Source of the DNA: Anaerolineales bacterium
GTDB taxonomy: Bacteria > Chloroflexota > Anaerolineae > Anaerolineales > Villigracilaceae
Assembly: GCA_013140605.1 (NCBI GenBank)
Contig: JABFSL010000002.1
Coordinates: 1-64,000, forward strand
Reading direction: 5' to 3'
Length of the DNA stretch: 64,000 nucleotides
The notes under the pieces were generated by a model. It saw nothing but the letters and a program-made list of their open reading frames with translations, ran no database searches and was not told the DNA's origin. Position 1 is the first letter of the stretch. Every line of letters starts with the position of its first letter. This document shows positions 1-64,000 of this stretch, piece by piece. The position numbers and the translations under genes were made by a program.

Positions 1-40
1 ACCTGCGATCAATCATTAGAATCAAATCATTAAAATGAGT

Positions 41-145
41 ATCCCAGTGCGGCATATATCATGTATACGGGTATAAATTTCGCAAACACGTAGACGGCAA
101 GATGTACCTCTAAAGACTGGCTGACCGAACAGACTTAAAACAAAA
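41..145. repeat. dispersed repeat, copy A
   Basis: The stretch containing ATCATGTATACGGGTATAAA, continuing to a GTAGACGGC motif and a later CGAACAG motif, recurs near 45985-46080 with the same order of blocks. The core of about 26 bases is identical in both copies. No coding potential is visible, and its nature is unknown. Confidence 0.6.
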
Positions 146-175
146 ATGGCAGATGAATCATCTGCCATTTTGTTT
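141..175 (-). terminator. intrinsic terminator of the arsenic operon
   Basis: ATGGCAGATG and CATCTGCCAT form a hairpin separated by a few bases, with A-rich and T-rich flanks. It lies just beyond the 3' end of the ACR3 gene on the minus strand, where the transcript runs into TTTTTGTTTT. Confidence 0.75.
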
Positions 176-209
176 TCTACCTCACCAACTTCTCATCAGG
201 CGGGCAAAC

Positions 210-1268
210 TTACCACCCGCCAAAATATTTCTTCTGGAAGAAGAACGCCACATTGACCAGCCCGATCATCACGGGCACTTCGATCAATGGACCAATCACC
301 GCCGCAAACGCCGCGCCAGAGTTGATGCCAAAAACCGCGACCGCCACTGCAATCGCCAACTCAAAGTTATTGCTGGCCGCAGTAAATGAAAGCGTGGTGG
401 TCTTGGAATAATCCGCGCCGATGGATTTGCCCATGAAGAAGCTGACCAGGAACATGACCACGAAATAGATCAGCAAAGGAATGGCAATTCTCACTACATC
501 GAAAGGCAGTTCCACGATCACATCACCTTTGAGAGAGAACATGACTACAATGGTGAAGAGCAGCGCGATCAATGTCAGCGGGCTGATCTTGGGAATAAAG
601 ACCTTGTGATACCAATCCTTGCCCTTCGAGCGGACGAGGAAGAAGCGTGTGAAGAATCCAGCAATGAACGGAATACCCAGATAGATGAACACGCTCTTTG
701 CAATCTCACCGATGGTGATGTTCACGATGTTGCCAGTCATGCCGAACCATGTCGGCAGGACAGTGATGAACACATAGGCATACACGCTGTAGAATAAAAC
801 CTGAAAGATGCTGTTGAACGCAACCAGCCCCGCGGCATATTCGTTATCGCCCTTTGCCAGTTCATTCCATACAATCACCATCGCGATACAACGCGCAAGG
901 CCGATGAGAATGAGTCCCGTCATATATTCGGGATAACCGCGCAGGAAAATGATCGCCAGTACGAACATCAAAATGGGACCAATGACCCAATTCTGCACAA
1001 GTGAAAGTCCGAGTATTTTCCAGTTGCGGAACACATCGCCTAGTTCGTCATAACGGACCTTCGCTAGCGGCGGATACATCATCAGAATCAAGCCAATCGC
1101 AATCGGAATGTTGGTAGTCCCAACGGAAACAGCCTTGTTGAAAGCGGCTACGGTTGCGGGCATTACAAAGCCAATGCCCACACCAACTGCCATTGCAAGG
1201 AAAATCCACAAGGTCAGGTAGCGGTCGAGGGTGGAAAGTTTTTTGGTGGTGCTTTTTTCCTGGGTCAT
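210..1268 (-). CDS. acr3: ACR3-family arsenite efflux permease
   Basis: This inner-membrane transporter extrudes arsenite, As(III), using the proton motive force. The 352-residue protein has about ten hydrophobic segments and the family-typical stretches [13 protein letters not shown], with the conserved Cys in a membrane helix, and [15 protein letters not shown] longer reading frame extends upstream to 1349 and overlaps the previous gene. The start at 1268 is preferred because GGAGG stands six bases before it. It is the last gene of the arsR operon and is followed by a terminator. The family assignment is firm; the substrate is inferred from the family and from arsR in the same operon. Confidence 0.93.
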
Positions 1269-1318
1269 ACGAGCCTCCATGTTAAGAATATGCCTTGAGT
1301 AAAAACAGTCTTTAACGA

Positions 1319-1570
1319 TTATGCCGTTTCGAGCGCGCTGGTCAGCCAAGCGGTCACTTCGGCTGGCGTTGGGATTCTCCCTGTGGAAACGATTTTCTCA
1401 TTGATGACCAACCCGGGCGTGGACATGATGTTGTATTTCATGATCTCCGGGTATTCAGTCACTTTGATAACTTCGGCTTGCAAAGTCATTTCTTCCACAA
1501 CTTTATGTACGATCTGCTCCACGCGTTTGCAGTTGGCACAGCCTGAACCTAAAACCTTGATGGTTAACAT
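1319..1570 (-). CDS. small thioredoxin-like redox-active disulfide protein
   Basis: The 83-residue protein starts with a beta strand followed by GCANC, a CxxC redox motif at residues 11-14, and carries the cis-Pro region STPGLVINE typical of the thioredoxin_3 or redox-active disulfide protein 2 family. A good ribosome site (AGGAG) precedes the ATG. It sits between the permease and ACR3 genes in the arsenic operon, 11 bases after the permease. Such proteins often accompany ArsP/DUF318 permeases. A role in thiol chemistry or metalloid handoff is inferred, not shown. Confidence 0.85.
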
Positions 1571-1581
1571 ATTTTCTCCTG

Positions 1582-2631
1582 TTACAAAATAATATTGAAA
1601 AGATAGCCCGTAAAAATGATCGCGATGGCAATAACGCCTATGAATACGGCGATCAGTTGCGGTTTAAGGACGCGGCGCAGGATGATCGTCTCAGGCAGGC
1701 TTAGTCCAACGACAGCCATCATGAAAGCCAGCACGGTTCCAAGGGACGCGCCTTTTTCCATCAACGCGCTCACGATGGGGATGATTCCCGCCGCATTGGA
1801 ATAAAGCGGAATGCCAAGCAGGACCGCCGCAGGCACAGACCACCAGGCTTGCTTGCCCATAATCCCAACCAATGCGCTCTCGGGTACATAGCCATGAATT
1901 CCCGCCCCGACAGCAATGCCAATGACAACATATAGCCAGACCTTGCCAACTATTTCTTTGACAGAGTCCCATGCGCGTTCAACGCGGTCATTCCAGGTTA
2001 ATTTTTCATCCAAGACCTGTCCCGCTCCACTTTTGATCTGCCAGACAAAATCTTCTACATAACGCTCCATCTTAAGTCGGCCGATCACCATGCCTGCTAA
2101 AATTGCGATGACGAGACCAGACGCGATGTAAAGCCCTGCCACCTTCCAGCCGAAAAGACCGAACAACATAATTACAGCCACTTCGTTGATCGTGGGTGCG
2201 GCGATGAGGAAGGAAAACGTCACACCGAGCGGGATGCCTGATTCGACAAAACCGATGAAGAGCGGCACCGCTGAGCATGAACAAAACGGCGTGACGATGC
2301 CGAGCAATGCGGCAAAGACATTTCCAATGCCTTCGCGTTTTCCGCCAAGCATCGCGCGAGTCCGTTCGGGGCTGAAGAAGGTGCGAACGATGGAGATGGC
2401 AAAGACCATGCCTGATAAAAGCAGCAAAATCTTTGGCACATCATAAAGGAAGAAAGCCAGCGATTCGCCGAAACGTGAATCGCGAGCAAGACCAAGCAAA
2501 GTGTAGGAAATCCAATCTGCGAGGGGTTGGATGATATTGTAGGCAATGAGCCAGGCGAATACAGCAATAGCCAGAATGGGGAATAGATATTTATTTGTAT
2601 GTGGAAGTGATGAGTGATTAAGTGTGGTCAT
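1582..2631 (-). CDS. ArsP/DUF318-type permease
   Basis: The 349-residue integral membrane protein has about eight to ten hydrophobic segments. The central TPFCSCSAVPLFIGF segment, with the CSCS cluster, is the signature of the DUF318/ArsP permease family. Some members export trivalent organoarsenicals, while others have unknown substrates. A second conserved block, LSLPETIILRRVLK, is near the C-terminus. It begins three bases after the end of arsR and is followed by the thioredoxin-like gene, so the three are clearly co-transcribed. Arsenic export is inferred from context; the exact substrate cannot be read from the sequence. Confidence 0.85.
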   Translation of the reverse strand: MTTLNHSSLPHTNKYLFPILAIAVFAWLIAYNIIQPLADWISYTLLGLARDSRFGESLAFFLYDVPKILLLLSGMVFAISIVRTFFSPERTRAMLGGKREGIGNVFAALLGIVTPFCSCSAVPLFIGFVESGIPLGVTFSFLIAAPTINEVAVIMLFGLFGWKVAGLYIASGLVIAILAGMVIGRLKMERYVEDFVWQIKSGAGQVLDEKLTWNDRVERAWDSVKEIVGKVWLYVVIGIAVGAGIHGYVPESALVGIMGKQAWWSVPAAVLLGIPLYSNAAGIIPIVSALMEKGASLGTVLAFMMAVVGLSLPETIILRRVLKPQLIAVFIGVIAIAIIFTGYLFNIIL

Positions 2632-2634
2632 GGG

Positions 2635-3030
2635 TCACAGACTCGATGCAGGGATAAGTACAGGTGAACATTGCGGACATTCACAGGAGGGATGAAATTG
2701 GGTGTTGATGAGCGTGGAAACTGATTCAGCGGAGAGTCCGCTCAGGCGGGCGGTGGCAGTGATCAGGTCAAGAAGAGAGGCGTCTTTTAGTCGATAAAAA
2801 ACATAACGACCTTCGCGCCTGTCCAACAAAATATCCGCTTTGCGAAGAGACATCAAATGCTGTGAGATGTAAGCCTGCCGCCAGCCAAGCGCGGTTTCGA
2901 GATGACAGACGCAGGCTTCGCCCGTGCCGATGGCGATCAGAATGGCAATGCGCTGCGGCGAGGCGATGGCAGCAAGCGGCGCGGATATTTTTTCTGATAG
3001 TTCAATAAGGGGTTGTTTTTTCATATTCAT
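2635..3030 (-). CDS. arsR: ArsR/SmtB-family metalloregulatory repressor
   Basis: The 131-residue winged-helix protein contains ASPQRIAILIAIGTGEACVCHLE near residues 23-45, in which ACVC matches the ELCVC arsenite-binding helix of ArsR proteins. A recognition helix (QAYISQHLMSLRKADIL) and a beta wing (DRREGRYVFYRL) follow. A C-terminal CECPQC motif adds further thiols. It heads the arsenic operon and is divergent from the molybdoenzyme operon. It probably represses its own operon and is released by As(III) or Sb(III). Whether it also controls the divergent operon is open. Confidence 0.92.
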   Translation of the reverse strand: MNMKKQPLIELSEKISAPLAAIASPQRIAILIAIGTGEACVCHLETALGWRQAYISQHLMSLRKADILLDRREGRYVFYRLKDASLLDLITATARLSGLSAESVSTLINTQFHPSCECPQCSPVLIPASSL

Positions 3031-3243
3031 TTACCTGAATGTATTATACAACGCATTCAAGAATATGAATATGAAAGGCATCATGAATTGCACTGTCGAA
3101 TGTCACCATGTGTGTAGGGATTATCCCTACATTTCCCGTCGAACTATCCGACTTTTCCCGCTATTGAAAATATGCATAGAGAGAGACAATAACATCGGAA
3201 TTATCGGAGCGAATCCGACAAAATTTTTGATGGAGGCTTCTCT
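3031..3243. promoter_or_regulatory. divergent promoter and operator region, arsR operon / molybdoenzyme operon
   Basis: This 213-base gap holds two clear dyads. TGAATG-N12-CATTCA (3036-3059) resembles ArsR/SmtB operators. It encloses TATAAT on the minus strand (3048-3043), a plausible -10 box for arsR. Further on, TGTAGGGA-TTA-TCCCTACA (3113-3131) is a perfect dyad with 8-base arms placed 113 bases before the ferredoxin-subunit start. It is a candidate site for the operon's own activator. No matching FNR or CRP consensus was seen. Confidence 0.6.
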
Positions 3244-3990
3244 ATGGCACAAGAACCAAAAGATGTTCTCGTCCGCATGAACGAAGATCTTCAACGCGCT
3301 TTGGAAAAAGCGCCTGAGGATCGCCATTGGGTAATGGTGATCGACCTGCGCAAATGTGTGGGTTGCCATGCCTGTACCATTGCGTGCGTGGCTGAGAACA
3401 AACTCCCGCCTGGGGTGGTATATCGCCCTGTGCTGGAAAAAGAAACTGGGACATACCCCAATGTGACGCGCTCATTCCTGCCGCGCCCGTGTATGCAATG
3501 CGATAACCCATCCTGTACGCCTGTTTGCCCGGTAAGCGCGACCTATAAGAACGCGGAAGGTGTGGTGGTTGTAGATTACGACGAGTGCATTGGATGTCGC
3601 GCTTGTTTGGTTGCGTGCCCATACGGCGCGCGCACATCCGACTTTGGTTATACCTACACCGAGGAACTACCTGTGCTGGACGGCGCCATCGTCGGGCGTG
3701 AAGCTGCCGACGATTATGAATGCGCCGCCAATTATGAATATGGCAAGGAATGGGCGCGCGAAGGCCATCGCGGTTCGCCAATTGGGAACGCCCGCAAATG
3801 TCACTTCTGCCTGCACCGCATTCATGAAGGTGAATTGCCCGCATGTGTGACAACCTGCATTGGCCGCGCCACATTGTACGGCGATGCCAATGATCCTGAC
3901 AGCCTGGTTACGGAATTGATCAAATCTCCCAATCTCATCCGCTTAAAGGAAGAGTTGGGAACCGAACCACGCGTGTATTACATGGTGTAG
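3244..3990 (+). CDS. 4Fe-4S electron-transfer subunit of a molybdoenzyme (TtrB/PsrB/NrfC-like)
   Basis: The 248-residue protein has four cysteine clusters: [37 protein letters not shown] and [20 protein letters not shown]. These are the four [4Fe-4S] sites of the DmsB/NrfC/TtrB subunit family that pass electrons between a quinol-reacting membrane anchor and the catalytic molybdenum subunit. There is no signal peptide, so it would reach the outer face of the membrane by riding with the Tat-exported catalytic subunit. GGAGG precedes the ATG. It is the first gene of a B-C-A operon, the order seen in tetrathionate (ttrBCA) and selenate (srdBCA) reductase operons. Confidence 0.93.
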
Positions 3991-3999
3991 GAGAACAAC

Positions 4000-5199
4000 A
4001 TGAAAAAGAAAACTTCAACCAAACTGTTGGACTTCAAAGCCATGAACAACGCAACCCGCATCACTTTGCTGGTGGGGCTGGCGGCGTTCTTTTTTGGCAT
4101 CTTCGGGCTTTACACTCGTCTGTTTGTCGGTGAGCGTGAAGTTGGATATGGCTCCTATGTTGTGTGGGGATTATGGGTAGCCATGTATCTCTTCCTGGCG
4201 GGCATTGCAACTGGCTCTTATATGCTTGCCGCACTGGAATACATCTTCAATGTCCCGATATTCAAAGGGACTGGGAAGGCCGCATTGTTTGCGGGGCTGG
4301 TAACCATGCCCGCCGCGCTCGCGTCCATCGGCATGGATCTCGGTCACATGGAGCGCATCATCAAGGTCTATCTCCAGCCGAATTTCTTCTCGCTTCTGGC
4401 GCAGATGGTTTGGGGATACACCCTGTTCCTGCTTGTTGTTATCGTGACTCTTTGGCTCGCCTTCAAGCAGAAAGATGGTCAACCCACAGGCACATTCTTC
4501 AAGATCGTGCTCTGGATCGGTTTCTTCATGTCCATTTTCCTGAGCGGCGGAGTGGGCGCATTACTTGGCGTGAACGCATCCCGTCCCTACTGGACAGTGG
4601 GTCTGCTCTCGGTACAGTTTCCCATCTTCGCTTTCGCATCAGGCGTTTCGCTGATGTTGATCGTCATCGGCTGGTTCATGCACTTCAAGGATGAAGAGCA
4701 GCGCTATCATCTCTTCCGCTGGCTGGGATGGGTGGCGATTGCACTTTCGCTTTCCAAAATCTACATCCTGTGGGCGTATCTCTCGCAGGCCTGGTACAGC
4801 CAGATCCCCGATGTGATGGCACCGTTGAATGAAATCCTATTCGGGCGCTATTGGTTCTCCTTCTGGGTAGTTCAAATCGCCATCGGCACAGTTATTCCGC
4901 TCGTCCTGCACATGATCCCCAAGCTGGCACACAATGGGACATGGGCTGGCTTGATCGGATTGATGGTGTTGATCGGTTTTGCGGCAGCGCGCACCAATAT
5001 TGTTTTCCCAGCCATGTCTGTGGAAATGCTCGATGGCTTGCCAAACGCGTTCTTTGGGCCGCACCTGAGCATTCTTTATACACCCAGTAATTTGGAAATA
5101 TCTGTAACAGCGGGCGTGATTGGCGCGGCCATCCTCGCTTTTGTGCTGGGCGCTGAAATCCTGGCCGTTTTCAACAAGCCCAAGATGGAGGTGAAGTAA
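4000..5199 (+). CDS. NrfD/PsrC-type membrane anchor subunit
   Basis: The 399-residue integral membrane protein has about nine to ten hydrophobic segments and belongs to the NrfD/PsrC/TtrC family, which docks the iron-sulfur subunit and exchanges electrons with menaquinone. It begins nine bases after the ferredoxin gene with its own AGGAG, and its TAA stop overlaps the ATG of the catalytic subunit. No haem-binding motif is apparent, as expected for this family. It carries electrons between the quinone pool and the catalytic subunit; direction cannot be decided from the sequence. Confidence 0.92.
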   Translation: MKKKTSTKLLDFKAMNNATRITLLVGLAAFFFGIFGLYTRLFVGEREVGYGSYVVWGLWVAMYLFLAGIATGSYMLAALEYIFNVPIFKGTGKAALFAGLVTMPAALASIGMDLGHMERIIKVYLQPNFFSLLAQMVWGYTLFLLVVIVTLWLAFKQKDGQPTGTFFKIVLWIGFFMSIFLSGGVGALLGVNASRPYWTVGLLSVQFPIFAFASGVSLMLIVIGWFMHFKDEEQRYHLFRWLGWVAIALSLSKIYILWAYLSQAWYSQIPDVMAPLNEILFGRYWFSFWVVQIAIGTVIPLVLHMIPKLAHNGTWAGLIGLMVLIGFAAARTNIVFPAMSVEMLDGLPNAFFGPHLSILYTPSNLEISVTAGVIGAAILAFVLGAEILAVFNKPKMEVK

Positions 5200-8100
5200 T
5201 GAACACCAAACAACCTGAAAAATGCAAGATCTCTCGCCGCGACTTTCTGAAAATCGCGGGCGCAGGCGGCGCAGCAGCCGCATTCCTCGGGAACCTGCCA
5301 AAAGTTCAAAAGGCCCTGGCTCAATCTGACAATGGCTCCGCATATAAATTAACTGATCCAGCGAACCAAGTTTATTCCGTTTGCCAGCAATGCAACACCC
5401 AATGCGGTATCAAGGTGAAACTTGTGGACGGTGTTGCCGTGAAGATCGAAGGCAATCCGTATTCGCCGTGGAATCTTGTCCCGCACATGGCGTACGAGAC
5501 TCCGCTTGCGGATATGGGCAAAATCGATGCGCCACTCTGCCCAAAGGGGCAGGCTGGTCTGCAAGCCGCATATGATCCCTTCCGTATTACGCAGGTGCTC
5601 AAGCGCGCCGGCAAGCGCGGCGAGAATAAATGGGTTACCGTTCCCTTTGACCAGGCGATCACTGAGATCGTGGAAGGCGGCAAACTATTTGCGGATGTGG
5701 CAGGCGAAGAATCTCGTGAAGTGGAAGGCTTGCGCTCCCTGCGCGCTCTCACCGATGCGAAGGTTATGAAGGATATGAACACCGCCATTGGCAAGATCAG
5801 ATCCGAAAAAGATATCGAAAAGAAAAAAGCATTAGTTGAACAGTTCAAAACCGACTTTGCCGCCGACCTGGATAAGATGATAAATCCTGAACATCCCGAC
5901 TTTGGACCAAAGAACAACCAAATCCTGTACTTCTGGGGACGCAAGAAAGGCGGACGCTCGGACATTGCGCATCGTCTCTTCGGTTCCGGGTTGGGTACTA
6001 CAAATCGTCACGGTCATACAACCGTATGTCAGGGTTCGCTGTACTTCTCTGGCAAATCCATGAGCGATCAATGGGATGCGGCGACTGCCAAGTTCACGGG
6101 CGGCGCCAAGGCATACTGGATGGGCGATACGGCTTCAGCGGATTTTGTCATCTTTGTTGGCGCATCTCCATTTGAAGGTAACTACGGACCTACCAACCGC
6201 GTGCCGCGCATCACAGATCGGCTTGCAACAGGCGATCTCAAATTTGCTGTGATTGATCCGCGCCTATCCAAGATCGGCGGCAAGGCATGGAAGTGGCTGC
6301 CCAATAAACCTGGTAGTGAAGGCGCAATCGCATTGGCGCTGATTCAATGGGTTATCGCGAATGAACGCTTCGATGTGAAGTACCTCTCCAACGCGAACAA
6401 GGCTGCCTCTGCCGCAACCAAAGACCCAACCTGGTGCAATGCTTCATGGCTGGTCAAGATCGACCCTGAAAAAGGCAAGCCAGGCAAATTCCTGCGCGGT
6501 TCCGAGTTGAAACTGGTCGAAAAGAAGGAAGAGAAAGTAGATGACAAGACTGTAGTTACTTACGTGACCGCACCGTCAGATGGAACCGAGCCTGTAGTTT
6601 TTGCAACCGACCCCTTCGTTGTGTTGGATGCGGATTCCAATCCAGTAATATTCGATCCCAATGACGTGGATCGTCCCGTTGTGGCAGGTCAACTCTTCGT
6701 TGAGAATGTCGCTGTGGGCGAGTTCACAGTCAAGAGTGGTTTGCAGATATTGAAAGAATCAGCCAACGAGAAGACCATCGAAGAATGGGCTGAGATCGCA
6801 GGCCTGCGCGTGAAGGATTTGGAAGACCTCGCCTTCGAGTTTACTTCTCATGGTAAGAATGCCTGCGTGGATATTCATCGCGGCGTCAGCCAGCATACCA
6901 ACGGTTATTACAACGTCATCTCGTGGTACAACCTTGCGCTGCTGATTGGCAACTATGACTGGCGCGGCGGGCAGGTTTACGCCAGCACTTATGATCTTTC
7001 GGGTGCAAAGGCGGAAGGCCCGTTCCTTTTCAGTAAAGCTGACCCAGGCGCGTTGGCTCCGTTTGGACTGAGCCTCATTCGCCACGACGCGAAGTATGAA
7101 GAGTCGACAATTTATATGAACCTGCCAGAGGAGCAGCATTATCCCGCCAAGCGTAATTGGTATCCGCTGGCGTCGGATGTATATGAAGAAATTATTCCCT
7201 CTGCGGGCGATATGTATCCGTATCCGATCAAGGCCGCTTTCATGTACATGGGTTCGCCAGTGTATTCGCTGCCAGGCGGCCATAAGTGGATCGAGATTTT
7301 ACAGGATGTGGAAAAACTTCCGCTGTATGTTGCCAATGACATCATTGTCGGCGAGACCAGCATGTATGCCGATTACATCTTCCCCGATGTCTCCTATCTC
7401 GAGCGCTGGGAATTTGGCGGCTCGCATCCGAACATCACCTTCAAGGTGCAGGGTGTTCGCAACCCCGTCATCGCTCCGCTCACTGGCACGGTTAAAGTAT
7501 ACGGTCAGGAAATGGCCGCGCAATTCGAAGCCATGCTGCTTGCCATTGCTGAAAAATTGGAACTGCCGAACTTCGGTCCCAATGGTCTTGGCGAAGGTAT
7601 TGATTACAACCATCCTGATGATCTCTACCTGCGCATGGTAATGAATCTGGCCTATGGCGAAAAGAAGGAATTGGAGGATGCAGTCCCCGAGGCAACTCCC
7701 GAAGAAATTGACCTGTTCATCAAGTCCCGCTCGCATCTTCCCAAGACGGTATTTGATCCTGAACGATGGCACAAGATTACGGGTGAGCTTTGGCCGCGCG
7801 TCGTGACAGTTCTCGCTCGCGGCGGACGTTTCCAGGCATACGAAAAAGGTTATCCCGGTGATGGTGTGCGCACGGGTTCATTTGATGAGCCGTATGTTGT
7901 CCCGACTGGCACAAAGTTCGGCAAGATGATCAACATGTACCTTGAGAAAAATACAGGCGTCAAACATGCTGGAACAGGCAAGTCGCTTTCTCCAGTCCCA
8001 ACTTATGTCGAGCCGTATATGGGATTTGATGGCGAAGTGATCGATGACACAGCCGATGGTTATGATCTCAAGTTGATCACCTACCGTGAGATTGCCCAGA

Positions 8101-8537
8101 CCAAGAGCCGCACACAGGGCAACTATTGGCTCAAGGCGCTTCTTCCTGAAAACTTCCTGTTGATGAATTCCATTGACGCCAAAAAACGCGGTTTGAAAGA
8201 TGGCGATCAAATCCACATCAGTTCCGCTTCCAACCCTGATGGTGAATGGGATTTTGGCAACGGTCATAAACGCTCCATTGCAGGGAAGCTCAAGGTTGTC
8301 GAAGGGATGCGTCCGGGTGTGATTGCTTTTGCGCTTGGTTTCGGTCACTGGGCATATGGCTCACAGGATATCAGCATTGACGGTACGACCATCGCTGGCG
8401 ATGAACGCCGCTACGAAGGCTTCCATGCCAACGCGGCCATGCGCACAGACCCATTGATCACGAACACTTGTCTCTTCGACCCCGTCGGTGGCTCGGCTGT
8501 GTTCTACGATACGCAAGTGAAGGTTGAGAAGGCGTAG
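5199..8537 (+). CDS. Tat-exported molybdopterin oxidoreductase catalytic subunit, TtrA/SrdA-like (ArrA/ArxA also possible)
   Basis: The 1112-residue protein is a DMSO-reductase-family enzyme. The twin-arginine signal ISRRDFLK (residues 11-18) ends near ALA-Q at residue 41. A [4Fe-4S] ligand set follows as C62-x2-C65-x3-C69-x44-C114. HTTVCQGS places Cys277 as the likely molybdenum ligand, as in tetrathionate, polysulfide and respiratory arsenate reductases. Its length fits TtrA/SrdA (about 1000 residues) better than ArrA (about 850). The operon order B-C-A supports the same clade. The divergent arsenic operon and the downstream AioX-like sensor suggest an arsenic oxyanion as a possible substrate. 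The molybdoenzyme class is certain; the substrate is not. Confidence 0.9.
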   Translation: MNTKQPEKCKISRRDFLKIAGAGGAAAAFLGNLPKVQKALAQSDNGSAYKLTDPANQVYSVCQQCNTQCGIKVKLVDGVAVKIEGNPYSPWNLVPHMAYETPLADMGKIDAPLCPKGQAGLQAAYDPFRITQVLKRAGKRGENKWVTVPFDQAITEIVEGGKLFADVAGEESREVEGLRSLRALTDAKVMKDMNTAIGKIRSEKDIEKKKALVEQFKTDFAADLDKMINPEHPDFGPKNNQILYFWGRKKGGRSDIAHRLFGSGLGTTNRHGHTTVCQGSLYFSGKSMSDQWDAATAKFTGGAKAYWMGDTASADFVIFVGASPFEGNYGPTNRVPRITDRLATGDLKFAVIDPRLSKIGGKAWKWLPNKPGSEGAIALALIQWVIANERFDVKYLSNANKAASAATKDPTWCNASWLVKIDPEKGKPGKFLRGSELKLVEKKEEKVDDKTVVTYVTAPSDGTEPVVFATDPFVVLDADSNPVIFDPNDVDRPVVAGQLFVENVAVGEFTVKSGLQILKESANEKTIEEWAEIAGLRVKDLEDLAFEFTSHGKNACVDIHRGVSQHTNGYYNVISWYNLALLIGNYDWRGGQVYASTYDLSGAKAEGPFLFSKADPGALAPFGLSLIRHDAKYEESTIYMNLPEEQHYPAKRNWYPLASDVYEEIIPSAGDMYPYPIKAAFMYMGSPVYSLPGGHKWIEILQDVEKLPLYVANDIIVGETSMYADYIFPDVSYLERWEFGGSHPNITFKVQGVRNPVIAPLTGTVKVYGQEMAAQFEAMLLAIAEKLELPNFGPNGLGEGIDYNHPDDLYLRMVMNLAYGEKKELEDAVPEATPEEIDLFIKSRSHLPKTVFDPERWHKITGELWPRVVTVLARGGRFQAYEKGYPGDGVRTGSFDEPYVVPTGTKFGKMINMYLEKNTGVKHAGTGKSLSPVPTYVEPYMGFDGEVIDDTADGYDLKLITYREIAQTKSRTQGNYWLKALLPENFLLMNSIDAKKRGLKDGDQIHISSASNPDGEWDFGNGHKRSIAGKLKVVEGMRPGVIAFALGFGHWAYGSQDISIDGTTIAGDERRYEGFHANAAMRTDPLITNTCLFDPVGGSAVFYDTQVKVEKA

Positions 8538-8571
8538 AGTCAGTTGTCAGTAAACAGTAGGCAGTAATCGG

Positions 8572-8602
8572 TGGGGATGAGGCGCGAATCGCTCCATCCC
8601 CA
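8572..8602 (+). other. stem-loop between catalytic subunit gene and tatA
   Basis: TGGGGATG (8572-8579) pairs with CATCCCCA (8595-8602) around a 15-base loop. No T-run follows, so it is more likely an mRNA-stabilising or partial-attenuation hairpin than a terminator. It is preceded by a CAGT-rich stretch. Confidence 0.5.
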
Positions 8603-8626
8603 TCGATAAAACGAAAGTGAGATTTC

Positions 8627-8785
8627 ATGTTTCATCTTGGACAAACCGAATTAATCATCGTTCTCGTTATTGTTATTCTCCTCTTCGGCGTTGGGCGCAT
8701 TGGCAAGATCGCGAAAGAACTTGGTTCTGGAATTCGTTCATTCAAAGCAGGATTAAACAGCGAAGACAATAGCAAGACCGAATAA
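8627..8785 (+). CDS. tatA: Sec-independent (Tat) translocase component TatA
   Basis: This short gene encodes 52 residues. It begins MFHLGQTELIIVLVIVILLF, with the Gly-x-x-Glu-Leu N-terminus and single membrane helix of TatA. The FG hinge follows, then an amphipathic helix (RIGKIAKELGSGIRSFKAGL) and a short charged tail. TatA forms the pore of the twin-arginine export pathway that moves folded cofactor-loaded proteins. Its place 90 bases after the Tat-exported molybdoenzyme suggests a dedicated or supplementary copy for that enzyme. TatC is not in the window. Confidence 0.93.
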   Translation: MFHLGQTELIIVLVIVILLFGVGRIGKIAKELGSGIRSFKAGLNSEDNSKTE

Positions 8786-8808
8786 AAAAATAACCGAATA
8801 CTTTAACC

Positions 8809-8873
8809 TCCGAAGCCTGTCAGGCGAAACGAACAAGCATGGCAACAGGCCGATCACAACCGTGATCCACGGA
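8809..8873 (+). promoter_or_regulatory. candidate Moco/Tuco-type riboswitch
   Basis: The leader of the fmdE operon can fold into a three-way junction. TCCG (8809-8812) pairs with CGGA (8870-8873), enclosing hairpin GCCTGT/ACAGGC (8815-8820 and 8845-8850) and hairpin GATCAC/GTGATC (8852-8857 and 8862-8867). Conserved-looking single-stranded GGCGAAACGAAC lies in the first hairpin loop. Molybdenum and tungsten cofactor RNAs are known upstream of fmdE and cofactor genes, so the position fits. I recall the general shape of the family but could not align it, so this is a proposal. Confidence 0.45.
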
Positions 8874-8904
8874 TAGAGCAGAAATACACTATCCCCCCAC
8901 AAAG

Positions 8905-8923
8905 TCCCGCGTTTTTTGCGGGA
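8905..8923 (+). promoter_or_regulatory. small GC hairpin in the fmdE leader
   Basis: TCCCGC and GCGGGA flank a seven-base U-rich loop. It stands between the candidate aptamer and the terminator and could be part of an expression platform. An isolated AAAGGAG follows at 8929-8935. Confidence 0.4.
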
Positions 8924-8951
8924 TTTGGAAAGGAGACCTTTTTGCAAACAG

Positions 8952-8991
8952 CAAGTTTGTCTCATTTCCAAATGACAGACTTGTTTTTTTT
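8952..8991 (+). terminator. intrinsic terminator upstream of fmdE
   Basis: CAAGTTTGTC pairs with GACAGACTTG-type sequence (8974-8983) extended by CATTT/AAATG, followed by eight T residues. It lies between the candidate riboswitch and the fmdE start, where it can act as end of the tatA transcript, as a regulated attenuator, or both. Confidence 0.7.
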
Positions 8992-9017
8992 ATCTTTCGT
9001 CAATACGGAGAATTTCC

Positions 9018-9632
9018 ATGAACATACAACATCTCCTCGACATTTCCGCTCGTGACCATTCCCATCTCTGTCCGCGCCAGATACTTGGTGTGCGGATCGG
9101 TCTTGCAGGATTATCTGCCCTTGGCTTCGATGATCCCCCTACTGGCAAACGTCTTCTTATCATCACCGAGACAGACGGCTGCTTCGCCGATGGCCTCTCT
9201 GCCTCGACAAATTGCACTATCGGTCACCGCACTTTACGTGTGGAAGATTACGGCAAGGTCGCAGCTGTGTTCGTGGATGTGAATACAGGCCGCGCTGTTC
9301 GTGTCGCGCCTGCCTTGGATATTCGTCAGCTTGCGTATGAATACGCTTCAGACGAAATGCGCCATTATTTCGCGCAAATGCAGGCCTATCAAATCATGCC
9401 TGATGAGGAAATGTTTACTGTCAACGAAGTACAGCTTGCCATATCCATCGAAAGTATCGTCTCACGCCCTGGCATTCGCGTGGAATGTGATGTGTGCGGA
9501 GAAGAGATCATGAACGAACGAGAAGTTAAACAGGATGGAATCAATCTTTGCCGCGCCTGCGCGGGAATTTCGTATTATCATGTCCCTGTTTGCATCCCTA
9601 AAAAAGTCCTGGAGCCGCAGTCAATTGAATAG
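9018..9632 (+). CDS. FmdE/FwdE-family protein with C-terminal zinc ribbon
   Basis: The 204-residue protein matches the FmdE domain, named after formylmethanofuran dehydrogenase subunit E: an N-terminal HLCPRQILGVRIG stretch, ETDGCFADGL, and a C-terminal zinc ribbon with CDVCGE and CRAC. In bacteria without methanogenesis FmdE proteins co-occur with molybdenum or tungsten enzymes and are thought to help metal or cofactor handling. GGAG precedes the ATG. The gene is followed by an overlapping TauE-like exporter and the YqeB-like gene, so the operon looks molybdenum-related. The precise function is not known. Confidence 0.85.
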   Translation: MNIQHLLDISARDHSHLCPRQILGVRIGLAGLSALGFDDPPTGKRLLIITETDGCFADGLSASTNCTIGHRTLRVEDYGKVAAVFVDVNTGRAVRVAPALDIRQLAYEYASDEMRHYFAQMQAYQIMPDEEMFTVNEVQLAISIESIVSRPGIRVECDVCGEEIMNEREVKQDGINLCRACAGISYYHVPVCIPKKVLEPQSIE

Positions 9633-10371
9633 TCTTCTTTATTTACTGGTGTTTATTGTCGCTGTTTTGTATTCCAGCGCAGGTTTTGGCGGCGCGTCGG
9701 GGTATCTTGTTGCCATGAGTTTCTTTGGTATTCCCGCCAATGTTATGGCAAGCACCGCGCTTGTTTTGAATATATTTGTGTCATCCATTTCATTTACAAA
9801 CTACGCGCGCGCTGGACATTTCCGTCCGCGCTTGCTGCTGCCATTTTTGATCACTTCCGTTCCAGCCGCGTTTATTGGCGGAACCATAAAACTCTCTGAA
9901 CAGACTTACACGACTCTGCTTTATGTCGTTCTGACATATCTTGCGATCCGAATGATTCTACTTCCAACACTGACTGAAAAACTTAACTGGACACCGCGTC
10001 CCATTCCACTATGGGCAGCTTTGCTCAGCGGCGCAGCCATCGGTCTGCTCTCCGGCATGATCGGCATTGGCGGTGGGATTTTTCTTTCGCCGCTCATCAT
10101 CCTTATGCAATGGGGCGACTCGAAGCAAGCCGCCGCATCCTCAGGTGGATTCATTGCCATCAACTCCATCAGCGGTTTGATTGGACGATTTACCAATAAC
10201 ACGCTGGCTTTTGGCGAGTTCGGGTTTTTCATACTCGCAGTCGGCTTACTCGGGGCATTGATTGGCAGTCAATTGGGCGCGATCAAATTTTCGGGTGGGG
10301 GCGTCCGTCGTGCGTTGGGAACTGTTCTCATCATTGCCGTTGGGACCTACTGGTTTAACTTTATAAAATGA
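9580..10371 (+). CDS. TauE/SafE-family membrane exporter
   Basis: The 263-residue membrane protein has about eight hydrophobic segments and the two glycine-rich repeats typical of the TauE/SafE (DUF81) family, SSAGFGGASGYL near residue 32 and SGMIGIGGGIFLSP in the second half. Members move sulfur-containing anions such as sulfite or sulfoacetate. The open frame begins further upstream at 9535, but the ATG at 9580 is a more usual start for the family. It overlaps the end of fmdE by 53 bases in another frame. The partner in a molybdenum operon could be an anion exporter or importer; the substrate is not evident. Confidence 0.82.
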   Translation: MSLFASLKKSWSRSQLNSLLYLLVFIVAVLYSSAGFGGASGYLVAMSFFGIPANVMASTALVLNIFVSSISFTNYARAGHFRPRLLLPFLITSVPAAFIGGTIKLSEQTYTTLLYVVLTYLAIRMILLPTLTEKLNWTPRPIPLWAALLSGAAIGLLSGMIGIGGGIFLSPLIILMQWGDSKQAAASSGGFIAINSISGLIGRFTNNTLAFGEFGFFILAVGLLGALIGSQLGAIKFSGGGVRRALGTVLIIAVGTYWFNFIK

Positions 10372-11189
10372 ATCGCACAAAACCCGATTTACGCATCCTT
10401 GTCCGCGGTGCAAATGATGTTGGCTCGGCAGTCGCTCACCGTCTATTTACGGCAGGGTACTCCGTGGTCATTCACGAAATGCCACAACCCACCACTACGC
10501 GTCGCAGGATGTCCTTTTCCGACGCCGTCTTTGAAGGGCGTGTTTCATTGGACGGCATCGAGGCGCAATTAATAAAAAGATTGTATCTTTTGCGTGGCGC
10601 ATTAGTGTCAGATTGCTGTATTCCCGTTTTTATAAAAGATTTCTACCAACTTCTGAATACACTCCATCCTACTATTTTGGTGGATGCGCGAATGCGAAAG
10701 CATTTGCAGCCCGAAGTCCAGCGCGGACTGGCGGAACTGACCATTGGTCTCGGACCCAATTTCGTCGCGGGCGAAACCACTGACATTGCAATTGAAACAA
10801 GCCGTGGCAAATCGCTTGGGCAAATCATCGAACATGGCGCAGCAATTCCATTGCGGGGTGAGCCACTCGAAATTGACGGTCACGCGCGGGATCGATATGT
10901 CTATGCCCCCATTGCTGGCACATTCCACACTTCATTTCAAATCGGTGATTCTGTCATACAAAGTCAGGAGATTGCGAGCGTTGACTCAACTCCGCTTCTC
11001 GCGCCCATCACGGGCATCTTACGTGGACTTACACACGATAGCGTACCCGTTACCTCAAAGACAAAGATCATCGAAGTGGATCCGCGCATTCACAATGCGC
11101 AAACCTCGGGTATCGCAGAACGCCCCGCACGCATTGCAGAAGGCGTTCTCACTGCAATTCAAAATTGGGAAGCAAAACATGCTCATTGA
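10368..11189 (+). CDS. yqeB: YqeB/EF2563-family selenium-dependent molybdenum hydroxylase accessory protein
   Basis: The 273-residue protein starts with a Rossmann-like LRILVRGANDVGSAVAHRL and continues with VVIHEMPQPTTTRRRMSFSDA and VDARMRK, as in the EF2563/YqeB family. The family is found with selenium-dependent molybdenum hydroxylases and is believed to take part in maturation of their labile-selenium cofactor. Its ATG overlaps the exporter stop (ATGA). No hydroxylase itself is in the window. Together with the probable selenoprotein at 46668 this points to selenium use by the organism. Confidence 0.8.
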   Translation: MNRTKPDLRILVRGANDVGSAVAHRLFTAGYSVVIHEMPQPTTTRRRMSFSDAVFEGRVSLDGIEAQLIKRLYLLRGALVSDCCIPVFIKDFYQLLNTLHPTILVDARMRKHLQPEVQRGLAELTIGLGPNFVAGETTDIAIETSRGKSLGQIIEHGAAIPLRGEPLEIDGHARDRYVYAPIAGTFHTSFQIGDSVIQSQEIASVDSTPLLAPITGILRGLTHDSVPVTSKTKIIEVDPRIHNAQTSGIAERPARIAEGVLTAIQNWEAKHAH

Positions 11190-11344
11190 TCGGATGCGCG
11201 GAATAACTATCAGCGGGGAGAATTTTAGGTTGTTGAAGCAGCCAGACAGGGCGAAGTGAAGCGTGTTTGTTTCACAAATCGGTGACCTTCATCACTGTAC
11301 ATTTCCTGTCCGATTTGCTACATTCACGGGAGAAAAGGTTTGCC

Positions 11345-12265
11345 ATGAAGAAAATCATTCTACTAGTGATTATGATCTTGTTCGTTTCATGTTCTCCACT
11401 TACACAAACGGAGGTGGCAGGAAATGTTGACTTGAATGATCTGCAGCCCCTGCCTACACCCTCAGACCATGAAACCATTCCTCTGCGTGTTGCCGTAGCG
11501 GCGGTGATATCTCCTGAAGGAACTGTTCAATCTTACTCACCCTTTCTTGCTTACATTGAGAAGAAACTCAATCGCCCGATCGAACTTGTGCAACGAAGAA
11601 CTTATCTGGAAGTCAATGACCTGATTGAACATGGCGAGGTGGACATGGCCTTTGTGTGTACAAGCGCATATGTGGAGGGACACGATACCTTTGGCATGGA
11701 GCTGCTCGTTGCCCCACAGGTCAATGGTGAGACAACCTATAACTCTGTTTTGATCGTTCCATCATCCAGCAAATCCAAAAACATGTCTGATCTGCAAGAT
11801 AAAGTTTTTGCATTCACAGATCCAATTTCGTTGAGCGGCCGGGTTTATCCAACTTACCTAATCCATCAACTCGGTGCTACTCCTGAAAAATTCTTCTCAC
11901 GCACGTTTTTCACTTACAGCCACGATGAAGCCATTCGTGCAGTGGCAAGCGGAGTAGCGGATGGAGCCGCAGTCGACTCACTGGTATATGAGTTTGCGAT
12001 TACACGCGATCCATCTCTTGCTGAGAAAACCAAAATCATCCATCGCTCGCCTGATTTTGGAATTCCACCTGTAGTCATCAGTCCCTTGACGCGCCCACAA
12101 GTGAAGGCGGATTTACAGTCACTACTGCTTGCAATGGCGTACGACCCAAATGCACAGGATGCCCTTACTTCCATTGGTGTTGAGAGTTTTGTCATTATCG
12201 AGGATGGCGCTTACGATGGAGTGCGCGAACTTCTCGATATTATTCCCATCCCCAACTCGCCATGA
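11345..12265 (+). CDS. PhnD-like periplasmic binding lipoprotein, AioX/ArxX-like sensor candidate
   Basis: The 306-residue protein begins with a lipoprotein signal (MKKIILLVIMILFVSC, acylated Cys16), so it is anchored outside the membrane. The rest resembles the PhnD/phosphonate-type binding fold: LRVAVAAVISPEGT, a helix with LNRPIELVQRRTY, and GEVDMAFVCTSAYV. Cys105 in that motif sits where AioX has the essential arsenite-binding cysteine (Cys108). The upstream frame to 11267 is ignored because GGGAG precedes 11345. Overlaps the kinase gene by ATGA, so it should deliver a ligand signal to it. Ligand inferred, not shown; a phosphate- or sulfur-oxyanion sensor remains possible. Confidence 0.8.
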   Translation: MKKIILLVIMILFVSCSPLTQTEVAGNVDLNDLQPLPTPSDHETIPLRVAVAAVISPEGTVQSYSPFLAYIEKKLNRPIELVQRRTYLEVNDLIEHGEVDMAFVCTSAYVEGHDTFGMELLVAPQVNGETTYNSVLIVPSSSKSKNMSDLQDKVFAFTDPISLSGRVYPTYLIHQLGATPEKFFSRTFFTYSHDEAIRAVASGVADGAAVDSLVYEFAITRDPSLAEKTKIIHRSPDFGIPPVVISPLTRPQVKADLQSLLLAMAYDPNAQDALTSIGVESFVIIEDGAYDGVRELLDIIPIPNSP

Positions 12266-13695
12266 TCCTGCGAAAAATTTATCAACGGTTCTGGAATGTG
12301 GCGGGCGCTGTCAGTATCCGCGCAAAAATTCTTGGCATCATATTGGGGTTGGTTGCCCTGCTTGGCATGAGTGTTACCATTCAAGCGAGATACGCGTTGA
12401 CAGCAACAATGACCGCGCAGTTGGAGGAACAAAGCGTTTCTGTTTCGCGTGATCTCGCGGCACGCTCAACTGACCCGATCTTGCTTAATGACCTGCTCGG
12501 ACTCCACGATCTGCTCGACGAAACAACAACAAACAATCCCAATATCAGATATGCTTTTCTTGTAGATGCGCGCGGGCAGGTGATCGCTCATACCTTTGAT
12601 GGGGGGTTCCCATTAGATCTTATTTCTATAAATTCTGTTCAATCGGGCGAACATCATCACACCGCATTGATCCAAACAGATGAAGGGCTGGTGTGGGATA
12701 CGGCTGTCCCAATTTTGGATGGAAAAGTCGGCACGGCTCGAATCGGACTTTCAGATGCCTCCATGCGAGCGGCATTATCAACACTGACAGCCCAACTCCT
12801 GTTAACGATTTTGCTGGTTTCATTAACGGGTATCCTGGTGGCTGTCTTTTTGACCTGGATCCTTACGCGCCCAATCATTTCGCTTGCTCACGCCACTCAA
12901 GTGGTGGCTCAAGGTGATTTCTCTCCACGTGTGCCTCGCTGGGCCAATGACGAAATTGGCGATCTCGCAGAAGCCTTCAATCAAATGACAGAGCAGCTTG
13001 CAAGAACTGATGAGCTTCGCAAGGAACGTGAATCTCTGCGGCGTCAACTGCTGGAAAAGGTAATAACAACCCAGGAGGATGAACGTCGGCGCATCGCGCG
13101 TGAACTGCATGACTCGACATCCCAAAATCTAACCTCCCTGATTCTTGGTTTACGAATGATGGAAGCTCATTGCGCCAAATGTACCGCTCAAACAAAAGCC
13201 ACAGAACTGCGCCAAGTAGCTTCGAAAACATTGGATGAAGTCCACGATCTTTCCATGCGCCTTCGTCCGCGTGTATTGGACGATCTCGGACTTGCTGCAG
13301 CATTGGAACGATTGGTTTCCGAATGGCAGGCACGTTATAAAATTCCAGTGGATGTTGTAATTCAATTAGCTGAACGTCTCCCAGGTGAAGTGGAAACTGC
13401 TATTTATCGCATTGTGCAGGAAACATTGACTAATATTGTGCGCCATGCCCAGGCACGCTCAGCCAGTATCCTGGTGGAACGCCACGGTAACTTCGTTCGT
13501 GCAATTGTGGAGGATGATGGGGTCGGCTTCGACATCAACACAAATCATGGAGAAAGCCACCTCGGCTTGATGGGTATCCGGGAACGGGCAGAGTTATTGA
13601 GTGGAACTTTGACGATCGAATCTTCTTCTGAGCAGGGCACAAGCATTTTTATCGAAATACCATTACATAGTGAGAAAATGGCAGTGGCATCATGA
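12262..13695 (+). CDS. NarX-type sensor histidine kinase with HAMP domain
   Basis: The 477-residue kinase has a first membrane helix at about residues 22-40, an outer domain to about 175, and a second helix at about 178-200. A HAMP domain follows (to about 250), then a HisKA_3 dimerisation domain with phosphorylated His283 in RIARELHDSTSQ, and a C-terminal ATPase domain (EDDGVGFD, GLMGIRERAELL). Cys304 and Cys307 (AHCAKC), about 20 residues after the phosphorylated histidine, could respond to redox or metalloid. ATGA overlaps join it to the binding protein before it and the regulator after it, as in AioX-AioS-AioR arrangements. Confidence 0.92.
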   Translation: MILRKIYQRFWNVAGAVSIRAKILGIILGLVALLGMSVTIQARYALTATMTAQLEEQSVSVSRDLAARSTDPILLNDLLGLHDLLDETTTNNPNIRYAFLVDARGQVIAHTFDGGFPLDLISINSVQSGEHHHTALIQTDEGLVWDTAVPILDGKVGTARIGLSDASMRAALSTLTAQLLLTILLVSLTGILVAVFLTWILTRPIISLAHATQVVAQGDFSPRVPRWANDEIGDLAEAFNQMTEQLARTDELRKERESLRRQLLEKVITTQEDERRRIARELHDSTSQNLTSLILGLRMMEAHCAKCTAQTKATELRQVASKTLDEVHDLSMRLRPRVLDDLGLAAALERLVSEWQARYKIPVDVVIQLAERLPGEVETAIYRIVQETLTNIVRHAQARSASILVERHGNFVRAIVEDDGVGFDINTNHGESHLGLMGIRERAELLSGTLTIESSSEQGTSIFIEIPLHSEKMAVAS

Positions 13696-14351
13696 AATTT
13701 CCCATTCGCGTGCTCCTGGCAGACGATCATGTTGTCCTTCGCTCAGGGCTTCGTTTGCTGCTCACCAGTCAGAATGAATTTGAAGTGATTGGTGAAGCAT
13801 CAAGCGGCACAGAAACCCTTTCCCTTGCCGAACAGCTCCAACCTGATTTAATCCTTCTTGATCTAAGTATGCCTGTTTTGGGTGGTCTGGACGCGCTTCC
13901 AACTTTGCGGAAATTAGTTCCATCAACTCGAATCCTTATCCTAACCATGCACGATGATCCACAATATTTGCGACAAGCCCTTAAACTCGGCGCAAGTGGA
14001 TATGTACTCAAGAAGGCGGCGGATGCCGAATTGCTTTCCGCCATGCGCTCAGTTTTGCGTGGCGAAGTGTATGTTCACCCTTCAATGACGCGAATCCTGT
14101 TGGAAGATATGCTTCCAAAATCGCAATCTCGTGATAATAAAGACTCTTGGAGCAACTTAAGTGAACGCGAACAGGAAGTGCTCAAGATGGTGGCGTTTGG
14201 TCACACCAGCGCCGAGATTGCCGAACAACTTAACTTGAGCGCGAAGACAGTGGAAACCTATCGAGCGCGAGGTATGGAAAAACTTGGATTGCGAACACGC
14301 GCCGCGCTGGTAAAGTTTGCATTACAAGAAGGTTTAATTACGAGAGATTGA
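13692..14351 (+). CDS. NarL/FixJ-family response regulator
   Basis: The 219-residue protein has a receiver domain with the acidic pair DD (11-12), phosphorylated Asp57 in LILLDLSMP, and Lys in YVLKKAA. The C-terminal LuxR-type HTH (LSEREQEVLKMVAFGHTSAE) is followed by the recognition helix region SAKTVETYRARGMEKL. It overlaps the kinase gene by ATGA and is its evident partner. Probable targets are the molybdoenzyme and arsenic operons upstream; the dyad at 3113-3131 is a candidate site. Confidence 0.93.
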   Translation: MKFPIRVLLADDHVVLRSGLRLLLTSQNEFEVIGEASSGTETLSLAEQLQPDLILLDLSMPVLGGLDALPTLRKLVPSTRILILTMHDDPQYLRQALKLGASGYVLKKAADAELLSAMRSVLRGEVYVHPSMTRILLEDMLPKSQSRDNKDSWSNLSEREQEVLKMVAFGHTSAEIAEQLNLSAKTVETYRARGMEKLGLRTRAALVKFALQEGLITRD

Positions 14352-15115
14352 ACAACCTGAGGCCGAAGGTTGGCATAGGTCAGTTATGAATGTCAATCAA
14401 AATGAAATAATGCGAATATAGTAAAGCTTCTCTGGGAACCCAGAAAAAGATCTACACTAATAACCTGCTTTCATATACATGCACTGTCTGCCCGGTTTGT
14501 CAAGATTTTCGCTCATAGGCAGCTAATTTCAAATGGGATGCAGATCTTCGCATCGTTGCCCATCTACATGCAGGATATGCCTTGAACTTCTCGAGCACCT
14601 GCAAGGCAATGATACATGGAAGCTCACCGGTCTGGTCATCGGCTCGCCAGCTTTCCAGCTCTCTGCCAATAGTGCAGGCAACCCGTTGCCAAAGATGGGA
14701 GGAGCTCGGATACTGGAAAATCAAATGGAACTTCGTCCAGGTCAAGTGCAAGTTCTCTTTGAATTTCTAACCGCACAGGAAAGCTTGTTGCAACGTATTT
14801 CATTGTATGACAAAGAAGATGCGGAACAAGCCCTCAGCAAGGTTTATCAGCTTATCGCTGCCTTTCGATTTGCCGGGATTGGGACTCATCATTGAAGCCG
14901 ATAAGCTAAATGAATTTCTATATAAGTGGGGCCTGGATTCTCAATAGAATCGATTCTTCTGATTGATACACTTATCCACATCGAAGTTTCGTGCGTGGAC
15001 TACGAAAAACTCAATAGATTTATTGTTCATTTTTCTCTTCCACTTTTGAACCCTTTTCCAAGACCACGCTGTGGCTTGTTTCTTCCGGGTGAGCAGTTGC
15101 CAGCAGTATTAGGAG
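14352..15115. other. 764-base gap with degenerate coding traces
   Basis: The first 180 bases hold nothing recognisable. An open frame at 14533-14895 (+) could encode 120 residues with an ordinary-looking helical C-terminal half (LRPGQVQVLFEFL...), but it has no ribosome site and no recognised domain, so it may be a gene remnant. A truncated HTH-protein tail (14867-14947) lies in another frame. After 14950 nothing is recognised. Confidence 0.4.
14867..14947 (+). pseudogene. truncated tail of a small HTH protein
   Basis: This frame reads DLPGLGLIIEADKLNEFLYK before a TAG stop. It closely matches the C-terminus ELSGLGLIIEVGKLNKFLYK of the intact gene at 24998-25213. The HTH part upstream is absent, so this is a decayed paralogue. 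Confidence 0.65.
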
Positions 15116-15532
15116 TTAAACAGGGATTTTTTGAAACAATATGCTCAGTAAAGAGATCAGGTAACACAGAGTAATAACCACAAAGGCTGACGACATTCCG
15201 AATTGAAGACCTGGATACAGTGAACCTTGTGGGTAAATAAGTTGAAATGCCACCCTCATCAGCCACAAAATACAGGTTGCAGCAAGCATGACTATTATCG
15301 AATATCTATTTGACCTGTCTCCATAAATCAACAGTATGTTTACTATCCCAAACAATACTAAAGACAAAGAAAAGAACGCATTAATAGCCCGAACTGCGGC
15401 TATCAACTCTGCGGCATTCGCATCAATATATGAGTACCATTTCCATGCTTTGGGCACAAAAAAGTGCCATACGCCGAAACCAATGGAAGCGCTGCTGCCA
15501 ATCATTACTAATACCTTAACAAGCAAATTCAT
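15116..15532 (-). CDS. four-helix membrane protein of unknown function
   Basis: The 138-residue protein has four hydrophobic helices and few charged loops (about residues 3-22, 44-66, 75-95, 108-130). I do not recognise the family. Two ATG codons are available. AGGAGGT directly abuts the first (15538) and stands seven bases from the second (15532), so the second is chosen. It is the last of a minus-strand series that starts with the CPBP protease, but has gaps before it and may have its own promoter. Confidence 0.65.
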   Translation of the reverse strand: MNLLVKVLVMIGSSASIGFGVWHFFVPKAWKWYSYIDANAAELIAAVRAINAFFSLSLVLFGIVNILLIYGDRSNRYSIIVMLAATCILWLMRVAFQLIYPQGSLYPGLQFGMSSAFVVITLCYLISLLSILFQKIPV

Positions 15533-15601
15533 GGTCATACCTCCTGGTAATTCATGAGCACACCAAACGGGATGCTGATTACTCCCGAATGTAACCGATC
15601 G

Positions 15602-16204
15602 TTACTCTTCAACCTCGAGGCGATCCACCTGGATCTGCGAGCCGTTGAAGTCAGGCACATTGCTCAGTAATATGCCATACAGATGGACGATCCTGCCACT
15701 GTCGCGCAGCGCCTCAATCTGGGACTTTACCGCCGGGTCCATTGAATCGATGCCAAAGTAGATTATCTGTCCCAAGTCTTGCCACTCGAAGTAGTCATCG
15801 TACTGTGCGCCAGGCTCCGTACCCTTGATGACGCCCCACCAATCAGCTATTTCTTCTGAAGTACCCGGTGGCATGAAACCGCCCGAGGGATTTCCTTCCG
15901 TGGTTGCCTCAACGGTCATGGCAGGTGTAGGGCTTTTTTGTGCTGCGAGGCCACACTCTCCGCGGAAATAAGCCCACTCGTCACAGACGCTGCCATCCGG
16001 AAAAACACATATGCCGCTTTGACTGCCATCGGCAGCAGTGCGAATTTCGAGGGTGTTCCCATTCTGCGTGCAATAGACCGAGGCAGGATTTGGCATACCT
16101 ACCTGAGGCATGTCCGTCGATGCACCTTCAAGTGTCTGGACCTGAAATGAGGTACAGGCTGTCAGTGCCATCATAATGATCGTGAATGTAATGATCCTTT
16201 TCAT
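15602..16204 (-). CDS. DUF333-domain lipoprotein
   Basis: The 200-residue secreted lipoprotein begins MKRIITFTIIMMALTAC, with the acylated Cys at 17. MPNPASVYCTQNGNTLEI through CVFPDGSVCDEWAYFRGEC matches the DUF333 domain, found in proteins once called putative hemolysins. The remaining 100 residues (from about WWGVIKG to VDRLEVEE) look like a second folded domain that often accompanies it. The open frame reaches back to 16444, but GAAGGA precedes the ATG at 16204 and the signal peptide begins there. Function unknown; the conserved cysteines suggest an extracytoplasmic disulfide-stabilised fold. Confidence 0.82.
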   Translation of the reverse strand: MKRIITFTIIMMALTACTSFQVQTLEGASTDMPQVGMPNPASVYCTQNGNTLEIRTAADGSQSGICVFPDGSVCDEWAYFRGECGLAAQKSPTPAMTVEATTEGNPSGGFMPPGTSEEIADWWGVIKGTEPGAQYDDYFEWQDLGQIIYFGIDSMDPAVKSQIEALRDSGRIVHLYGILLSNVPDFNGSQIQVDRLEVEE

Positions 16205-16471
16205 TTTTTCCTTCTTTCTGTTGTAGAGAGAAATCCACAGTCTTGGTGGTTTATGGAGACAGTTTGTTTTGTGTGCCATTTCACACACAGACGTTGAAGA
16301 ATTAAGAAAGTTCCTTTTTCTTATGGATTTTGAAAAATCAATTCTGGCGTAGGGTAGCCAACCGTATTGCAGTATGGGTTTCCAGGTTGGTACAGCTTTT
16401 TTGCATTCTCTCGCTCCGGTTTTGACTAAAAATCCCGTTGTCAATGCACGAATTAATGGGACTTTGTCTAC

Positions 16472-17194
16472 TTACGTCATCTTAACAATAAATGCAATGC
16501 CGGTTACCACATTCACCATGTTACACAGAATGTGAACGATTATTCCAATGTAGATATTCTTCTTTTTTACCCCAAAGAGTATTGGCAAAAATCCCAGGGT
16601 TCTCGTGATAATCATCCATGGTTCTAAGACATGCTGAACTGCAAACAGGAAGCTATGCAACAAGGGGGCAAACTTGCCTTTCATTCTGGGCAACAAATAT
16701 CCCCGAAAATACAATTCTTCAACCAACGGGCTCAAGACTGCAACAAATATTAAAGCCATCGAGTATGTAACGGTTAGTGTTTCTCTGGAATAATTACCAT
16801 CCAATCCATAATTAATATCTGGCATCCAGAAAAACAACCTCTCCTGCAGAAAAGCATCAACAGGCTTTAACAAAGTAAATATAACCCCAACAGCAATAAA
16901 AATGACGAACGCCCAAACAAGGTACTGCCACCACGGGATCGAATTACGATAGCTGATGATCCCCTGTAATGTAAAGCGGCCCGTCTTTTTCTTTCCCTGA
17001 TATAACAGATATCCGAGCTCGACCGGAATAAGGATAAAGGCGTATGCAAGTATTAAGGCAATAATCGAAGGATATCCTATATTAGCAACTGGCTGTCTTG
17101 CGAGCAAGTAAAAACACCCGACCAGGATTCCAGGGAGTAAATGCAAAATGACCGATTGTGTCGTTGAATGTTTTTCGATTTGATCTTGTTTCAT
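16472..17194 (-). CDS. CPBP-family intramembrane metalloprotease
   Basis: The 240-residue membrane protein has eight or so hydrophobic segments. It carries the CPBP (CAAX protease and bacteriocin-processing) motifs: the Glu-Glu pair with Arg in VEELYFRGYLL (residues 159-164), FAVQHVL with His at 188, and HILCNMVN near 218. These residues build the active site within the membrane. AAGGA lies eight bases before the ATG. Its substrate cannot be told; neighbours are a lipoprotein and a dehydrogenase. Confidence 0.9.
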   Translation of the reverse strand: MKQDQIEKHSTTQSVILHLLPGILVGCFYLLARQPVANIGYPSIIALILAYAFILIPVELGYLLYQGKKKTGRFTLQGIISYRNSIPWWQYLVWAFVIFIAVGVIFTLLKPVDAFLQERLFFWMPDINYGLDGNYSRETLTVTYSMALIFVAVLSPLVEELYFRGYLLPRMKGKFAPLLHSFLFAVQHVLEPWMIITRTLGFLPILFGVKKKNIYIGIIVHILCNMVNVVTGIAFIVKMT

Positions 17195-17229
17195 TTCGTT
17201 ATATCCTTATTGTCTGCATCGTAAACTTG

Positions 17230-18198
17230 TCAGATTTTGGTGTTATGGTTTACCGTAATGACGACATTGCCCTTTTTGTGTCCTTTTTCGACATACCTGT
17301 GCGCCTCGGCCATTTGTTCCAACGGATAGCATCTATCTATGACCGGTTTTATCTTCCCCGCCTCGATCAGTTCTTTGAGGAAGACCAGATCTTTGATCTT
17401 TTCACTTGCTGGCCTCAAACCCGCCGCCACAAACTTTACCTTTTTACTACTGCTCTTTGCAGGCCATAATACTTGAAGCATAACTAACGGCGTAAGTACC
17501 GTCGTAAGATAAATGCCTTCATCTGACAGTGAGCATTTGCACTCTGAAAACGAACGCTTGCCTACCGTGTCAAAAATAATGTCATAGGTCTTGCCGTTTT
17601 CGGTAAAATCATCCTGGGTGTAATCAATCACCTGATCGGCTCCCAAAGATTTGACCCACTCTAAATTCGCAGTACTGCATACCCCGGTCACCTTAGCTCC
17701 GTAATACTTGGCAAGTTGTACCGCCGCAGCGCCGACCGATCCGGAAGCGCCATAGATCAGCACGGTTTGTCCGTTCTGGATCTTGCCCTTATCTCTCAGA
17801 AAGGGCAGCGCAGTTAATGCCCCATTCGGAATGCTGGCTGCCTCCTCATAACTTATGTTGGCCGGTTTTATGGCTAGCGCCCCGTTTTCAGGCATACATT
17901 TGTATTCAGCATACGCGCCAAACATGTCGAAGCCAAATACCTGGTCGCCGGGTTTGAATCGGGTCACATCTCTGCCGATAGATTCAATTTCCCCAGCCAA
18001 CTCTTGCCCCAGAATCGGATTTCTGGGTTTCAGGAATCCATTAAAACCTGGGGAAGCCCTCATGTCTGGGTCTTCTTTTACGACGGTTGTCGCAACTATT
18101 TTTATCAGCACTTCATTCGCTTTAGGGGTGGGCTTTTCGACCTCTTGGAGTTGAAGAACCTCGGGTGGGCCGAATTTTGTGTATATGATCGCTTTCAT
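17230..18198 (-). CDS. zinc-free MDR-family dehydrogenase / quinone oxidoreductase-like
   Basis: The 322-residue protein belongs to the medium-chain dehydrogenase/reductase superfamily. [19 protein letters not shown] is in the GroES-like N-terminal half, and a Rossmann glycine motif, [19 protein letters not shown], binds NAD(P)H. The structural-zinc cysteines are missing, as in quinone oxidoreductases and enoyl reductases. GGAG and ATG at 18198 mark the start; the frame extends to 18240. A paralogue with the same ending ([19 protein letters not shown] versus [19 protein letters not shown]) is at 28964-29962. Substrate unknown. Confidence 0.9.
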
Positions 18199-18249
18199 TT
18201 GGGACTCCTTTTTTGTTTGATTGATAGTAGCCATATTCATGTCCAGCCA

Positions 18250-18950
18250 TCAGCTGGCAGTTCTTGTAGATGGTTGTTGATCCTTTACGCCTTTAATCAA
18301 AAGCCAAAGGAAAATTGGCAACTCGCCAAGCATAATCGTTTCCGCTATTGGAGTGAGAATTGTGCTATAGCCTGGAAAGAGGAAAATCGAAAGGGAACTG
18401 ATCAGTTGCCCAAAACAGCCGACGATAAGCAGAACGCCCAGCGCTTTAGGGATGAATCCCGATTTGTAAACAAGTAGCCCGAGGGGAATGAGCCAAAGAC
18501 CCCAGAAAATCTCAGCTATGTGAATCCCATGTTTATACATATCGAAGAATACCATCGCCAGCGTTTGTAACTGAGCCGGATTGAAAGCTGAGAGATATCC
18601 GGCGCTGCTGAAGAGCAGGATGGGAGCGTACAGATTGAGATTATTCAGGAAAGCTACTGAGACACCGGCAACAACGAGTATCACCATCAGCCTGGCCTGG
18701 CCCTTGTCTACTGATTTAAACAGCTCGTATAAAACATGGACCAAAAACAATTGAAGGATTAGTCCGACTAAATTGCTCACGAAGCCGAGGCGGAATAGCC
18801 ACTCAGATGCCAGAATATTACTGACTGTGGCCATGGCATCGCCGGGTACATAAATTTTTGAATCAACATACATCCCGCCGAATATCATGAATACATCCAT
18901 AATGATATAGAGGATCCCTGCGACTCTTGCGGTTTTTTGAGTGAATTCAT
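18250..18950 (-). CDS. DUF4386-family membrane protein, apparent frameshift near start
   Basis: The frame 18250-18900 encodes 216 residues with about six hydrophobic segments and YVPGDAMATVSNILASEWLFR, the DUF4386 signature. The same frame continues upstream without a start codon (TARVAGILYII...), and that is the normal family N-terminus. An ATG with an AAAGGAG site is at 18950 but one base out of frame. One more A in the six-A run (plus-strand T 18933-18938) would join them as MNSLKKTARVAGILYIIM. So the gene is either a single-base indel in sequencing or biology, or uses slippage. Function of DUF4386 is unknown. Confidence 0.75.
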
Positions 18951-19069
18951 TTTTTTCTCTCCTTTTTCTATCATTGTCTTTTTACATTTCAAAATTGGAG
19001 AGGTTGAGAGTCAACCTCTCCAATACTCTTGGTTGCTGTTGAAACTTGAAGTTGAAAAGGCCGTTGGTA

Positions 19070-19729
19070 TTACGCCGTCTTGACTGGGTTGTTGCGCAAT
19101 AGGGTGATACCCAGCCAGACGAACCAGATGATTTGTCCCAAGCCAAAGACGCCGGTCAAAGCGTTCAGCGCTGGGATGATCGTGATGATGCCCACCGTGC
19201 CGACCAACAAGCCGAGGATGTTCAGTCCCTTGGGAAGCCCTCCTGCCCGCAGCGCGGCCAGGCTGACCAGCAGCGTCAAAGGTCCGCCGAGGATTTCGCC
19301 ATTGGCGTTACCCAACCCGTTTGCCACGGATTCAATTCCCTGCCAAGTCAACGCAGCCTGGGCCGGGTCTTTGGCATAGATTGAAACAACAGTGGCAAGC
19401 CCGGCATTCGCGACCATGCCGCTGGCAATCAGTGAGCCAGCCCAAATAATCCCGATTGCGGTTGCCACCTGCATGATCGCCGGTGAGCCTGACTTCAAGC
19501 GGTCGTACAACGCCAGCGACAGGACGATCAGCGCAAAGCCAAAGAACACGTACATGAGCAGGTTGGTTGAAAAGATGACCATCTGTTTGTCGACGTTCAG
19601 GGCTACCTTTTGGGCTGGGCCGGTTATGCTGAGGTAGTCCAGAATGACGAGAAAGATAACTATTCCAATCAGGTGGGCGGCTGCCATGTACAGCGCGGAA
19701 AAACCGCCAAATTTTTGTAAGGTTTTCAT
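19070..19729 (-). CDS. DUF4386-like multi-pass membrane protein
   Basis: The 219-residue protein has six hydrophobic segments, begins MKTLQKFGGFSALYMAAAHL and resembles DUF4386-type proteins in pattern (NLLMYVFFGFALIVLSLALYDR, ending ITLLRNNPVKTA). AAGGAG lies seven bases before the ATG. It is separated by 119 bases from the DUF4386 gene downstream and may form a transcription group with the minus-strand small membrane proteins around it. No catalytic residues stand out. Confidence 0.7.
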   Translation of the reverse strand: MKTLQKFGGFSALYMAAAHLIGIVIFLVILDYLSITGPAQKVALNVDKQMVIFSTNLLMYVFFGFALIVLSLALYDRLKSGSPAIMQVATAIGIIWAGSLIASGMVANAGLATVVSIYAKDPAQAALTWQGIESVANGLGNANGEILGGPLTLLVSLAALRAGGLPKGLNILGLLVGTVGIITIIPALNALTGVFGLGQIIWFVWLGITLLRNNPVKTA

Positions 19730-19783
19730 GTTTTCTCCTTTTTGAACAATATTGTGTTTTGTTTCATTGGTATTTTGCCCATT

Positions 19784-20386
19784 CTAGTGTTTTGAAAAAC
19801 TAACAAAGTGGCTTAGTGTTGATGAAATAGAATATACAGCGAGACCGATTGAGATTAGGATAAATGACCATATTGCAAAGGGTCCGACAATCTGTTGTAT
19901 ATGGTACAAATCACCTCTAAAGCCAGAAAGAAAAGCAATAGGTTCACATACAAAGTCAAATGCAGGCCTGAGGCACAGAAGCATGAAAGCCAAGCCAATA
20001 TAAAAAGGATTTCTGGAAAAATCTCGCCTAAAGACAAATGTCGCTACAACAAAACAGACAATATCCAGCATGTATGGGAAGGCGGTAAACGTTAATTGTT
20101 GCCAACTTTGAGTAATTCCACTTGGTGTGATCCATGCACCACCGAATTCGCCCAACCAGAATCTTGGAATGAGTCTATAGTCTATGGTTTTGCCTCCAAC
20201 CAAATAAAGGCCAGCGGCATGACTCAACCCATGTAAGGGCGCATAAGTAAAATACCAAAGGATGGGGATGATCACGAGAGGCGGAATAATCTTGCGCAAT
20301 GGCCAGTTTCCCTTGAGGTATAAGACAAGCAAAGGCATGACGACGACAAGTAAGATTTCACATGTGATTAGTGGATAGTTTTGCAT
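19784..20386 (-). CDS. multi-pass membrane protein of unknown function
   Basis: The 200-residue protein has six hydrophobic segments. The loop after the second carries HGLSHAAGLYLVGG, reminiscent of a metal-binding HxxxH in a membrane helix, but no full protease signature is present. GGAG stands seven bases before the ATG. I do not recognise the family. Codon use seems more AT-rich than the neighbours, which may mean separate origin. Confidence 0.6.
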   Translation of the reverse strand: MQNYPLITCEILLVVVMPLLVLYLKGNWPLRKIIPPLVIIPILWYFTYAPLHGLSHAAGLYLVGGKTIDYRLIPRFWLGEFGGAWITPSGITQSWQQLTFTAFPYMLDIVCFVVATFVFRRDFSRNPFYIGLAFMLLCLRPAFDFVCEPIAFLSGFRGDLYHIQQIVGPFAIWSFILISIGLAVYSISSTLSHFVSFSKH

Positions 20387-20430
20387 GGTCAGTCTCCAAA
20401 GAATGGCGAATTGTTTGCCTATTTGCGGCC

Positions 20431-20495
20431 CAACATCAGTTGGGGAATGGATGCGCCAGCGCTGGCCGATGTTCTTGCCACTTCATCTGCCGGAC
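20431..20495 (-). pseudogene. fragment of a DUF6326-type gene
   Basis: On the minus strand this reads ...ARTSASAGASIPQLML, the same as residues in the DUF6326-like gene at 21013-21411 (DNA nearly identical to 21242-21306). It lies directly behind the stop of the gene at 20495-20926. It is a remnant of a duplicated copy. Confidence 0.7.
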
Positions 20496-20926
20496 TAACC
20501 TTCAGGGTTAGTCCACTTCCAGGCATACCCGATAATGAGTAAAGTAAGGGTGATTTCTACAACAACAAAGGACATATAGAAAAACCAGGAGGCCTCTCCA
20601 ATCAAATTACCAATATTGACAAACGTATACAGTACACCCAGGATGATGTTTGCCCAGCGATTTACTTTAGGCTTCAGTGTTAAGGATAGAAAAACCATAA
20701 CAGCAGGAATCGTCATCAATATTGAGGCTGATAACAACGCGCCTTGAGTCACTGGAAAAGGACCCATAAATCCGCCCATCATTTTCTCTATCGCGCCCGG
20801 TTTGAAATTTGAAAGTATGTCAGCATATATGTAGATTAACATCAGAGCTACCCATAATGCTGAAAGCTTCATCTTCACATTTATCTTCACGTCTTCCTTT
20901 TCGGTGGTCGTATTGATTGTGTTCAT
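20495..20926 (-). CDS. DUF6326-type four-helix membrane protein
   Basis: The 143-residue protein has four hydrophobic helices and the ending YAWKWTNPEG shared with the next gene. Characteristic stretches are LWVALMLIYIYADILS and KPKVNRWANIILGVLYT. It is placed in DUF6326, a family of unknown function. The last 38 bases around the stop are identical to those of the paralogue at 21013 (20484-20521 versus 21002-21039), showing recent duplication or gene conversion. Confidence 0.75.
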   Translation of the reverse strand: MNTINTTTEKEDVKINVKMKLSALWVALMLIYIYADILSNFKPGAIEKMMGGFMGPFPVTQGALLSASILMTIPAVMVFLSLTLKPKVNRWANIILGVLYTFVNIGNLIGEASWFFYMSFVVVEITLTLLIIGYAWKWTNPEG

Positions 20927-21012
20927 TTTTTGATTTCCTTGTTGTGATTGATTTTGGCGTAGACAAGCCGCCTACGCCTATTTATGATTTGACATCTCGC
21001 GCATCTGCCGGA

Positions 21013-21411
21013 CTAACCTTCAGGGTTAGTCCACTTCCATGCAAACCCGATGATCAGCAGAAGGCAGAGAGTCTCGACCGTGGCGATGAAAATATAATGG
21101 GGATATGACGCCGCGCCGACCCAGATATAAGCAATGGTGACGATGCCCACGACGATATTGACCCAGCGATTGATTCCGTACTTCAACGCGCGGGACAGGA
21201 TGATCATGGCAATGCCGAGTTGCCCCATGATCGCGCCGATCAACATCAATTGGGGAATGGATGCGCCAGCGCTGGCTGATGTCCTTGCCAATTCTTCCGC
21301 CGAGCCGGGGATGTACAGCGAAAGGATGCCCTCTTTCAGCATGTTGATCATGACCATGATCCACAGGGTCGAGAGCAGGACTTTCGTGTCGATCTTTTTG
21401 ATTGATTTCAT
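21013..21411 (-). CDS. DUF6326-like membrane protein, internal start
   Basis: Starting at the ATG at 21411, which has AAGGAG eight bases upstream, the product is 132 residues (MKSIKKIDTKVLLSTLWIMV...FAWKWTNPEG) with four helices, a paralogue of the gene at 20495. The same frame is open upstream to 21693, so this is also the C-terminal part of a possible fusion. The internal ribosome site argues that it is made as a separate protein at least part of the time. Confidence 0.75.
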   Translation of the reverse strand: MKSIKKIDTKVLLSTLWIMVMINMLKEGILSLYIPGSAEELARTSASAGASIPQLMLIGAIMGQLGIAMIILSRALKYGINRWVNIVVGIVTIAYIWVGAASYPHYIFIATVETLCLLLIIGFAWKWTNPEG

Positions 21412-21693
21412 TTTTGTTTCTCCTTGTTTTGAATGATCTTGATGAGTTTCGTGGAATTGGACTTGAATGACCGAGACCAATGGCAAACCCAAATCACGCA
21501 CTTTTTTGAGCAAGCCATGCAACGCGGCCTGGTCAATCACGGGGCCGGTTAAAAGCGTGTCGCCGCCCTCTTCCAGCGTGATGGTCAGGCCCTCAAACTG
21601 GCTGGCCCAGCGGGCATCCAAGTGTCCCCTGACGCGGATTTCGTAAAGTTCAGGCTCGGGATGAGCTTTTATTGGTGTGGGTGTTTCACTCAT
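21013..21693 (-). CDS. small cytosolic domain reading through into DUF6326-like protein
   Basis: From the ATG at 21693 (GAGG upstream) the first 94 residues form a soluble domain: ELYEIRVRGHLDARWASQFEG, then TLLTGPVIDQAALHGLLKKV and LGLPLVSV. This is a small protein type common beside such genes in Chloroflexota and normally stand-alone. After VSV the frame lacks a stop, runs through what looks like an intergenic leader with a ribosome site, and continues into the DUF6326-like protein. The arrangement suggests a lost stop codon giving a 226-residue fusion. A frame to 21786 is also open. Confidence 0.6.
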   Translation of the reverse strand: MSETPTPIKAHPEPELYEIRVRGHLDARWASQFEGLTITLEEGGDTLLTGPVIDQAALHGLLKKVRDLGLPLVSVIQVQFHETHQDHSKQGETKMKSIKKIDTKVLLSTLWIMVMINMLKEGILSLYIPGSAEELARTSASAGASIPQLMLIGAIMGQLGIAMIILSRALKYGINRWVNIVVGIVTIAYIWVGAASYPHYIFIATVETLCLLLIIGFAWKWTNPEG

Positions 21694-21843
21694 TCTGTGC
21701 CTCTTGACCGGATGGATTTCAAAAGCGTTGGCTTCGTTCTTTGCTTCGACCCAAGGATACAAAAGAATGTGGTGAGACGTCATCACATCATGTGGTGATT
21801 GAGGTTGTGATTTATTATGTGACCTTACGTACGACGCATGATT

Positions 21844-21904
21844 CCCTGAGCGGAGCGAAGGGTCTCTGAGACAGTCGTAGAGACCCTTCGCTGTCCGCTC
21901 AGGG
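21844..21904. repeat. palindromic intergenic repeat
   Basis: CCCTGAGCGGAGCGAAGGG reads out and returns as CCCTTCGCTGTCCGCTCAGGG, giving a long imperfect hairpin with GGTCTC/GAGACC at its top. It belongs to the class of short palindromic repeats scattered through genomes of this phylum. It lies between the MalT-like gene and the DUF6326 group and could act as a transcript end. Confidence 0.8.
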
Positions 21905-22025
21905 TGACATACTAAAAGACATAAACTGTGTAAGGTGATTTATTATCTGGAACTTGCGAGGAAAATAAAAAGTCCTGACAGGTGATTTGAGACTCCGTCA
22001 GGACTGGGTGTTCAATTCTGTTTTA

Positions 22026-24806
22026 TTAAAACAATTCGAGCTCTTCTGCGCGACGGACAGCCGCCCGGCGATTATTTACCCCAAGCTTATTGAAAATGTT
22101 TTTGGTGTGGGTGCGCAAGGTGTTCAGAGACACGATCAGTTTGCTGGCAATTTCCGGGCCGCTCAATTCGGTTCGGAGAAGCCTAAGCACTTCCAGTTCA
22201 CGCTCACTCAATGGCTCAATAATTTCGGACACCTGCACTTGCGCCAGGTACAAGTGTTTCAGATTTTGGATTTTGGATTTCGGATTGGCTTCGCGTGGCT
22301 GTGGAAAAGCTGCCAGGAGTCGCTCCGCATAACCGCTCAGCGGATTGTCTCGATTGCGCGATTGCCTTTCAATCAACAATCGCATTGGCTCACCCTCATC
22401 CACAAAGATGCGAACATAGCCCTCCGGTTCAGCCAGTGCCAAAGCGCGCTCCATGGAAACGAGAGCCTGGGAGACATTACCCTGTGCCTGGAATGCGAGC
22501 GCTTGCACCACTAGGATTTCGATCACGCTGCCCATCCTTCCAACTGCTTCTGCCGCTTGCAGGAGTCGCTCCAGCAAAGCGAATGCCTGATAAATGGAAC
22601 CAGCTAGCGGGTCGTTTTGATGCGGGGCGATGAGTATCCGAGCCAGCGTGATATGCTCGAACTCGCCCAGATAGCTAAGACTGTCATCCACAGACAGGCC
22701 GCGCTCACGCGCCCAAGCCAGGGCTTCGCTCAACTGGCCCTGCCGAAGATACACCCTCGCCTTCAACGCATCGATGGGATGGAAATCTGGCACGGAAGTC
22801 TTGACATACAAACGCCTGGCTTCATCCAAAAGGTCAAGTGCAGTCTCCAGATCTCCCTCGGCCTCTTTCAATCGGGCTTGGGCCAATCGCCAGCGGTAGG
22901 GCCAGTCATTTAAGGCAGTCTGCTCACCCAATTCCCCGCTTTTGCGCAGGTGTTGGGCGGCGGATTGCTGGTCGCCCTGCTCGTGACACAGCAGACCCAA
23001 TCCCAAATATAAATTGGAAGTTACATGGCGTACTTGGTCGTGCATTGAAGCAAGTTGAATTGACTGCTTGTAGGTTCTTTCTGCTTCGCGCAGGCGCCCC
23101 TGGGCAACGATGATTTCTGCCAGATAGGCGCCGGTGGCAACGGCAAAAATGATGTTGCCCACCTTCTGACAATAGTCTATCCAAACAGACAATGCCCTTT
23201 GGGCCCCGTCCAGATCACCGCGGTCCCAGTAGGCTGTCCCCAGGGTCACGGCAGCCATGGCGTGATTGATATGGTCTTCTTCAGGGCTGAGTTCAAGCGC
23301 CAGCTCGGCATACTTCACCGCACCTTCGATATCTCCTTGAAATTGGGCAAGACTGGAACGAGCTAGGGCAATCATGCCTGGCAAGGTGCGAAACTGCTCA
23401 TCGTCCGTCACGACCATCCCGTCCGCTGAGCCTTCCAGCCGTTGTTCGGCGCTTTGCAGCCAGGGCTTGCCGGCCTCAAACTCACCGATATCCATTAACG
23501 CTCTGGCATAGTCAACGCTGAGAACCGGCCGGACACGCACCACTTCATCCGGCAATTTTCTGACCCAACCTAGCCAAGCGGTGTGCTGGAAACTGGTGTC
23601 CATGGCCGGGTAAGTCTTTTCAATCAACCCTGCGGCGCGTTCGAAATCCCTGGCGGTCAGTGCATGGCGGATTGCCTCGGCTGGCAGGTTGTTTTGTTCA
23701 TACCAGGCACTTGCCCGCTTGTGTAAGAGCGGGGTTTGGCCGGGCTGTTCCTCCAGCGCGTGCACGAGGAGAACCTCGGTGAAAAGGTGGTGATAGCGGT
23801 ACCACTGCCGCTGTTCATCGAGTGGAACGATGAACAGGTTGCCCCGCTCCAGGGTTTCCAATATGCCTCTGCCATCCTTCTGTCCAGTGACAGCATCGCA
23901 AAGCGGTCCAGTTAACTTTTCGAGAATGGAGGTTTGCAGTAAGAAGCTGCGGATGTGTTCCGGCTCTCGTTGCAGCACTTCTTCGACAAGGTAATCCAGC
24001 ACAAAACGGTGACTGCCGGTGAAGGATCGAATGAAGCGGGAAGTGTCTGGATGTTCCTGCGTGAGTGACCCTTGCAAAGCCAAGGCGGCCAGTTGCAGGC
24101 CTGCGATCCAACCTTCGGTGTGGGTCTCCAATGCGGTGATGTCTTCCGCTGAGAGGTTTAGTCCCATCATTTGGTTGAGAAACTCGGCGGCTTCGGTGGG
24201 GGTAAAGCGCAGGTCGGCGGCGCGCAGTTCGGTCAATTGTCCGCAGGCACGCAACCGAGCTAAGGGTAGATCTGGATCCTCGCGGGTAGTGATGACCAAG
24301 TGTATTTGTGGTGGCAGGTGCTCGATCAGAAAGGCGAGGGCGTTGTCTACTGGTTTGGAATCAATAATGTGATAGTCGTCAAGGACAAAGATAAAGTTGT
24401 CGGGGACGGTGGTGATTTCATTGATCAGGGTTGTCAAAATCGATTCGATTGGCGGTGGTTGAGGGGATTGGAGCGCAGCCAACAAACCCTCGCCAATTCC
24501 CGCCTTGATGGTCTGTAACGCCGCTACCAGGTAAGAGATAAAACGCACCGGATCGTTGTCCCCTTCATCCAGCGACAGCCAGGCAACTGGTCGCTCGCAC
24601 ACCTGCCCTAGCGGGCGGTGCCAGGGACTTGCTATCCATTCGCTGACCAGCGTGGTTTTCCCAAAGCCGGCGGAGGCAGAGATAAGAGTCAGTTTGCATC
24701 CCGAAGAGAGACCCTCGTTCATCCGCTCGATCAGGCGGGGGCGGATGACAATTTTAGCCCGAGGTGGGGGGATGTAAAGTTTCGTGGCTAAAATTGGTGC
24801 AGACAT
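22026..24806 (-). CDS. MalT-like (LAL-type) LuxR-family transcription regulator
   Basis: The 926-residue protein starts with LATKLYIPPPRAKIVIRPRL and a Walker A motif in ISASAGFGKTTLVSEW (about residue 45). An AAA/STAND ATPase, a winged helix and a long TPR-like helical region follow, ending in a LuxR HTH (LSERELEVLRLLRTELSG...LRTHTKNIFNKLGV). Proteins of this kind bind ATP and a small-molecule inducer and activate promoters. An insert PKSKIQN near residue 845 comes from a repeated DNA sequence. TATAAT lies just six bases before the ATG, suggesting a leaderless transcript. It may regulate the small membrane genes downstream. Confidence 0.92.
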   Translation of the reverse strand: MSAPILATKLYIPPPRAKIVIRPRLIERMNEGLSSGCKLTLISASAGFGKTTLVSEWIASPWHRPLGQVCERPVAWLSLDEGDNDPVRFISYLVAALQTIKAGIGEGLLAALQSPQPPPIESILTTLINEITTVPDNFIFVLDDYHIIDSKPVDNALAFLIEHLPPQIHLVITTREDPDLPLARLRACGQLTELRAADLRFTPTEAAEFLNQMMGLNLSAEDITALETHTEGWIAGLQLAALALQGSLTQEHPDTSRFIRSFTGSHRFVLDYLVEEVLQREPEHIRSFLLQTSILEKLTGPLCDAVTGQKDGRGILETLERGNLFIVPLDEQRQWYRYHHLFTEVLLVHALEEQPGQTPLLHKRASAWYEQNNLPAEAIRHALTARDFERAAGLIEKTYPAMDTSFQHTAWLGWVRKLPDEVVRVRPVLSVDYARALMDIGEFEAGKPWLQSAEQRLEGSADGMVVTDDEQFRTLPGMIALARSSLAQFQGDIEGAVKYAELALELSPEEDHINHAMAAVTLGTAYWDRGDLDGAQRALSVWIDYCQKVGNIIFAVATGAYLAEIIVAQGRLREAERTYKQSIQLASMHDQVRHVTSNLYLGLGLLCHEQGDQQSAAQHLRKSGELGEQTALNDWPYRWRLAQARLKEAEGDLETALDLLDEARRLYVKTSVPDFHPIDALKARVYLRQGQLSEALAWARERGLSVDDSLSYLGEFEHITLARILIAPHQNDPLAGSIYQAFALLERLLQAAEAVGRMGSVIEILVVQALAFQAQGNVSQALVSMERALALAEPEGYVRIFVDEGEPMRLLIERQSRNRDNPLSGYAERLLAAFPQPREANPKSKIQNLKHLYLAQVQVSEIIEPLSERELEVLRLLRTELSGPEIASKLIVSLNTLRTHTKNIFNKLGVNNRRAAVRRAEELELF
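22261..22288. repeat. A-T rich tandem repeat inserted in coding sequence
   Basis: The minus strand reads as repeats of AATCCAAAATC, coding for the peptide NPKSKIQN in the linker before the LuxR HTH domain. The same type of repeat interrupts the copper ATPase gene (53725-53758). Confidence 0.75.
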
Positions 24807-24816
24807 AGATTCATTA

Positions 24817-24822
24817 TAAGAC
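24817..24822 (-). promoter_or_regulatory. -10 box of the MalT-like gene
   Basis: TATAAT on the minus strand is six bases upstream of the ATG, so transcription would begin at or next to the start codon. No convincing ribosome site is present, consistent with leaderless translation. Confidence 0.5.
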
Positions 24823-24900
24823 TAAGATCCAAAATTTTGGCAGGTTCCCGGACAAGCGAAATCGCCAGAGTTGTCATGTCAACGCAACTAGATAATTTTG

Positions 24901-25026
24901 GTGATTACCCACAAGTCGGCATTTTGCCTGGTTTTCCAACTTGCGTAAGAATCTTGACCCCAAATATGCCGTTTGCTAGTGGCTGCTTTGCCCAAATGTG
25001 GCGGCAAAAAAGATGTGGGTAATTAC
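24901..25026. other. inverted repeat flanking the HTH gene start
   Basis: GGTGATTACCCACA (24901-24914) returns inverted as TGTGGGTAATTACC (25013-25026) with one mismatch. The second arm covers the start region of the small HTH gene, so the pair could be autoregulatory sites, or the ends of a tiny element. Confidence 0.45.
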
Positions 25027-25213
25027 CAGAACAACACTGCCAAAAGGTTCCTATTTCACTGTCTCACAAGCCGCGCAGGCGTGCGATGCCACATCAAAGC
25101 AAGTCAGAGCATGGATTCGCCGAGGCAAACTTAAGGCGATCGAACTATCAGGGCTGGGATTAATTATCGAAGTCGGAAAGCTCAACAAATTCTTATACAA
25201 GAGAGAGTTTTAG
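24998..25213 (+). CDS. small excisionase/MerR-type helix-turn-helix protein
   Basis: The protein of up to 71 residues contains SYFTVSQAAQACDATSKQ, then VRAWIRRGKLKAIELSGLGL, the winged-helix layout of excisionase or MerR-like DNA-binding domains. The first start is GTG at 24998; an ATG at 25013 is equally likely, and neither has a clear ribosome site. A truncated copy of its C-terminus lies at 14867-14947. Such proteins serve as excisionases or as small regulators; no integrase is nearby, so regulation is the safer guess. Confidence 0.65.
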   Translation: MAAKKMWVITRTTLPKGSYFTVSQAAQACDATSKQVRAWIRRGKLKAIELSGLGLIIEVGKLNKFLYKREF

Positions 25214-25937
25214 CCCAGATTGTCGCCGCGACGAATCCGTGTGTATACGCATATTATGGTGATTCAATCAACTATCGCTTGTCTCATAATTAAGTAAACT
25301 TTTTGTTGAAAATTACGAGGAAAAATCGAACATTCTGTTTACCAAATTATGCGATACTCTGTAATGGGCGGGCAACGAACATCCAAAAACCAGATCGTTT
25401 CAGCACATGATTTGTGTGTCGGAGAGATGCCGCAATTTTGCAGCCTCCAGCCCGAAGGTCAAAGCCTGACGCGGGTGCAATGAGCTAACTCAATTTGTCA
25501 GCACGCGCCTCCACTGCATCCTAAAATTATCGCGCACGATAGCGGATTTGGCAGACAGCGAAGAGATCCAATCCGCGCATCTGGCGGAGGCTCCGAAACA
25601 TCTTCCAAAGATTATGATGATATAAAAATAAACCAAACTCAAATGGTAACCCGTTCTTTAACACGCAAGGATGAAACTTGCTAAAATTTATAAAGGAGTA
25701 GTTGACTTTGAGCAAAACCATCCCCGTACAAAACATCCACAGCACAATCCAATCCAGCAGTGGATGTTTTATTTTAATTATGACAATTAAGACCTGAAGA
25801 GGAAAACCAGGAAATAGGTTAATTGAAAATCGTTACACAATTCTCGAAACCTCAAAGATAAAAGCCCGTACATAATACTAATTGTGCAAAGCAGAACAAA
25901 GATATAACATATAACACGGAATAATCGCGAGGAAAGA
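25214..25937. other. 724-base gap without a recognised gene
   Basis: No convincing gene is seen. The open frames on either strand look random. AAAGGAG at 25692-25698 followed by TTG at 25708 opens a frame of 29 residues (MSKTIPVQNIHST...) that contains the terminator at 25730-25770. It could be a leader peptide or the stub of a lost gene. The last 150 bases before the phytoene synthase gene are AT-rich and probably hold its promoter. Confidence 0.5.
25730..25770 (+). terminator. intrinsic terminator-like hairpin
   Basis: AAAACATCCAC pairs with GTGGATGTTTT across a 19-base loop, followed by ATTTTAATT. It may end a short transcript starting in the gap or attenuate the carotenoid genes. Confidence 0.6.
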
Positions 25938-26918
25938 ATGAACGGGAAAGCTCAGTCAAGTGGATATTTGGCGGCGGCCATCACAAAGTCAGCCAGCAAG
26001 CAAACCTATTACACGATCCGCTTATTTGTGGATCGTGAACGAGTGGCGGATGCGTATCGGGCATACGGATATTTCCGCTGGGTGGACGATGTCATCGATG
26101 CAGAATCAGGCTCAATGTCAGAAAAGATCGCTTTCGCTGATCGTCAAAAATCCTTGCTCGAATCCTGCTATTATGGCAAGACTCCAGATGACCTGTGTCC
26201 TGAAGAATGGATGCTCGTAGACCTTATCCGCAACGACACTGAAAAGAATAGCGGCCTGCAAATGTACTTGTACAATATGATGGATGTGATGCTCTTTGAT
26301 GCGAAACGGCGCGGGCAGGTTATTTCACAGGTCGAATTGTTCGATTACTCGCATAAGTTGTCGAAGGCTGTCACGGAAGCGATCTACTATTTTATTGGTC
26401 ACGATGATCCAGCTTCCCTCCATGAAGCGCGTTATATGGCAGTGACTGCGGCGCATATCACGCACATGTTAAGAGACGCGCTGGAAGATGTGGAAAATGG
26501 ATATTACAACATCCCCAGCGAATATATTGCAACATGGGGCCGTATCCCGTTTTTTACCAATTTCCGAACAGTCACCATTACGCCAGAAGATGTAAAGAGT
26601 CAGGCGTATCGAGATTGGGTCTGCGGACGAGTCCAAGTGGCGCGCGGCTACTTCAAAATGGGGAGAGAATGTACGGCACAAGTCAAGAACCTGCGCTGTC
26701 GTTTGGCTGGCTACGCATACACTGCCCGCTTCGAATGGATGCTGGATGCCATTGAACGCGATAATTATTGTCTACGCTCCGAATACCCAGAGCGAAAGAG
26801 CTTGCGGACGGGTTTGTGGATGATTTGGACAACAGTAACTTCCATGTTTGCCTCATTGAGTATAAAAGCAGAATCACGCAAACTGGCGCCGCAACCAGTT
26901 CGGATCGATAAAAGATGA
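25938..26918 (+). CDS. crtB: squalene/phytoene synthase family protein
   Basis: The 326-residue protein carries the trans-isoprenyl synthase motifs. The first Asp-rich site is in YFRWVDDVIDAE (about residue 50), and the second is in HMLRDALEDVENGYYNIP (about residue 180), the sites that bind magnesium diphosphate. It would join two geranylgeranyl diphosphates to phytoene, or two farnesyl diphosphates to squalene or its C30 analogue. It overlaps the desaturase gene by ATGA, which supports carotenoid synthesis. It is more divergent than typical CrtB, so chain length is uncertain. Confidence 0.82.
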   Translation: MNGKAQSSGYLAAAITKSASKQTYYTIRLFVDRERVADAYRAYGYFRWVDDVIDAESGSMSEKIAFADRQKSLLESCYYGKTPDDLCPEEWMLVDLIRNDTEKNSGLQMYLYNMMDVMLFDAKRRGQVISQVELFDYSHKLSKAVTEAIYYFIGHDDPASLHEARYMAVTAAHITHMLRDALEDVENGYYNIPSEYIATWGRIPFFTNFRTVTITPEDVKSQAYRDWVCGRVQVARGYFKMGRECTAQVKNLRCRLAGYAYTARFEWMLDAIERDNYCLRSEYPERKSLRTGLWMIWTTVTSMFASLSIKAESRKLAPQPVRIDKR

Positions 26919-28417
26919 AAACAAAAAATGTGATTATTATCGGGGCTGGCATTGGTGGAGTTGTCGCCGCAATTCATCTTGCTCAACACGGAATCAAAGT
27001 AACTGTGATTGAAAAGAACTCCCACCCCGGCGGACGCTGTGACCGTATCAGCCGCGAAGGTCATCACTTCGATACAGGGCCTACCCTGCTGGTCATGCCC
27101 TTGCTCTACGAAGCGGAGTTTACCGCGCTCGGAATATCCATGAGTAAAGTGTTGGATTTACAACGCGTCGACCCGACCTATCATCTGGTCTTTGATGACG
27201 GTAGTCAACTCGCGCTGACATCAGACATGAAGTCTTTGCAGGAGCAGCTTGAAACCTTCGAACATGGAAGTTTTGAAGGGTTCTTACGTTACATGGACGA
27301 GGGACATCGTCACTATCATCTTGGTATCGAGAAACTGGTTCGCCCCGATTTTCGCAAAGCATCCGATTTCTTCAAACTGAGTAACCTTCCTCTTGTTCAT
27401 CAAGTTAAACCGCTAACGAAACACTATGCCAACATGTCACACTATTTCGACGACCCGCGCCTGAAATCCGCGTTCACGTTTCAGGATGTGTACATGGGGC
27501 TGAGTCCATTCGAAGCACCTGCCACTTTCTCGATGATGCCCTACACCGAACTGGCGCATGGAGTTTGGTATCCCAAAGGCGGCATGTACAGCGTGGTCGA
27601 GGCGCTCACAAAACTTGCCCGCAATGCAGGCGTGGAATTTATCTTCGATGTGGCAGTCGAGCGCATTGAAGTCAACGAAAAATCTGCACGTGGCGTAATA
27701 GTGAATGGCACTTTGTTGGAAGCTGATGCGGTTCTTGCCAACGCCGATCTTCCTTACGTTTATCAGAATCTTCTTCCGCAGGATGGGCAGGCAGAAAAAC
27801 TCGCGCACAAGCGGTACTCCTGTTCAGTCGTTAGTTTCTTTTGGGGATTGGACAAGACATACGAATCACTTCCCCCGCATACCCTCTTCCTGGCAAGCGA
27901 TTACCGCGAGAATTTCGAATCGATCATTCGTGACCTGAGCCTGCCAGCCAATCCCAGTCTTTATATCCACGCCCCAGCCCGACTCGATCCATCCATGGCT
28001 CCAGAAGGACAGGATACTTTGATCGCGATTGTCCCCATTGGGCACATTTCTGAGAACGGAGAACAAGCGAAGCAGTCCTGTGGACAGGATTGGGCTGAAC
28101 TGCGCGATGAAGCACGCGGGCATGTTCTCCGCCGTTTGTCATCATTGGGAATTAGCGACCTTGAATCCCACATCAAATTTGAGATTAATTTCACCCCACC
28201 TTCATGGCGCAAACGCTATAACCTGATGAAAGGCTCCACACACGGACTGTGTCACAACCTGATGCAGTTGGGTTACTTCCGCCCTGATATTCAACACTCG
28301 CATTACCGCAATCTATATTTCACAGGCGCGAGCACGCGTCCCGGCACGGGAATGCCAACCGCAATGGTCTCAGGCCGCCAGTCTGCGCAACGGATCATGG
28401 ATGATCTGAAAAAATAA
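26915..28417 (+). CDS. crtI: phytoene desaturase (CrtI-type carotenoid oxidoreductase)
   Basis: The 500-residue flavoprotein begins with the FAD-binding motif IIIGAGIGGVVAAIHLAQHG and the following EKNSHPGGRCDRISREGHHFD of the CrtI family. The C-terminal ARPGTGMPTAMVSGRQSA (as TRPGTGMPTAMVSGRQ) is the carotenoid desaturase signature that closes the FAD site. It introduces double bonds into phytoene or a C30 equivalent. Start overlaps the synthase stop, so the two are translationally coupled and form the carotenoid pair of this window. Confidence 0.92.
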   Translation: MKTKNVIIIGAGIGGVVAAIHLAQHGIKVTVIEKNSHPGGRCDRISREGHHFDTGPTLLVMPLLYEAEFTALGISMSKVLDLQRVDPTYHLVFDDGSQLALTSDMKSLQEQLETFEHGSFEGFLRYMDEGHRHYHLGIEKLVRPDFRKASDFFKLSNLPLVHQVKPLTKHYANMSHYFDDPRLKSAFTFQDVYMGLSPFEAPATFSMMPYTELAHGVWYPKGGMYSVVEALTKLARNAGVEFIFDVAVERIEVNEKSARGVIVNGTLLEADAVLANADLPYVYQNLLPQDGQAEKLAHKRYSCSVVSFFWGLDKTYESLPPHTLFLASDYRENFESIIRDLSLPANPSLYIHAPARLDPSMAPEGQDTLIAIVPIGHISENGEQAKQSCGQDWAELRDEARGHVLRRLSSLGISDLESHIKFEINFTPPSWRKRYNLMKGSTHGLCHNLMQLGYFRPDIQHSHYRNLYFTGASTRPGTGMPTAMVSGRQSAQRIMDDLKK

Positions 28418-28435
28418 TTCTGTTTTGGAGAGAAC

Positions 28436-28909
28436 ATGGCTTTAAAAAGATGGTTGTATAAAGGCGGGCGCCCAAACATAATTGCCAAACTCCTAAATAA
28501 TGGTTGGGCGGTTATTCATTCATTGGGAATCTTCCCGAATTATCTGGTTACTCTGGAAGTAGTGGGCAGGCAATCAGGGAAATTGATCAGTTTTCCGCTA
28601 GTAATGATCGTAATGAACGGAGAAAGATATCTTGTGTCCATGTTGGGCCAGGATGTGAACTGGGTACGAAATATCAAGGCGGCTGGCGGAAAAGCAAACT
28701 TGCGGCACGGTATTCGCGAAGAAGTATTTTTGGAAGCAGTGGATGCGGCAAAGAGAGCCGCGATCATAAAAGCATACTTACAAATTGCGCCTGGGGCAAG
28801 ACCTCATATTTCAGCCCACAAAGATGCCCCCATCGCAGAATTTGAAAAAATAGCTTCAGCTTATCCAGTGTTTAGAATAGCTGCAAGAGATCAACACAAG
28901 GAGATATAA
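28436..28909 (+). CDS. nitroreductase family deazaflavin-dependent oxidoreductase
   Basis: The 157-residue protein resembles the DDN/F420-type split-barrel family: YLVTLEVVGRQSGKLISFPL is followed by GERYLVSMLGQDVNWVRNIKAAGG, the typical Gly-Gln-Asp/Ser-x-Trp-Val-x-Asn block. Members bind F420 or flavin and reduce diverse substrates. It begins 18 bases after crtI with GGAGAG upstream and could act on the same pathway or simply share the transcript. Confidence 0.88.
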   Translation: MALKRWLYKGGRPNIIAKLLNNGWAVIHSLGIFPNYLVTLEVVGRQSGKLISFPLVMIVMNGERYLVSMLGQDVNWVRNIKAAGGKANLRHGIREEVFLEAVDAAKRAAIIKAYLQIAPGARPHISAHKDAPIAEFEKIASAYPVFRIAARDQHKEI

Positions 28910-28910
28910 A

Positions 28911-28967
28911 ATGGACACAAACAGAAAGGCCGCAATATTGGTTAAAGGCATAAAGGAGTGCGAATGA
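28911..28967 (+). CDS. 18-residue ORF, stub of a DUF4386-type gene
   Basis: AAGGAG lies seven bases before the ATG, and the product starts [13 protein letters not shown], the usual beginning of DUF4386 proteins, then stops after 18 codons. Its TGA overlaps the ATG of the dehydrogenase gene (ATGA). It looks like the retained 5' end of a deleted gene, now a short leader that couples translation of the dehydrogenase. Confidence 0.55.
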
Positions 28968-29962
28968 ATACAAAAATGAAAGCCATTATTGTTACAAAAT
29001 ACGGTCCACCTGAAGTTCTTGAAGTGAGACAGGTGGACAAACCTGCTCCCAAAGACAATGAAGTTTTGATCAGAATTCACGCCACAGCGGTGGTCGCAAC
29101 CGACCCCCAATTTCGAAAAGGCGACCCATTTATTACGAGATTTTTCACCGGGCTGACGAAACCCAAGCATTCGATTCCGGGTGACGTACTCGCCGGGGAA
29201 ATTGAGTCTGTCGGCAAAGATGTAACTTTGTACAAAACAGGCGATCAAGTCTTTGCCGCTTGTGCCATGACTCAGGGCGGTCAGGCTGAATACATCTGCC
29301 TGCCGGAAGATGGGCCGCTGGCAATAAAGCCGGTCAACATGAGCTACGAGGAGGCGGCTGGCGTCCCTGACGGCGGATTGGGCGCATTAAATTTCCTGCG
29401 TGATGCTGCCCAAATCCAGAGCGGGCAAACCATTCTCATCAACGGCGCTTCTGGATCGGTCGGCACGTACGCGGTTCAACTCGCCATTTACTTTGAAACC
29501 CAGGTGACCGGGGTATGCAGTACCTCCAATGTTGAGTTGGTTAGATCGCTGGGCGCCCATAAGATGATTGATTACACAAAAGAGGATTTTACTAAAAACG
29601 GTCAGACTTACGACATCATTTTCGATGCGGTCGGCAAGAGCTCATTTTCGCAGTGTAAAAACTCGCTCACTCAAAAAGGAGTCTATGTCACCAGTGTCCC
29701 CACGCTAGATTTCCTGCTTGGCATGTTATTGACTTCAAAAAGCAAAGGCAAAAAAGCAGCCTTTGTGGCTCCGGGGTTGCGCTCATCCAGCGAAAAGACG
29801 AAAGACCTTATCTTCCTCAAAGAGCTGATCGAGGCAGGGAAAATAAGATCGGTCATTGATCGGCGTTATCCGTTGGAACAGGTTGTCGAGGCGCACAGAT
29901 ACGTGGAGGCGGGACACAAAAAGGGGAATGTTGTCATCACTGTGGAGCATGAAAGCAAATAA
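28964..29962 (+). CDS. zinc-free MDR-family dehydrogenase, paralogue of 17230-18198
   Basis: The 332-residue protein has the MDR two-domain layout: [19 protein letters not shown] in the first domain and [19 protein letters not shown] in the nucleotide-binding domain. It lacks the zinc cysteines. It aligns over its whole length with the protein at 17230-18198, including [19 protein letters not shown], so the two arose by duplication. AAAGGAG is five bases before the ATG at 28964. NAD(P)H-dependent reduction of a quinone or enone is likely; substrate unknown. Confidence 0.9.
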
Positions 29963-30008
29963 CGATCCATACCGCAGAAATATCATTGCTGAATTCTAAG
30001 TAAAAATG

Positions 30009-31421
30009 TTATTTACACCCCACTGATTCCCACTGCGGATGCATGGACTTCCATGCATCGACGGCTTGCTTCATTTCATTGACAGCTTCCTGCCAGGCTT
30101 GCTCGGGATCATTGCCATTTGCAACATCTTGCAGCATGGTGTCCACTATGCCAGGCGTGCCAAAGACTTCCCAGGCCCAGGGTGGGGCGATGTCGGAGCG
30201 GGTGAATTTTCCTCCACTAACAGATCCCATGTTCATGGCAGGGTGATTGGTGAAGGCAGACCAATCATAAAAGGATTGAATCCAATCAGCGTGAGTTTGT
30301 GTGTATGCGGATGGGTTAATCAATGTTTCTTCGCGGACTGAATTCAACGGTGGGATCATATGTCCAGGCAGGACATTATCGTAGCGTAATAATCTATCGC
30401 CGCTGACCAGCCATTGCAGGAAGGCTTTGGCTTCGGTTTGATTCTTCGTGCCAGATGCAATCGCGAAGCGACTCCACACACCGAGAGTCACTTTTTGTTG
30501 GCCCCAAGGCGGGAAGATGACTGTGACTTTATCAGCTAGTTCGGGATGTGACTCTTCAAGTTGCACACCGAGGCGACCCGCATACATTGCCATCGCAACG
30601 CGCCCATTGACGAAGGCGTCTATTTGTTCGGGGAAGCCCCAGGTGGTGAATCCAGGCGGGGCGTATTGAGTAAGCGCCTGCCAGCGGCGGACTGCTTCAA
30701 GGGCCTGCGGTTCTCCGAACGCGACTCCCCCATCGCAGGTGAAATAGTCGCCGCCGTTCTGCCAGAGGAAAGTGGAGAAGTAATTGACAGTGGCAATATT
30801 TTGTCCAGCGGGCAGGGCAATGCCATAGGTCTGATTATTCGTGAGAATCTTCGCGGCTCTCAAAACTTCATCGTATGTTGAAGGAAGGGGAAGTCCCGCC
30901 TGCTCAAATAAATCTTTACGAACCCACAAGCCATACACACTGACCGCATATGGCACAGCATATGTTGTTTCATTTTGGCGGAAGAGACTGCCTTCGACAA
31001 AATCATCCGCGCCGATATTTGTAACCACGTCATCAAGCGGAAGCAGATAGCCCGCGTCTGCCCATTGGGACATGAGAGCTGGTTCGATTTCAAAGATTCC
31101 TAGATCAGCGCCTGAGGCAAGGGACGTGAGAAGCCGTGTTCCGCGTGATGCGGGCGAAGCAATGACAATGTCCACTTCGATGCCTGGGTTGAGATTTTGG
31201 TATTCAGTAATAAGGGATTGCAAAACGGCGAGCTGGTCGGGGTCGCTTTCGGTGGTGAAGAACGGAATGATTTTCAGGGTGGATGAATCTGTCGAAGCAG
31301 AATCAGGCGCAGGCGGAGTCTGAAGCGGTTGAGTTGCAGAGGAGGAACATCCGATTAGGAGAGTCAGAATCAAAACGGGGAAAAATGCCTGGAGACGCGA
31401 AATCCCAAAAAGTTTTTTCAT
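30009..31421 (-). CDS. ABC transporter extracellular substrate-binding lipoprotein (family 1)
   Basis: The 470-residue protein begins with a lipoprotein signal ending LTLLIGCSSS (Cys25). The body contains LAVLQSLITEYQNLNPGIEVDIV, then GADLGIFEIEPALMSQWADAGYLLPLDD, hallmarks of family 1 (sugar-type) binding proteins. It captures a solute outside the membrane for a permease. It begins four bases after the PrpD-like gene and is the last gene of that minus-strand cluster. The permease in the cluster is of the iron/aminoethylphosphonate type, so its true transport partner is unclear. Confidence 0.88.
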   Translation of the reverse strand: MKKLFGISRLQAFFPVLILTLLIGCSSSATQPLQTPPAPDSASTDSSTLKIIPFFTTESDPDQLAVLQSLITEYQNLNPGIEVDIVIASPASRGTRLLTSLASGADLGIFEIEPALMSQWADAGYLLPLDDVVTNIGADDFVEGSLFRQNETTYAVPYAVSVYGLWVRKDLFEQAGLPLPSTYDEVLRAAKILTNNQTYGIALPAGQNIATVNYFSTFLWQNGGDYFTCDGGVAFGEPQALEAVRRWQALTQYAPPGFTTWGFPEQIDAFVNGRVAMAMYAGRLGVQLEESHPELADKVTVIFPPWGQQKVTLGVWSRFAIASGTKNQTEAKAFLQWLVSGDRLLRYDNVLPGHMIPPLNSVREETLINPSAYTQTHADWIQSFYDWSAFTNHPAMNMGSVSGGKFTRSDIAPPWAWEVFGTPGIVDTMLQDVANGNDPEQAWQEAVNEMKQAVDAWKSMHPQWESVGCK

Positions 31422-31425
31422 GTTC

Positions 31426-32868
31426 CTATTTTACGACAAAGAGATTCATGAACTCGTGTGTGGGGGTGTCTTCGAGCTTTTGCGGATTGGAAAAGAGGTC
31501 GAGAGTGGCTGCGATGCGGTCTTCGGGAAAGCGCGTGGCAAGATTGGCTTTGAATTTTTCAATGAGCAGCGGGATGCCTTCGGCGCGTCGTCGGCGATGA
31601 CCGAGAGGATATTCAACAATGACATTTTCAGTGGAAGTTCCATCTTTGAAAAAGATTTGCACGGCGTTGGCAATGGAACGTTTTTCGGGGTCGAGATAAT
31701 CGGCGCTGTATCTTTTATTTTCGATGACTTGCATCTTCGCACGGAGCGAATCAATACGCGGGTCGGATGCGACGTTGTCTTCGTAATCATCAGCAGTGAG
31801 ACGACCGAAGATGAGCGGGACGGCGGTCATGTATTGGATGCAGTGGTCGCGGTCGGCGGGGTTGTGAAGCGGACCCGTCTTATCAATGATGCGAATCGCG
31901 GACTCGTGCGTGGTGATGACGATGCGTTCGATGTCGTTGAGACAGTCCTTGATTTGCGGATGCAAAATCAGCGCGCATTCGACGGCGGTCTGCGCATGGA
32001 ATTCGGCAGGGAAGGAAATTTTGAAGAGCACGTTCTCCATCACGTACGATTCATACGGACGCTGAAACTTGAATGGCTGTCCTTTAAATGAAACATCATA
32101 GAAGCCCCATGTGGGAGCGGTCAATGCGGTGGGATAACCCATCTCGCCTTTCATCGCCATAAGCGCGAGTTGAACAGAGCGCGAGGTCGCGTCACCTGCC
32201 GCCCAGGATTTGCGCGAGCCTGTGTTGGGTGCGTGGCGATAGGTGCGTAACGATTGTCCGTCAATCCATGCGTTGGAGAGAGCGTTGATGATGGTCTCTT
32301 TATCGCCGCCGAGCATATGGGTGACAACAGCAGTGGAGGCAACCTTGACGAGGAGGACATGATCAAGACCGACACGGTTGAAACTGTTTTCGAGTGCGAG
32401 GATGCCTTGGATTTCGTGGGCTTTAATGGCGGCGGTGAGAACATTGTGAATAGTAATTGGTAATTGGTTATTAGCGACATTTTTGCGCGAGAGATAATCG
32501 GCAACCATGAGGATTGCGCCGAGATTATCAGAGGGATGTCCCCATTCGGCGGCGAGCCAGGTGTCGTTGTAATCAAGCCAGCGGATCATGGAGCCGAGGT
32601 TGAACGCAGCGGTGACAGGGTCGAGGATGTAATCCGTGCCTGGGACGCGCGCGCCGTTGGGAACGATGGTTCCATCCACAATCGGGCCGAGTAATTTTGT
32701 GCATTCGGGAAAGTTGAGTGCGAGCATGGCACAGCCAAGCGCGTCCATGAGACAGTAACGCGCAGTCTCATAGGCAAGGTCACTGGTGACTTGGTAATTA
32801 GTCACGTACTCGGCGATGTCAACGAGTTCTTTGTCTGGTGCGGGGCGGAGGTTTGGGGTGTGAGTCAT
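31426..32868 (-). CDS. MmgE/PrpD family dehydratase
   Basis: The 480-residue protein resembles 2-methylcitrate dehydratase Prp[40 protein letters not shown] near residue 100, and [16 protein letters not shown]. PrpD removes water from 2-methylcitrate; relatives act on other tricarboxylic or related acids. The start is set at ATG 32868. A short peptide NNQLPIT near residue 135 comes from an inserted A-T rich repeat. A PrpB-like lyase is upstream in the same cluster, but no methylcitrate synthase is present, so the acid may be imported. Confidence 0.88.
32448..32474. repeat. AATTGGTAATTGG-type repeat inside the PrpD-like gene
   Basis: GTAATTGGTAATTGGTTATT is a member of a known class of simple repeats that spreads in genomes. 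Here it encodes NNQLPIT, an in-frame insertion in a surface loop. Confidence 0.6.
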
Positions 32869-32883
32869 TTTTGAAAAAAAAAT

Positions 32884-32965
32884 TAAACACGAAGGACACA
32901 AAGGTCACGAAGGAAATACAAGAACATCTTTTTTCCCTTTGTGTACTTCGTGTCCTTTGTGTTTA
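32884..32965. repeat. inverted repeat, ACACGAAGGACAC type
   Basis: A 29-base arm (32884-32912, TAAACACGAAGGACAC...) returns in inverted form at 32937-32965 with few mismatches. It lies between the ABC ATPase and PrpD-like genes and would form a strong hairpin in the mRNA. Repeats of this kind occur across unrelated bacterial phyla. Confidence 0.8.
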
Positions 32966-32976
32966 AATAATTAACC

Positions 32977-34071
32977 TTATCCTGCCAGCAAGATAATCGA
33001 ATCAGGCGGCAAATACATAAACAAGCTGTCGCCTTGAATCGCGTCTGTGGATTCGAGCCGCAGAGAGCCGCCAGAGGTTTCAACGGTGTACTGCCATTTT
33101 GAACCGAGATAGGTGCGAGTGGTAATCTGCGCCTTGACCGTGTTCTCGCGTTCCGACGCGCCTTCGGTCAACACTTCCACGCGCTCCGAGCGGATGGCTA
33201 CCGCAGTCTGCTCGCCTTCCTTCCAAACGTAATCTGATTTATTTTCTTTGCGAATATTCAGCAATTCACCCGAAGCAAGTTTCAGCGTGGCTTTTTTGCC
33301 GTCCACGTTTTGAAGGATGCCCGTGATAAATGAAGTCACACCGATGAACTCAGCCACGAATCGATTCGCGGGGCGTTCATAAATTTCTTCGGGCGGCGCA
33401 TACTGTTGCAGCTTGCCCATCGACATAACCGCGATCATATCGGACATGGCGAACGCCTCCGATTGATCGTGCGTGACGTACACTGTTGTAATCCCAAGCT
33501 GTTGCTGCAATCCACGCAGCCAGATGCGCGCGCTCTCGCGGATCTTCGCGTCGAGGTTGGAAAGCGGTTCATCGAGCAACAAAACTTTGGGACGACTGAC
33601 CACGGCACGAGCGAGGGCAACGCGTTGCTGTTGTCCGCCTGAAAGCTGGAAGGGATACCGATCCGCCAGTTCTTCCAATCCGACTAGTGCGAGGCTTTCC
33701 TGTACCCGCTGCTTGATCTCATCCGAGGGGCGTTTCTGCAATTTGAGAGCGAACGCCACGTTATCGAATACTTTCATGTGCGGCCAAAGCGCATACGATT
33801 GAAAGACCATGCCGAGGTGACGCTGCTCAGGCGGCAGGATCAGGTCACGCGCCGTGTCAGTCATTACGAAGTCACCGACGCGGATCGAGCCAGCAGTCGG
33901 TTGTTCGAGTCCAGCCACGCAGTTGAGGGTGGTGCTTTTGCCGCAGCCCGATGGCCCAAGCAGTGTGGTGAACGTTCCCTCTTTGACGGTGATGTTCACA
34001 TCCGCGATGGCCACCGAATTGGATGTGACAAATTGTTTGGTCAAGCCTTCGATGATCAGATCGTTATTCAT
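32977..34071 (-). CDS. ABC transporter ATP-binding protein (Fe3+/2-aminoethylphosphonate/polyamine type)
   Basis: The 364-residue ATPase has Walker A GPSGCGKST (about residues 39-47), the Q-loop at MVFQSYALWPH, signature LSGGQQQRVALARA, Walker B VLLLDEPLSNLD, and the H-loop in VYVTHDQSEA. A C-terminal TOBE domain (VAIRSERVEVLTE) follows. It energises uptake through the permease whose 3' end it overlaps by eight bases. The class fits FbpC/PotA/PhnT proteins. Confidence 0.93.
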   Translation of the reverse strand: MNNDLIIEGLTKQFVTSNSVAIADVNITVKEGTFTTLLGPSGCGKSTTLNCVAGLEQPTAGSIRVGDFVMTDTARDLILPPEQRHLGMVFQSYALWPHMKVFDNVAFALKLQKRPSDEIKQRVQESLALVGLEELADRYPFQLSGGQQQRVALARAVVSRPKVLLLDEPLSNLDAKIRESARIWLRGLQQQLGITTVYVTHDQSEAFAMSDMIAVMSMGKLQQYAPPEEIYERPANRFVAEFIGVTSFITGILQNVDGKKATLKLASGELLNIRKENKSDYVWKEGEQTAVAIRSERVEVLTEGASERENTVKAQITTRTYLGSKWQYTVETSGGSLRLESTDAIQGDSLFMYLPPDSIILLAG

Positions 34072-35788
34072 GGAGTTTCACTCCCATTAATTTTCTTGCG
34101 CCGATGATGAGCACGGCGGTGATCGCCATTTGGATGGTGGAAAGAGCCGCTACAGGCTCCGCCCCGCCCTGTTTCCACAACTCAAGCATGGTCGTCCCGA
34201 TGACGCGTGATCCCTCCGCAACGAGGAACAACGCGGTCGAATATTCCTTCAAAAATGAAATCGCCAGCAGGATGTATCCCGAAACCAGTGCAGGCTTCAA
34301 GATGGGAAGCAGGATGTGACGAATTGTCCCCAGCCAGGTCGCGCCCGCAACTCGTCCCGCCCTGTCGAGTTCATCTGACACTTGAAGCACTGCGGGACTG
34401 ACGGCGCTGAATCCCAGCGGCAGGTAACGCATGATGAACGCAATGGATATGGCAATGATGGTGTTTCGCAGGGAGCCAAGCCCAGGCACGAGCAGGAAGG
34501 CCCACAAAAAACCAATGCCCACTATGATGCCAGGAAAAGCGCGCGGATAAAGCGCCATGTACTTGACCGCATTGCGATATTTAAATGTCGAACGATACGC
34601 GATGAGCGCCGCAACCGCCATAAAGACAATGCCAATTGCGGCGGCAAAGATCGAGATGTTAATGCTGTTGACCACCGATTGACGATATGCAGGGCTGCCA
34701 AAAATTCCCTGATAATTTTCAAGTGTAAGCATTTTGAGCGGATTCATAAACGGGCTGAGGAACGGGACAAAAGATGTCAACACGATACAGCCCAACGGAA
34801 GAATGATGCCGAGCAGGACATACAGCCCGACAAATAATGAAACGATGCCTTTCCAGCCTCCGAGGTCAATGGCTTTGGGGCGGGTCGCTTTTCCACCGAC
34901 AGTCACAAAGCGGCGTTCAAGGGAAACGAGTTTGCTTTGCATGTACACGAGTCCCGTCACGAGAATGACCACCAACACAGCAACAGCCGCCACCGCACCC
35001 TGATCCTTGTTCACGCCGACCACGCCAATCACGTAGAGATATGTCGCCAGCGTATCGATGCCAACTGAGTTACCCAACACCAGCGGAATAGACAATAATT
35101 CAAATGACGAAACTAATGTCAGTAAGGCGCTGTAGGTGATGGCGGGCCGCAGAAGTGGAATGGTGACGCTCCAAATCGTGCGAAACGGGGATGCGCCGCC
35201 GATCCGTGCCGCTGATTCCAATTGTGGGTCTGCAAGAGCGAGCGAAGAAGTTGCGTATAAAAATGTGTAGGGAATGTAATACATCGCCGAGACAATGACG
35301 ATGCCGCCAAAACTATAGAGTTGCCAGATCGGCAATTTGAGCGTGCGCACCAGAATGGTGCCAAATCCCTGCGGACCATACATCTGCATCCACGCGAAAG
35401 CCAGCACGAGCGGAGAGACGTAATACGGAATCGTGACCAGATTGGAATATAAATTCCGCAAAGGGATGTTCGTGCGGTTGATAATGACTGCCAGCACGAT
35501 GCCGATGATCACCGCAATGATCGTGGTTGCCACGGCAAAAGCGGCGGTGTAAACGAGCACATCCCAGAAGCGCGCATTGCCAAGCAGGTTGGTATAGTTA
35601 TCAAACGTAAAGGCGCGGTTTTCTTCATACAAAGGTTTCGACATGAAACTTTGCAGGATGATCGGCCAGGCGGGAAAAGCCACCAGCAAGGCTGTCACGA
35701 TCACGACCAGCCATTGAACGCCAGAATCCCATGAAAATTTGGGACGGGTGGTTGCTATGGGGCGGAGATTTTGTTCCACAGTTGTCAT
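34064..35788 (-). CDS. ABC transporter permease, duplicated FbpB-type
   Basis: The 574-residue protein contains two permease halves with about twelve membrane helices, each with an EAA-like loop (AARIGGASPFRTIWSVTIPLL and AGRVAGATWLGTIRHILLPIL). This double form is typical of iron(III) and 2-aminoethylphosphonate importers. ATG 35788 with GGAG upstream is preferred over the frame start at 35806. It lies between the binding protein and ATPase genes and completes the importer. Confidence 0.92.
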   Translation of the reverse strand: MTTVEQNLRPIATTRPKFSWDSGVQWLVVIVTALLVAFPAWPIILQSFMSKPLYEENRAFTFDNYTNLLGNARFWDVLVYTAAFAVATTIIAVIIGIVLAVIINRTNIPLRNLYSNLVTIPYYVSPLVLAFAWMQMYGPQGFGTILVRTLKLPIWQLYSFGGIVIVSAMYYIPYTFLYATSSLALADPQLESAARIGGASPFRTIWSVTIPLLRPAITYSALLTLVSSFELLSIPLVLGNSVGIDTLATYLYVIGVVGVNKDQGAVAAVAVLVVILVTGLVYMQSKLVSLERRFVTVGGKATRPKAIDLGGWKGIVSLFVGLYVLLGIILPLGCIVLTSFVPFLSPFMNPLKMLTLENYQGIFGSPAYRQSVVNSINISIFAAAIGIVFMAVAALIAYRSTFKYRNAVKYMALYPRAFPGIIVGIGFLWAFLLVPGLGSLRNTIIAISIAFIMRYLPLGFSAVSPAVLQVSDELDRAGRVAGATWLGTIRHILLPILKPALVSGYILLAISFLKEYSTALFLVAEGSRVIGTTMLELWKQGGAEPVAALSTIQMAITAVLIIGARKLMGVKLHE

Positions 35789-35814
35789 TGGAGGGGTTCT
35801 CCACAAATCATTCC

Positions 35815-35889
35815 ATGTCGCTGCGAGCGTTCTGTGCGAGGCAGCCTCCTCTTGAATGGGGGTTGCTTCCCGTAGGCTCGCAACGACAT
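35815..35889. repeat. palindromic repeat, ATGTCGTTGCGAGC type
   Basis: ATGTCGCTGCGAGC at one end returns as GGCTCGCAACGACAT at the other, with GAGGCAGCC and GGTTGC inside. It belongs to the widespread 'GTCATTGCGAG' class of intergenic palindromes. It lies between the permease and binding protein genes. Confidence 0.8.
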
Positions 35890-35899
35890 AGACTTTTGA

Positions 35900-35993
35900 A
35901 AGGTCGGCGGTTGAATCTTCAGTACCGCAAGATTTATCTTGCCACCAAGGGCAACGTGAACGTTGCAGTACATTTATCTCAACCGCCGACCTT
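35900..35993. repeat. cruciform repeat with 15-base perfect arms
   Basis: AAGGTCGGCGGTTGA (35900-35914) and TCAACCGCCGACCTT (35979-35993) are perfect reverse complements. Between them lie smaller hairpins, GCAAGAT/ATCTTGC and GCAACGT/ACGTTGC. It fills the space between the binding protein stop and the neighbouring palindrome. Confidence 0.85.
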
Positions 35994-36005
35994 CCAGATA
36001 ATTAA

Positions 36006-37169
36006 CTACGGGCGACCGAAGGCGGTCTTCCACTTGGCGAGGAAGGCGGCGCGGTTGTCAGCGGATGCAATGTTCGGGTCGAAGAAGAAGGGGATGATAT
36101 TTTCTTCGCCGACAGCATCGATGACTTTTTGCAAATGATACTTGGCTTTGTCAGCAACGTCAGGGCGGTAGGGAGTGAGACCACCCTCACCCCAGGCAAT
36201 TTGACCTTCGGCAGAGAGGATGAACTCCATCAACAATTTGGCAGATGCGGGAGATGCAGCGGCTTTGGTGATTCCCATGCCGCGTACGAGCACTACCTGA
36301 CCGTCTTTCTGGTATGACCAACCAAGAACGGGTTCAGCCTCTGGGAATTTGGGGAAGACCGAAATGCCAGAGACGAAGTAACCGACAGAGGCTTCGCCAG
36401 ACAACACGGCATTGACCATGTTGCCTGCCGAGGTCTGCATATTGACATTGGACTTGCCAATAGTTTCGAGGGTGGCCCAGCCAGCGTCACCTTTGTTTGC
36501 AGCCCAGAACCAGTTGATGCCATAACCAGTGCCGTTCTTTTCAGCATCATAGGTTGTGATCTTGCCAGCATTGGCGGGGTCAGCGGCGAATGCGGCTACT
36601 GCTTCCATGGTTTCGGGCGGGGTGGCGACGAGTTGCTTGTTGTAGATGATGATCATCGGGTCGGTGGAGACAGCGTATACGCCATCAGCAAGTGTGGCAA
36701 AGTCTGGCATGCCTTCAATGTTGACGGGGTTGTAGACCTGTAATTCGCCTTTGGCAATGAAATCCTGCCAGCCATCAGGCGAAGAGGTGATGATCATGTC
36801 GGCAGTGCGCGCGCCGCCAGCAGCTTCGGTATAGTATTTCTCAAAAGTTTCGGTGGTGCCGAGATCAAGCGCAGTGACTGTGATCCACTGATATTTCGCA
36901 TTGAATGCTGCGATGACGGGCGCCCAGTTGTTCTCGCCCATAATGGAGTGGACGAGCAGACCTTCAGTTTCGTTCTTGGATTCTTCGGCGAGCGCGACCA
37001 ATGGGTCAATGGCGGGCGCTTCGGTGGCGACGGGAGCCTCTGTCGGGGCCTCAGTGGCTGGGGCAGCAGTGGCAGGCGCTTCGGTCGGGGTTGAAGCGGG
37101 GGCGCAAGCGGCAAGTACAAATGCCAGGGCCAGCGTCAAAGAAAGGAACACGTTCAGTTTGCGATTCAT
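36006..37169 (-). CDS. ABC transporter substrate-binding lipoprotein (Fe3+/AEP type)
   Basis: The 387-residue protein has a lipoprotein signal ending LAFVLAACAP (Cys22) and a Pro-Thr-Glu-Ala-rich linker of about 30 residues. The binding domain then begins LLVHSIMGENNWAPVIAAFN and contains YAVSTDPMIIIYNKQLV. The linker style is common in Chloroflexota. AAGGAG precedes the ATG. It heads the importer genes (binding protein, permease, ATPase) after the PrpB-like gene. The ligand could be an organic acid, phosphonate or metal complex; the enzymes of the cluster favour an organic acid. Confidence 0.9.
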   Translation of the reverse strand: MNRKLNVFLSLTLALAFVLAACAPASTPTEAPATAAPATEAPTEAPVATEAPAIDPLVALAEESKNETEGLLVHSIMGENNWAPVIAAFNAKYQWITVTALDLGTTETFEKYYTEAAGGARTADMIITSSPDGWQDFIAKGELQVYNPVNIEGMPDFATLADGVYAVSTDPMIIIYNKQLVATPPETMEAVAAFAADPANAGKITTYDAEKNGTGYGINWFWAANKGDAGWATLETIGKSNVNMQTSAGNMVNAVLSGEASVGYFVSGISVFPKFPEAEPVLGWSYQKDGQVVLVRGMGITKAAASPASAKLLMEFILSAEGQIAWGEGGLTPYRPDVADKAKYHLQKVIDAVGEENIIPFFFDPNIASADNRAAFLAKWKTAFGRP

Positions 37170-37192
37170 TTTTCTTCTCCTTGGTGAATTTG

Positions 37193-38068
37193 TTATCTCG
37201 AATCCGCTATTTCGTAGCGGCTCAATTCATTGTCAAGCGTCTCCCATTCGGGCAGGCGCACCAATCGCTGACGTTCGTTCCATTCAAGCATCGAAGGGAT
37301 GAGCAGTTCGCTGCTGCGCGCTTTTTGCAAAACGGCGAGGGCGCTTTGCATGGCGCGGGCGGCGACGCGCATGGCGAGGTTGGGATGGATCACAATGCGA
37401 TAGCCCATCTCGTGAAGTTCATCGTGAGAAATGATCGGCGTCTTCGCGCCTTCGGTCATGTTGAAAAGCAGGGGGGCTTTGATTCGTTTTGGCAGTTCAG
37501 CGATCTGTTCTTTTTGCGTGGGCGCTTCGACGAAGATAATGTCTGCGCCAGCGCGGGCGTATAAATTTGCGCGACGGACGGCTTCATCCATGCCGTGCGT
37601 GGCGATGCTATCTGTGCGGGCGATGATCAACATTTCCTTGCGTGCTTTAACAGCCGCATGAATTTTTTGAATCATCTCTTCGCTGGAAATAACTTCCTTG
37701 CCGTTGAAGTGCCCGCATTTTTTGGGAGTAACTTGATCTTCGATCTGCATGGCGGCGACGCCCGCATCTTCATAGACCTGGGTTGTGCGCGTGACGTTGA
37801 CGGCATTTCCGTATCCCGTATCTGCATCTGCGATAACGGGAATGTTCACCGCTTCGACAATGCGGCGAATCGGCTCGATCATTTCGGTCATGGTCAGGAG
37901 ACCGATGTCTGGTAGGGCGAACTGCACATTTGCGATTCCCGCTCCGCTGGCATACACTGCGCTGAAACCAACATCCTCAACAATGCGCGCAGACATTGCA
38001 TCCGCTGCGCCAGGTACGACCAGAATCTCTGGTTGGGAAAGTAAATTACGAAATGCTTGAGCTGTCAT
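37193..38068 (-). CDS. isocitrate lyase / PEP mutase superfamily enzyme (PrpB-like)
   Basis: The 291-residue barrel enzyme carries VVPGAADAMSARIVEDVGF, then DADTGYGN (residues 81-88, magnesium site), and the signature KKCGH (116-120). These fit methylisocitrate lyase, oxaloacetate decarboxylase or carboxyphosphonoenolpyruvate mutase. Start: ATG 38068 matches the family length but has no ribosome site; a TTG at 38104 with GGGAG nearby would add 12 residues. It is the first gene of a series with the importer and a PrpD-like dehydratase. Cleavage of a methylisocitrate-like acid is the leading guess. Confidence 0.87.
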   Translation of the reverse strand: MTAQAFRNLLSQPEILVVPGAADAMSARIVEDVGFSAVYASGAGIANVQFALPDIGLLTMTEMIEPIRRIVEAVNIPVIADADTGYGNAVNVTRTTQVYEDAGVAAMQIEDQVTPKKCGHFNGKEVISSEEMIQKIHAAVKARKEMLIIARTDSIATHGMDEAVRRANLYARAGADIIFVEAPTQKEQIAELPKRIKAPLLFNMTEGAKTPIISHDELHEMGYRIVIHPNLAMRVAARAMQSALAVLQKARSSELLIPSMLEWNERQRLVRLPEWETLDNELSRYEIADSR

Positions 38069-38216
38069 CTTGGGTATAGGATACAGTCTGGGGTTTAAAT
38101 GCAAAACTCCCGAACGGCTGGATTTTGTCCCCCCGTTTGGGAGTACATCTTATGATGTATATTTGGGTTATTCACATAAATAACTCAAGTTGCCATCCTG
38201 CGAAATCTGCACAAAT

Positions 38217-38285
38217 TTAACGCAAAGGCGCGGAGTCGCAAAGAAAAAGCTATTAAAACTTGGCGTCTTAGCGGCTTTGCGTTAA
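38217..38285. repeat. inverted repeat, TTAACGCAAAGGCGC type
   Basis: TTAACGCAAAGGCGCGGAG (38217 onward) returns as GCGGCTTTGCGTTAA at 38271-38285, with a mostly paired stem between. It sits in the divergent gap between the PrpB-like and dehydrogenase genes and belongs to another widespread intergenic repeat class. Confidence 0.8.
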
Positions 38286-38399
38286 AACGCCATGGTTGAA
38301 AGCGTATTGAGATCAAAGTGGCAATTTGAGTTAAGTATTCCCGCCGCTTTGAGCAAGGAAGATTATGCAGGTTCGGCGAAGACAATAAGAGGTTCAAAT

Positions 38400-39407
38400 A
38401 TGAACAAACCAAAATTATTGGTGATGGACGATTATGAAGGGGAATTGGCGCAGTCTCCCGCAATGGCTCGATTACGTCAGCTTGCGGACGTCACGATTCT
38501 CGACCACCCTATTGATGACTACAGCATCCTAAAAGACTTTCAGGTCATCCTGGCTTTGCGCGAGAGAACGAAACTGGATACTCTCTTCTTTGAGGCTTGC
38601 CCCAACCTCGAATTTGTCCTGCAAACTGGGGGACATGCCTACCATATCGATCAGGCTGCTGCGACTCAAAGGGGAATTGTGATCGCGCTTGGCAGGCGGG
38701 TATCGAAGCCAACGGTGGTTGTCCCCGAACTTGCTTTAGGTTTCATGCTGGGGTTGGTCCGTCAAATTTATCAACTCACAACGGAGATGAGCAAAGGAGA
38801 ATGGCGTGGAAGTATTGGCGGTTCGCTGTCGGGGCGCACATTGGGAATTCTTGGATATGGACGTCATGGGCGTCCGATTGCACGGCTGGCAGAAGCCTTC
38901 GGGATGAAAGTGACGGCATGGGATCGGACAAGCACGCGTCCAGAGCCTGACGAATTTGGAGTTCGAAGACTCCCGCTTGATGATCTGCTGGCAGAATCGG
39001 ACATCGTATCCATTCATCTGCGCCTCTCGGATGAATCGCGCAGTCTTATGGATAGGGAAAAATTGTGGAAGATGAAGCCTGGTGCAATATTGATCAACAC
39101 TTCACGCGGCGCGATCATTGACGAGGCCGCTTTGATAAATGCTCTGCGCGAAAAAAGAATTGCGGGTGCAGGTCTGGATGTGTTCGCTGTCGAACCGCTT
39201 CCAGTGTCAAGCCCGCTGCGGACAATGTCAAATGTATTATTGACGCCGCATGTCGGCTGGCAGGTTCGGGATGTCTTTCATGAGTTTGTTGAGATCGCCG
39301 CTGATCAATTGGATGCCTGGCTGAAAAACGAACTTCCCAAAAGCGACGTATTGAATCCTGATGCAATACAAGTTGATCGTCCGCGAAGTGGTGGGTTGGG
39401 TAAATAA
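38400..39407 (+). CDS. D-2-hydroxyacid dehydrogenase
   Basis: The 335-residue protein has the Rossmann motif GILGYGRHGRP near residue 145, and the catalytic triad is visible as Arg in NTSRGAIID, Glu in DVFAVEPLP and His in LLTPHVGWQV. It oxidises or reduces D-2-hydroxyacids with NAD(P)H (phosphoglycerate, glyoxylate, lactate types). The frame is open from 38292, but GAGG precedes ATG 38400. It is divergent from the PrpB-like operon and could act on a product of it, such as glyoxylate or a 2-ketoacid. Confidence 0.9.
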   Translation: MNKPKLLVMDDYEGELAQSPAMARLRQLADVTILDHPIDDYSILKDFQVILALRERTKLDTLFFEACPNLEFVLQTGGHAYHIDQAAATQRGIVIALGRRVSKPTVVVPELALGFMLGLVRQIYQLTTEMSKGEWRGSIGGSLSGRTLGILGYGRHGRPIARLAEAFGMKVTAWDRTSTRPEPDEFGVRRLPLDDLLAESDIVSIHLRLSDESRSLMDREKLWKMKPGAILINTSRGAIIDEAALINALREKRIAGAGLDVFAVEPLPVSSPLRTMSNVLLTPHVGWQVRDVFHEFVEIAADQLDAWLKNELPKSDVLNPDAIQVDRPRSGGLGK

Positions 39408-39505
39408 ACGTTGGTAACTATATACTTTGACGCATAGAGCGCGTTTTCAACATAAAACACGAAGCGTAGCGAAAGTATGCACGTTTTATTAGGTGCGGTT
39501 TAATC
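39408..39505. other. short gap after the dehydrogenase
   Basis: Contains AAACACGAAGCG and related A-T rich sequence but no clear hairpin or gene. Confidence 0.3.
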
Positions 39506-40000
39506 TTAAGGTGCCAACAATGTGATTGTTGCCAAAAAAATGAAGGCAACAATTGTGCAAAGATAGTACCCCATGATTTTAGACAGCCGTTCCTGTTTTA
39601 TCAAGGTCTTTTCGTTCTTTTGAATTGCTCTTACATATATCGTAATTTGACTCATAATAATATCTTTTTCGCTTTTGTCTGCGTAGGCTCTATTGTAATT
39701 ATCAATATCTGCACGAATCGGAGATTCCACAGAAGACGGTCTGGCTAAATTTATTGCTAAAACCATTAAAACTGTATAAAGAATGACAATAAAAAAGAAT
39801 AATGCAAAAAATGAGGCTGGCTTGATTATGGTATTGTCAAAAACTTTAAATGTTGCAAAGAATGAGACAATGACACTGGAAACGCCCATTATAGTTTCTG
39901 CATATTTCTTTAAACTTGAAAAACTGGTAAATTGTCTGTTAAGTTGCTTTTGCGCTTCATCAAACATTGTTGTAAAATCAGGCGTAACTTTTTCCTTCAC
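39506..40000 (-). CDS. membrane protein of unknown function with internal coiled region
   Basis: The 164-residue protein starts at GTG 40000, which has AAAGGAG seven bases upstream; the frame reaches 40063 without a better start. It has two hydrophobic helices at about residues 34-52 and 60-82, a charged, helical middle (YNRAYADKSEKDII...KNEKTLIKQERLSK), and a third helix at the C-terminus. The layout recalls SLATT-type pore proteins but no family is certain. The base composition is far richer in A and T than that of neighbours, suggesting recent acquisition. Confidence 0.6.
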   Translation of the reverse strand: MKEKVTPDFTTMFDEAQKQLNRQFTSFSSLKKYAETIMGVSSVIVSFFATFKVFDNTIIKPASFFALFFFIVILYTVLMVLAINLARPSSVESPIRADIDNYNRAYADKSEKDIIMSQITIYVRAIQKNEKTLIKQERLSKIMGYYLCTIVAFIFLATITLLAP

Positions 40001-40032
40001 AATAAATACTCCTTTCAAAATAAGAGGATGCC

Positions 40033-40266
40033 ATGACAGCAGATGATGAAAATAAAAAACCAAAGACTAGCTCCGAGACAGAAGATAAAAAGAAGGCGAG
40101 TGGAGCGGTCTCAAATGCTGTGCTTTTAGTGCAGACCATTGAGAAGACTAAAAATGTAGAGGGAACACAAGTAAATTTTGCGGAAAGCGTAAAGAAAAAG
40201 AAAGACCTGGTTGTACCAACTTCAACAACCAATATAAGTAATACGGATTCAGATTCGGACGATTAG
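40033..40266 (+). CDS. small highly charged disordered protein
   Basis: The 77-residue protein is rich in Lys, Glu, Asp, Ser and Thr (DENKKPKTSSETEDKKK... ending DSDSDD) and seems mostly disordered. It is divergent from the membrane protein at 39506-40000, with only 32 bases between them. AAGAGGA precedes the ATG. I do not recognise it. The pair may function together; both are A-T rich. Confidence 0.55.
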   Translation: MTADDENKKPKTSSETEDKKKASGAVSNAVLLVQTIEKTKNVEGTQVNFAESVKKKKDLVVPTSTTNISNTDSDSDD

Positions 40267-40286
40267 TTTTCTAAATTTTATTTCAC

Positions 40287-40326
40287 TTGAAGAGATAACC
40301 TAAATATTTGGGGATCTCTTTTTTGT
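40287..40326 (+). terminator. intrinsic terminator of the small charged gene
   Basis: AGAGAT ... ATCTCT stem followed by six T residues, 20 bases after the stop codon. Confidence 0.7.
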
Positions 40327-40348
40327 TTAACAAGCGCCTAACGGTTTG

Positions 40349-40385
40349 CAATAGGTCGGCAAATTACTTGCCGACCTATTTTATA
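40349..40385. terminator. bidirectional terminator
   Basis: AATAGGTCGGCAA and TTGCCGACCTATT form a perfect 13-base stem with a five-to-six-base loop, with T-rich flanks on both sides. It would stop transcripts from the small charged gene and from the response regulator gene beyond. Confidence 0.8.
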
Positions 40386-40439
40386 CCCTTTTATTGAGAG
40401 ATTCTATTTTGTGTGTCAAGTATACGGTTACCTAAACTT

Positions 40440-41093
40440 TTATTTCACCAGGCCCAACCGAATCGCTTTTACTGCGGCTTGTGTACGGTCATTCGTTCCC
40501 AACTTGTGCATCACCGTCTGCGCGTACCCCTTGACCGTTCCTGCGCTCAAGCCAAGCACATCTCCAATCGCCTGATTGGTCAATCCTTCCACCATCAAGC
40601 GTAGAATATCCATTTCACGCGCGGTCAGCGGCTCGATCAAATCCTCTGGTGATTCATTCGTTTTCTCAGCGCTTTCGAGGTTCCGCAAAACATCCTGCAA
40701 AAATATGCTATCCACCAGCGATGTCCCTTGCGCGATGGAATACACCGCCGCCAGTAATTCTTCGCGCGAAATATCCTTCAACACAAATCCCGCCGCGCCC
40801 GCGGAAAGCGACTTCAACAAATACGCGGTGCTGCGATAAGTCGTCACCATGATGACACGTGTATCCAACTTTGCAGCCTTGATCGCTTCGAGCGCTTGAA
40901 TGCCGTCCATGTCTGGCATACGAATGTCCATCAAGATCACCATCGGTTTGAGTTTCGTTACCAGATCAAGCGCTTCGCGTCCGCTGCTGGCCTCGCCCAC
41001 AATCTTAATCCGCGAATCGCTCAACATGCTTTTCAGTCCCGCGCGCACCATCGGGTGATCGTCCGCGATCAATAATGTGATTTCACTTTCCAT
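40440..41093 (-). CDS. NarL/FixJ-family response regulator
   Basis: The 217-residue protein has the receiver motifs DD (11-12), Asp56 in VILMDIRMPDMDG and Lys in FVLKDIS, and a LuxR HTH (LTAREMDILRLMVEGLTNQA...GTVKGYAQTVMHKLG). The ATG at 41093 lies inside the kinase gene's end by 11 bases, so the two are coupled. The linked frame to 41156 is not used. Targets unknown; the divergent SWIM gene is a candidate. Confidence 0.92.
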   Translation of the reverse strand: MESEITLLIADDHPMVRAGLKSMLSDSRIKIVGEASSGREALDLVTKLKPMVILMDIRMPDMDGIQALEAIKAAKLDTRVIMVTTYRSTAYLLKSLSAGAAGFVLKDISREELLAAVYSIAQGTSLVDSIFLQDVLRNLESAEKTNESPEDLIEPLTAREMDILRLMVEGLTNQAIGDVLGLSAGTVKGYAQTVMHKLGTNDRTQAAVKAIRLGLVK

Positions 41094-42864
41094 CTTCGCT
41101 CCTCTTTGCCAATGACGCCAGCGGAATCCGCACCTCGACGCTTGTCCCTTTTCCAAGTTCGCTTTCGATCTTGCAGACTCCGTTGATCATTTGCGCCCGC
41201 TCCTGCATACTGACTAACCCCAAATGTTCGGCTTCATCTTTTTGGATTAACAACGCATCAAACCCTTGACCCCAGTCCTGCACCCGCAACACCAGGCTTT
41301 GATCCTCCGCTGACAGTTCGACTCGCACCCGTTGAGTCCGCGCGTGTTTGCGGACATTGGTCAACGCCTCCTGCGCAATGCGGAAAATGGACGCTTCCAT
41401 CGAATGCTCGATTTGCAGTCCATGTGTATCAGTAATAATTTCCGATTCCCAATTTTGTTCTTCGCACACTTCGGTCACATATTGCCTAAGTCCGCGCTCC
41501 AAGCCCAAGTCTTCCACCATCGTCGGGCGCAGTTCGGAGATCACTCTGCGGGCTTCGTCAATGGACTGTTTGACGAGAGTCCGACTCACGTCCAGGGCTT
41601 GAAGCGTCTGTGCATTCAGTCGTGAACCGATCTGTGAGTTGAGCGTGTTCAAATGCATATTGGCAGAGATGATCAATTGAGTCAGACCATCATGCAGGTC
41701 CAGACCAATGAGGCGGCGCTCTTCATCCTGAATATGTGCCATCTTTCCGATCATCGCGCGCAGGCGGTCTTCACGGTTGGCTAGTTCGAGCATCATCGTA
41801 TTGAAAGAAGATGCAAGTTTCCCGAACTCATCCTCGCCAGTGATCTCGACTGGCTCTTCGAGATTTCCATGTGTCACACGCTCCGCGCCATCGAGTAGCG
41901 CAGTGGCGCGCGTATTGATCTGTCGGGACAGCTGGGTCATGAACAGGATCGCAAAGCCCGAGATCAAGGCTGCCGCAAGAATACTCGCAACGCTGGCAGT
42001 GTTGACCGCATTCAACAAGGCTTGTTGTTCCTGTGTGAATTTTTCAGTTTCATGCGGTTCGATTTTTCCGACGATGGTCTGCTGGCCCGCATTGAAGATG
42101 ATGGAAATAAAATTCGCATAAAGTGATTGCTGCAAATCGCGTCCGCTGATCAGTTGAGTGCCCAATGATTTTAATTGATCGAAGATGGCGAGAGTCTCTT
42201 CCGCCCAGCGTTTTTCATCTTCTGATTGCGCAATGCTGCGAAAGTTATCCGCTGCCTGCTGGAACGCAACGACAGCATCGGTAAATTGCACACGTTTGTT
42301 TTCTTCTGGTGATGCCAGATACCCCGTCACAGCAGATAACATGGCACGCGACGAATCCTGCATGGCTGATACGATTGCCTGATATTCAACATCGTCCGTG
42401 CGACCTGGCATGACATCATTGGAAAGGAAAGCGGATAATTGAGATTGTGCGCCCAGAAATTCATCAAGGCGGCTTGTCTGATTATCGCGCAGTTTAATTA
42501 AGTCGCTGCCAGTGGTCAATGCCTGTTGATATGCCACTTCCAGAGTGGAAGCCCATTGCAGTTCATCTGGGCCAATGGCCAATGAGCGATATTGCACCAA
42601 GTCGTTGGAGAAATTATTTAATTGCTCAATAAATTGGGATTTGAAACCCGTCTCACCGTTGATCTGATAGCGATACAACGCCGCCTCGGCGTCGCGTAAA
42701 TGCGCGTTCATCTGCACCGCCACCAATTGCCGCTGACGAATATTCTCGATGGCATCCAGCGAGTTGGAGATCGAGCGCGCCAGATACACCAACGCGAAGA
42801 TGTTGGTTAATACCGCCGAGCCAAAAAGCAGGACGAAAACAATCAGCCGTGTGCGCAGGGACAT
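41083..42864 (-). CDS. sensor histidine kinase with large outer domain and HAMP
   Basis: The 593-residue kinase has a membrane helix at about residues 7-30 and a long helical outer domain (about 35-290, resembling four-helix chemoreceptor-type sensors). A second helix at about 293-315, a HAMP domain, a HisKA_3 domain with phosphorylated His in RRLIGLDLHDGLTQLI, and an ATPase domain (RVQDWGQGFD, GLVSMQERAQMI) follow. The response regulator follows directly. The signal it senses is not evident. Confidence 0.92.
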   Translation of the reverse strand: MSLRTRLIVFVLLFGSAVLTNIFALVYLARSISNSLDAIENIRQRQLVAVQMNAHLRDAEAALYRYQINGETGFKSQFIEQLNNFSNDLVQYRSLAIGPDELQWASTLEVAYQQALTTGSDLIKLRDNQTSRLDEFLGAQSQLSAFLSNDVMPGRTDDVEYQAIVSAMQDSSRAMLSAVTGYLASPEENKRVQFTDAVVAFQQAADNFRSIAQSEDEKRWAEETLAIFDQLKSLGTQLISGRDLQQSLYANFISIIFNAGQQTIVGKIEPHETEKFTQEQQALLNAVNTASVASILAAALISGFAILFMTQLSRQINTRATALLDGAERVTHGNLEEPVEITGEDEFGKLASSFNTMMLELANREDRLRAMIGKMAHIQDEERRLIGLDLHDGLTQLIISANMHLNTLNSQIGSRLNAQTLQALDVSRTLVKQSIDEARRVISELRPTMVEDLGLERGLRQYVTEVCEEQNWESEIITDTHGLQIEHSMEASIFRIAQEALTNVRKHARTQRVRVELSAEDQSLVLRVQDWGQGFDALLIQKDEAEHLGLVSMQERAQMINGVCKIESELGKGTSVEVRIPLASLAKRSEDGK

Positions 42865-43013
42865 GGATTAACTATACTCGAAATTGCTCATGAAGATATG
42901 AAGATACAAGCAACATGTAGTGACATAACTCACCGTCCCTATATTTCTATAAGGATCTGCCCGGCGCTGCATATATCAAATATGGCGATTGCATATATTC
43001 TCTTTAAATTCCC

Positions 43014-43040
43014 ATCGACCTGCTAAACTAGCAGGTCGAT
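43014..43040. promoter_or_regulatory. perfect dyad upstream of the SWIM gene promoter
   Basis: ATCGACCTGCTA-AAC-TAGCAGGTCGAT has two 12-base arms and a three-base centre. It abuts the -35 box of the next entry and is followed by TTTTGTT, so it may be an operator or a transcript-end hairpin. Confidence 0.6.
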
Positions 43041-43041
43041 T

Positions 43042-43071
43042 TTGTTATATGCAAAAAGAAAGTTGTATAAT
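43042..43071 (+). promoter_or_regulatory. sigma70-type promoter of the SWIM-domain gene
   Basis: TTGTTA and TATAAT are separated by 18 bases. Transcription would begin near 43078, about 20 bases before ATG 43099, which excludes the alternative TTG start at 43042. Confidence 0.6.
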
Positions 43072-43098
43072 GCGGATATCCTATTTTTGGAACACGTT

Positions 43099-44838
43099 AT
43101 GTCATCCATCCCACGAATTTCAAAATCAATTATCGCCCACTGGACAGATAATGTTTACTTCCAGCGAGGGGAAAAATATTATGAACAAGGAGCCATCTAC
43201 GAACAGCGAACTCAGGGGATGACCATCAAGTCCAAATGCTCTGGGTCGCAAGCCCCCTTTTATCGCCAGGAAGTCTTATTTGACAACAAGGGAATTAAAT
43301 CCGCAGAATGTTCCTGTCCCGTAGGGGATGGTGGACATTGCAAACATACTGTCGCGTTATTACTAACCTGGGTGAACGATCCCAACTCTTTCCAGGAAGT
43401 CGAAGCGATTGACGCCATCCTCGAAAAACTTTACAAACCCGAATTGATTGCCCTCATTAAGCAAATGATTGAACAGGAACCAGATTTGGAATCCCTGCTT
43501 GAACTTCCTCTTGCGGGAGGAGAAAACAAACCGCTAAATATAAAAGCCATTCGCAGACAGGCAGAACAAGCTTTTCAAGGCGCAGACTTTGAATGGGGTT
43601 ATGCGCGTGAAATCAAACGGGGTTTGAATCCACTTTTGAAACTCGCGGCAGGTTATTTGTCCCGCGATGAAGCGGAAAATTCGGCTTCGATATATATCGC
43701 AATCATCGAGACCATTATGGATAACGAAAATGAGGCTCTTGGAGATGAAGAGGGAGAATTGCTGGGTGTCTTGTATGAATGCGCCGAAGCGCTTGGTAAT
43801 TGCTTATCCCAAATCAAGGACTCAAAAAAGAGACTTGAAATTCTACAAACCCTGTTCAGCGCATACCAGTGGGATACGATAAAAATAGGCGGCGTTGGCG
43901 CTGCGGATTGCGTACCAGAAATCCTTACAGCACAAACCACTCCCGAAGAACGAGTGGAAATCGCAAAATGGACGCGCAAAATCCTCCCGAAAGGAAACAG
44001 TTGGAGCGATGGCTATCATCGCGAAACTCTTGGCAGGCTTCTGCTTGATCTCGAAGCAGACATTCTTGATGATGAGTCCTATTTGAAACTTTGCCGTGAA
44101 ACGGGACGGTTGAATGACCTAATTGCACGCCTGCTCAAACTCAAAAGAATTAAAGAAGCAGAAGATGTTGCCAGAGTTGCAGAAGATTATCCTTTATTCA
44201 AGACACTTGATATTTTTATAACTCATGGGCAAGCCGCGCTCGCCGAAAAACTTGTGACCGAAAGACTAAAAACCATCAAAGATGATCGCCTGGTAGATTG
44301 GCTTGCAAACAGGCTCAAAGAGCGCGGAGATTTGGCGGGGTCGTTGGAATTAGAAGAAAGACTGTTTTGGAAATATCCCAACATCGAGAAATATAAAAAA
44401 CTCCGCAAACTCGCAAAGCAACTTAATGGTTGGGGAAATTTACAAAGTCATATCATCCATGAACTTGAAAGCAAAAAAGATTTTAACTTCCTTGTCAGTC
44501 TTTACCTCCTTGAAAAAGAGGTGGGATATGCGCTTGCAACGCTTGAAAAATTGCCAGAACGCTGGGGAGATCATTCCCTGCTTATTGAAGTGGCGCAAGC
44601 GGCAAAGAAACAATATCCCCAGGAATCCATTCAGCTGTTTACAAAAGAAGCAGAGCGCTTTATTAATTACCGTGACCGAGGCAATTATTCGCAAGCGGCA
44701 CTTTGCCTGCGTGAAATACGCGACATCTATCGCCAGTTGAACGAAATACAATCATGGGACAAACTCATAGCAGAAATACGCGAACGTTTTCGCAAACTTC
44801 CCGCATTTCAAGATGAATTGAACCAACTCAAACTATGA
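43099..44838 (+). CDS. SWIM zinc-finger protein with helical repeats
   Basis: The 579-residue protein has a SWIM motif near residues 70-82 (CSCPVGDGGHCKH; CxCxnCxH) that binds zinc, preceded by the usual RGEKYYEQGAIYE stretch. The remaining 450 residues are helical, with TPR-like or HEAT-like repeats (for example LYLLEKEVGYALATLEKLPERWGD). SWIM proteins are found with SNF2 helicases and in DNA- or protein-interaction roles; here there is no helicase. Start set by the promoter above. Its role is not known. Confidence 0.85.
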   Translation: MSSIPRISKSIIAHWTDNVYFQRGEKYYEQGAIYEQRTQGMTIKSKCSGSQAPFYRQEVLFDNKGIKSAECSCPVGDGGHCKHTVALLLTWVNDPNSFQEVEAIDAILEKLYKPELIALIKQMIEQEPDLESLLELPLAGGENKPLNIKAIRRQAEQAFQGADFEWGYAREIKRGLNPLLKLAAGYLSRDEAENSASIYIAIIETIMDNENEALGDEEGELLGVLYECAEALGNCLSQIKDSKKRLEILQTLFSAYQWDTIKIGGVGAADCVPEILTAQTTPEERVEIAKWTRKILPKGNSWSDGYHRETLGRLLLDLEADILDDESYLKLCRETGRLNDLIARLLKLKRIKEAEDVARVAEDYPLFKTLDIFITHGQAALAEKLVTERLKTIKDDRLVDWLANRLKERGDLAGSLELEERLFWKYPNIEKYKKLRKLAKQLNGWGNLQSHIIHELESKKDFNFLVSLYLLEKEVGYALATLEKLPERWGDHSLLIEVAQAAKKQYPQESIQLFTKEAERFINYRDRGNYSQAALCLREIRDIYRQLNEIQSWDKLIAEIRERFRKLPAFQDELNQLKL

Positions 44839-44876
44839 CAATGCAATTTCAACCTAATCAGCCGAGTCTATTTTAA

Positions 44877-45968
44877 ATGCCCACCTATCCTGAATACGTT
44901 TACAAAACCTTAGCCCGCGCGCGTGATATCGGTCAATGGTATTGCGGACAGTCTGATGCAGCGGCTTTGTGCTTTGATGTATTGGCGTTGTTCCCTGATT
45001 GCGAAGAAGCTCAGGAACTTGTTTACGGACTCTTCTGTGATGAATGGACGATTTACGATAACCGCGTTGCTATTCAGCAGAATATTGACGAATGGGATGA
45101 CCGTCCGTGGCAACAGCGACGCAGGCTGGCGTTGTCCTATCGTTTTATGAGCAGGTGGGATGGAAAGTATCAAGAGAACATATTGGACAGAGACGGTCCT
45201 CCTGATGTGCAAAAAATTCTTAATGATGGCAAAATAGAATTGCTTGGTGCGTACTGTCTCGGTGATGAGGAATGTACCGATTACTCCTGGACGATTTTTG
45301 CGGATGCAATTCAAAAAGCCGAAGACCCGCAAAAGACATTGTTCTGGATCGGGTGGCAATATGCCGACCTTGGATTTTTCGCCGATGCAGCAGAAGCGTT
45401 AGGCGAGTTATGCTCGCGCTTTGACGATGCGGCTGCGAGAAGATTACTTGCCGAAATCATCTGGTGGCGCGATAACGCCCATCGCATCCCGTGGATTCCA
45501 CCTAAAGGAGACGGTTCACTTTATGACCGTATGATGGATTTCATTGACCCCACCGCACCAAAGACAAAGGATTACGTGCGCGAAGTGCGAAATGAAAATC
45601 AAAAGGAACGCATCGCGCCGTATCGTCCAACCATTGATAAGCAATTGGCAAATCTTTTCACCCAATCCATCCCCAACGAAAAGGAGATGCCTGCAACATC
45701 AATTGTGGATTGGAGTTTTCTCGATAAGGATGACGGTCAACCTGGTGAGCCTGCCGATTGGGTGAAAAAACGAATCCGCATGTATGAAAAGTGGAAGGAT
45801 GAACTTCATACAGAAATGCTCGAAGATTTAAAACGCACGTACAAATGGACGCGCAACATCCCACCGCCATCCACACCGAAGAGATATGATCCCAATGAAC
45901 TGCCATTCAATCCCAGTGAAATTCTCGGCGACACTGAATGGGATGATGAGTTTGATGAAGGTATATAA
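44877..45968 (+). CDS. hypothetical helical-repeat protein
   Basis: The 363-residue cytosolic protein has a helical N-terminal two thirds (YKTLARARDIGQWYCGQSDA..., EDPQKTLFWIGWQYADLGFF) resembling TPR repeats, and an acidic proline-rich C-terminal tail (ending GDTEWDDEFDEGI). No domain is recognised with confidence. It follows the SWIM gene by 38 bases and likely shares its transcript, so the two may act together. No strong ribosome site is seen. Confidence 0.6.
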   Translation: MPTYPEYVYKTLARARDIGQWYCGQSDAAALCFDVLALFPDCEEAQELVYGLFCDEWTIYDNRVAIQQNIDEWDDRPWQQRRRLALSYRFMSRWDGKYQENILDRDGPPDVQKILNDGKIELLGAYCLGDEECTDYSWTIFADAIQKAEDPQKTLFWIGWQYADLGFFADAAEALGELCSRFDDAAARRLLAEIIWWRDNAHRIPWIPPKGDGSLYDRMMDFIDPTAPKTKDYVREVRNENQKERIAPYRPTIDKQLANLFTQSIPNEKEMPATSIVDWSFLDKDDGQPGEPADWVKKRIRMYEKWKDELHTEMLEDLKRTYKWTRNIPPPSTPKRYDPNELPFNPSEILGDTEWDDEFDEGI

Positions 45969-45984
45969 AATAACTGCAATCATC

Positions 45985-46080
45985 CCAGCGGGGTATATCA
46001 TGTATACGGGTATAAATTTCGCTTAAGAACGTAGGCGGCGAAAATTCACCGCTTTTCGAACAGTTTTCGATAAAAAATAG
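45985..46080. repeat. dispersed repeat, copy B
   Basis: Shares with the window's left end (41-145) the core ATCATGTATACGGGTATAAA plus TTTCGC, then a spaced GTAGGCGGC motif and a CGAACAG motif. The similarity ends near 46080. Confidence 0.6.
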
Positions 46081-46095
46081 TTAGTAATCAGGTCA

Positions 46096-46137
46096 AAACC
46101 AAAGGCTATGAAGTTTTATCTCCACCGCCTTTGGTTT
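46096..46137 (+). terminator. terminator-like hairpin after the hypothetical gene
   Basis: AAACCAAAGGC pairs with GCCTTTGGTTT across a 20-base loop; ATTTGACC follows. Likely end of the SWIM operon. Confidence 0.55.
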
Positions 46138-46262
46138 ATTTGACCACCTTTCTTCTTGGAGATAAGCATTTTGTAGTGATGCAAAAATGGTCGGAGGAGA
46201 ACTCTTTCAGATCGGGGTTCCGTATGCAGATATGGATTGTTCTAAATAATGAAGCATGAAAG

Positions 46263-46450
46263 CTAGAACTTCTTTTGTCTTTCAAAAGTTTGGCGCAGGG
46301 CTGAAATAACAATCCCGGTTCTCAGTACTCCCCACACAATCGCGAAGATTCCGCCAATAACCGCCACCCAACCAACATCGTCATCATCGTTCGTTTTTCA
46401 TCCTTCGGTTTGCGTTTTCTGCCTTTGCCGGATGTTAAGGAATTTTGCAT
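46263..46450 (-). pseudogene. small membrane protein gene with a one-base frameshift
   Basis: From ATG 46450 the frame reads MQNSLTSGKGRKRKPKDEK; the next frame then continues NDDDDVGWVAVIGGIFAIV...RQTFERQKKF to a stop at 46263. Adding one A to the run of five (plus T 46394-46398) would join them into a protein of about 62 residues with a basic N-terminus, an acidic run and one membrane helix. Function unknown. The defect is the same kind as that at 18933. Confidence 0.55.
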
Positions 46451-46617
46451 CTACGTTACATAACCGCAGGCGCAGCGATTCGTCGGGTTTTGTTATTATG
46501 TTCCAAGTAAAAGTCTCTGTTCTTTTATAGCTTAATCTGGCTGGCAATGAAGAAGTCCAGATCTCCAACATTTGGTGAGGATGAATCTCTGAAGATTATG
46601 CACAGCACTACATGATG

Positions 46618-46655
46618 AAATAAGAGACAAAGATGGCATCTTTGTCTCTTATTTT
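46618..46655. terminator. strong bidirectional terminator
   Basis: AATAAGAGACAAAGAT and ATCTTTGTCTCTTATT form a stem of about 16 pairs with a four-base loop, T-rich on both sides. It ends the minus-strand operon and lies just after the TAA stop at 46668. This supports the view that the operon's last gene reaches 46668, not 46851. Confidence 0.8.
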
Positions 46656-46667
46656 CTAAAATTGATT

Positions 46668-47120
46668 TTATGGAATCCAATTGGACAACACGTTCACAAT
46701 TAGATCAGGATTTGCGGGATCATTTGTCTTGAGATGAACTCCGAAGTTGTGTGGGCCGTCCATGCCTTCGTGCATCATGAACACAGCGGATTCAATAATT
46801 GTGCTTTCACCAGGTTTGAGTACCATCGAACCGATGGTAAGTTGAGGAGGTCAGCACCCTTCTAAAACTTCGATATACGGTTCCTCTTTGAAACGTAATA
46901 TGTCATCGCCTGTATTGGTGACCTTTATGGCAAAGGTTTTTTCCACGTTGAATTTCACATCGCCATAATCAATTTTTTGCTGATCCACTGCGATGGATGG
47001 AGTTCCGCCGCCCTGGTTCGTGGAGATGAATATTGCGGCAATGATCAGGATGCCGCCAACGGCCAACAGCCCCCAGGGAAAACTCTTTTTGTGCTTCTGA
47101 CTTCTTTGTTTTTTGCTCAT
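46668..47120 (-). CDS. probable selenoprotein, DUF1573-like, with Gly-Cys-Sec-Pro-Pro
   Basis: The first 89 codons give a signal-anchor helix (residues 16-34) and a beta-rich domain (IDYGDVKFNVEKTFAIKVTN, TGDDILRF) that resembles DUF1573. They end at EVLEGC, followed by an in-frame TGA (46851-46853). The frame then continues for 60 codons, PPQLTIGSMVLKPGEST through MMHEGMDGPHNFGVHLKTND to a TAA at 46668, keeping the domain pattern. A bacterial SECIS-like hairpin stands right after the TGA. Sec90 next to Cys89 would be a redox or metal site; homologues would be expected to have CysCys. It is the last gene of a CuA/ferredoxin operon. Role in copper or thiol chemistry is inferred. Confidence 0.85.
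46821..46839 (-). promoter_or_regulatory. candidate bacterial SECIS element
   Basis: Just 11 bases after the TGA, TACCATC(G) and (C)GATGGTA pair over an apical GGTTC (or GTT) loop. The loop's GG begins 18 bases after the TGA. Known bacterial SECIS hairpins have a G-G-U apical loop at 16-37 bases from the UGA, so spacing and loop fit. Confidence 0.75.
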
Positions 47121-47129
47121 GGTATCTCC

Positions 47130-48131
47130 TTAATTGTGATAATCAAACTGGAACGAATACAGATACGCGATCAGATCCCAGATTTGCTCCTCGGTAAAAA
47201 TCGAGCCCCACATCGGCATGCCCGTGCCCATGCCGCCACGCAGGATTTTTCCCTGTAATAATGCGGGGCTCGCGCCGAGCATTCGCGTTGGATTGGTGAA
47301 GTCAACGGGAGATTGCATGGTCATGTTATCTGAGCCTGCCATCGTTTGCATGGATGATTCATCAGCCGCGGCGAGGTCATCCGCAAAGACACCGTTGCCC
47401 GCACCATTCTCACCATGACAGGCGGCGCAGTTTTGGGCAAACAGGTGCTGTCCATTTGCGAGGGATTCGGGTGTCGTGTTGGATTGCCAGATGGATGCAA
47501 CCACATTCCATCGTTGTATTTCAGTGAGCGACGTGGAACCCAATTCGTCAAATACTTGATAAGGTGAATTTCCGAGATAGTACTCAGTGGATCGGTCAAT
47601 TGGTAAATTGACTGCCAATTGCTGTCCATTGATTGCCGAGGGTTGAGAAAATGGAATAGAAGGCGAGTCGTGCGGAGCGTCAATGTCGAGGCCGAGAGTC
47701 ACATACATTGGAACAGAAGCAGGCTCAGGGCGCTGTCCTGAGCTTGTCGAAGGGTCCGCAGGTGAACCGCTGACTTCAATTGTGCCGCGCATGCGCCAGT
47801 GATTGATTCCGCACCAGCGCGTGCAGAAGAAGGTGTAAATCCCAGGCTTGTCAAAATTCAAGGTGACGTCAGCGACTTTGCCTGGCAGAACATCCACACT
47901 TTGCATGTCCATCTGACCGACAGCAAAACCATGAACTACATCGTCAGAAGTTAGTTTTAAATTAAGTGGCTCGTTGACATTGGCTTTGATTACATCTGGA
48001 CTCCAGCCGCCATCTTCTGCGATGTGTACATGAATAAGCGGAGTGTGTGACCAAAAATAAAGCGGCGCTCCAACTACGCTGACAATTGCTACTGTTATCA
48101 AAATGCGTGAGATGAGTTCCGAGCGTTTCAT
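47130..48131 (-). CDS. membrane-anchored CuA-domain protein fused to cytochrome c
   Basis: After one membrane helix (residues 11-27), a cupredoxin domain has the full CuA ligand set: His67, Cys103-x3-Cys107-x3-His111-x2-Met114 (CTRWCGINHWRM). A linker with repeat-derived sequence (DPSTSSGQRPE, about 126-136) follows. A class I cytochrome c domain with CAACH (about residue 236) and a distal methionine (GMGTGMPMWG) ends the protein. It resembles cytochrome oxidase subunit II of the caa3 type without its two-helix N-terminus, and no subunit I is near. It should pass electrons outside the membrane. ATGA overlaps the gene before. Confidence 0.88.
   Translation of the reverse strand: MKRSELISRILITVAIVSVVGAPLYFWSHTPLIHVHIAEDGGWSPDVIKANVNEPLNLKLTSDDVVHGFAVGQMDMQSVDVLPGKVADVTLNFDKPGIYTFFCTRWCGINHWRMRGTIEVSGSPADPSTSSGQRPEPASVPMYVTLGLDIDAPHDSPSIPFSQPSAINGQQLAVNLPIDRSTEYYLGNSPYQVFDELGSTSLTEIQRWNVVASIWQSNTTPESLANGQHLFAQNCAACHGENGAGNGVFADDLAAADESSMQTMAGSDNMTMQSPVDFTNPTRMLGASPALLQGKILRGGMGTGMPMWGSIFTEEQIWDLIAYLYSFQFDYHN
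47724..47758. repeat. CCTTCGACAAGCTCAGG-type repeat inside the CuA-cytochrome gene
   Basis: CCTGAGCTTGTCGAAGG with its partial inverted partner CTCAGGGCG is a member of a widely scattered repeat class. Read in frame it encodes DPSTSSGQRPEP in the linker between the two domains, where an insertion is harmless. Confidence 0.8.
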
Positions 48132-49459
48132 AAGAGCAACCACAGCATGACCAATGTGAGGATGAAACTAAAAGCGATGACAGAAATTGAAGACGTCCTT
48201 ATTTCGTTTGCGGCTTTCTGCGCCGTGCGCGCAGACCAGATCAAGCCGCCGACCAGTGCAAGTGTTTGCGCGGGTGCGAGAACGAACGTGAGCATCGGCT
48301 GCCATACGGCGTTGGCTGTTCCAAACAAATTCCAGCCAAGGCCGAGCGGATCAGAGAAAGCTGCGATTATGTATGAAGCATTGGTTAGAACGAAAGATAA
48401 GCTAAATGCAACCCAGAACATCAGGCCGAGAGGAATGAGAGCAGTTGCAAGAGAAGCAAATCGTTGTTTGAGCGGGAGAGAGCCTTTTGTTTTTAGAATG
48501 CCGAGCGTAAAGAAACCAGGAAGGATAACAAAGATAATCGCAAGAAATATGACTGCATAAATAAACCATGCGCTTGTGCCAACGTTGTAAGCCGCATCCT
48601 TGAATGCGCCCCACGGACCAAGCAAAACACCCGCATAAATCATAGCTGAACCGAGCATGATGAAAGCTTTGAAGGCTTCATCCATTCTTGTGGATGGCTT
48701 TGCGAGATCAGCAGAGAATGGACGCAGGTTGATCGCGATGTTGTCATGCGGGCAGGTGCGAATACATTCCATGCATAAACCGCAGTAGGTGTTTTTTGTC
48801 AGGCCTCCAGGGAATACATCCCACGGACAGCCATATCCATTGGCTGAACCGTTATAACAGGGTTTGCCTTCACAGGTTACACAGATTTGTTTATCTTTAA
48901 TTCGTAATTCTATCGGAGCAGTTTGTGAATACAAACCAATAAATCCACCGACTGGGCAGAGATAACGGCAAAAGGCGCGACGCTCGAAAATGGTACTCAA
49001 TCCAATCGCGGCGAAGAGCATGGCGGCAAGGACAATCCCTGTGATATTTGGGGTGGTGAGCAGGACACTGCTGAAGAGAGCCAACAATAGAAACGAAATG
49101 TTCTGCATCCAAATGTTGCGCAGAAACTTGGGCCAGCGCAGATTGAGCCATTTTGGCTTTTTATCAGGCGGACTTAATACTGCACCGCGTTGGAGCCATT
49201 CTCCAGGAAGCGGGATTGGGCAAACCGCGCACCATCCGCGCCCGAAGAATGGCACGGCAACGAGAATCAGGATTGCCCACCATGCGATCCATACGAAGAC
49301 GATGCTGAAATTGTGGCTTCCAACTGGTGTGCCGATCAGCCCGGCAAGGATGGCAAAGATGTATCCCACCAGCATCACGATAAATACAGCCAGTTGAGGA
49401 TAGCGGCTTTTTAGCGTGTTCTTTATAAAGGGGATACGAGTAAGTTCAAAGCGGCTCAT
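48128..49459 (-). CDS. NapH/NosR-like membrane ferredoxin protein
   Basis: The 443-residue protein has about eight hydrophobic segments and cysteine motifs in order: CAVCPIPLPG, FCRYLCPVGGF, CVTCEGKPCYNG, and a ferredoxin pair CGLCMECIRTCPHDNI. These are the polyferredoxin motifs of NapH, NosR C-terminus and CcoG-related proteins, which move electrons from quinol across the membrane to outer acceptors. It lies between two CuA protein genes, so it may be their donor. A paralogue is at 58118-59497. Confidence 0.88.
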   Translation of the reverse strand: MSRFELTRIPFIKNTLKSRYPQLAVFIVMLVGYIFAILAGLIGTPVGSHNFSIVFVWIAWWAILILVAVPFFGRGWCAVCPIPLPGEWLQRGAVLSPPDKKPKWLNLRWPKFLRNIWMQNISFLLLALFSSVLLTTPNITGIVLAAMLFAAIGLSTIFERRAFCRYLCPVGGFIGLYSQTAPIELRIKDKQICVTCEGKPCYNGSANGYGCPWDVFPGGLTKNTYCGLCMECIRTCPHDNIAINLRPFSADLAKPSTRMDEAFKAFIMLGSAMIYAGVLLGPWGAFKDAAYNVGTSAWFIYAVIFLAIIFVILPGFFTLGILKTKGSLPLKQRFASLATALIPLGLMFWVAFSLSFVLTNASYIIAAFSDPLGLGWNLFGTANAVWQPMLTFVLAPAQTLALVGGLIWSARTAQKAANEIRTSSISVIAFSFILTLVMLWLLL

Positions 49460-49474
49460 AATATTCAGCGTGAT

Positions 49475-49936
49475 TCAATCCATGTTCTTTGTTTGGGGTA
49501 TGAAAGACGAAAGAGGAAGGAAGCCAATCACGGCAAGAACTGCAAGACCAATGGAGCGATACAGCCAATTATTTGTCCCTACTGTCAACTTGCCAATCAT
49601 GAACGGATGCATCGCACCACAGGTAACATTACATCGAAAACGGAAGGAGCCTGGCTTGTCGGCAACGAAAGATAATGTTTTGGTCTGACCTGGGTCAGCC
49701 TCGATGGAAATATCGTAGCCATCCACATACAAACCATGCACCACATCCGTGCTGACGAGTTGGATATTCACCTTGTCGCCAGGGTTGACTTTAAACTCAG
49801 AGGGAGAATATGCATATTGTCGCGCGTCAATCCGAAAGGTCCGCTCCTGAGGCGTAATGGGTTGGACTGGCAGCGGCGCAAACGCCACAACCAGTCCAGC
49901 CATTACAAAGAGGAGAAGAATGAAGCGCGAGTTCAT
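49475..49936 (-). CDS. membrane-anchored CuA-domain cupredoxin
   Basis: The 153-residue protein has a signal or anchor helix (4-20), a cupredoxin domain with complete CuA ligands (His67, Cys102-x3-Cys106-x3-His110-x2-Met113, RCNVTCGAMHPFM) and a C-terminal membrane helix (about 128-145). CuA centres occur in cytochrome oxidase subunit II and nitrous oxide reductase; neither enzyme's catalytic part is here. The spacing of ligands is the same as in the protein at 47130, so the two are paralogues. It may accept electrons from the ferredoxin membrane protein. Confidence 0.87.
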   Translation of the reverse strand: MNSRFILLLFVMAGLVVAFAPLPVQPITPQERTFRIDARQYAYSPSEFKVNPGDKVNIQLVSTDVVHGLYVDGYDISIEADPGQTKTLSFVADKPGSFRFRCNVTCGAMHPFMIGKLTVGTNNWLYRSIGLAVLAVIGFLPLSSFIPQTKNMD

Positions 49937-49940
49937 AAAA

Positions 49941-50387
49941 TTAAGGGATGTTCGATGGGCCGTATTGGGAATAGGTTGCGTCTACGTATGTTCTGGCTTC
50001 CTGCGGACTTTTCCCTTCTCTCAACATCCGCATCACATCCTGGGTAATATCCACGCAGATGGAACAGCCAAGGGCATGATTGTCGAAGGTGATCTTCCCG
50101 CTGGCGTCCACTTCCGAGACGTAGCAATCGTAATTGGAGGTGTGTCCAATATCGCCGCATCCGCAATAGCAGGGAATATCCTGCATGATGTCGGGGTTCG
50201 CTGTGTTGAATTGATAGGCTTCCTGTACAGCCACGGGCGCAGACTGGACTTCGGCAGGCATTTGATCCATCGGCATCATGATCAGATGGGCATCGTTTGA
50301 TTTTGAAGTTGAGCAGGCGGAAATAGCAGTGGTCAATAAAACTGCTATGAGGGAGAGTAGTAAAAGTTTACGTGTTTTTGAAATCAT
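49941..50387 (-). CDS. PCYCGC-motif lipoprotein
   Basis: The 148-residue protein has a lipoprotein signal ending LLTTAISACST and the family signature PCYCGCGDIGHTSNYDCYV, followed by LGCSICVDITQDVMRMLREGKSP. Members of this family are exported and thought to bind metal or act in redox chemistry through the cysteine cluster. GGAGG stands six bases before ATG 50387. It is the first gene of the operon that leads to the CuA, NapH-like and selenoprotein genes, 79 bases after the shared operator. Confidence 0.88.
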   Translation of the reverse strand: MISKTRKLLLLSLIAVLLTTAISACSTSKSNDAHLIMMPMDQMPAEVQSAPVAVQEAYQFNTANPDIMQDIPCYCGCGDIGHTSNYDCYVSEVDASGKITFDNHALGCSICVDITQDVMRMLREGKSPQEARTYVDATYSQYGPSNIP

Positions 50388-50465
50388 ATTGGGCCTCCAG
50401 TATCGGATAGCCCAATGGTAGTCTGACAATTCAATTGTCTCCAGCGCAGGATGGCGGGGAAATTA

Positions 50466-50483
50466 ATACGCCAAATGGCTTAT
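50466..50483. promoter_or_regulatory. shared operator, copy 1
   Basis: ATACGC-CAAATG-GCTTAT, 79 bases upstream of the PCYCGC gene start. One of four sites with consensus ATAnGC-nAAATG-GCnTAT in this region. Confidence 0.7.
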
Positions 50484-50510
50484 GATAAATGTCATGGACC
50501 GCGAAAATCA

Positions 50511-50537
50511 ACAGGCTCTGACACTGTCAGAGCCTGT
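50511..50537 (-). terminator. terminator after the multicopper oxidase gene
   Basis: ACAGGCTCTGAC-ACT-GTCAGAGCCTGT has perfect 12-base arms and stands seven bases past the oxidase stop. On the minus strand it is followed by a moderately T-rich TGATTTT. Confidence 0.75.
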
Positions 50538-50543
50538 AATAGA

Positions 50544-52133
50544 TTAACTTTCGATTTTGTAGTTCCTCATCATACCCGCGTCTTCGTGTTCGAGATTGTG
50601 ACAGTGATAAAGAAATGTCCCCGCGTAATTCTCGAAGCGGACAAGCATCTGGACTTTTTCGCCAGGCATGACCAGCACTGTATCCTTCCACCCATTGTCT
50701 ACAAAGCCGCCGCTTAATTCCTGATACATCGACTCGTTACCCTGTGCAAGCTCGCGTCTGAGTATCTGAAATCGTACGCCGTGAATATGCATCGGATGAG
50801 GCATTTCCATATTCATCATGCTCATTTCACCTACCCCGCCGCCCTCGAGATTGGCGAATTCCCAAACTTCCAAATCACCAAGCTGCACGATCTCATTCTG
50901 CGCAACCGAATCCATCTCGAATACGCTTCCATTAATGGTGTGAGTCATGCCCTGCATCGCCAGTATAAACGAGCGCGGGTTATTTAGATTAACAGCATCT
51001 TCCGCACGATGACGCGCAATGGTTGAAAGATGAGCAGGGAGTGAAAGACCATCCGCGCCTTTCTCGCCAACTTTCAATTTCAGGATATCGAATGATGCAC
51101 CATTGGGCAAGTTGGAACCGCCGCCCATCATGCCTCCACCGCCATTGTCAAACCCTGAAAACGCCAGGCTGACCAATCGCATTTCACTACCCGTTCGTCC
51201 GCTGAAATCAGCCCACAGTTCCACCCGTTCACCAGGTGCGAGCGTGATGTATTCGCGAGTCACTGGCTCTTCCAGCAAGCCGCCATCTGTGGCGATCACG
51301 GTCATGGGTGTGCCATCCTGCCATGCAAATTTATAGATTCGTGAGTTCGAGCCATTCAACAATCGCAAGCGGTACGCGCTGGCTTTAACATCCAGTGCTG
51401 CATTGGGCGCGCCGTTGACCAGAATCGTATCGCCCAGAAAACCTATCATCGAATCCATCATGCCGTTCGCCAGATAGACCATCTCGTTTTGCGAGTCAAA
51501 CGTTCGGTCCTGTATCACCAGCGGCAGATCGTATTCGCCGGCAGGCAAACCCAGCGCGGCTTCCTCATCGTCACTGACGATGAACAAACCCGCCAGTCCG
51601 TAATAGACCTGCGGGGCAGTCAACTGGTGCGGATGCGGATGAAACCAATACATGCCCGCGCGGTTGATCACCTGAAAATCATATTCAAAACTCTCGCCTG
51701 ACGCGATGGCATACCGCGGATGCCCGTCCATCTCCTCTGGAATTAACAGTCCGTGCCAATGGATGATGGTGGGATCGGGAAGATCGTTCATAAGCCGAAC
51801 CTGGACTCGTTGACCTTGTTTGACTCGAAAAATAGGACCGAGATAGGAGTTGCTCAACGTCTGGATTGATTCTGCGCTTCCCTCCCGCACCGACGGTTGA
51901 TACCGCCAAACGGGAGTTTCCGCCCCTGAAAAGATTGGGAGCATGGCGCGTCCAGCAGTCAGGTCAACGGCAAGGGAAACAGGTACAGACGCGAGCGGCG
52001 TCAGGATAACTGGAGCAGTTGTAGGTGATGCGAAGCGTGAAGCGGGCGGAATGAGTCCACAGGCGCTGAGAGTCAATGTCCCTGCGCTCATTCCTATCAA
52101 TTTAATAAAGTCTCTGCGAGTAAGTCTGTTAAT
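50544..52133 (-). CDS. Tat-exported multicopper oxidase, apparent AUU start
   Basis: The enzyme has all four copper motifs: HWHGLLIPEEMDGH, YWFHPHPHQLTAPQ, HPMHIHGVRFQIL and YHCHNLEHEDAGMM. The last carries the type 1 Cys-His-Met. It oxidises a substrate such as Cu(I) or phenols and reduces oxygen. A normal start lies only at TTG 52100 inside the signal; upstream the frame reads NRLTRRDFIKLIG, a twin-arginine signal, preceded by AUU with AAGGAG nine bases before it. AUU at 52133 is therefore the likely start, or an ATG misread. It is probably in the copper ATPase operon. Confidence 0.85.
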   Translation of the reverse strand: MNRLTRRDFIKLIGMSAGTLTLSACGLIPPASRFASPTTAPVILTPLASVPVSLAVDLTAGRAMLPIFSGAETPVWRYQPSVREGSAESIQTLSNSYLGPIFRVKQGQRVQVRLMNDLPDPTIIHWHGLLIPEEMDGHPRYAIASGESFEYDFQVINRAGMYWFHPHPHQLTAPQVYYGLAGLFIVSDDEEAALGLPAGEYDLPLVIQDRTFDSQNEMVYLANGMMDSMIGFLGDTILVNGAPNAALDVKASAYRLRLLNGSNSRIYKFAWQDGTPMTVIATDGGLLEEPVTREYITLAPGERVELWADFSGRTGSEMRLVSLAFSGFDNGGGGMMGGGSNLPNGASFDILKLKVGEKGADGLSLPAHLSTIARHRAEDAVNLNNPRSFILAMQGMTHTINGSVFEMDSVAQNEIVQLGDLEVWEFANLEGGGVGEMSMMNMEMPHPMHIHGVRFQILRRELAQGNESMYQELSGGFVDNGWKDTVLVMPGEKVQMLVRFENYAGTFLYHCHNLEHEDAGMMRNYKIES

Positions 52134-52233
52134 GGTGAAGTTCTCCTTTTATTTGGCAATGCCCCAATATAGATTCCCAGCGTAAAGAAACGATGAAGAT
52201 AAGGCTAAGATTGTTTGAAGGTTACAGCGGCTC

Positions 52234-52434
52234 TTAATCCAATGGATGTTCCACATCGCCCGCCATGAATGGATCGGGATTCAAGAGAAACAAATCGAGA
52301 CAAGCCTGTGTGCAGAAATAGATCCGTTCGCCGCGATACTCTGCGCCTGGATATTTGGATGGTTCTTTTATGTTCCCGCCGCAGGCAGTTTTGAATTCTG
52401 GCGCTGGAGGGAGAGTCGTTTGATTTTGATCCAC
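52234..52434 (-). CDS. YHS-domain protein
   Basis: The 66-residue protein reads FKTACGGNIKEPSKYPGAEYRGERIYFCTQACLDLFLLNP, the YHS fold with Cys in ACGG and FCxxxC that binds metal. YHS domains accompany copper and other heavy-metal ATPases. The start is GTG at 52434 with AAGGA upstream. It lies in the copper ATPase operon, before the oxidase gene. Copper handoff is inferred. Confidence 0.82.
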   Translation of the reverse strand: MDQNQTTLPPAPEFKTACGGNIKEPSKYPGAEYRGERIYFCTQACLDLFLLNPDPFMAGDVEHPLD

Positions 52435-52436
52435 TA

Positions 52437-52643
52437 TTATTTTTCCTTATTATTGTGATGTTGAATTTCGTTACGGAGCCAAAATGTTGTCACCGCAACT
52501 GCCACGCCCGCCATCCCTGCGAAAACCACCGCGTTGGATGCTGAACCAAACCACGACTTCCAAATCGAAGCGAACAAAATAACCCCGATAACAAAAGCCG
52601 CCATGTAAGAAAGGTTTGGAACATGGATTCTTTGGTGTTTCAT
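52437..52643 (-). CDS. small membrane protein
   Basis: The 68-residue protein has two hydrophobic helices (about residues 12-27 and 36-54) and a His-Asn-Lys tail. It fits tightly between the cupredoxin and YHS genes (one or two bases apart), so it is part of that operon. Not recognised; perhaps a partner of the ATPase or cupredoxin. Confidence 0.65.
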   Translation of the reverse strand: MKHQRIHVPNLSYMAAFVIGVILFASIWKSWFGSASNAVVFAGMAGVAVAVTTFWLRNEIQHHNNKEK

Positions 52644-52644
52644 A

Positions 52645-53028
52645 TTATCCTTCTTCCACGATCAACTTGCCGCGTAACATTCCCATTTGACATTGAAAGC
52701 CGAACTCACCAGATTTTTCGGGCGTGAATTCCAATGTGACCTGTTCGCCTTCGGGCAATAATGCGTTTTGATTGAAATCAGGGAACAAGACTTTTTCAGA
52801 ACATGCCGAACTTTCCTGTCGGGTAAATGTCAATCGCACAGATCGTCCTTTTTGCACAATGATCACATCGGGTGTGTAACCGCCTTTTACAGTGATCGCC
52901 ACTTCCTGCGCGCCAGATGCGGATACGGCAACGCGCGTCTGCGCTTTGGGGGCAAACCAGAAATACCAGGCAATGAGAACGGTCATTACAACGCCTGAAA
53001 GAATCACGAAGATTTGAAGATTGGACAT
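52645..53028 (-). CDS. membrane-anchored cupredoxin-domain protein
   Basis: The 127-residue protein has an N-terminal membrane helix (residues 6-25) and one cupredoxin domain: GYTPDVIIVQKGRSVRLTFTR, ESSACSEKVLFPDF and FGFQCQMGMLRGKL. The Cys-x-Met-Gly-Met end with Cys in place of the first His is the pattern of cupredoxins found with heavy-metal ATPases. It probably carries Cu(I) to or from CopA, two genes before it. Confidence 0.85.
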   Translation of the reverse strand: MSNLQIFVILSGVVMTVLIAWYFWFAPKAQTRVAVSASGAQEVAITVKGGYTPDVIIVQKGRSVRLTFTRQESSACSEKVLFPDFNQNALLPEGEQVTLEFTPEKSGEFGFQCQMGMLRGKLIVEEG

Positions 53029-53029
53029 G

Positions 53030-53341
53030 TTATGCTCCTTTGAACTGTTTGAGTTGTGCCCTCAGCATGGCAACGGTTGGAAAACCTTTGATGCCTTCTG
53101 GCGTTGGATAGACGCGGCAGCTCAACGAATAATTTTCACGTTCCTCATGCCAAAGATCATGACCATTAATTCGGAAGGAGGGCGAGCCAAGAAATTTCAA
53201 CTGAGCGGCGTTTTTATCGTCCATCACTTTGACCATTTCCACAGAAGCAGACAAACCTTCTTCCTGCAAAGCGGCCTCGATATTTTTCAATCCGTTTTCC
53301 CATGAGGGGCAACCATCGAAATAGAGCAATTCGATTTTCAT
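53030..53341 (-). CDS. thioredoxin-like protein with single Cys motif
   Basis: The 103-residue protein begins IELLYFDGCPSWENGLKNIE, like the DF-family thioredoxin-fold proteins with GCP(S)W, and has the cis-Pro block GSPSFRINGHDLW. The second active-site cysteine (CxxC) is absent, so it is not a classic disulfide reductase. It follows the copper ATPase gene by eight bases. A role in metal or thiol handling is inferred. Confidence 0.75.
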   Translation of the reverse strand: MKIELLYFDGCPSWENGLKNIEAALQEEGLSASVEMVKVMDDKNAAQLKFLGSPSFRINGHDLWHEERENYSLSCRVYPTPEGIKGFPTVAMLRAQLKQFKGA

Positions 53342-53349
53342 AATGACTC

Positions 53350-56004
53350 CTATTTTGCGCTGAACTTGGGTTTAAACCCGCGTAAACGATTGGCATTGGC
53401 GACAACTGTAACGGATGAAAACGCCATTGCTGCGCCTGCGATCATTGGGCTAAGCAGCAGGCCGAAGAAGGGGAAAAGCAATCCCATTGCGACAGGAATC
53501 CCCAAAACGTTATAGAAAAATGCACCAACCAGGTTTTGGTAAATATTGTTCATCGTAGCGCGGCTGACTTCAATAGCTGTGACCACGCCTTTGAGACTGC
53601 CTTTGATGAGCGTGATGTCTGAAGCTTCAATGGCAACGTCTGTACCTGTGCCAATGGCTAGACCAACATCCGCTTGCGCGAGCGCAGGCGCGTCGTTAAT
53701 ACCATCGCCGACCATAGCTACTACATTTTGGATTTTAGATTTACGATTTTCGATTTGGAGTTTCTTGACCTCGTTGGCTTTGTCTTCGGGCAATACTTCT
53801 GCCAGTACACGTGTCACGCCGACCTTGCGCGCAATCGCTTCGGCTGTGCGGCGATTGTCGCCTGTGATCATCACGACTTCGATACCCATATTTTGCAGAG
53901 CCAGAATCGCTTCGGCGGAATCTTCCTTGACTGTATCTGCCACGGCAATGATGCCTGCGGCTCTTCCATCGAGGGCAATAAACATCGGCGTCTTGCCATC
54001 ATCAGCGAGCGATTTTGATTTTTCTTCCAATGAACCAAGCACAATCTTCTCGCGGTTCATCAACTTGAGATTGCCGATCAAAATGTTCTTACCTTCAACT
54101 TTTGCAGAAACGCCGTGACCAGGAATGGCTTCGAAATCTTTTACTTCTGCCAATTCCAATTTGCGCGCCTGCGCCCCTTCAACAATGGCCTGCGCCAATG
54201 GATGTTCGCTGACTTTTTCCACCGAAGCCGCCAATCGCAATAACTGATCACTATCCACTGATGACTGCTCACTGGTCACTGTGTCTGTTAGTTCAGGCTT
54301 CCCTTTGGTGATCGTGCCTGTCTTGTCCAACACCACAATTTGAATCGCGCGTGCGGTTTGAAGCGCTTCACCCGAGCGGATCAGAATCCCATTCTCCGCG
54401 CCTTTGCCGATGCCCACCATCAAGCTCATTGGCGTGGCGAGTCCCAGCGCGCAAGGGCAGGCGATAATCAGCACAGTAACACTTGTGACGAGTGCGTAAA
54501 CGAATTGCGGTTGCGGACCAATTACAAACCAGATGACGAAAGTCCATACAGCCAAAATCATCACAACGGGAACGAAGTATCCAGAAACGATATCGGCCAA
54601 TCTTGCAATCGGCGCTTTGGAATTCTGCGCATCCTGCACCATCTTGACGATCTGCGCAAGCGCGGTATCTTTTCCAACTTTGGTTGTGCGGAACTTGAAC
54701 GCGCCTGTCTTATTGATCGTTGCGCCGATGACTTCATCACCCATCTTTTTGGAAGCAGGCATTGATTCGCCTGTGAGCATGGACTCGTCCACGGCAGAAC
54801 TGCCTTCGACGATGACGCCGTCCACAGGGACTTTCTCGCCAGGGCGCACTTGGATCACATCGCCAACCAGCACTTCTTCAACGGGCAAGTCCATTTCTTT
54901 GCCGTCGCGAATCACGCGTGCGGTCTTGGCTTGCAAACCCAACAACTTTTTAATTGCCGAACTGGATTGTCCTTTGGCACGTAATTCCAAAGCCTGCCCC
55001 AAAACGACCAGTGCAATGACCACCGCAACCACATCATAAAATGGCTCCGATGTTCCTTCGGGGAAAACAGATGGAAATAGAATCGCGAATGTTGAATACA
55101 ACCAAGCCGCACCCGTGCCGAGTGCGATCAATGTGTTCATGTTTGCAGAGCGATGTTTGAACGCCGCCCATGCACCCGTGAAGAAGTCACTGCCTGACCA
55201 GAACATGACGGGCAGAGTCAACAACGCGGTCACGCCCCATAGCAGCCGCAAAGAGTCCATGTTCAAGTCACGCAGGAAGGGTACAAACTGGTAATACGCC
55301 GTTACCATCACAAACACTGAGATCGCGGCTGCGAACCAAAATTTGTTCATCAACTTGCGGTATTCATTGGCGTGGGCCTCTTCCTGTTTGTCCACGGGCG
55401 CATCGCTTGTTGCGGGGCGGGGCTTGTATCCCCAGGTTTCAATTGCCGCATTCAATTGCGAGAGCGTTGTTTTTTGCGGAAGATAATCCACGGTGGCTTC
55501 CTGTGTGGCAATGTTGACAGTTGCAGCTAAAACACCCTGTGTGGATTTCAATTCATCTTCGATAAATTTCACACACGATGCACAGCGTAAATTCTCGATT
55601 CCAATTTTGACGCTTGTCCCGCCGACTTGAAATCCAATGGATTTGACTGCGCCCACGAGTTTGGCCACATCCACCTTCTGCGCATCATACTGGACCTCAA
55701 GCCTGTTTGCGGTTGCATTGACTTTTACTTCGCTGACGCCATCGAGCGCGCGCAGAGCCGACTCAAGGCGAGTCGAATGCTCCTTCAACGGCAAGCCGCT
55801 CACGGGTAGTTCGATGCGAGCGAGAGTCATTTTCGGATTGAAGCCTGTCGTCGCGGATGTCATCACGTAACGGTGCGGGTCTTTGTCGAATTGATCCACA
55901 CAGGATTGTGAGCAAAAATAAAACGTCTGCCCCATGTGCTCACGTTTGGCAAAGGCGCTTTGGGGTTCGATTTCCATTCCACAAACTGGGTCATGTACTT
56001 TCAT
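53350..56004 (-). CDS. copA: copper-translocating P-type ATPase with YHS domain
   Basis: The 884-residue pump has an N-terminal YHS domain ([28 protein letters not shown]), a degenerate metal-binding domain without CxxC, then a normal one with LRCASC. The P1B-ATPase core follows: [10 protein letters not shown] in the sixth helix, phosphorylated [16 protein letters not shown] and [11 protein letters not shown]. It exports Cu(I) from the cytosol. Two repeat-derived peptides are inserted in frame: [10 protein letters not shown] after the phosphorylation site, and [10 protein letters not shown] before GDGINDAP. Operator copy 3 is 81 bases upstream. It heads the operon with the cupredoxin, YHS and oxidase genes. 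Confidence 0.95.
53725..53758. repeat. AATCCAAAATC-type repeat inside copA
   Basis: On the minus strand it encodes [10 protein letters not shown], placed just before the conserved GDGINDAP motif. The same repeat class is in the MalT-like gene at 22261. Confidence 0.75.
54240..54285. repeat. CAGTGGTCAGTGATCAGT-type repeat inside copA
   Basis: A string of CAGT/CACTG units encodes [10 protein letters not shown] just after the DKTG motif region. A similar CAGT-rich string is between the molybdoenzyme and tatA genes (8541-8570). Confidence 0.65.
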
Positions 56005-56084
56005 GGTTCACCTGTTTTATAAGAGATACTAAAAGTGTATATCCATTTGACGAGGCGTGTGAGCGTTTTTCAGCCTGATTCGAT

Positions 56085-56102
56085 ATAAGCAAAATGGCCT
56101 AT
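56085..56102. promoter_or_regulatory. shared operator, copy 3, upstream of copA
   Basis: ATAAGC-AAAATG-GCCTAT lies 81 bases before the copA start. It overlaps a hairpin AATGGCCT/AGGCCATT (56093-56118) that can also end the transcript arriving from 56144. Confidence 0.7.
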
Positions 56103-56118
56103 CTTTTGGACAGGCCAT
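56093..56118 (-). terminator. terminator-like hairpin after the zinc-ribbon gene
   Basis: AATGGCCT pairs with AGGCCATT; the minus strand continues TTGCTTATAT. It lies 26 bases after the stop of the gene at 56144 and shares bases with operator copy 3. Confidence 0.45.
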
Positions 56119-56143
56119 TCGCAAGAGGTTGAAATCTGATTTT

Positions 56144-56500
56144 TTATTTCAAAGCTGTGCCGCAGTGGGGGCAATTTTGCCAGTCGGCTTGCACGCTCTT
56201 CGCACAATTTGGACAAGTGCTTTGAGAAGATGGCAGTGTGGGATTTCCAGAATTTCGTACCAGTGCGGCAATGCCGAATACGATGAGTGTAATCACGCCA
56301 ATGGGGATCAGCCACATGAAGAGCATACCGATCCAGCCGAGGGGAGAATATCCCCAACCCATCATTCCAGGCCCCATCATGCCCCAGCCGCGATAGCCTT
56401 GGTTGCCAAAACCCCAACCGCTCATCATGCCTCCTCCGAAGAGAAAGAGAAGCGCGAGGATGCCAATAATTCCAACGATCAGCCAGTTAATCTTTTTCAT
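56144..56500 (-). CDS. membrane protein with C-terminal zinc ribbon
   Basis: The 118-residue protein has a membrane helix at residues 6-22, a Gly-Met-Trp-rich stretch (GMMSGWGFGNQGYRGWGMMGP), a second helix near 57-84, and a zinc ribbon CPNCAKSVQADWQNCPHCG. The Met-rich stretch may bind copper. It follows the smaller ribbon protein gene and shares the same operon. No defined function. Confidence 0.75.
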   Translation of the reverse strand: MKKINWLIVGIIGILALLFLFGGGMMSGWGFGNQGYRGWGMMGPGMMGWGYSPLGWIGMLFMWLIPIGVITLIVFGIAALVRNSGNPTLPSSQSTCPNCAKSVQADWQNCPHCGTALK

Positions 56501-56508
56501 TTTTTTCC

Positions 56509-56682
56509 TTATATAGTCTGTCCGCAGTGCGGGCAGTTCTTCCAGTCATTTTGCATCGCTTGATTGCAATGTGGGCATGTACGAGCGGCGACAGGTTTCA
56601 AGGCATTGACAAGGTTATTACCAGAGATGGCATAAACCACCAATCCAATCAACAGTATGGGAACGATCCACATGAGAAACAT
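56509..56682 (-). CDS. small membrane protein with zinc ribbon
   Basis: This unlisted 57-residue gene encodes MFLMWIVPILLIGLVVYAI, one membrane helix, followed by a zinc ribbon CPHCNQAMQNDWKNCPHCG. AAGGAG lies seven bases before the ATG. Its ribbon is nearly the same as that of the next gene (56144-56500), which it precedes by eight bases. It is probably a small membrane scaffold or sensor. Confidence 0.8.
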   Translation of the reverse strand: MFLMWIVPILLIGLVVYAISGNNLVNALKPVAARTCPHCNQAMQNDWKNCPHCGQTI

Positions 56683-56833
56683 AATTTACTCCTTTTTATG
56701 AATCAAGAATATCAGGCACAATTAAAGAACCTGTAAAGACAGAACAAAGAATACGTGAAGGCCTTGTGTCGTGACTTGCCTTATACAAAAAAAGAAGTAA
56801 GCTTGTCTTATGGGGAGGCAATTCGTGATGGTG

Positions 56834-57013
56834 CTAATGTTGGTGAGTGTGTTCGTCGATTTTACCGAGATACTTCTCGGGTTCCTTGTCGAACGCTTTC
56901 TTGCAGCCCAGCGAACAGAAGTAATAGGTTTGTCCTTTGTATTCGGATGTGCCTGCGGCGGTCGCGGGGTCAATGTCCATACCGCAAACGGGATCATGTA
57001 CTGTAGTTGTCAT
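56834..57013 (-). CDS. YHS-domain metal-binding protein
   Basis: This unlisted 59-residue protein reads [20 protein letters not shown], then YYFCSLGCKKAFDKEPEKYL, a complete YHS domain, and ends HTHQH, a possible metal-binding tail. GGAG precedes the ATG. Operator copy 4 is 72 bases upstream. It resembles the N-terminal domain of the copper ATPase, so it may load or buffer copper. Confidence 0.88.
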   Translation of the reverse strand: MTTTVHDPVCGMDIDPATAAGTSEYKGQTYYFCSLGCKKAFDKEPEKYLGKIDEHTHQH

Positions 57014-57084
57014 AGGTAATCTCCTTTTATAGGATTATGCTCCATTTTGGGGGTAACAGGAAGCGCAAGGAAGCGTATGCAAGG

Positions 57085-57102
57085 ATAGGCCATATTGCCT
57101 AT
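57085..57102. promoter_or_regulatory. shared operator, copy 4
   Basis: ATAGGC-CATATT-GCCTAT, the most symmetrical copy. It is 72 bases upstream of the YHS gene and overlaps the stop codon of the previous one. Confidence 0.7.
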
Positions 57103-57266
57103 TTGGACTCTTCAATTTCCCCGACCTTTAGATATTTCTCTGGCTCACGTTCAAAAAAAGTTTTGCATATTTGCGAGCAAAAATAATATGTTGTACCTTT
57201 ATACTGAACACTGGCTGTGGCATGTTGCGGATTCACCATCATGCCGCATACGGGATCTTTGATCAT
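57099..57266 (-). CDS. YHS-domain protein
   Basis: The 55-residue protein from ATG 57266 reads IKDPVCGMMVNPQHATASVQ, then YYFCSQICKTFFEREPEKYL. A longer frame to 57347 is not used because the ATG overlaps the stop of the CcdA-like gene (ATGA). It is the third stand-alone YHS protein in the window and ends the CcdA operon. Confidence 0.87.
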   Translation of the reverse strand: MIKDPVCGMMVNPQHATASVQYKGTTYYFCSQICKTFFEREPEKYLKVGEIEESK

Positions 57267-58039
57267 GATATTTTTCCTGAATAAGTCTTCTGTAGCGTGT
57301 GTCCACTCAAGTAGCCCAGATAGGCTGGAACAAGCGGTAACACGCATGGCGAAAGAAAGGATAACAAGCCTGCGATGATCGCTGTTAAATAGGTGGGCGC
57401 GGCAGCATATCTAGAAAATGCTTCGATGTAATAACCGTTCTTGAACGCCCAGATCGAGATCAGGTTCATCGTATTCGTCAGCAGTAGGACGCCAATCGTA
57501 ATGATGAACAATCCGCTGATAATCTTGAAATATTTTTGATACGGCCTCATGCGGTTGAGCCAACCTGATGCGCGTTCCAATCCGAGCGCCATCGCGAGAA
57601 ATGGAATGCCCAATCCGAGCGAGTAGCCTGAAGACAGCCACATCGCCTGTCCAACCGTTTGCTGGCTAAGGCCCATCGTCAGGATTGCGCCGAGCGTTGC
57701 GCCAATACATGGACTCCAACCCGCCGCGAAGAAAATCCCCATTAAGCCAGAGCTTGCATAGGTTCCACGCGCTGTATATTGCGTGCGTGTGTCAGCGTAG
57801 AACCAGGGGACACGGATCACTTCCAAGGTTGCGAGGCCAAAAATAATTACAACGACTCCGCCGATCCGCCCCAGCTCGTATTTGTATGCTCCAAATATTT
57901 GACCAAGCGCTGTCGCCGATCCGCCCCAGCCGACGATGAACACAAAAGAAAAACCTGCCACGAACAAAAGCGCGTGCAGAAATATTCTCAGGCGATCACT
58001 TTTTTCTGATGGTAACTGGGAGACTGTATGGGTCGTCAT
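57263..58039 (-). CDS. CcdA/DsbD-like cytochrome c biogenesis transmembrane protein
   Basis: The 258-residue protein has six hydrophobic segments in the CcdA pattern: LLSFLSPCVLPLVPAYLGYLSG near its start, and GWSPCIGATLGAILTM midway, each with one Cys in a Pro-rich helix. CcdA passes reducing electrons across the membrane for cytochrome c haem attachment or copper-site thiol reduction. Here it lies with CuA and ferredoxin proteins, so it may keep CuA cysteines reduced. It follows the NapH-like gene by 78 bases. Confidence 0.9.
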   Translation of the reverse strand: MTTHTVSQLPSEKSDRLRIFLHALLFVAGFSFVFIVGWGGSATALGQIFGAYKYELGRIGGVVVIIFGLATLEVIRVPWFYADTRTQYTARGTYASSGLMGIFFAAGWSPCIGATLGAILTMGLSQQTVGQAMWLSSGYSLGLGIPFLAMALGLERASGWLNRMRPYQKYFKIISGLFIITIGVLLLTNTMNLISIWAFKNGYYIEAFSRYAAAPTYLTAIIAGLLSFLSPCVLPLVPAYLGYLSGHTLQKTYSGKIS

Positions 58040-58071
58040 TCTTCCTCTTTTTTAGAAATAAGACTTTAGCA

Positions 58072-58105
58072 AGACTGGATGTTGAATCATTCAACATCCA
58101 GTCTC
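58072..58105. terminator. intrinsic terminator between NapH-like and CcdA-like genes
   Basis: GACTGGATGTTGAAT and ATTCAACATCCAGTC are perfect 15-base arms around one base, followed by TCTTACATTT. It would reduce transcription into the ccdA-like gene. Confidence 0.7.
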
Positions 58106-58117
58106 TTACATTTCAAA

Positions 58118-59497
58118 TTACATTCTCATTGCCATCGGAAGCGTGAACAGGATTACATTCATGACGGTAAGGACAACCATCAACACTGCGTAAGGGATAA
58201 ATGTTCCCCAAACATTGCCGCTGGTGTCGTTCATTTTTGCGATGCGATAAGCAACATAAAGCGAGCCGATGAAACCAAGAGCGAGCAGACCAAATTGCAG
58301 GAATTGAATGGTGCCCATATCCAGAATGGCGGGAGAAGCGCCGTGGAATGCCATTCCGAATAATCCCATGGCTGTGTAGTAAATGGATTTGCCTTCAGCC
58401 AAAAGATGGAACAGATTGTGGGCGATATGTCCCGCCATATCCAATGCGATGATGGCGTAACCGAAGCGGGCGAAGTTTTCGATCAGTGAAACTTTGTTGA
58501 ACTTGCCCGCGATCCATGATGTGAAGCCGAGCAAGGCTACTGGAATGGCGAGTGCAATTGCAAAGGTAATGCTGAATGTGACGTAGTAGCTGGTTGTACC
58601 AACTGCATTTTCCAGCCACTTCAACATCGAGCCCCACACTTCGAGCATGGTCACATTTTGTACGAACACAATTCCCATGATGACCGCCGAAAGGAAAGCC
58701 TCTTCAAGTTTGGGTTTGCGGATGAACCATAATTCCTTTGTGGGCGGACGCACGGTCAATTGAATTGAGTCGTTGGGACAGCCCTTGATACACTCCGCGC
58801 ACAGCACACAGTTGGCGCTGGAAGTCATGGTCTTGGGAAACTCAAACAGGGGACAAGGCGCGGAATTATCTGTGCCTTTATAGCAGGCGGCGATAGTGCA
58901 GGTGGCGCAGATCTCAGGTGTTCCGCGCAGGCTTAGCATACCGTTGCGGGCGTAGTTCCCAGATAACCCGCCGAGGAAACAAACGTAGCGGCAGAATGTG
59001 CGGCGTTCATAAAATGCGCCAGAAACGACTACGCCCGTTGTAAGCGTCAACATTAGGATGCCCGAGCCAAGTGGATTTTCCACCACGCCCCAGACATGGT
59101 CACTCCAGGTGATGAAGATAAAGAGTGCATCAATGATCCAGATGCCGTATTTTTTTAGGAACTTCGGAACGGGGCGGTTGTTACCGACAAAGTTTTGAAC
59201 AAGGTCATTAATCTTCGCAAATGGACAGATGGCACACCAGAAGCGTCCCAAAAACAAAAAGATGATCGGGATCAGCGGCCACCACAGCACCCAGGTCAGG
59301 GCTGTGCCGAAGTTGTCATGCGCAGAATCGGGTCCGAGAATCAGTTCGAACATGATGACCATGAAAATGATCAGGGTCGGCCATTGAATGATTCCAGGAT
59401 ACCAGCGGCTGCGCAGGAAACCATCGATCCATTTGTTGTTGAGCAGGTTGCCGCCGTTCAGCCAGGATGTGTTTTGATTGTTGATCGGAGTTGTCAT
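58118..59497 (-). CDS. NapH/NosR-like membrane ferredoxin protein, paralogue
   Basis: The 459-residue protein has about ten hydrophobic segments and cysteine motifs CAICPF, FCRYVCFLGG, CATCTIAACYKG, CPLF and the ferredoxin pair CVLCAECIKGCPNDSI. It is similar in order to the protein at 48128-49459. It would move electrons from the membrane quinol pool to an outer acceptor, for example a CuA protein. It follows the CopC/YtkA-like gene by 22 bases. The physiological acceptor is unknown. Confidence 0.88.
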   Translation of the reverse strand: MTTPINNQNTSWLNGGNLLNNKWIDGFLRSRWYPGIIQWPTLIIFMVIMFELILGPDSAHDNFGTALTWVLWWPLIPIIFLFLGRFWCAICPFAKINDLVQNFVGNNRPVPKFLKKYGIWIIDALFIFITWSDHVWGVVENPLGSGILMLTLTTGVVVSGAFYERRTFCRYVCFLGGLSGNYARNGMLSLRGTPEICATCTIAACYKGTDNSAPCPLFEFPKTMTSSANCVLCAECIKGCPNDSIQLTVRPPTKELWFIRKPKLEEAFLSAVIMGIVFVQNVTMLEVWGSMLKWLENAVGTTSYYVTFSITFAIALAIPVALLGFTSWIAGKFNKVSLIENFARFGYAIIALDMAGHIAHNLFHLLAEGKSIYYTAMGLFGMAFHGASPAILDMGTIQFLQFGLLALGFIGSLYVAYRIAKMNDTSGNVWGTFIPYAVLMVVLTVMNVILFTLPMAMRM

Positions 59498-59519
59498 GGG
59501 GATATGCCTCTAAAAATAA

Positions 59520-60194
59520 TTACTTGCGAATAATAACGGTCTTGCGTTTGAGGATAGCCGCCGTGGTGATCATTGTGATGTTGATGCCAAAGAAGCCAGC
59601 CAGAACTGCGTAATTCAAGCCGAGTGAGCGGCCGATCTCAACTGGGAATTCAACTTGTGTTGTTTCACCATTGATCGTGAAATGCACATTGAACATCCAC
59701 TCGCCTGATTTTTCAAAATGCACTTCGCCTGCATATTCGCCTGATTCTGATGTGGGCTCAAGCATCACTGTGATGTTTTCTTCACCATGTGCATCTGCGG
59801 CTGGTTCATTGGGTTTCATCACGCCAGTGGACGGGGCTTCAGTTGCCATGTCCATTCCGTCCATGCTATTGTTGCTGGTCATCACGCCAGTGGATGGGGC
59901 TTCGGTTGCCGTGTCACTATTTTCTTCATGTGCAGACATTCCCTCAGCAGGCATGGCAGAGACTTCCACTTCCGCGTTTGGAACGGGCATGCCCATCGCG
60001 TCTGTGATCTGAATATGGAATTGATTCTCGCCAGCCTTGACTGGTTCAACGAAGATCAATGTGATGTGATAGCCATTGACCTCCTGCTCACTCCCGCCTT
60101 CACCGCCATCGGCGAATACTGTTTTTGGAAATGCCAACAGTAAAATTGAAATGATCAATAATGTTGTAATTAATCCATGTGGTTTTTTGCTCAT
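59520..60194 (-). CDS. YtkA/CopC-like secreted protein with membrane tail
   Basis: The 224-residue protein has a signal peptide (LITTLLIISILLLAFPKTVFA), a first beta domain (VNGYHITLIFVEPVKAGENQ), a His/Met/Glu-rich linker with two TEAPSTGVM copies, a second beta stretch (YAGEVHFEKSGEWMFNVHF) and a C-terminal membrane helix. The domain is like YtkA/FixH-type copper-linked folds. The Met/His-rich linker (DGMDMATEA, AHEEN) could bind copper. AGGAG precedes ATG 60194; operator copy 2 is 87 bases upstream. It heads the operon with the NapH-like gene. Confidence 0.78.
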   Translation of the reverse strand: MSKKPHGLITTLLIISILLLAFPKTVFADGGEGGSEQEVNGYHITLIFVEPVKAGENQFHIQITDAMGMPVPNAEVEVSAMPAEGMSAHEENSDTATEAPSTGVMTSNNSMDGMDMATEAPSTGVMKPNEPAADAHGEENITVMLEPTSESGEYAGEVHFEKSGEWMFNVHFTINGETTQVEFPVEIGRSLGLNYAVLAGFFGINITMITTAAILKRKTVIIRK

Positions 60195-60280
60195 TATGTA
60201 TGGGTCTCCTTGTTCAGCAAACTTGCACAATCTTAAGTGCAGAAGTCATTACATATAAGCGTGATATGGCGTAATGGTAC

Positions 60281-60298
60281 ATACGCTAAATGGCGCAT
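60281..60298. promoter_or_regulatory. shared operator, copy 2
   Basis: ATACGC-TAAATG-GCGCAT, 87 bases upstream of the YtkA-like gene. It overlaps a longer dyad, AAATGGCGCATG (60288-60299) with CATGCGCCATTT (60308-60319). Confidence 0.7.
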
Positions 60299-60331
60299 GT
60301 CGAATGTCATGCGCCATTTATGATTTAAATA

Positions 60332-60368
60332 CAAGAAGGTTATTGAACATATCTCAATAACCTTCTTG
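60332..60368 (-). terminator. intrinsic terminator of the kinase-regulator operon
   Basis: CAAGAAGGTTATTGA and TCAATAACCTTCTTG are perfect 15-base arms separated by seven bases. On the minus strand the stem is followed by TATTTAAAT. Confidence 0.75.
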
Positions 60369-60387
60369 AAAAATTTAATGTCGTGAT

Positions 60388-62085
60388 TTAGATGACTGGA
60401 AGCCGAACCGATAATAGCGTACCTGCGCCCGCTTCGCTCTGGACCTCGAACCTGCCTCCGATCAACTCGGAGCGTTCCCTCATCCCAAGCAGACCGAAGT
60501 GCCCGCTCGGCGCGAAGTCTGTTGGGCTTTTAGGAACGACAAAACCAACGCCATTATCACTAATTTCCAATTTGATTTCTTGCCCACTGAAACTGATGGT
60601 GAGCGTCGCGCGGCTGGCTTTGGCGTGGCGCACCGCATTGCTCAATGCTTCCTGCGCTATGCGGTATAACGCCAATTCAACATCGCGCTGGAGTCGTTGT
60701 TCTTGTCCAGTGCGGTAAAAATCCACCTGTAAAGTTTTCGTCTCACGCGCCAGCATTTCAAGTGCGGTGACCAATCCCAGGTCTTCGAGATAGATCGGAC
60801 GCAGGGCACGGATGATGCGGCGCAGATTCTCAACTGTCTGTTCTGCGAGCCCTTCCAATTCCTGGAGTGACTGCTTTCCCTTTTGGTCTTTTACCAACTT
60901 CTCAGCCAACTGAACACGCTGTTTCAAGGCGATCACAGATTGAATGGTTTCATCGTGTAATTCGCGCGCCAGTCTTAAACGTTCCTCTTCCTGTGTGGAA
61001 GTGATGGCTCCAATATAATCATGCAATCCTTCCTGTGCAGCCTGCACCTTGCGGGACATTTCAGTTAGTTCTTTTTGCAGATCCTGTACTTCTGAAATCC
61101 CGCCCACAGATTCTTTGATGGCATCGAAGTCTCCCCAGGCAAGCGAGGCTGCTTTACTCTCCAATTTTTGCAGCGGTTGGACAATACGCGTCGCCACAAA
61201 CCACAATGCGATCAGCGCGAGAATGAAGGCGGGCACAATTACAAGCGGAGCCATTTGGGTAATTTGCAGGGATGGACTGACAACCATTTCCCATTCTTCT
61301 GTAGTGATCAACGCCCAGCCTGTTGGTGTGATGGAACTGTATGCGACAACATGCTCAACGTTATTTTGTTTTAGATATGTTGTTCCACTTTCACCGCGCA
61401 GTGCTTCAGCCACACCTGGATGATCGGGTGCGAGATTATCCCGCATAAGCGGGCCGCTGGAAAATAATAGTTGGCGCGATGAATCAAGAAGATAGATCGA
61501 TACATGATCGGTGTCAGGATAAGAGGCTGAGAGAGTCGTTTGCGCGAGAGTTTCAGGGGAAAACGCGCCTGCCACGATAATGTTGAGGGAAGGAACGGTC
61601 TGCGAGACAATGATGAAGAGTCTGCTCGAGGGTGGGTCAAGAAATGGGGCGGAGAAAACAGGCTCGAGATTAGGCACGAAGCGAGAGGCGAGAGAAACAT
61701 CTTTTTGCACAGCCTGTTCCCAAAATCCAGAAGAAGATGTGCTTGAGATGAGTCGCCCATCCACATCCAGATAAGCGAGTCCGCCATCAAAATCAGAAGC
61801 AAGATCGTTTGTTGTAGATATGGACGCGGTGTTGTTGGATAGTTCAACCAGCGCGGCAAGATTGGAAATACTTGTGGCGCGGTGATGTAATTCAGAAGTC
61901 AACGCCGCCGCCGCAGATTGAACGGCGCGTTCATCGCGTTCACCGACGAGGGCGCGCATATCCTGTTGATGAAGGGAGATGCTCCCAAACGCGATCAACA
62001 ATAAAAGTACCGTGAGTGGAAGAACTGTGATCGCAAGCAGTTGCACGGTAAGCCCGCGCAGAAACGGAGAGCGCGGCTTTTTCAT
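60388..62085 (-). CDS. sensor histidine kinase with cache-type outer domain
   Basis: The 565-residue kinase has a membrane helix (about residues 13-37), an outer domain of about 240 residues with a dCache-like pattern (LAYLDVDGRLISS, VSIYLLDSSRQLLFSSG), and a second helix (about 282-302). HAMP, HisKA_3 with phosphorylated His in RLARELHDETIQSV, and an ATPase domain (ISDNGVGF, GLLGMRERSELI) follow. ATG 62085 overlaps the regulator stop. It may sense a copper- or respiration-related signal for the region, based on position only. Confidence 0.92.
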   Translation of the reverse strand: MKKPRSPFLRGLTVQLLAITVLPLTVLLLLIAFGSISLHQQDMRALVGERDERAVQSAAAALTSELHHRATSISNLAALVELSNNTASISTTNDLASDFDGGLAYLDVDGRLISSTSSSGFWEQAVQKDVSLASRFVPNLEPVFSAPFLDPPSSRLFIIVSQTVPSLNIIVAGAFSPETLAQTTLSASYPDTDHVSIYLLDSSRQLLFSSGPLMRDNLAPDHPGVAEALRGESGTTYLKQNNVEHVVAYSSITPTGWALITTEEWEMVVSPSLQITQMAPLVIVPAFILALIALWFVATRIVQPLQKLESKAASLAWGDFDAIKESVGGISEVQDLQKELTEMSRKVQAAQEGLHDYIGAITSTQEEERLRLARELHDETIQSVIALKQRVQLAEKLVKDQKGKQSLQELEGLAEQTVENLRRIIRALRPIYLEDLGLVTALEMLARETKTLQVDFYRTGQEQRLQRDVELALYRIAQEALSNAVRHAKASRATLTISFSGQEIKLEISDNGVGFVVPKSPTDFAPSGHFGLLGMRERSELIGGRFEVQSEAGAGTLLSVRLPVI

Positions 62086-62759
62086 TCTTCGGGGATGCCG
62101 CCTGAACTCTGTGGGATCCAACCGAGTGACACGCCGCGCATGACAGCTTCGGTACGGCTGGTGGCTTGAAGTTTTGCAAAGATGTGCGCGAGGTGTCCCT
62201 GCACGGTGCGGTCGCTAATGCTCAATTGCACACCGATGGATTTGTTTGTATAGCCTTTCGCGGCAAGCCGCAATACATCGAGTTCACGGTCGGTGAGCGG
62301 TTCAACAGGAGTCTTTTCAGAGGTCTTGAATAAATTTGACATCAGTTTTTTCGTGATGGCTGGGTCAAGTGCAGACTTGCCTTCATGCACATCACGTACC
62401 GCTTGAATAAGTTCATCGGTGCTGGCAGTTTTGAGAACATATCCATTTGCGCCCGCCTGCAAAACAGCCATGACATAAGGTTCGTCGTCGTAGGCTGTGA
62501 GAATCAAAACTCCGACTTCAGGTAAATGTGAACGCACCCAACGGGTCACTTCGATACCGCTGGCTTTTGGCATTTGGATATCCAACACGGCAACATCGGG
62601 TTTATATTTTTGGATGATGGATTGAGCTTCTTCCCCATCCGCTGCTTCGGCAACGACTTGAATATCCTTCGCACTTTCGAGCAGTTGACGAATCCCAGCG
62701 CGGACGATGTTGTGGTCGTCTGCCAAAATGATATTGATCTTCGCTTTAGTTTTTACCAA
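62082..62759 (-). CDS. NarL/FixJ-family response regulator, TTG start
   Basis: The 225-residue regulator has a receiver domain (DD 14-15, Asp60 in VAVLDIQMPKASG, Lys in YVLKTAS) and a LuxR HTH (LTDRELDVLRLAAKGYTNKS...DRTVQGHLAHIFAKL). The open frame extends to 62858, but GGAGG stands six bases before TTG 62759, overlapping the DUF2085 gene's end. It is the best regulator candidate for the shared 18-bp operator in the copper region; this is an inference. Confidence 0.92.
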   Translation of the reverse strand: MVKTKAKINIILADDHNIVRAGIRQLLESAKDIQVVAEAADGEEAQSIIQKYKPDVAVLDIQMPKASGIEVTRWVRSHLPEVGVLILTAYDDEPYVMAVLQAGANGYVLKTASTDELIQAVRDVHEGKSALDPAITKKLMSNLFKTSEKTPVEPLTDRELDVLRLAAKGYTNKSIGVQLSISDRTVQGHLAHIFAKLQATSRTEAVMRGVSLGWIPQSSGGIPEE

Positions 62760-63447
62760 AAGATTCCTCCATGGATGGGAAAACCAACCAAACGATGCCG
62801 AGACCTGCCAAAAGTCCAGTGATGAGGCGCGTGAGAGAATTGAATGAACCAGGCGCATCGCCCGCGTATAAAGTCGCGGGGAGTGAGTTATTTGTCAGCA
62901 GGATGAGCCATTGGTTTGTATCACGAAATCCCTGTCCGATACCAGCAAAGTCACTGATTGTGTGTGTGATTCCATCCAATGCGATCGGAAGAAGGAGGAG
63001 GGCAAATCCCCACCAGGGAAGTGGTTTGATCTTTCGGCGAAGCGGCGACCATGCAACTGCGAAGAGCCAGATACTCGTGTAGAAAGAAATCATTCTATCT
63101 GACCAGGCAATCTTCCAGCCCATGTTTTCATTACCGATAAATTGGCGGAGAATCATCGGGTTGATCGTGTCCTGCCATGCGGTTTTTATTTCAACAAGCG
63201 AGTACATGGATTTTTGACCGAATAGGAAAAAAGAACGCTCTGGCAATTGATGACAGAAAAAAGAATAGATAAAGTATATTGCTTTTCCCGCGCGGTCCCA
63301 GCCGATATGCATGAAGAAGGGCGCGAGAAATGGAACAAACACCCACATCCCGTACACCGTCAAAAAGATTTGAAACCAATGAATGGATAGCCACTCGCCA
63401 ATGGATTGGAATGTTAATGGACGAGATTTCAATGTGGCAGTGGACAT
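62746..63447 (-). CDS. DUF2085 membrane protein
   Basis: The 233-residue protein has about six hydrophobic segments and the DUF2085 signature, IYFIYSFFCHQLPERSFFLFGQ (residues 57-78), with GLARCTGIYIG-type text replaced by WKIAWSDRMISFY. The segment ALDGITHTISDFAGIGQG follows. It follows the DUF3105 gene by seven bases and overlaps the response regulator start. Function unknown; a membrane signal or transport role has been suggested for the family. Confidence 0.87.
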   Translation of the reverse strand: MSTATLKSRPLTFQSIGEWLSIHWFQIFLTVYGMWVFVPFLAPFFMHIGWDRAGKAIYFIYSFFCHQLPERSFFLFGQKSMYSLVEIKTAWQDTINPMILRQFIGNENMGWKIAWSDRMISFYTSIWLFAVAWSPLRRKIKPLPWWGFALLLLPIALDGITHTISDFAGIGQGFRDTNQWLILLTNNSLPATLYAGDAPGSFNSLTRLITGLLAGLGIVWLVFPSMEESFGKN

Positions 63448-63454
63448 TTATTCC

Positions 63455-64000
63455 TTATGGCGCGTCCGGTTCAGGTGCCTTGTTGAGATTGGCACGGTAG
63501 AAAGCCCTGGCTTTATCAGCATCAAAGCTCTCGAACTTTTCCAACTGACCCCACGAGGTTATCACAAGCGGTACATTCAATGAAGGCCAGGGATATGCGA
63601 TTAACTTTGTGCCGCCCAGGTCATCCATTGTATTTTTGATTTGTCCTTTCAACGCCGCACATCCAGTTTCATCGAGGAGGCCGCAGTTGTACCAAAAGAT
63701 GACATATCCATGTTCAAGATTGTGGACAAGATATCCTGCTGGATATTTGTAACTGTTGGTGTCGTAAAAACCCGCATCCAATTCACTTGCATAATGCAGA
63801 CCCGATGTTGGCGGATCGGAGTTATAAAGTCCGGGGTCTGTTTCCAAAGGGATGTGAGGAGAACTAACCATCACAGGGAAGGATTCTCCCGCCGCTGGGC
63901 GCACACCCTGCCATATGATGAATCCAATGATTGCAATTACAGCCACTCCAATTCCGCCCCAAATAAGATTGGCGGTCGTCTTTTGTTTGCGATTGCGTTC
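63455..64000 (-). CDS. DUF3105 protein, N-terminus beyond window
   Basis: The readable part (GTG 63946 is an internal Val, not a start) continues upstream as RNRKQKTTANLIWGGIG to the window end, so the gene is partial. It has one membrane helix and an outer domain with GLHYASELDAGFYD (as PPTSGLHYAS), LVHNLEHGYVIFWYNCG, and AYPWPSLNVPLVITSWG. DUF3105 proteins are secreted or membrane-anchored; their function is unknown. Operon with DUF2085 and the regulator. Confidence 0.88.
   Translation of the reverse strand, partial: ERNRKQKTTANLIWGGIGVAVIAIIGFIIWQGVRPAAGESFPVMVSSPHIPLETDPGLYNSDPPTSGLHYASELDAGFYDTNSYKYPAGYLVHNLEHGYVIFWYNCGLLDETGCAALKGQIKNTMDDLGGTKLIAYPWPSLNVPLVITSWGQLEKFESFDADKARAFYRANLNKAPEPDAP

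Follow-up and report, generated by a model that had tools for sequence, protein, structure and literature searches.

A Gly-Cys-Sec-Pro-Pro protein of DUF1573-like fold, very probably a selenoprotein, encoded beside CuA-type copper proteins in Chloroflexota

Relation to described selenoproteins and metallochaperones

To date, 119 prokaryotic selenoprotein families have been tabulated in a 2026 review (PMC13188914, available in part). Its Table 1 includes a DUF1573 selenoprotein with the motif UGC (PF07610; representative MDJ0815992.1), and the available part of PMC9312934 likewise enters DUF1573 as UGC. The protein considered here is encoded in a 64-kb window, i.e., the whole stretch of Anaerolineales DNA that was analysed. 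It resembles the UGC protein in belonging to the same broad domain superfamily and in having a single, here predicted, Sec in a cysteine loop. However, Sec is followed by Gly-Cys in the described protein, whereas the present sequence reads Gly-Cys-Sec-Pro-Pro, and the position differs. In a profile alignment of the canonical CGC protein L197, Cys89 corresponds to the first Cys, Sec90 to the Gly, and Pro91 to the second Cys; in the alignment of L157, also a canonical domain, the Cys-Sec loop meets a gap. The motif of the present family is GC[U/C]P, and the canonical DUF1573 members (L197 and L284-L293) are CGC-type.

The rule given in the accessible portion of PMC13188914 is that a different Sec position defines a distinct subfamily. 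The Cys-Sec-Pro family is filed, on sequence alone, as a putative new selenoprotein subfamily, related to the UGC DUF1573 group but not a member of it. A preliminary description of this DNA had called the gene an unannotated selenoprotein. No Gly-Cys-Sec-Pro-Pro DUF1573-like family is among the 119 as far as the review could be consulted, but DUF1573 plus Sec as such is not new, the UGC form being already known. What is novel is where Sec stands and in which motif (CU-P), how widely the family is spread over taxa, and its copper operon. The open PMC literature contained no report of a Gly-Cys-Sec-Pro family; a prior description is not excluded, most subscription papers being outside the scope of that search.

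Other described systems share single traits with this protein. The vicinal-CU selenoproteins in the available Table 1 of PMC13188914 (CopZ form 2, SaoL, SaoC, HgcA, MbdU, and KCU-star) have Cys-Sec in common with it, and several of them are named for soft-metal or organometal roles. They fall under other domain models, unlike the window protein, which is above cut-off in none of the NCBIfam models of June 2026. The CYCXC/PCYCGC family (NF041379, PF13798), to which an operon partner belongs, has Sec members elsewhere according to the same table. Here it is a neighbour of the selenoprotein and not a selenoprotein itself, being all-Cys. Among copper proteins, Sco and PCuAC are CuA metallochaperones that build CuA for cytochrome oxidase. 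The likeness to them is only proposed: a domain anchored outside the cytoplasm, with ligands from S/Se, Met, and His, and encoded beside CuA proteins. Their cysteine motif is a different one, and there is no Pfam sequence match between them and the window protein. Finally, the ASH/PapD-like 2qsv from Porphyromonas gingivalis, a protein of unknown function, has the fold in common, and a common fold shows no function.

The gene and its homologues

The gene lies on the minus strand of the window, and its features are as follows.

46668..47120, minus strand: predicted selenoprotein gene of 150 codons and a TAA stop; codon 90 is its single in-frame UGA
46851..46853, minus strand: UGA codon 90, very probably read as Sec (Gly88-Cys89-Sec90-Pro91-Pro92), judging from the conserved TGA and the tRNA-Sec with anticodon UCA in the genome
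47126..47131, minus strand: Shine-Dalgarno sequence AAGGAG, which shares bases with the stop codon of the CuA-cytochrome c gene upstream
46618..46654, minus strand: terminator-like 17-bp inverted repeat 3' of the TAA (-20.1 kcal/mol, z -6.7)

From the ATG (47120-47118), 89 codons ending in Gly88-Cys89 lead to the TGA, which is followed by 60 further open codons and the stop codon TAA (46670-46668). This is the frame that the preliminary description had given without its strand, and a terminator-like repeat is present where it had placed a strong terminator after the TAA. The overlap of the Shine-Dalgarno sequence with the preceding gene is the basis for inferring translational coupling to the CuA-cytochrome c gene. 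Searches of viral contigs yielded no relatives of the selenoprotein gene.

Homologues were selected by the motif C[C/U]P and a score of >60 bits, which gave 253 rows and, after pooling and removal of exact duplicates, 171 distinct sequences. Codon 90 is TGA in 161 of these and a Cys codon in the other 10 (5 TGC, 5 TGT), so that the Cys-Cys-Pro forms expected beforehand do exist. Only five other rows scored >60 bits without the motif, all of them C-terminal fragments from two genomes (G136 and G142). The 14 rows of the class search that fell below 60 bits and were excluded comprised 12 CGC-type DUF1573 domains (CGC, CSC, or CTC) and two genes cut by contig ends before the motif; the CU-P family is thus well separated from canonical DUF1573. 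Since the motif was a selection criterion, the conservation of C89 and P91 is not independent evidence. In an earlier profile set of 190 rows, the 16 rows without GC[C/U]P were fragments, canonical DUF1573 domains, one SCUP relative, and chance N-terminal rows; of the other 174, 74 repeated another row exactly over up to 270 nt.

The homologues spanning the TGA that had been called for as a check were found within the same taxonomic family, with gene matches in 57 of 152 genomes. Nearly all full-length matches there cross exactly one TGA, the exceptions being G081 (none) and G005 (a TGA and a TAA); G081 is the only one of the 57 genomes with just the Cys form. In wider samples, matches occurred in 81 of 396 genomes of the class and in 22 of 400 of the phylum, the 22nd phylum match (G331) being a canonical CGC protein. 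From a GTDB genome scan that gave 85 related stretches, the best 80 entered the analysis. Carriers of the Sec form include Thermanaerothrix daxensis GNS-1 (L153; Chloroflexota, Anaerolineae), which we take to be a strain in culture. A sequencing error or a pseudogene was ruled out by the spread of the TGA across many genomes.

The codons downstream of the TGA had been described as the natural second half of the domain. Compared with the window gene, the median dN/dS is 0.05 for 48 codons 5' of the TGA (finite dS in 28 of 63 pairs) and 0.06 for the 60 codons 3' of it (finite dS in 58 of 63 pairs). As dS is near saturation, these values merely indicate purifying selection to either side of the TGA. 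In a tree of 55 of 56 chosen rows (the other dropped out, probably through a shared name), built before the class-level Cys forms were added, the two Cys genes known at that stage stand in two separate places among the Sec genes. One of them (L165) is nearest to L168, a Sec gene in the same MAG, which suggests Sec-to-Cys changes, albeit with low support (90/63 and 90/44).

Several individual loci deserve mention. The loci L224 (G634) and L231 (G740) have Sec and Cys gene copies close by on one contig. The copies L081 (G136), L083 (G142), and L071 (G005) are frameshifted or truncated, apparently as pseudogenes or through assembly faults. Two Chloroflexota-like copies on short contigs (L127 and L166) stand in records labelled Pseudomonadota and Acidimicrobiia, and are possibly mis-binned.

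The downstream hairpin and the decoding of the UGA

The following element lies within the coding sequence, downstream of the UGA.

46821..46839, minus strand: SECIS-like hairpin, with an 8-bp stem and 3-nt loop or, equivalently, a 6-bp stem and a GGUUC apical loop

The hairpin begins 11 nt past the TGA, with its GG after 18 nt and a GGTTC loop, as the preliminary description had it, and folding of a 31-nt stretch supports it (-9.6 kcal/mol, z -3.3). The longer stretch of 47 nt gives a z value of only -1.2, and 25 of 200 shuffles fold equally well. According to the legend of Fig. 2 in the available part of PMC13188914, a bSECIS has an apical loop of 3-9 nt, an upper stem of 4-16 bp, a G in the first two loop positions at 16-37 nt from the UGA, and an MFE <= -7.5. 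With a 5-nt loop, a 6-bp upper stem, a distance of 18 nt, and -9.6 kcal/mol, the window hairpin satisfies all four of these rules, as far as the source gives them. It reaches no curated Rfam family, as a search of the whole window at the gathering threshold returned nothing.

Across the family, 151 of the 161 TGA genes pass the MFE rule on a 30-nt stretch. The hairpin is at the same place in 159 of the 161, and the 6-bp stem has all six pairs in 150 and five of six in 9. The remaining two (L270 and L273) have an extra codon between UGA and hairpin; their stem is kept 3 nt further on and can still fold, so that a change in spacing appears to be tolerated. In contrast, the 10 Cys genes have only 1 to 4 of the 6 pairs, and none has kept the SECIS stem, although two are equally stable (-10.2) in a different shape. 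The association of the stem with TGA versus Cys codons gives a Fisher p of 1.5e-14 when the two shifted genes are scored as misses, which is not a strict probability because the rows are related. Perfect stems of the same geometry were found at 180 of 44,148 other gene positions in an earlier 100-member set.

Covariation was assessed in 91 distinct sequences, where 98.7% of cells are paired. Double changes occupy 52 cells, whereas shuffles give 10.3 (none of 500 reaching 52) and slid controls no more than 15. Four of the six pairs change on both sides, which is not exceptional, since 89 of 500 shuffles reach four. In the closing pair, the third-position base of codon +6 (Ile/Val) meets that of codon +8 (mostly Ser). 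Of the 91 sequences, 86 have C-G here, 3 have A-U, and 2 have G-C, with no mismatch; the changes are silent in Val and mostly silent in codon +8. The pairing of these two mostly synonymous third positions is the strongest single point for a putative SECIS element. Codon-preserving shuffles retain a mean of 4.6 of 6 pairs, which indicates that the protein sequence alone favours the stem; they reach the observed pairing in a median of 9% of draws, a modest signal.

The genome of the window (G000, 96% complete) contains selA, selB, tRNA-Sec (selC), and selD, the four genes that had been proposed for a search. The selA gene scores 554.8 bits, and the tRNA-Sec, of 95 nt with anticodon UCA, 66.3 bits; there is no tRNA gene within the 64-kb window, the tRNA-Sec being on another contig. 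The selB gene is split across two contig ends, with its first 460 codons running off C37 (L039) and its C-terminal part at the end of C115 (L281). The selD gene (L055, C36) has an in-frame UGA of its own in the motif SACAGUASK. Of the findings that would have refuted the selenoprotein reading, neither of the two assessed was made: homologues do span the TGA, and selB and selC are not absent.

Among other carriers, selA was detected in 20 of the 21 with the Sec gene in the phylum sample, versus 322 of the 400 sampled Chloroflexota genomes. As selA is this common, its presence in carriers is barely informative, and the phylum-wide association of the gene with sel genes was dropped as evidence. 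One genome (G177) has the Sec gene and a tRNA-Sec with no selA detected. Conversely, 5 of the 57 carriers in the family have no tRNA-Sec above cut-off, all five with selA and in incomplete drafts, and the phylum carriers G261, G269, and G395 likewise have selA with no tRNA-Sec detected. The YqeB-like gene that the preliminary description had called a selenium accessory gene exists (window 10368-11189, plus strand), at about 36 kb from the selenoprotein gene. Its score is 218.7 bits against a cut-off of 220, and no link between the two has been shown; it suggests that the genome also has a selenium-dependent molybdenum enzyme system.

The in-frame UGA at codon 90 is, in view of these data, very probably read as Sec, giving a 150-residue selenoprotein, as first proposed, although there is no selenium measurement, peptide, or reporter evidence. 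SelB and Sec-tRNA-Sec would read the codon under the direction of the hairpin 11 nt downstream, as inferred from the known pathway. Decoding as another amino acid, whether as Trp by recoding or as Cys or Ser by a suppressor tRNA, is very improbable. Unusual Cys-tRNA systems do occur in Chloroflexi (SepRS/SepCysS, PMC5424206), but the available text of that report is without any mention of UGA. Moreover, TGA is a stop in other genes, the SECIS-type stem goes with TGA and not with Cys codons, and the UCA-anticodon tRNA-Sec is present together with the sel set. That the UGA is an ordinary stop, leaving an 89-residue product and a decayed downstream frame, is scarcely tenable: mechanical ORF calling does end there, and TGA is also an ordinary stop (of the 19 other window genes inspected, 6 end in it), but the TGA or a Cys codon persists in every distinct homologue, the downstream dN/dS is low, and the downstream half holds the conserved M116, M120, and H124 and, in the AlphaFold2 model, several beta-sandwich strands.

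Domain structure, copper operon, and possible function

Two features of the protein, outside the Cys-Sec loop, bear on its location and possible function.

47019..47075, minus strand: N-terminal transmembrane anchor, residues 16-34, inferred from a hydrophobic sequence and a lower-confidence AlphaFold2 helix
46743..46781, minus strand: Met/His loop FMMHEGMDGPHNF, residues 114-126, with conserved residues and an inferred metal-binding role

AlphaFold2 predicts a confident domain, with block means of 96-98 from residue 41 and 88.2 for the whole model. The fold is ASH/PapD/HYDIN Ig-like, and the best structural match is 2qsv (Z 13.3, rmsd 2.0 A over 104 residues). Two structure searches recovered the common ASH/PapD fold, with no function indicated, and a PDB sequence search returned mainly ciliary and OCRL Ig-like domains, along with chance rows. 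The earlier assignment as DUF1573-like stands, although the window protein itself reaches 19.0 bits in PF07610, below the gathering score of 26.1; among its relatives, 38 of 41 match that model at E<=0.01. Copper chaperone families, including Sco and PCuAC, are absent among its Pfam hits at E<=1. The most conserved positions outside the Cys-Sec loop include G53, N69, G71, M116, M120, G122, and H124; of the Met/His loop, M116, M120, and H124 are each found in 168 of 169 rows and H117 in 153 of 169. A distant Sec relative with a SCUP motif (L203, G165) is without this loop, and the Cys-Sec-Pro part may thus predate, or be independent of, the proposed metal site.

Upstream of the selenoprotein gene, the operon contains four partner genes.

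47130..48143, minus strand: fusion of a COX2 (CuA-type cupredoxin) domain to cytochrome c (Pfam COX2 and Cytochrom_C), directly upstream of the selenoprotein gene
48128..49459, minus strand: NapH/MauN-like polytopic ferredoxin (Fer4_5), with NapH model matches below cut-off
49475..49936, minus strand: cupredoxin with the CuA-like motif CNVTCGAMHPFM, from profile matches and the motif
49941..50429, minus strand: PCYCGC-motif protein (PF13798), Cys form, 99.3 bits against a cut-off of 25

The gene order in the window is PCYCGC, cupredoxin, NapH-like, and CuA-cytochrome c, with the selenoprotein gene last. Among the best 80 of the 85 loci, tblastn detected PCYCGC at 62, the cupredoxin at 59, the NapH-like protein at 60, and CuA-cytochrome c at 69; some of these loci are incomplete, and the cupredoxin total includes 6 hits that appear to be cross-matches to the COX2 domain. 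A gap of about 12 nt usually separates the end of the CuA-cytochrome c gene from the Sec gene downstream, but the Sec gene of some lineages is placed between its partners or ahead of them. The 10 Cys-form loci have PCYCGC on all stretches and the other three partners on 8 each; all four partners surround 8 of the 10 Cys forms, two of which (L224 and L231) also have a Sec copy. Both cupredoxin domains have CuA-like motifs (CTRWCGxNHWRM and CxxxCGxxHPFM) and match the CuA regions of CoxB and NosZ, below the whole-protein cut-offs of those models.

The PCYCGC partner also matches NF041379, the CYCXC "(seleno)protein" family, with 65.2 bits, under the cut-off of 90; two families with selenoprotein members elsewhere thus adjoin. 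A selenoprotein form of this partner was ruled out here by a motif scan of the loci, which gave 65 hits of the type CYCGC, CFCGC, or CFCTC, with CYCGC at 63 distinct sites; four U-containing hits, all from the minus strand of the respective locus, were judged to be due to chance. Window 58118-59497 (minus strand) holds another NapH-like ferredoxin gene, with weak matches, near a CopA-type ATPase gene and a gene at 57263-58039 that is presumably CcdA-like. High-identity copies recur near the Sec operon at several loci.

The product would be held in the membrane by its N-terminal anchor and would carry the vicinal Cys89-Sec90 pair on an extracytoplasmic Ig-like (DUF1573/ASH/PapD-like) domain that faces outwards, as inferred from structure and context. 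The Cys-Sec pair, together with Met116, Met120, and His124, may bind Cu(I) or may reduce the cysteines that serve as ligands in the adjacent CuA-type proteins; either activity would allow the CuA sites of the partner proteins to be built. The reading we put forward, at somewhat less than an even chance, is a copper/thiol-redox factor that helps to assemble these CuA proteins, and copper binding and CuA metallation are inferred only. The copper reading rests on the conserved CuA-type operon, found also around 8 of the 10 Cys forms, and on the near-invariant M116, M120, and H124. Against it stand the lack of a match to any known copper chaperone and the relative L203 without the Met/His loop.

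Membership in the CuA operon fits a thiol-redox or electron-transfer role as well. A selenoprotein acting in general extracytoplasmic thiol/disulfide or peroxide redox through a Cys-Sec selenenylsulfide, and not on copper, is a live possibility, if not a probable one. The motif of mammalian thioredoxin reductase is such a vicinal Cys-Sec pair, and the DUF1573-type domain has no metal family match. In the available section 7 of PMC13188914, most uncharacterised selenoproteins are considered likely redox proteins. However, disulfide exchange would leave the conserved Met and His residues unexplained, as well as the linkage to CuA-type proteins. Less likely, and indeed improbable, is a selenoprotein for protection against, or sequestration of, copper or another soft metal (Hg, Ag), without CuA building. 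Genes for a CueO-like multicopper oxidase and a CopA-type ATPase do lie upstream in the window, the latter recognised by a look at the sequence without a profile scan, and known CU-motif selenoproteins include the CopZ, SaoL, SaoC, and HgcA types (PMC13188914, as far as available). Yet these genes are less conserved neighbours: within flanks of <=6 kb, the CopA-type ATPase was found at 28 and the multicopper oxidase at 11 of the best 80 of 85 loci, versus 69 for CuA-cytochrome c.

The finding adds a selenoprotein family that occurs across many Chloroflexota families, and its Sec genes would be cut short by gene calling that treats TGA as a stop. According to the available part of its description, deep-Sep (2025, PMC12013277) keeps candidates with a known Sec homologue or at least two Cys homologues in the ten best hits; given the scarcity of Cys homologues, this filter may explain why the family was omitted, which is our inference. 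The family can be tested, as the named strain Thermanaerothrix daxensis GNS-1 carries the gene, and the Sec and Cys copies of L224 and L231 are a natural pair for seeing what selenium adds. The operon links selenium to CuA-type copper proteins, a link not found in the open PMC literature searched. In its fullest form, the assembly-factor reading would make this a widespread and mostly selenium-dependent (161 Sec to 10 Cys) copper metallochaperone or CuA ligand reductase, with a Cys-Sec and Met/Met/His site on an Ig-like scaffold; this remains tentative, with more weight against it than for it. If true, it would be, to our knowledge, the first selenoprotein tied to CuA assembly, and copper electron transfer would depend on selenium in many Chloroflexota.
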